From the NCBI GenBank assembly GCA_024231375.1, contig JAAEQP010000827.1:1-8198 (forward strand): DNA of 8,198 nt, in the 5' to 3' direction. This document shows, one piece after another, positions 1 through 8,198 of the stretch (its first letter is position 1; each line of letters opens with the position of its first letter). Source of the DNA: a bacterium. Lineage in GTDB: Bacteria > Hydrogenedentota > Hydrogenedentia > Hydrogenedentiales > SLHB01. Below the pieces are notes generated by a model. The model had not been told where the DNA came from. It did no database searches and was given only the letters and a program-made list of their open reading frames with translations. Made by a program: the position numbers and the translations under genes.

Positions 1-775
1 CGACTTGTCGGGCATGCGTGCGGGGCAGGTGGATCGCGTCATGGACGACTGGCGGGCGTTGGTGGACCGCATGGGCATCACACGCGACGCGAACGACAAG
101 GCCTACGCCCATCACGGAGGCAAACCCGTCGTGGCGGTGTGGGGGGTAGGATTCAATGGCAACCGGCAGTACACGCTGGACGATTGCATGCGGCTGGTGA
201 CGTTCCTCAAGGACGACCCCGACTACGGCGGCAACACGGTGATGCTCGGTGTGCCGACCTATTGGCGCACGCTTCGGCGTGACGCGTTGGACGATCCGAA
301 GTTGCACGCCGTCATCGCCGAGGCCGACATCGTCAGTCCGTGGATGGTGGGGCGCTACGGCACACCCGAGGCCGCCGAGTGCCACGCTGCCACCGAATGG
401 ACCGCCGACATGGCCTGGTGCCGCGAACGCGGGCAGGACTACATGCCCGTCGTGTTTCCCGGTTTCAGTTGGCACAACATGAAGCCCAACACCAAACTGG
501 GCAAGATTCCGCGCCTGAAAGGCGAGTTTCTGTGGCGGCAGTACGAGGCTGCCGTGGACGCGGGCGCCACCATGATCTACCAGGCCATGTTCGACGAAGT
601 GGACGAAGGCACGGCCATCTTTAAATGCACCAACGACCCGCCCGTCGGCGCTTCGCCTTTCCTGACCTACGAGGGATTGCCCAGCGACCACTACCTGCGG
701 CTGGTCGGCATGGGGGGGAGGCTGCTCCGAGGCGAGATCGAGCCCGGCACGCGGCCGTGGGTGGTAGGCAGGTAG
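1..775 (+). CDS. GH71/99-like glycoside hydrolase, C-terminal part (5' end outside window)
   Basis: The window opens inside this gene; the reading frame runs from base 2 to the TAG at 773-775, giving about 257 residues. The sequence resembles bacterial 'glycoside hydrolase family 71/99-like' proteins, whose (beta/alpha)8 fold is related to endo-alpha-mannosidases and alpha-1,3-glucanases. Recognisable blocks, numbered from the TTG at base 5, are KPVVAVWGVGF (about 40-50), GGNTVMLGVPTYWR (75-88), DIVSPWMVGRY (108-118), VVFPGFSWHN (149-158) and MFDEVDEGTAIFK (195-207); the last carries clustered acidic residues that could be catalytic. The TTG at base 5 is unlikely to be the start, because family members are longer and the frame stays open to the window edge. 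The substrate is unknown; a role in polysaccharide breakdown is inferred. The gene is convergent with the MotA-like gene, with an inverted repeat between them. Confidence 0.8.
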   Translation, partial: DLSGMRAGQVDRVMDDWRALVDRMGITRDANDKAYAHHGGKPVVAVWGVGFNGNRQYTLDDCMRLVTFLKDDPDYGGNTVMLGVPTYWRTLRRDALDDPKLHAVIAEADIVSPWMVGRYGTPEAAECHAATEWTADMAWCRERGQDYMPVVFPGFSWHNMKPNTKLGKIPRLKGEFLWRQYEAAVDAGATMIYQAMFDEVDEGTAIFKCTNDPPVGASPFLTYEGLPSDHYLRLVGMGGRLLRGEIEPGTRPWVVGR

Positions 776-836
776 ACCCTCCGGACCTGGTAGAACCCTC
801 CCTGGGTAGGGCCGACGTCTCTGTCAGCCGTCCTTC

Positions 837-908
837 TTGTAGCGCAGGCGTCTCGCCTGCATCTTCTCACGATCCGGAGGGATTGCAGGCGAGACGCCTG
901 TGCTACAA
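837..908. repeat. Large inverted repeat (REP-like), possible bidirectional terminator
   Basis: The 24-base arms 837-860 and 885-908 pair at 23 of 24 positions, and the one exception is a G-T wobble. The loop is 24 bases (861-884). Each arm contains its own perfect small palindrome: GCAGGCG, a 3-base loop, then CGCCTGC. The element can therefore fold as one long stem or as two hairpins. It fills the gap between two convergent genes, where it could stop transcription from both sides, although no T-run follows. Its style matches dispersed palindromic repeats in GC-rich genomes; only this copy is visible here. Confidence 0.75.
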
Positions 909-915
909 CTGCTGC

Positions 916-1380
916 TCAGTCCCGCGCGGTTTCCCTTGCACACCGATACTCAATGTGCCGCGCAGCCGGACGGAGAAGCCCCTCTGATAGCACGACTGCG
1001 TAGAGCACCGTCAAGAGGGCGATGGCTGTCCCCGCGCCAAGCATGAACGGGTCCTCCACCGCAAGAAGCACTTGCAGCAGACCGATGAGCGTCCCCAATG
1101 CACCTCCCGCATAGGCCGACGGAATGAGACCACGCAGAATGAACGCATCTTCAGGGCGTAGCGATCCGCCGTCCACGCGCACCACGAGAACGCGCAGTGC
1201 CCCCAGCCCGCGTCGGAGATCCTCCACCCCGAATGCCATCAGACCCGTGCTGATCGTGACCCCTACAACGATGATCGCTGAAGGCGTATTGAAAAACACC
1301 CCGGATACGGGACCTACAACACACGGGATGGCCACAAGTGCGAAGAAGGAAACCAGACCAACAATGCCGTAAGGATTCAT
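916..1380 (-). CDS. Short MotA-like (MotA/TolQ/ExbB proton channel family) four-helix membrane protein
   Basis: A 154-residue protein with four hydrophobic segments near residues 6-28, 33-52, 85-107 and 116-138. The segment FFNTPSAIIVVGVTISTGLM (29-48) resembles the MotA TM1-TM2 region. The block ALGTLIGLLQVLL...ED...LGAGTAIALLTVLYAVVLSE (94-133) matches the TM3-TM4 signature of the MotA/TolQ/ExbB family, with a proline (P87) at the start of TM3. The loop between TM2 and TM3 is only about 30 residues, against roughly 100 in flagellar MotA, so this is a minimal version. ATG at 1380 is chosen because AGAAGG (1394-1389) lies 8 bases upstream. A GTG at 1389 in the same frame overlaps that ribosome site and the TGA of the upstream remnant. 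No MotB or ExbD partner is in the window. Proton-channel function is inferred. Confidence 0.62.
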   Translation of the reverse strand: MNPYGIVGLVSFFALVAIPCVVGPVSGVFFNTPSAIIVVGVTISTGLMAFGVEDLRRGLGALRVLVVRVDGGSLRPEDAFILRGLIPSAYAGGALGTLIGLLQVLLAVEDPFMLGAGTAIALLTVLYAVVLSEGLLRPAARHIEYRCARETARD

Positions 1381-1385
1381 TGCTT

Positions 1386-1666
1386 TCACCTTCTGGTTTG
1401 GCCTGCGCCAATCGCCTCGAGCGTAACCACAACACTACCAGATCCATGAATCGGGTCCAAGCGCAGGCCGCAACGATCTGGCCTGCCCAGCGCGCATGGC
1501 TAGCCGCATCCAACTCGATCTTCTGCCATTCGCTCGTGCCGCTCACGGGGAAGCGAAACACTTGCTGCTCGCTCACGCGCGGGTCGGCCTCCGTCATGAA
1601 GTAGAGCTGTCCGATGGTCCCTTCCGGGACATCTCCCTCCTCAACGCGCAGCCGCAGAGCAATGTG
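1386..1666 (-). pseudogene. 3' remnant of an unidentified gene, broken by one missing base
   Basis: Two minus-strand frames join into one protein-like tail. From about 1666, one frame reads HIALRLRVEEGDVPEGTIGQ, then LYFMTEADPRVSEQQVFRFP and on through SEWQKIELDA to WAGQIVA. After about 1470 it turns to nonsense, while the -1 frame reads GLRLDPIHGSGSVVVTLEAI, then GAGQTRR and a TGA at 1388-1386. Adding one C to the GGCCG at 1466-1470 (one G on the coding strand) restores a continuous frame. The composition and turn-rich pattern suggest a beta-sandwich domain of the kind appended to secreted or membrane enzymes, but I do not recognise the family with certainty. The 5' part is missing: upstream of 1666 the frame loses protein character and enters palindromic DNA. 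Its TGA lies inside the MotA-like gene's ribosome-site region, so the two genes were probably once cotranscribed. Confidence 0.6.
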
Positions 1667-2094
1667 GGGAACCCCGTGCCCAGCACAGGTCCCCTGGGAG
1701 TGGGTAGTCGCACTTGACCGGGCCGTCGTGGTCGCCGGGTCTTGTCAGGTGTGCCACCTTCAAGCGGCAGCTTGTGGGTGTCCGGATTCACGATGGGTGG
1801 CCCTCCCCGTAGTCTGAAGACACCCACAACAGTGTTGAGGGTGGCACACCTGTTGTGAGTGGGCCTCGGCACGCTTCTGCGAGTGCCGGGCAATGATGCG
1901 CGTTGCACGGATGGGGGCCGTATGTGAATTGATGCTCGTGCCGGACGGCTTCAGTTGAATTCCCCGGTCCCCTGAGGTTTGATGAGCATGTGGAAAGCGC
2001 ATACCATGTAGCCCAAGGACTCGCGGGGCTGAGTGGCTGTCGGCGCTGCTGCTGCCTTGCCACAGAATGCAGCCCTATGAAAAGGAGTCTATCG
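1667..2094. other. Gene-free stretch with several inverted repeats
   Basis: I see no credible gene here. At 1666-1694 an imperfect palindrome (GGGGAACC against GGTCCCC) lies exactly where the upstream remnant loses coding character. The long nested repeat at 1746-1852 is listed separately. CGGCAC (1867-1872) pairs with GTGCCG (1883-1888). The rest, 1889-2094, is the upstream region of the sulfatase gene; no convincing -35/-10 pair was found. Confidence 0.6.
1746..1852. repeat. Nested, cloverleaf-like inverted repeat
   Basis: The outer arms 1746-1763 and 1835-1852 pair over 18 bases with one G-T wobble; 13 of these (CAGGTGTGCCACC) are perfect and contiguous. The inner arms 1772-1782 and 1819-1829 pair perfectly over 11 bases (TTGTGGGTGTC). 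Two local hairpins compete with the inner stem: CAAGC/GCTTG at 1761-1774 and CAAC/GTTG at 1827-1837. The element can switch between a long stem and a branched form. It resembles a dispersed palindromic repeat or a small non-autonomous mobile element; no coding capacity and no clear target-site duplication were seen. Confidence 0.7.
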
Positions 2095-3603
2095 ATGACC
2101 AGGCATAGTAGGCGCGCGTTCCTGCGGGCCTCCGCTGCGGGTGTAGGTGCCGCATTAGCGGGGCGCGCAGCAGCGGGTGAACCGCGCCGGCGCCCCAACA
2201 TCCTGCTGCTCGTGTCCGAAGACAACGGCCCGGAACTCGGCTGCTATGGCGAGCCGCATGTCCGAACACCCGTCCTCGATCACATGGCCGCCCAAGGCGT
2301 TCGTTTCGAGAAGGCCTTCGTCACCCAAGCAGGATGCAGTCCGTCACGCGCGTCGTTCCTGACAGGACTGTATCCACATCAGAACGGCCAAATCGGGTTG
2401 GCGACCTGGCGCTTCGCGATGTATCGCGAGGACACCCCCAATGTCGCCACCACCCTCAAGGCCGCGGGGTACCGCACCGGAATCATCGGCAAACTGCACG
2501 TCAATCCCGAACGTGCGTTCCCCTTTGACTTCAAGAGCGTTCCTTCGGCCAATTTCGGGCGAATGACTTTGGACCAGTACGCCGAAACCGCGTCCGGTTT
2601 CTTCAACGAGAGCGACGAACCCTTCTTCCTTTCCGTGAACTTCCCGGATGCCCACCGGCCATTCCTGCGCCGCGCCGAGAGTCGGCCCGAGAAGCCGCTC
2701 ACGAGCGAGAGCATTGAGCCGTTGCGATTCATTGGGCTCGACTCGCCGCGGCTTCGAAAGGACACGGTCAATTACTACAATTGCATGGAACGGCTCGATG
2801 ACATGGTCGGCGAGATGTTGACCGCGCTCGAGGCGTGCGGCAAGGCCGACAATACGATCGTGGTCTACATCGGCGACCACGGAGCCGACCTCCTTCGCGG
2901 TAAGCGCACCTCCTATGAGGGCGGCGTGCGGATACCGCTGATCGTGTGGTGGCCGGGCCAAGCCAAACGCGGTCTCGTGTGCGAAGAACTCGTCAGCACA
3001 GTGGACCTCTTGCCGACGTTTCTGGCTGCGGCACAGGTTGAACCCCTTGACGATTTACCGGGGCGTTCCCTCTTGCCGTTGGTATGCGGAGAACCGGTGG
3101 AGTGGCGTCAGCACCTCTTCACTGAGTTTCACACGCACTCCGCCCACAACTACTACCCCCAGCGTACCGTGCGCGATGAACGTTTCAAACTGATTTGGAA
3201 CCTGCTGCCGGGTCAGGTTAACCCCGGCCATGATTTCGCCATTGAGAAGCACTACAGCCAAAAGGAAATCGGCGAGGCTCTTGCCGAAGCCCCGGAGGAA
3301 GTGCGCGCTGCCTATGCGCTCATGAAGTGCCCGCCCGAATTCGAACTCTACGACCTGCGGGATGACGCCTACGAGTTCCGGAACCTCGCTGCAGACGCCA
3401 CCCACGCGAAGAAGCTGGAGGCGTTGAAAGCGCAGTTGATCGCCTGGCGGCAGGAGACGAAGGACCCGTTTCTCGACCCCGCCAATGTGCTCCGCCTGAA
3501 GGACGAGGTCGAGGCCACGAAGATTGACGGCAAGTACGTGAAGAGGGAAGGGCCGTGGGGCTACGTCGACTACATGGCGCCGCCGCGAACGGAATCCCTG
3601 TGA
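2095..3603 (+). CDS. Tat-exported type I sulfatase, heparan N-sulfatase (SGSH)-like
   Basis: A 502-residue arylsulfatase-superfamily enzyme that hydrolyses sulfate esters or sulfamates of polysaccharides, probably in the periplasm or outside the cell. The N-terminus (residues 1-28) is a twin-arginine signal, HSRRAFLR, followed by an Ala-rich segment. Metal-binding acidic residues lie in SEDNG (41-45). C81 in CSPSRASFLTG is the cysteine that a formylglycine-generating enzyme would oxidise. GKLH (132-135), DAH (185-187) and GDHG (260-263), followed by K270, complete the usual active-site set. The sequence DNGPELGCYG plus PHQNGQIGLA is typical of SGSH-like sulfatases, so the subfamily is likely but not certain. 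The start at 2095 is set by AAAGGAG (2081-2087), 7 bases upstream. An ATG at 2077 and a GTG at 1990 are in frame but less likely, since both precede that ribosome site. No maturase gene is in the window. Confidence 0.93.
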   Translation: MTRHSRRAFLRASAAGVGAALAGRAAAGEPRRRPNILLLVSEDNGPELGCYGEPHVRTPVLDHMAAQGVRFEKAFVTQAGCSPSRASFLTGLYPHQNGQIGLATWRFAMYREDTPNVATTLKAAGYRTGIIGKLHVNPERAFPFDFKSVPSANFGRMTLDQYAETASGFFNESDEPFFLSVNFPDAHRPFLRRAESRPEKPLTSESIEPLRFIGLDSPRLRKDTVNYYNCMERLDDMVGEMLTALEACGKADNTIVVYIGDHGADLLRGKRTSYEGGVRIPLIVWWPGQAKRGLVCEELVSTVDLLPTFLAAAQVEPLDDLPGRSLLPLVCGEPVEWRQHLFTEFHTHSAHNYYPQRTVRDERFKLIWNLLPGQVNPGHDFAIEKHYSQKEIGEALAEAPEEVRAAYALMKCPPEFELYDLRDDAYEFRNLAADATHAKKLEALKAQLIAWRQETKDPFLDPANVLRLKDEVEATKIDGKYVKREGPWGYVDYMAPPRTESL

Positions 3604-3673
3604 GGGTGATAGAGCCCGACCCACATCTCCTCACACAACAGGTGAAGACGGAGCCAACCCCGAGGGGTCGACT

Positions 3674-3700
3674 CCGCCTTCGGTCCACGGTAGAAGGCGG
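3674..3700. terminator. Hairpin between convergent sulfatase and kinase genes
   Basis: CCGCCTTC (3674-3681) and GAAGGCGG (3693-3700) form a perfect 8-bp stem with an 11-base loop, which extends by a few pairs across a one-base bulge. A second hairpin, TCCGGGC/GCCCGGA (3750-3756 and 3762-3768), lies just past the kinase stop codon. Neither has a strong T-run. Their position between two convergent genes makes a shared termination role likely. Confidence 0.4.
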
Positions 3701-3775
3701 GTCTTCGCCTGGTAGGCAGAATGTGCCCGCACCTCCGCGTACCGCACAATCCGGGCAGCCCGCCCGGAGCGCAGT

Positions 3776-4942
3776 CTATCTCGAACCGGTTTTCTGAATG
3801 GGGAATCGCAGGACAAACAACGCCCCGCGGCCGTCGTTGTCCTTTAGCACCACATCCCCATCGTGTCGCCGCATCACGTTTTTCACGGCGACCAGTCCGA
3901 GGCCCGTGCCTCCTTCGCCTTTAGTCGAATAGAATGTTTCGAATACCTGCTTCCGCAACGCTTCCGGGATGCCCGGGCCCGTGTCGCCGACGGCGAGACA
4001 GACGTAGTCGCCGTCGCGCCAGGTACTGACATGCAGTTCCCGCGGATCGGGGCGCTCTTCCATGGCGTGGCATGCGTTGGTGATCAGATTCAACACGGCC
4101 TGACGCACCAACACGAAGTCGCCTTCGGTCAACGGTAGCGAGGCGTCCAGATCGCGTTTCACCGTCACGTCGCTCCGCAACAGGATGGGATGACCGATGT
4201 CGATGCAGGCCTCGGCCACCTCGTTCAGATTCAGTATCACGAACTCCTCGCTCTTGTGGCGCAGGAAATTCATCGCCGTGCGGACGATTTCGCTGCACAA
4301 CTGGCTCTGAGACCGGATGGAATCGAGCCGGTCGTTCATGCCTTCCCGCTCGGGACGGGTCTGGATGATCTCCACCTGACTTCCGATGACCGCCAGAGGC
4401 GTGCCGAGGTCGTGGAGCATACCCGACACAAACTGCCCGAGCGTCTCGAACCGGTTGGCCTGCAACGCGAGGTGCTCAAGTTGCCGCCGTTCCAATTCGC
4501 GTTTCCGCTTTGTCAGCCCCTGCTCGACATACTGCCGGAGCACGGTGCTGTCGAATGGTTTTTCAAGATACGCGAAGGCGCCGTACTCCACCGCTTTCAT
4601 GGCGGTGTTCAGGTCGCTGTACCCGGTGAGGATGATGACTTCCGTCTCGGGGAAGGACGTCTTGGTCCACTGAAGCAGGTCGACGCCCGTCTTCTTGGGC
4701 ATGCGGATGTCGGTAATCACGAGGTCGATGGGAGTATCCTGGAGGATTTCCTCGGCCGACGCCACATTCTCGGCCATCAGCACTTCGTAATCCTCGTTGA
4801 GCAACATGCGTAGAGCCTGGCGTGGACCGTTCTCGTCGTCCACCACCAGAACTCGCCCCGCGAAATCCGTAGAAATCACGACCTGTTCTGTCCGTTCCTC
4901 AACGCCCATCTGGTATTCTTCCACAGCCATTTGCAGTCCCAT
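3776..4942 (-). CDS. Soluble receiver-histidine kinase protein (REC-HisKA-HATPase_c)
   Basis: A 388-residue two-component protein with an N-terminal receiver and a C-terminal kinase. The receiver (about 30-140) has D35/D36, phospho-acceptor D78 in TDIRMP, T106 and K128 in EKPF. A charged, coiled-coil-like linker (about 143-165) leads to the HisKA helix with phospho-histidine H177 in HDLGTPL. The ATPase domain has an N box (NLITNA, N289), a G1 box (DTGPGI, 320-325) and a G2 box (GTGLGL, 345-350). No membrane segment is visible, so it is cytoplasmic and probably takes phosphate from, or senses the state of, another kinase. ATG 4942 is preferred because GGGGA precedes it at suitable spacing. An in-frame TTG at 5023 lies inside the sigma-54 promoter and cannot be the start; in-frame ATGs at 4973, 4930 and 4909 remain possible. 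No cognate regulator is adjacent. Confidence 0.9.
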   Translation of the reverse strand: MGLQMAVEEYQMGVEERTEQVVISTDFAGRVLVVDDENGPRQALRMLLNEDYEVLMAENVASAEEILQDTPIDLVITDIRMPKKTGVDLLQWTKTSFPETEVIILTGYSDLNTAMKAVEYGAFAYLEKPFDSTVLRQYVEQGLTKRKRELERRQLEHLALQANRFETLGQFVSGMLHDLGTPLAVIGSQVEIIQTRPEREGMNDRLDSIRSQSQLCSEIVRTAMNFLRHKSEEFVILNLNEVAEACIDIGHPILLRSDVTVKRDLDASLPLTEGDFVLVRQAVLNLITNACHAMEERPDPRELHVSTWRDGDYVCLAVGDTGPGIPEALRKQVFETFYSTKGEGGTGLGLVAVKNVMRRHDGDVVLKDNDGRGALFVLRFPIQKTGSR

Positions 4943-5439
4943 CTTCGTTCCCCATGAGTCAATCTGCAGCATTCGTCTGTCCAGCACACACGCTGTGCAT
5001 GGATAGAGCAACCCGTGTGCCAACCTTGTGATCTGTCTGTAAAGTGTTTATTTCGCGCGTGTTGCGGAATCCGTCCGCGCCCACCTCTTCGCACATTCAC
5101 GAACGATCTCCTGGCACACCGCCGAAATGCGGACAAGAATGTACGAAAATTTGGCACTGGCCGAAACGGCGGATTGGGCAACGTCCCAACCAGAAGTCAC
5201 TTAGGCTCCGTAGGATGATCCAAGGACTACGGGGTATGTTGTGAGCTCTGCTCCCTCTTCTGCTAGGGTATCTGGCATGAGCCTGGTGGCACGGAAAGTC
5301 GCACCCGGGTTCCTGCATCACGGGACGCAACGGGGGAATCGCCGGGCGGATGGGTTCGAGACGAACGGGGGACTGTGAGGCGCATGATTGATGATCGCTG
5401 TCCCCGCTTATCCCTCGAGACGGAAGAGGAGAGACTTCC
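4943..5439. other. Divergent intergenic region between kinase and HEAT-like gene
   Basis: Apart from the sigma-54 element at 5007-5023, I see only short palindromes: CCGTAG/CTACGG at 5208-5213 and 5227-5232, and GTTCG/CGAAC near 5354-5366. No gene and no convincing sigma-70 promoter for the rightward gene were found. Activator-binding sites for the sigma-54 promoter would be expected at about 5080-5200, but no clear repeated half-site is visible there. Confidence 0.5.
5007..5023 (-). promoter_or_regulatory. Sigma-54 (-24/-12) promoter of the receiver-kinase gene
   Basis: Read on the minus strand, the sequence is TTGGCACACGGGTTGCT, against the RpoN consensus YTGGCACGRNNNTTGCW. The invariant GG (5021-5020) and GC (5009-5008) are separated by the required 10 bases. 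The expected transcription start is near 4996, giving a 5' untranslated region of about 55 bases before the ATG at 4942. Such promoters need an AAA+ activator, and none is encoded in the window. Confidence 0.75.
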
Positions 5440-6299
5440 ATGCTGGTAGTAGTTCTGGTGCTGTCCCGAGTCCTCGTGAGCGCGAATGAGAGCGCGGGCG
5501 TAGACGCCGAGCGCCTACCGCCTCCCGTTGCCGACCAGTACACAATGCTAACCGAACTGGCCGCCGAGTATGGAATGAGCCAGGAGAGCATAGAGACGTT
5601 ATGGAAGGACCTGCGCAGGCCCCCCAACAGGCGTGGGCTGCGGGCAGGTTCGACTTCTGGAGGAAGAGCGGAATCGACCTCGTGCCCCTGCTTGTTCATC
5701 TGGGGAGCGAAAGCGACCTGCCCATGGTGTCCGAGTTCCCTTTGTCCAAGTACGTAGTCTTCAGTTGGCTTGGACACCTAGCTGATGAAGAGGCCGTGGA
5801 GTTCCTGCTTGAACTCGTGGACTCAGCCTTTGAAGAGGGAATTCGCTCGCGGCATGATGTCCATTATCTGATGTATCTCTTCAACTGCCTCGGATGCTCA
5901 GGCCATGCGAAGGCCCTTGAGTTCCTCTTCAACGCTCAGAGCCGTGAGTTCTGGGAAGGAACGGGGCCTAACTTTGAGTTGCCAGCAATTGAGGGCGCGA
6001 TGACCTCTGAGGAGCATGCCGCAATGCGCCGCAGGATGTTGAGGGAGTCCGCCCTCCAAGCGATCGCTGCGTCGGGTACTGAGCGCGCGTTGAAAGCCCT
6101 CGCGACGGGCCAAGGCATTAGCCCGCGTTTCCACGATGATTTGGAGTACCTTTTCGCCGTCGCTGCACGGACATCCGTAGGAATACCGGGATTCCCTGAG
6201 AATGTGGGAAGAAGCGTTCCTGATGACAAGCTTGAAGCTCTAGAGTCAGTCTGCGAGCGATATGGGATGGAGCTCTTCCTGTTGCGGCCAGATGAATAA
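5440..6299 (+). pseudogene. HEAT-like alpha-helical protein, split by a frameshift at a C6 run
   Basis: The first frame starts at ATG 5440 after AGGAG, 8-9 bases upstream. It begins with a hydrophobic segment (MLVVVLVLSRVLVSA) that looks like a signal peptide or anchor, and runs sensibly to SIETLWKDLRRPP. It then loses protein character at the six-C run 5620-5625. The -1 frame continues with QQAWAAGRFDFWRKSGIDL and stays protein-like to the TAA at 6297-6299. Adding one C would give a single protein of about 286 residues. The second part is strongly helical, with repeat-like blocks such as WLGHLADEEAVEFLLELVD and ESALQAIAASGTERALKALA, consistent with HEAT-type scaffold repeats. The function is unknown. 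The split may be a real mutation, a sequencing error in the homopolymer, or less likely programmed slippage. An ATG at 5601 in the second frame lacks a good ribosome site. Confidence 0.6.
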
Positions 6300-6301
6300 C
6301 C

Positions 6302-6332
6302 GCGGACTGTGGAACTGCTTAGAGAAGTCCGC
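6302..6332 (+). terminator. Possible terminator after the HEAT-like gene
   Basis: GCGGACT (6302-6308) and AGTCCGC (6326-6332) form a perfect 7-bp stem with a 17-base loop. It begins 3 bases after the stop codon at 6297-6299 and is followed by a loose T-rich stretch (AAGTTGTTTG). The long loop and weak T-run keep confidence low. Confidence 0.35.
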
Positions 6333-6350
6333 AAGTTGTTTGTGAAGCCC

Positions 6351-6413
6351 GCGAAAAGGCCAGGGACAGACCCGTTTCGCTACGCTCGCTGGGGTCAGTC
6401 CCGGCGTTTTCGC
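6351..6413. repeat. REP-like imperfect palindrome
   Basis: The arms 6351-6373 and 6391-6413 pair imperfectly over about 23 bases (GCGAAAA...GGGAC...GACCC against GGGTC...GTCCC...TTTTCGC), around a central CGTTTCGCTACGCTCGC. The GGGACAGACCC/GGGTCAGTCCC core is the style of REP elements linked with RAYT (REP-associated tyrosine) transposases in many bacteria; that link is from general knowledge. No transposase gene is present here. A short coding remnant on the minus strand ends inside the right arm. Confidence 0.65.
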
Positions 6414-6517
6414 TCCTGTTCTCGGCGTTCTTTGAGAGCGCTGCACGCGAGGCGCCGGACTGCGGCAGGCCGAAGCGCGGGGTTGTACTCGAATTGTCCG
6501 TCGTTCTTCGTGTCGTA
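6395..6517 (-). pseudogene. Possible 40-residue C-terminal gene remnant
   Basis: On the minus strand, one frame from 6517 to the TGA at 6397-6395 reads YDTKNDGQFEYNPALRPAAV and then RRLACSALKERREQERKRRD. Its composition is natural, with a basic helical tail. A TAG at 6520-6518 lies immediately upstream in the same frame, there is no start codon, and the stop falls inside the REP-like arm. I do not recognise the family. It may be a decayed gene end left beside the repeat, or a chance open frame. Confidence 0.3.
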
Positions 6518-6684
6518 CTAGCATGCCGTAAGTTCCACAATTGCAGGACTTGGCGTTTCGATTCCTGACGCCTGCCTCGATACGATGACGCGCAGAAGAA
6601 ATCTTCTGAGACTGCTGAGAAAAGTATGCATAAGCCTGTGAAGAGTATCGGGGCCACTCTACTTTGTAGCGGGGTTCCAGAAGG

Positions 6685-6715
6685 GGGACAAGAAAACGCT
6701 TGCGTTTTATGTCCC
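6685..6715. repeat. Second REP-like hairpin
   Basis: GGGACA (6685-6690) pairs with TGTCCC (6710-6715). After a small asymmetric bulge, AAAACGC (6693-6699) pairs with GCGTTTT (6702-6708), leaving a 2-base tip. Its GGGAC ends and AAAACGC block recall the palindrome at 6351-6413, so the two may belong to one repeat family. Confidence 0.55.
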
Positions 6716-6814
6716 GCCATGGTAATACTAGCGTATTGCAGAACAGTTTATGGGTTCCGGCCCGCACGCGTGCGTGCAGCGCCGATAGGATGGAAGAAAG
6801 GAAAGGACAGCTAA

Positions 6815-6937
6815 ATGCGGAATTGGCAATACAAGCGAATTAACACCGGCATGCCGGTGTCGAAGACGGTTATGCACCGTCTCGCGCTTGCCGTATCCGC
6901 CTGCGGCGTCCCGACCAGGAGGCTTCCTATCGAGTAG
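6815..6937 (+). CDS. 40-codon leader ORF inside the structured RNA
   Basis: ATG 6815 follows AAAGGA with 7-base spacing, and the frame ends at TAG 6935-6937. The product has 40 residues: MRNWQYKRINTG (1-12), then PVSKTVMHRLALAVSACGVP and TRRLPIE. No family is recognised; the middle could form a helix. The ORF overlaps the junction-like fold at 6832-6890 and the first antiterminator arm at 6896-6909. Its stop lies between that arm and the arm at 6963-6976. This geometry is what ribosome-controlled attenuation would need, but there is no obvious run of regulatory codons. It could instead be an ordinary small protein or an accidental ORF. Confidence 0.4.
   Translation: MRNWQYKRINTGMPVSKTVMHRLALAVSACGVPTRRLPIE
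6832..6909 (+). ncRNA. Candidate structured leader: three-way junction plus antiterminator arm
   Basis: CAAGCG (6832-6837) pairs with CGCTTG (6885-6890) and encloses two hairpins. The first is ACACCGG-CATG-CCGGTGT (6843-6860), a perfect 18-base palindrome. The second is AGACGGT-TATGC-ACCGTCT (6864-6870 with 6876-6882). Together they form a compact three-way junction. Five bases later comes TCCGCCTGCGGCGT (6896-6909), perfectly complementary over 14 bases to 6963-6976. The layout is that of an aptamer followed by an expression platform. I could not match it by eye to TPP, SAM, cobalamin, glycine or c-di-GMP riboswitches. Confidence 0.45.
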
Positions 6938-6962
6938 CACACGCGCACTAGAAGCCGATCCA

Positions 6963-7001
6963 ACGCCGCAGGCGGAACCCTAAACCGCTTGCGGCGTTTT
7001 T
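6963..7001 (+). terminator. Rho-independent terminator with competing antiterminator pairing
   Basis: ACGCCGCAGGCGG (6963-6975) pairs with CCGCTTGCGGCGT (6985-6997) over 13 bp with one G-U, around a 9-base loop, followed by T5 (6997-7001). The same left arm is perfectly complementary over 14 bases to 6896-6909, so only one of the two stems can form at a time. It lies about 95 bases before the next possible start codon (7097) and could gate transcription of the downstream regulator. Confidence 0.7.
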
Positions 7002-7096
7002 CTTGTTGATGGTGTTGTTCGCAGTACGGCACGACCGGGCATGTGACCCGGAAGGCCGACAACCAGGCCGATTACGGCCACGAAAGGAGCGATGAG

Positions 7097-7267
7097 ATGA
7101 ACCGTTTCATCCAAGTGACAATCCGACCGGTAGAAGTGCAGCTAACCCACGGCGCGCGACTCAGGAAACGAAACTATGGCTGCAGGAGTGGGGAAAGGTT
7201 ACGAAGCTGCAAAGGAGTGGGGAACGATGGCTCAGTTCAACCCAGATTTTTGGGAAGTTGCGATTGA
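7097..7267 (+). CDS. Small ORF of unknown function overlapping the regulator start
   Basis: ATG 7097 follows AAAGGAG with 7-base spacing, which is a good ribosome site. The 56-residue product begins MNRFIQVTIRPVEVQLTHGA and is basic (RLRKRNYG). Its second half reads through the duplicated ribosome-site DNA before 7227 and overlaps the sigma-region-4 gene by 41 bases in another frame. No family is recognised. It could be a small regulator, a translational-coupling leader for the next gene, or the start of a gene disrupted by the local duplication. Confidence 0.35.
   Translation: MNRFIQVTIRPVEVQLTHGARLRKRNYGCRSGERLRSCKGVGNDGSVQPRFLGSCD
7179..7223 (+). repeat. Direct duplication of a ribosome-site segment
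   Basis: GCTGCAGGAGTGGGGA (7179-7194) recurs as GCTGCAAAGGAGTGGGGA (7206-7223), differing by two inserted A. The second copy supplies AAAGGAG, 9 bases before ATG 7227. The first copy lies just after an in-frame ATG at 7176. Confidence 0.6.
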
Positions 7268-7652
7268 CTCCAGTTACCTGGAGAACGTGCCAGCAGAGGG
7301 CGCGATGTGGTTTGAAACCGAACAGGATCGAGATTGCAGACACGCACAGCAGGACTTCTTCCGGAGTGTCTTGCCCATCGTCGACGAGTTGATCGACGGG
7401 CACCTGACAACCCGGCAGCAGGAAGTCGTGCGGCTGTACTTCTTCGAAGGCAAGACCCAGGAGGACATCGCCGAGGCCCTGAAGCTGACGCAGTCCACCG
7501 TGAGTCGGCACCTGTTCGGAACGGTCCGTAACGGCAAGAAGGTTGGGGGCGCGGTCAACAAGCTGCGCAAGGCCGTCGAGCGCGACGCCGCCAAGGCGCC
7601 GGTCGACGAAGCCCTGGCGGAGTTGCACGACCGGTTCAACACGGCCGCATAG
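7227..7652 (+). CDS. Stand-alone sigma-70 region 4-like DNA-binding protein
   Basis: A 141-residue protein. Residues about 59-118 form a sigma region 4-like helix-turn-helix: HLTTRQQEVVRLYFFEGKTQ followed by EDIAEALKLTQSTVSRHL, where TQSTVSRHL is the likely recognition helix. A basic segment, RNGKKVGGAVNKLRKAVERD, follows. There is no sigma region 2, so it is not a complete sigma factor; the acidic, aromatic N-terminus (FNPDFWEVAID, WFETEQD) takes its place. It probably binds DNA or core polymerase as a small regulator, as suggested for phage late regulators and for planctomycete-type sigma-4-only proteins. ATG 7227 is preferred over the in-frame ATG 7176 because it has AAAGGAG at good spacing. 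Upstream lies the terminator/antiterminator leader, so expression may be attenuation-controlled. Confidence 0.75.
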   Translation: MAQFNPDFWEVAIDSSYLENVPAEGAMWFETEQDRDCRHAQQDFFRSVLPIVDELIDGHLTTRQQEVVRLYFFEGKTQEDIAEALKLTQSTVSRHLFGTVRNGKKVGGAVNKLRKAVERDAAKAPVDEALAELHDRFNTAA

Positions 7653-7693
7653 ACCGGGCCGCGCCGGAGTGACCGGCGCAGGCCATGAAGAGA

Positions 7694-7735
7694 CCACAAC
7701 GTCGCCCCGCGCCGCCTGTTGTGGCGGCGCGGGCG
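7694..7735 (+). terminator. GC-rich hairpin after the regulator gene, with an alternative stem
   Basis: 7703-7716 and 7723-7735 form a 13-bp GC stem (CGCC...GCGCCGCC against GGCGGCGC...GGCG) with one bulged C and a 6-base loop. No T-run follows. CCACAAC (7694-7700) can instead pair perfectly with GTTGTGG (7718-7724), which would break the main stem. It begins about 40 bases after the stop codon and may act as a terminator or 3' stabiliser. Confidence 0.45.
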
Positions 7736-7812
7736 TCGAAGTGGCATGGGGCACGAACGGGGGACAACGAAATGCGAAAAGCACACCCGATACGACATTC
7801 TGTAAAGATTGC

Positions 7813-7841
7813 TTGAGCGACGGGCAAGAGTCTGATACACT
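7813..7841 (+). promoter_or_regulatory. Possible distal sigma-70 promoter
   Basis: TTGAGC (7813-7818) and TACACT (7836-7841) are separated by 17 bases, with four of six consensus matches each. It would give a leader of about 160 bases for the gene at 8009, or drive a small RNA. Confidence 0.35.
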
Positions 7842-7935
7842 CTCCGCGTGCGAGACGGGGGTACGCTGTCATCTCGTACGCTTAGGGGACGGTGACGCTC
7901 ACTTTCCACCTAATTCACAACGGATAGGCTTTTTC

Positions 7936-7964
7936 TTGACAGTCCGATCCGTTTGTGGTTAAAT
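7936..7964 (+). promoter_or_regulatory. Strong sigma-70 promoter for the secreted Trp-rich protein
   Basis: A perfect -35 box TTGACA (7936-7941) and TTAAAT (7959-7964) are separated by 17 bases. Transcription would start near 7971, about 38 bases before the ATG at 8009. A strong ribosome site, GAAGGAGAAG, follows in that leader. Confidence 0.7.
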
Positions 7965-8008
7965 GTTCACAGACAACGGTTTAAACCGCGGAGAAGGAGA
8001 AGACCGCC

Positions 8009-8198
8009 ATGAAAAAGTTGCTCGTGGGCGCGTTCGCCGTCGCGCTGGTGACAGCAAGCGTCACCGCGTATGCGGATTGCGGAAAAGTCTGGGATGACCT
8101 CTCGTGGTGGGGCAATACCGGTGCCACGCCAGCGGTAGTCAAAGACGCTACCCGGTCCGGCTACTGGTGGTGGCCCAAGACGCCGGCCTCCAACGCCG
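8009..8198 (+). CDS. Secreted Trp-rich protein, N-terminal part (3' end outside window)
   Basis: ATG 8009 follows GAAGGAGAAG, and the frame is open to the window end (63 codons plus one base). Residues 1-22 are a classical Sec signal: MKK, a hydrophobic core LLVGAFAVALVTASV, and an AYA cleavage site before D23. The mature part is unusual, with six tryptophans between residues 28 and 55 (KVWDD, SWWG, GYWWWP), separated by GNTGATPAVVKDATRS. I do not recognise the family. The consensus -35 box and strong ribosome site suggest an abundant product such as a surface or cell-envelope protein; that is inference. C24 is not in a convincing lipobox. Confidence 0.75.
   Translation, partial: MKKLLVGAFAVALVTASVTAYADCGKVWDDLSWWGNTGATPAVVKDATRSGYWWWPKTPASNA

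What the first reader, a model, noticed from the sequence alone, without database searches (positions are those of the whole stretch)
6815..7001. Possible new structured leader RNA with switching terminator upstream of a sigma-4-like regulator
A three-way junction (6832-6890) enclosing two perfect 7-bp hairpins is followed by a 14-base arm (6896-6909). That arm is perfectly complementary to 6963-6976, which also forms the 5' half of a T5-tailed terminator (to 7001). Mutually exclusive stems next to a compact fold are the hallmark of an attenuator or riboswitch. Pairings are read directly from the sequence; the regulatory role is inferred.
Basis: partly seen in the sequence, partly recalled or inferred. 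Interest (0 to 1): 0.75.

Follow-up and report, generated by a model that had tools for sequence, protein, structure and literature searches.

The report
Ribosome-sensing switch before a gene regulator
A stretch of messenger RNA in an uncultured bacterium looks like a switch in which the position of a ribosome on a small reading frame decides whether transcription stops early or runs on into the gene of a DNA-binding regulator; relatives keep the same switch in changed letters.

Summary
The window's regulator is closest to Hydrogenedentota proteins. Upstream of it (7227-7652) lie a short ORF with a ribosome-binding site (uORF1, 6815-6937) and an intrinsic terminator (6962-7001). I analysed 33 of 35 loci (window + 34 homologues; one cut by its contig end, one diverged); all 33 have this layout. 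The 14-base arm is an antiterminator strand in the last codons of uORF1. Its partner in the terminator changes from locus to locus but stays complementary (z -9 against permuted partners). The same strand also pairs, locus-specifically (z -8), with uORF1's ribosome-binding/start region. This makes a chain anti-antiterminator, antiterminator, terminator. uORF1 stops 23-38 bases before the terminator in 33 of 33 loci, but its peptide is barely constrained, so ribosome position rather than an amino acid or metabolite is the likely signal. In folding models a ribosome at the start codon gives the antiterminator in 31 of 33 loci, one 18-30 bases before the stop in 1-3; with no ribosome 25 of 33 still form it, so the untranslated state is not clearly OFF. 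No Rfam match. I rate it a new variant of uORF-controlled transcription attenuation (vmlR, whiB7), not a riboswitch. Evidence is computational only.

The parts
6620..6632 (+). Conserved box AAAAGTATGCATA upstream of the leader; possible operator or activator site
   Evidence: Box of this type within 260 nt upstream of uORF1 in 29 of 33 loci. Exact 13-mer: 17 hits in 16 of 68 genomes, 11 of them at the regulator locus and one more at the same element at a contig end (L063). Function not tested.
6700..6728 (+). Possible promoter (TTGCGT, 17 nt, TAATAC), weak
   Evidence: By eye only; the consensus scan listed no promoter in 6000-8198.
6805..6821 (+). Segment U: ribosome-binding/start region of uORF1, anti-antiterminator strand (pairs with 6896-6911)
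   Evidence: Leader fold. Across 33 loci the windows around start-15..+10 pair with segment A of their own locus better than with others (z -8.1; -9.2 for start-25..+15).
6815..6937 (+). uORF1, 40 codons, MRNWQYKRINTGMPVSKTVMHRLALAVSACGVPTRRLPIE
   Evidence: Translation. SD-led ORF of 35-56 codons in 33 of 33 loci, starts chosen by hand, in nine loci not the first of the list; stop 23-38 nt before the terminator in 33 of 33.
6896..6921 (+). Segment A: antiterminator strand in the last codons of uORF1 (6896-6909 pairs perfectly with 6963-6976)
   Evidence: window stop-35..-10 pairs with the terminator of its own locus, z -9.0.
6962..6984 (+). Segment B: terminator 5' arm and loop
6985..7001 (+). 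Segment C: terminator 3' arm (6985-6998) and T-run (6997-7001)
7097..7267 (+). uORF2, overlaps the regulator start
   Evidence: SD-led ORF between terminator and regulator start in 31 of 33 loci by an automatic pick (in L033 it is a 91-codon frame running far into the gene); no locus-specific pairing with the regulator's SD.
7227..7652 (+). Region-4-like regulator, 141 aa
   Evidence: Sigma70_r4 E 7.8e-12 (scanned as 7176-7649); homologues start at 7227; found in 34 of 68 genomes of the phylum, one match each.

Best explanation
6805-7001 is a ribosome-controlled transcription attenuator for the region-4-like regulator gene. (1) As the leader is made, U (ribosome-binding and start region of uORF1) pairs with A (last codons of uORF1): an anti-antiterminator that brackets the uORF. 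(2) With A held by U, terminator B:C forms: OFF. (3) A ribosome held at the start or first codons covers U and frees A, which pairs with B: terminator prevented, ON. (4) A ribosome passing the last codons covers A, so B:C forms: OFF. The regulator would be made when ribosomes load on uORF1 but are slow, that is under translation stress of whatever cause. Shown by computation: the three alternative helices, their locus-specific complementarity, the uORF and its fixed stop position, weak constraint on the peptide. Inferred: that uORF1 is translated, that termination is conditional, the ON/OFF logic and the inducing condition; step (2), OFF without a ribosome, is the least secure.
For: A:B cognate mean -26.5 against -22.5 kcal/mol non-cognate, 0 of 20,000 permutations as good. 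Position scans: A:B peaks at stop-35..-10 (z -9.0), U:A at start-15..+10 (z -8.1); A:C -0.1, U:B +1.4. Uninterrupted helices of score 7 or more: U:A 23 of 33 cognate against 16.8% of non-cognate pairs, A:B 19 of 33 against 23.9%. Both signals survive thinning to 25 and 12 loci; mid-uORF controls flat. Stop 23-38 nt before the terminator in 33 of 33. uORF1 pN/pS 0.47-1.07 in 21 close pairs (one more undefined) against 0.11-0.33 for the regulator. Ribosome masks: start codon 31 of 33 loci with at least 6 A:B pairs, next three codons 32; stop-30, -24, -18: 1, 1, 3. In L036 only 36 nt separate terminator and regulator start, leaving little room for another promoter.
Against: No expression data. 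Without a ribosome, once B is made and C is not, 25 of 33 loci still have at least 6 A:B pairs, and the window itself strongly prefers A:B (14.3 against 0.3 U:A pairs), so OFF without translation is not predicted by equilibrium folding. A ribosome at the stop codon leaves A:B in 14 of 33. Seven of 33 loci have under 6 expected U:A pairs before B is made; 14 of 33 have no A:B helix of score 7. RNAalifold found no consensus helix for U:A and 3 pairs for A:B. Starts were chosen by hand, three terminators placed by hand.
Confidence: 0.72

Rival explanations
1. Ligand- or residue-specific leader peptide: uORF1 stalls ribosomes at particular codons or as an arrest peptide, so the switch senses one amino acid or compound.
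For: Same anatomy as amino-acid attenuators; many uORF1 ends read GSRP, GSRL or similar and most peptides have a Trp; Met, Thr and Val are more frequent than in the other two frames.
Against: pN/pS near 1 and no run of one residue by eye. The recurrent end lies where A must pair, so RNA pairing can explain it.
Confidence: 0.13
2. A riboswitch or protein-binding leader: the folded uORF1 interior binds a metabolite or a protein (perhaps the regulator), which sets U:A against A:B.
For: The interior folds better than shuffles (mean z -1.58); a conserved box and a divergent receiver/kinase gene suggest further control of the locus.
Against: No conserved core in the alignments and no Rfam match; the fixed uORF would be unexplained.
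Confidence: 0.06
3. A small independent gene with its own terminator: U:A only tunes translation of uORF1, and the regulator has its own promoter downstream.
For: SD-led ORF followed by a strong intrinsic terminator; no read-through data exist.
Against: It does not predict that the terminator 5' half and loop track the uORF end locus by locus; peptide hardly constrained; no promoter listed between terminator and regulator by a strict scan, and 36 nt of room in L036.
Confidence: 0.05

Closest known systems
vmlR leader of Bacillus subtilis (PMC9226507; abstract and passages read)
   Same: Anti-antiterminator, antiterminator, intrinsic terminator; ribosome stalling on a uORF prevents the anti-antiterminator; the paper reports that loss of the uORF start or SD nearly abolishes expression.
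   Different: There the uORF has three codons (MIN) in a bulge of one stem-loop, its SD single-stranded before it, and the target is an ABCF resistance factor. Here the uORF has 35-56 codons, its two ends are the two strands of the anti-antiterminator, and the target is a region-4-like regulator.
whiB7/wblC uORF attenuator of actinomycetes (review PMC11550727 and PMC12121999; passages read, primary papers not)
   Same: uORF translation favours an intrinsic terminator upstream of a transcription regulator; disturbed translation gives an antiterminator; several antibiotics and amino acid starvation induce.
   Different: Other regulator family and phylum; induction is not shown here. I did not compare the RNA structures.
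toiL uORF of Escherichia coli topAI (PMC12121999; abstract and passages read)
   Same: One uORF senses several translation stresses; stalling at different positions, the start codon included, changes the leader fold.
   Different: Controls translation and Rho-dependent termination, not an intrinsic terminator.
trp/his-type attenuators (recalled; ilvBNC passage in PMC11550727)
   Same: Segments 1:2, 2:3, 3:4 with a leader peptide.
   Different: No run of regulatory codons seen; segment 1 here is the start region of the uORF.

Membership tests
uORF-controlled transcription attenuator (anti-antiterminator type) | Intrinsic terminator between uORF and regulated gene | tested here: met
   33 of 33 analysed loci, 30 placed automatically, 3 by hand; termination itself not measured.
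uORF-controlled transcription attenuator (anti-antiterminator type) | Antiterminator mutually exclusive with the terminator | tested here: met
   A:B uses the terminator 5' arm and loop; locus-specific, z -9 to -10.
uORF-controlled transcription attenuator (anti-antiterminator type) | Anti-antiterminator overlapping the antiterminator | tested here: met
   U:A z -8 to -9; but under 6 expected pairs in 7 of 33 loci and no columnwise consensus.
uORF-controlled transcription attenuator (anti-antiterminator type) | uORF is translated and ribosome position sets the outcome | not testable with these tools
   SD and fixed stop position fit; only modelled.
Amino-acid leader-peptide attenuator (trp, his, ilv) | Run of codons for the sensed amino acid | tested here: not met
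   No run seen by eye in 33 peptides.
Riboswitch | Conserved aptamer core | tested here: not met
   Leader conservation is confined mainly to the terminator stem and short stretches of A; no Rfam family at gathering score in the window or 20 homologous loci.
whiB7/wblC leader | WhiB-family regulator downstream | tested here: not met
   Pfam shows Sigma70_r4 and related HTH families, no WhiB.

The most novel reading that the evidence does not exclude
A peptide-independent sensor of ribosome transit, at one locus per genome in Hydrogenedentota, gates a region-4-like regulator which, with a divergent receiver/histidine-kinase protein and an OmpA-like envelope protein beside it, runs a translation-stress response that this phylum evolved separately from WhiB7.
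Probability: 0.3. Interest if true: 0.72.

Novelty: new variant of a known kind. Interest (0 to 1): 0.6.

Why it matters
If true, ribosome-controlled attenuation has been adopted for a regulator in an uncultured phylum, with a compact design in which the two ends of one small frame are the two strands of the anti-antiterminator, so that loading and transit of ribosomes are read out directly. It would give a first handle on stress signalling in these bacteria and a ready reporter for translation stress. It also shows that leaders too variable for columnwise covariation can be recognised by asking whether each locus pairs better with itself than with its relatives. In the held open-access library no paper has a word beginning hydrogenedent together with attenuator, leader peptide or riboswitch.

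Tried and rejected
Known RNA families: no Rfam match at gathering score in the window or in 20 of the homologous loci; the one sub-threshold match (MIR856, E 2.8) is taken as chance. Columnwise covariation: MAFFT + RNAalifold gave a 3-pair helix for A+B and none for U+A; I turned to cognate-against-permuted tests.

The element elsewhere: a covariance model of A to C, with only the terminator paired and built from the same 33 sequences, matched 40 of 68 genomes at E<=0.01; 31 matches at E<=5.3e-6 and one at 1.7e-4 are the regulator loci it was built from. Six of the weaker matches were read; none had the box or a match to regulator, kinase or OmpA-like protein in the fetched stretch, and they look like ordinary terminators. 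A second switch at uORF2: no locus-specific pairing with the regulator's SD. A diverged regulator upstream of the OmpA-like gene in genomes without a regulator hit: 19 regions showed no regulator (best E 0.012), kinase or box as far as the stretch reached; a 20th region, fetched for its box, has no OmpA-like gene. Phage records: no match. Structures: Foldseek none at E<=0.001; phmmer weak matches, the best (8vd6, E 7.2e-6) with no stretch passing alone.

Rows dropped: of 35 loci (window + 34), L035 (leader cut by the contig end) and L051 (46% identity, no terminator placed) were left out before all counts of 33.

Full report
Origin and surroundings. No whole genome is held for the window. The regulator's closest named relatives are Hydrogenedentota; it is found in 34 of 68 genomes of that phylum at E<=1e-20, one match each. 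The protein has a Sigma70_r4 match and related HTH matches only; the predicted structure is confident from about residue 28 on (mean pLDDT 80.1). Neighbours recur: the divergent receiver + HisKA + HATPase gene (3776-5023, minus) has matches near the regulator in 26 of the 34 other loci, and the downstream exported protein (8009 onward; an OmpA domain in the L022 copy) in 20 of 34, with flanks of about 1.5 kb or less.

Observation.

Homologous leaders. Of 35 loci, 33 were analysed (L035 and L051 dropped). Terminators: 30 automatic, 3 by hand. uORF1: SD-led ORF of 35-56 codons in 33 of 33; I chose the starts by hand, in nine loci not the first of the list, L012 separately. Its stop begins 23-38 nt before the terminator in 33 of 33. 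With first-order Markov resampling the chance of a first in-frame stop 20-40 nt before the terminator is 0.058 per locus on average; as starts were chosen after seeing the sequences, this is an indication and not a p-value.

Antiterminator (A:B). Duplex energies of leader with terminator 5' arm plus loop are -26.5 kcal/mol for cognate and -22.5 for non-cognate pairs, 0 of 20,000 permutations as good. A 25-nt window slid along the leader peaks at stop-35..-10 (z -9.0; neighbours -4.5 and -5.9); the other windows lie between -2.1 and +2.5. The helices differ in letters: TCCGCCTGCGGCGT/ACGCCGCAGGCGGA (window), GGTCTCGCGGCGC/GCGCCGCGAGACC (L014), TGGGCCCCGCGG/CCGCGGGGCCCA (L015), GGGTTCGCC/GGCGAACCC (L030), CCTTAAGCTCTG/CAGGGCTTAAGG (L046).

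Anti-antiterminator (U:A). Strand A also pairs with the ribosome-binding/start region of uORF1: peak at start-15..+10, z -8.1 (neighbours -5.4 and -6.3), other windows between -2.5 and +1.0. Examples: CCAGGAACC/GGTTCCTGG (L041), CCGGACC/GGTCCGG (L043), AAGAACCC/GGGTTCTT (L044), GGCGTAATC/GATTACGCC (L026), AGGACGTGAACCG/CGGTTCGCGTCCT (L036). An earlier, wider test with another choice of segments gave a weaker U:A signal (z -3.4, p 0.00045; A:B -11.9). Controls: A:C z -0.1, U:B +1.4, mid-uORF:A 0.0, mid-uORF:B -0.7. With loci thinned by regulator identity to 25 and 12: U:A z -7.5 and -4.3, A:B -9.0 and -6.1. The broad U and A segments were set after seeing the sequences; the scans cover all positions.

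What is sensed. In the 22 closest pairs, uORF1 pN/pS is 0.47-1.07 (21 pairs; the 22nd, L029/L030, has no synonymous change) against 0.11-0.33 for the regulator; uORF1 pS is lower than the regulator's in 18 of 22. The pairs share loci, some are near saturation, and the alignments were protein-guided. This fits constraint on RNA pairing rather than on the peptide. No residue run stands out by eye. I read it as a sensor of ribosome position in general.

Modelled states. Without ribosomes the mean expected pairs are: U:A 14.1 before B is made; U:A 8.5 and A:B 8.9 with B made; B:C 12.9, U:A 13.8, A:B 0.4 with C made. The window goes 15.6 U:A, then 14.3 A:B (U:A 0.3), then 13.6 B:C with 15.0 U:A. 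With a 29-nt ribosome mask, loci with at least 6 A:B pairs are 31 of 33 at the start codon, 32 at the next three codons, 1, 1 and 3 at stop-30, -24 and -18, 14 at the stop codon, and 25 with no ribosome. This supports ON for ribosomes held early and OFF for ribosomes passing the end, but not a clear OFF without translation; that step needs slow exchange of U:A or is wrong. It is an equilibrium model with an assumed footprint.

Where else. The box AAAAGTATGCATA stands upstream in 29 of 33 loci; of 17 exact hits in 68 genomes, 11 are at regulator loci and one more is the same element cut by a contig end. The covariance model's strong matches are the loci it was built from, so the device seems confined to this gene, within that model's weak power.

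Known systems. The logic is that of vmlR (PMC9226507, abstract and passages), the type of target that of whiB7/wblC (PMC11550727 and PMC12121999, passages), and general sensing is known for toiL (PMC12121999, abstract and passages). What I could establish as different: a 35-56-codon uORF bracketed by its own two ends, a nearly free peptide, a region-4-like target and the phylum. No held paper joins the phylum with attenuator, leader peptide or riboswitch; broader searches were seen as listings only, in part capped. I therefore call it a new variant of a known kind.

Noticed in passing
window 6620-6632: Box AAAAGTATGCATA upstream of the leader promoter region in 29 of 33 loci and rare elsewhere in the genomes; possible operator for the regulator or the adjacent two-component protein.
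   Followed up: partly
window 8009-8198 (cut by the window end): Exported protein with the motif DDLSWWG..TGAT, full copies end in an OmpA domain (L022); matches in 52 of 68 Hydrogenedentota genomes, with or without the regulator.
   Followed up: partly
window 3776-5023, minus strand: Receiver + HisKA + HATPase protein in the reverse of the usual domain order, divergent from the regulator, with matches near it in 26 of 34 other loci.
   Followed up: partly
window 7097-7267: A second SD-led small frame between terminator and regulator, overlapping the regulator start, found in 31 of 33 loci; may couple translation.
   Followed up: partly
L005, L006, L007, upstream of position 3001: Poribacteria homologues of the regulator have another small frame upstream, with a shared end RRWCLCPFS (read by eye); no terminator was noticed there.
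   Followed up: no
L008 and L051: The record named Nitrospiraceae (L008) and the phylum genome G050 (L051) show the same upstream sequence and contig length 14395, so they seem to be one record; its name and its phylum placement disagree.
   Followed up: no
window 6351-6413: REP-like imperfect palindrome (14-base arms, 86% complementary) around AGGGACAGACCC / GGGGTCAGTCCC.
   Followed up: no
window 837-908: Inverted repeat with 25-base arms, 96% complementary, between the GH99-like gene and a MotA/ExbB-like frame.
   Followed up: no
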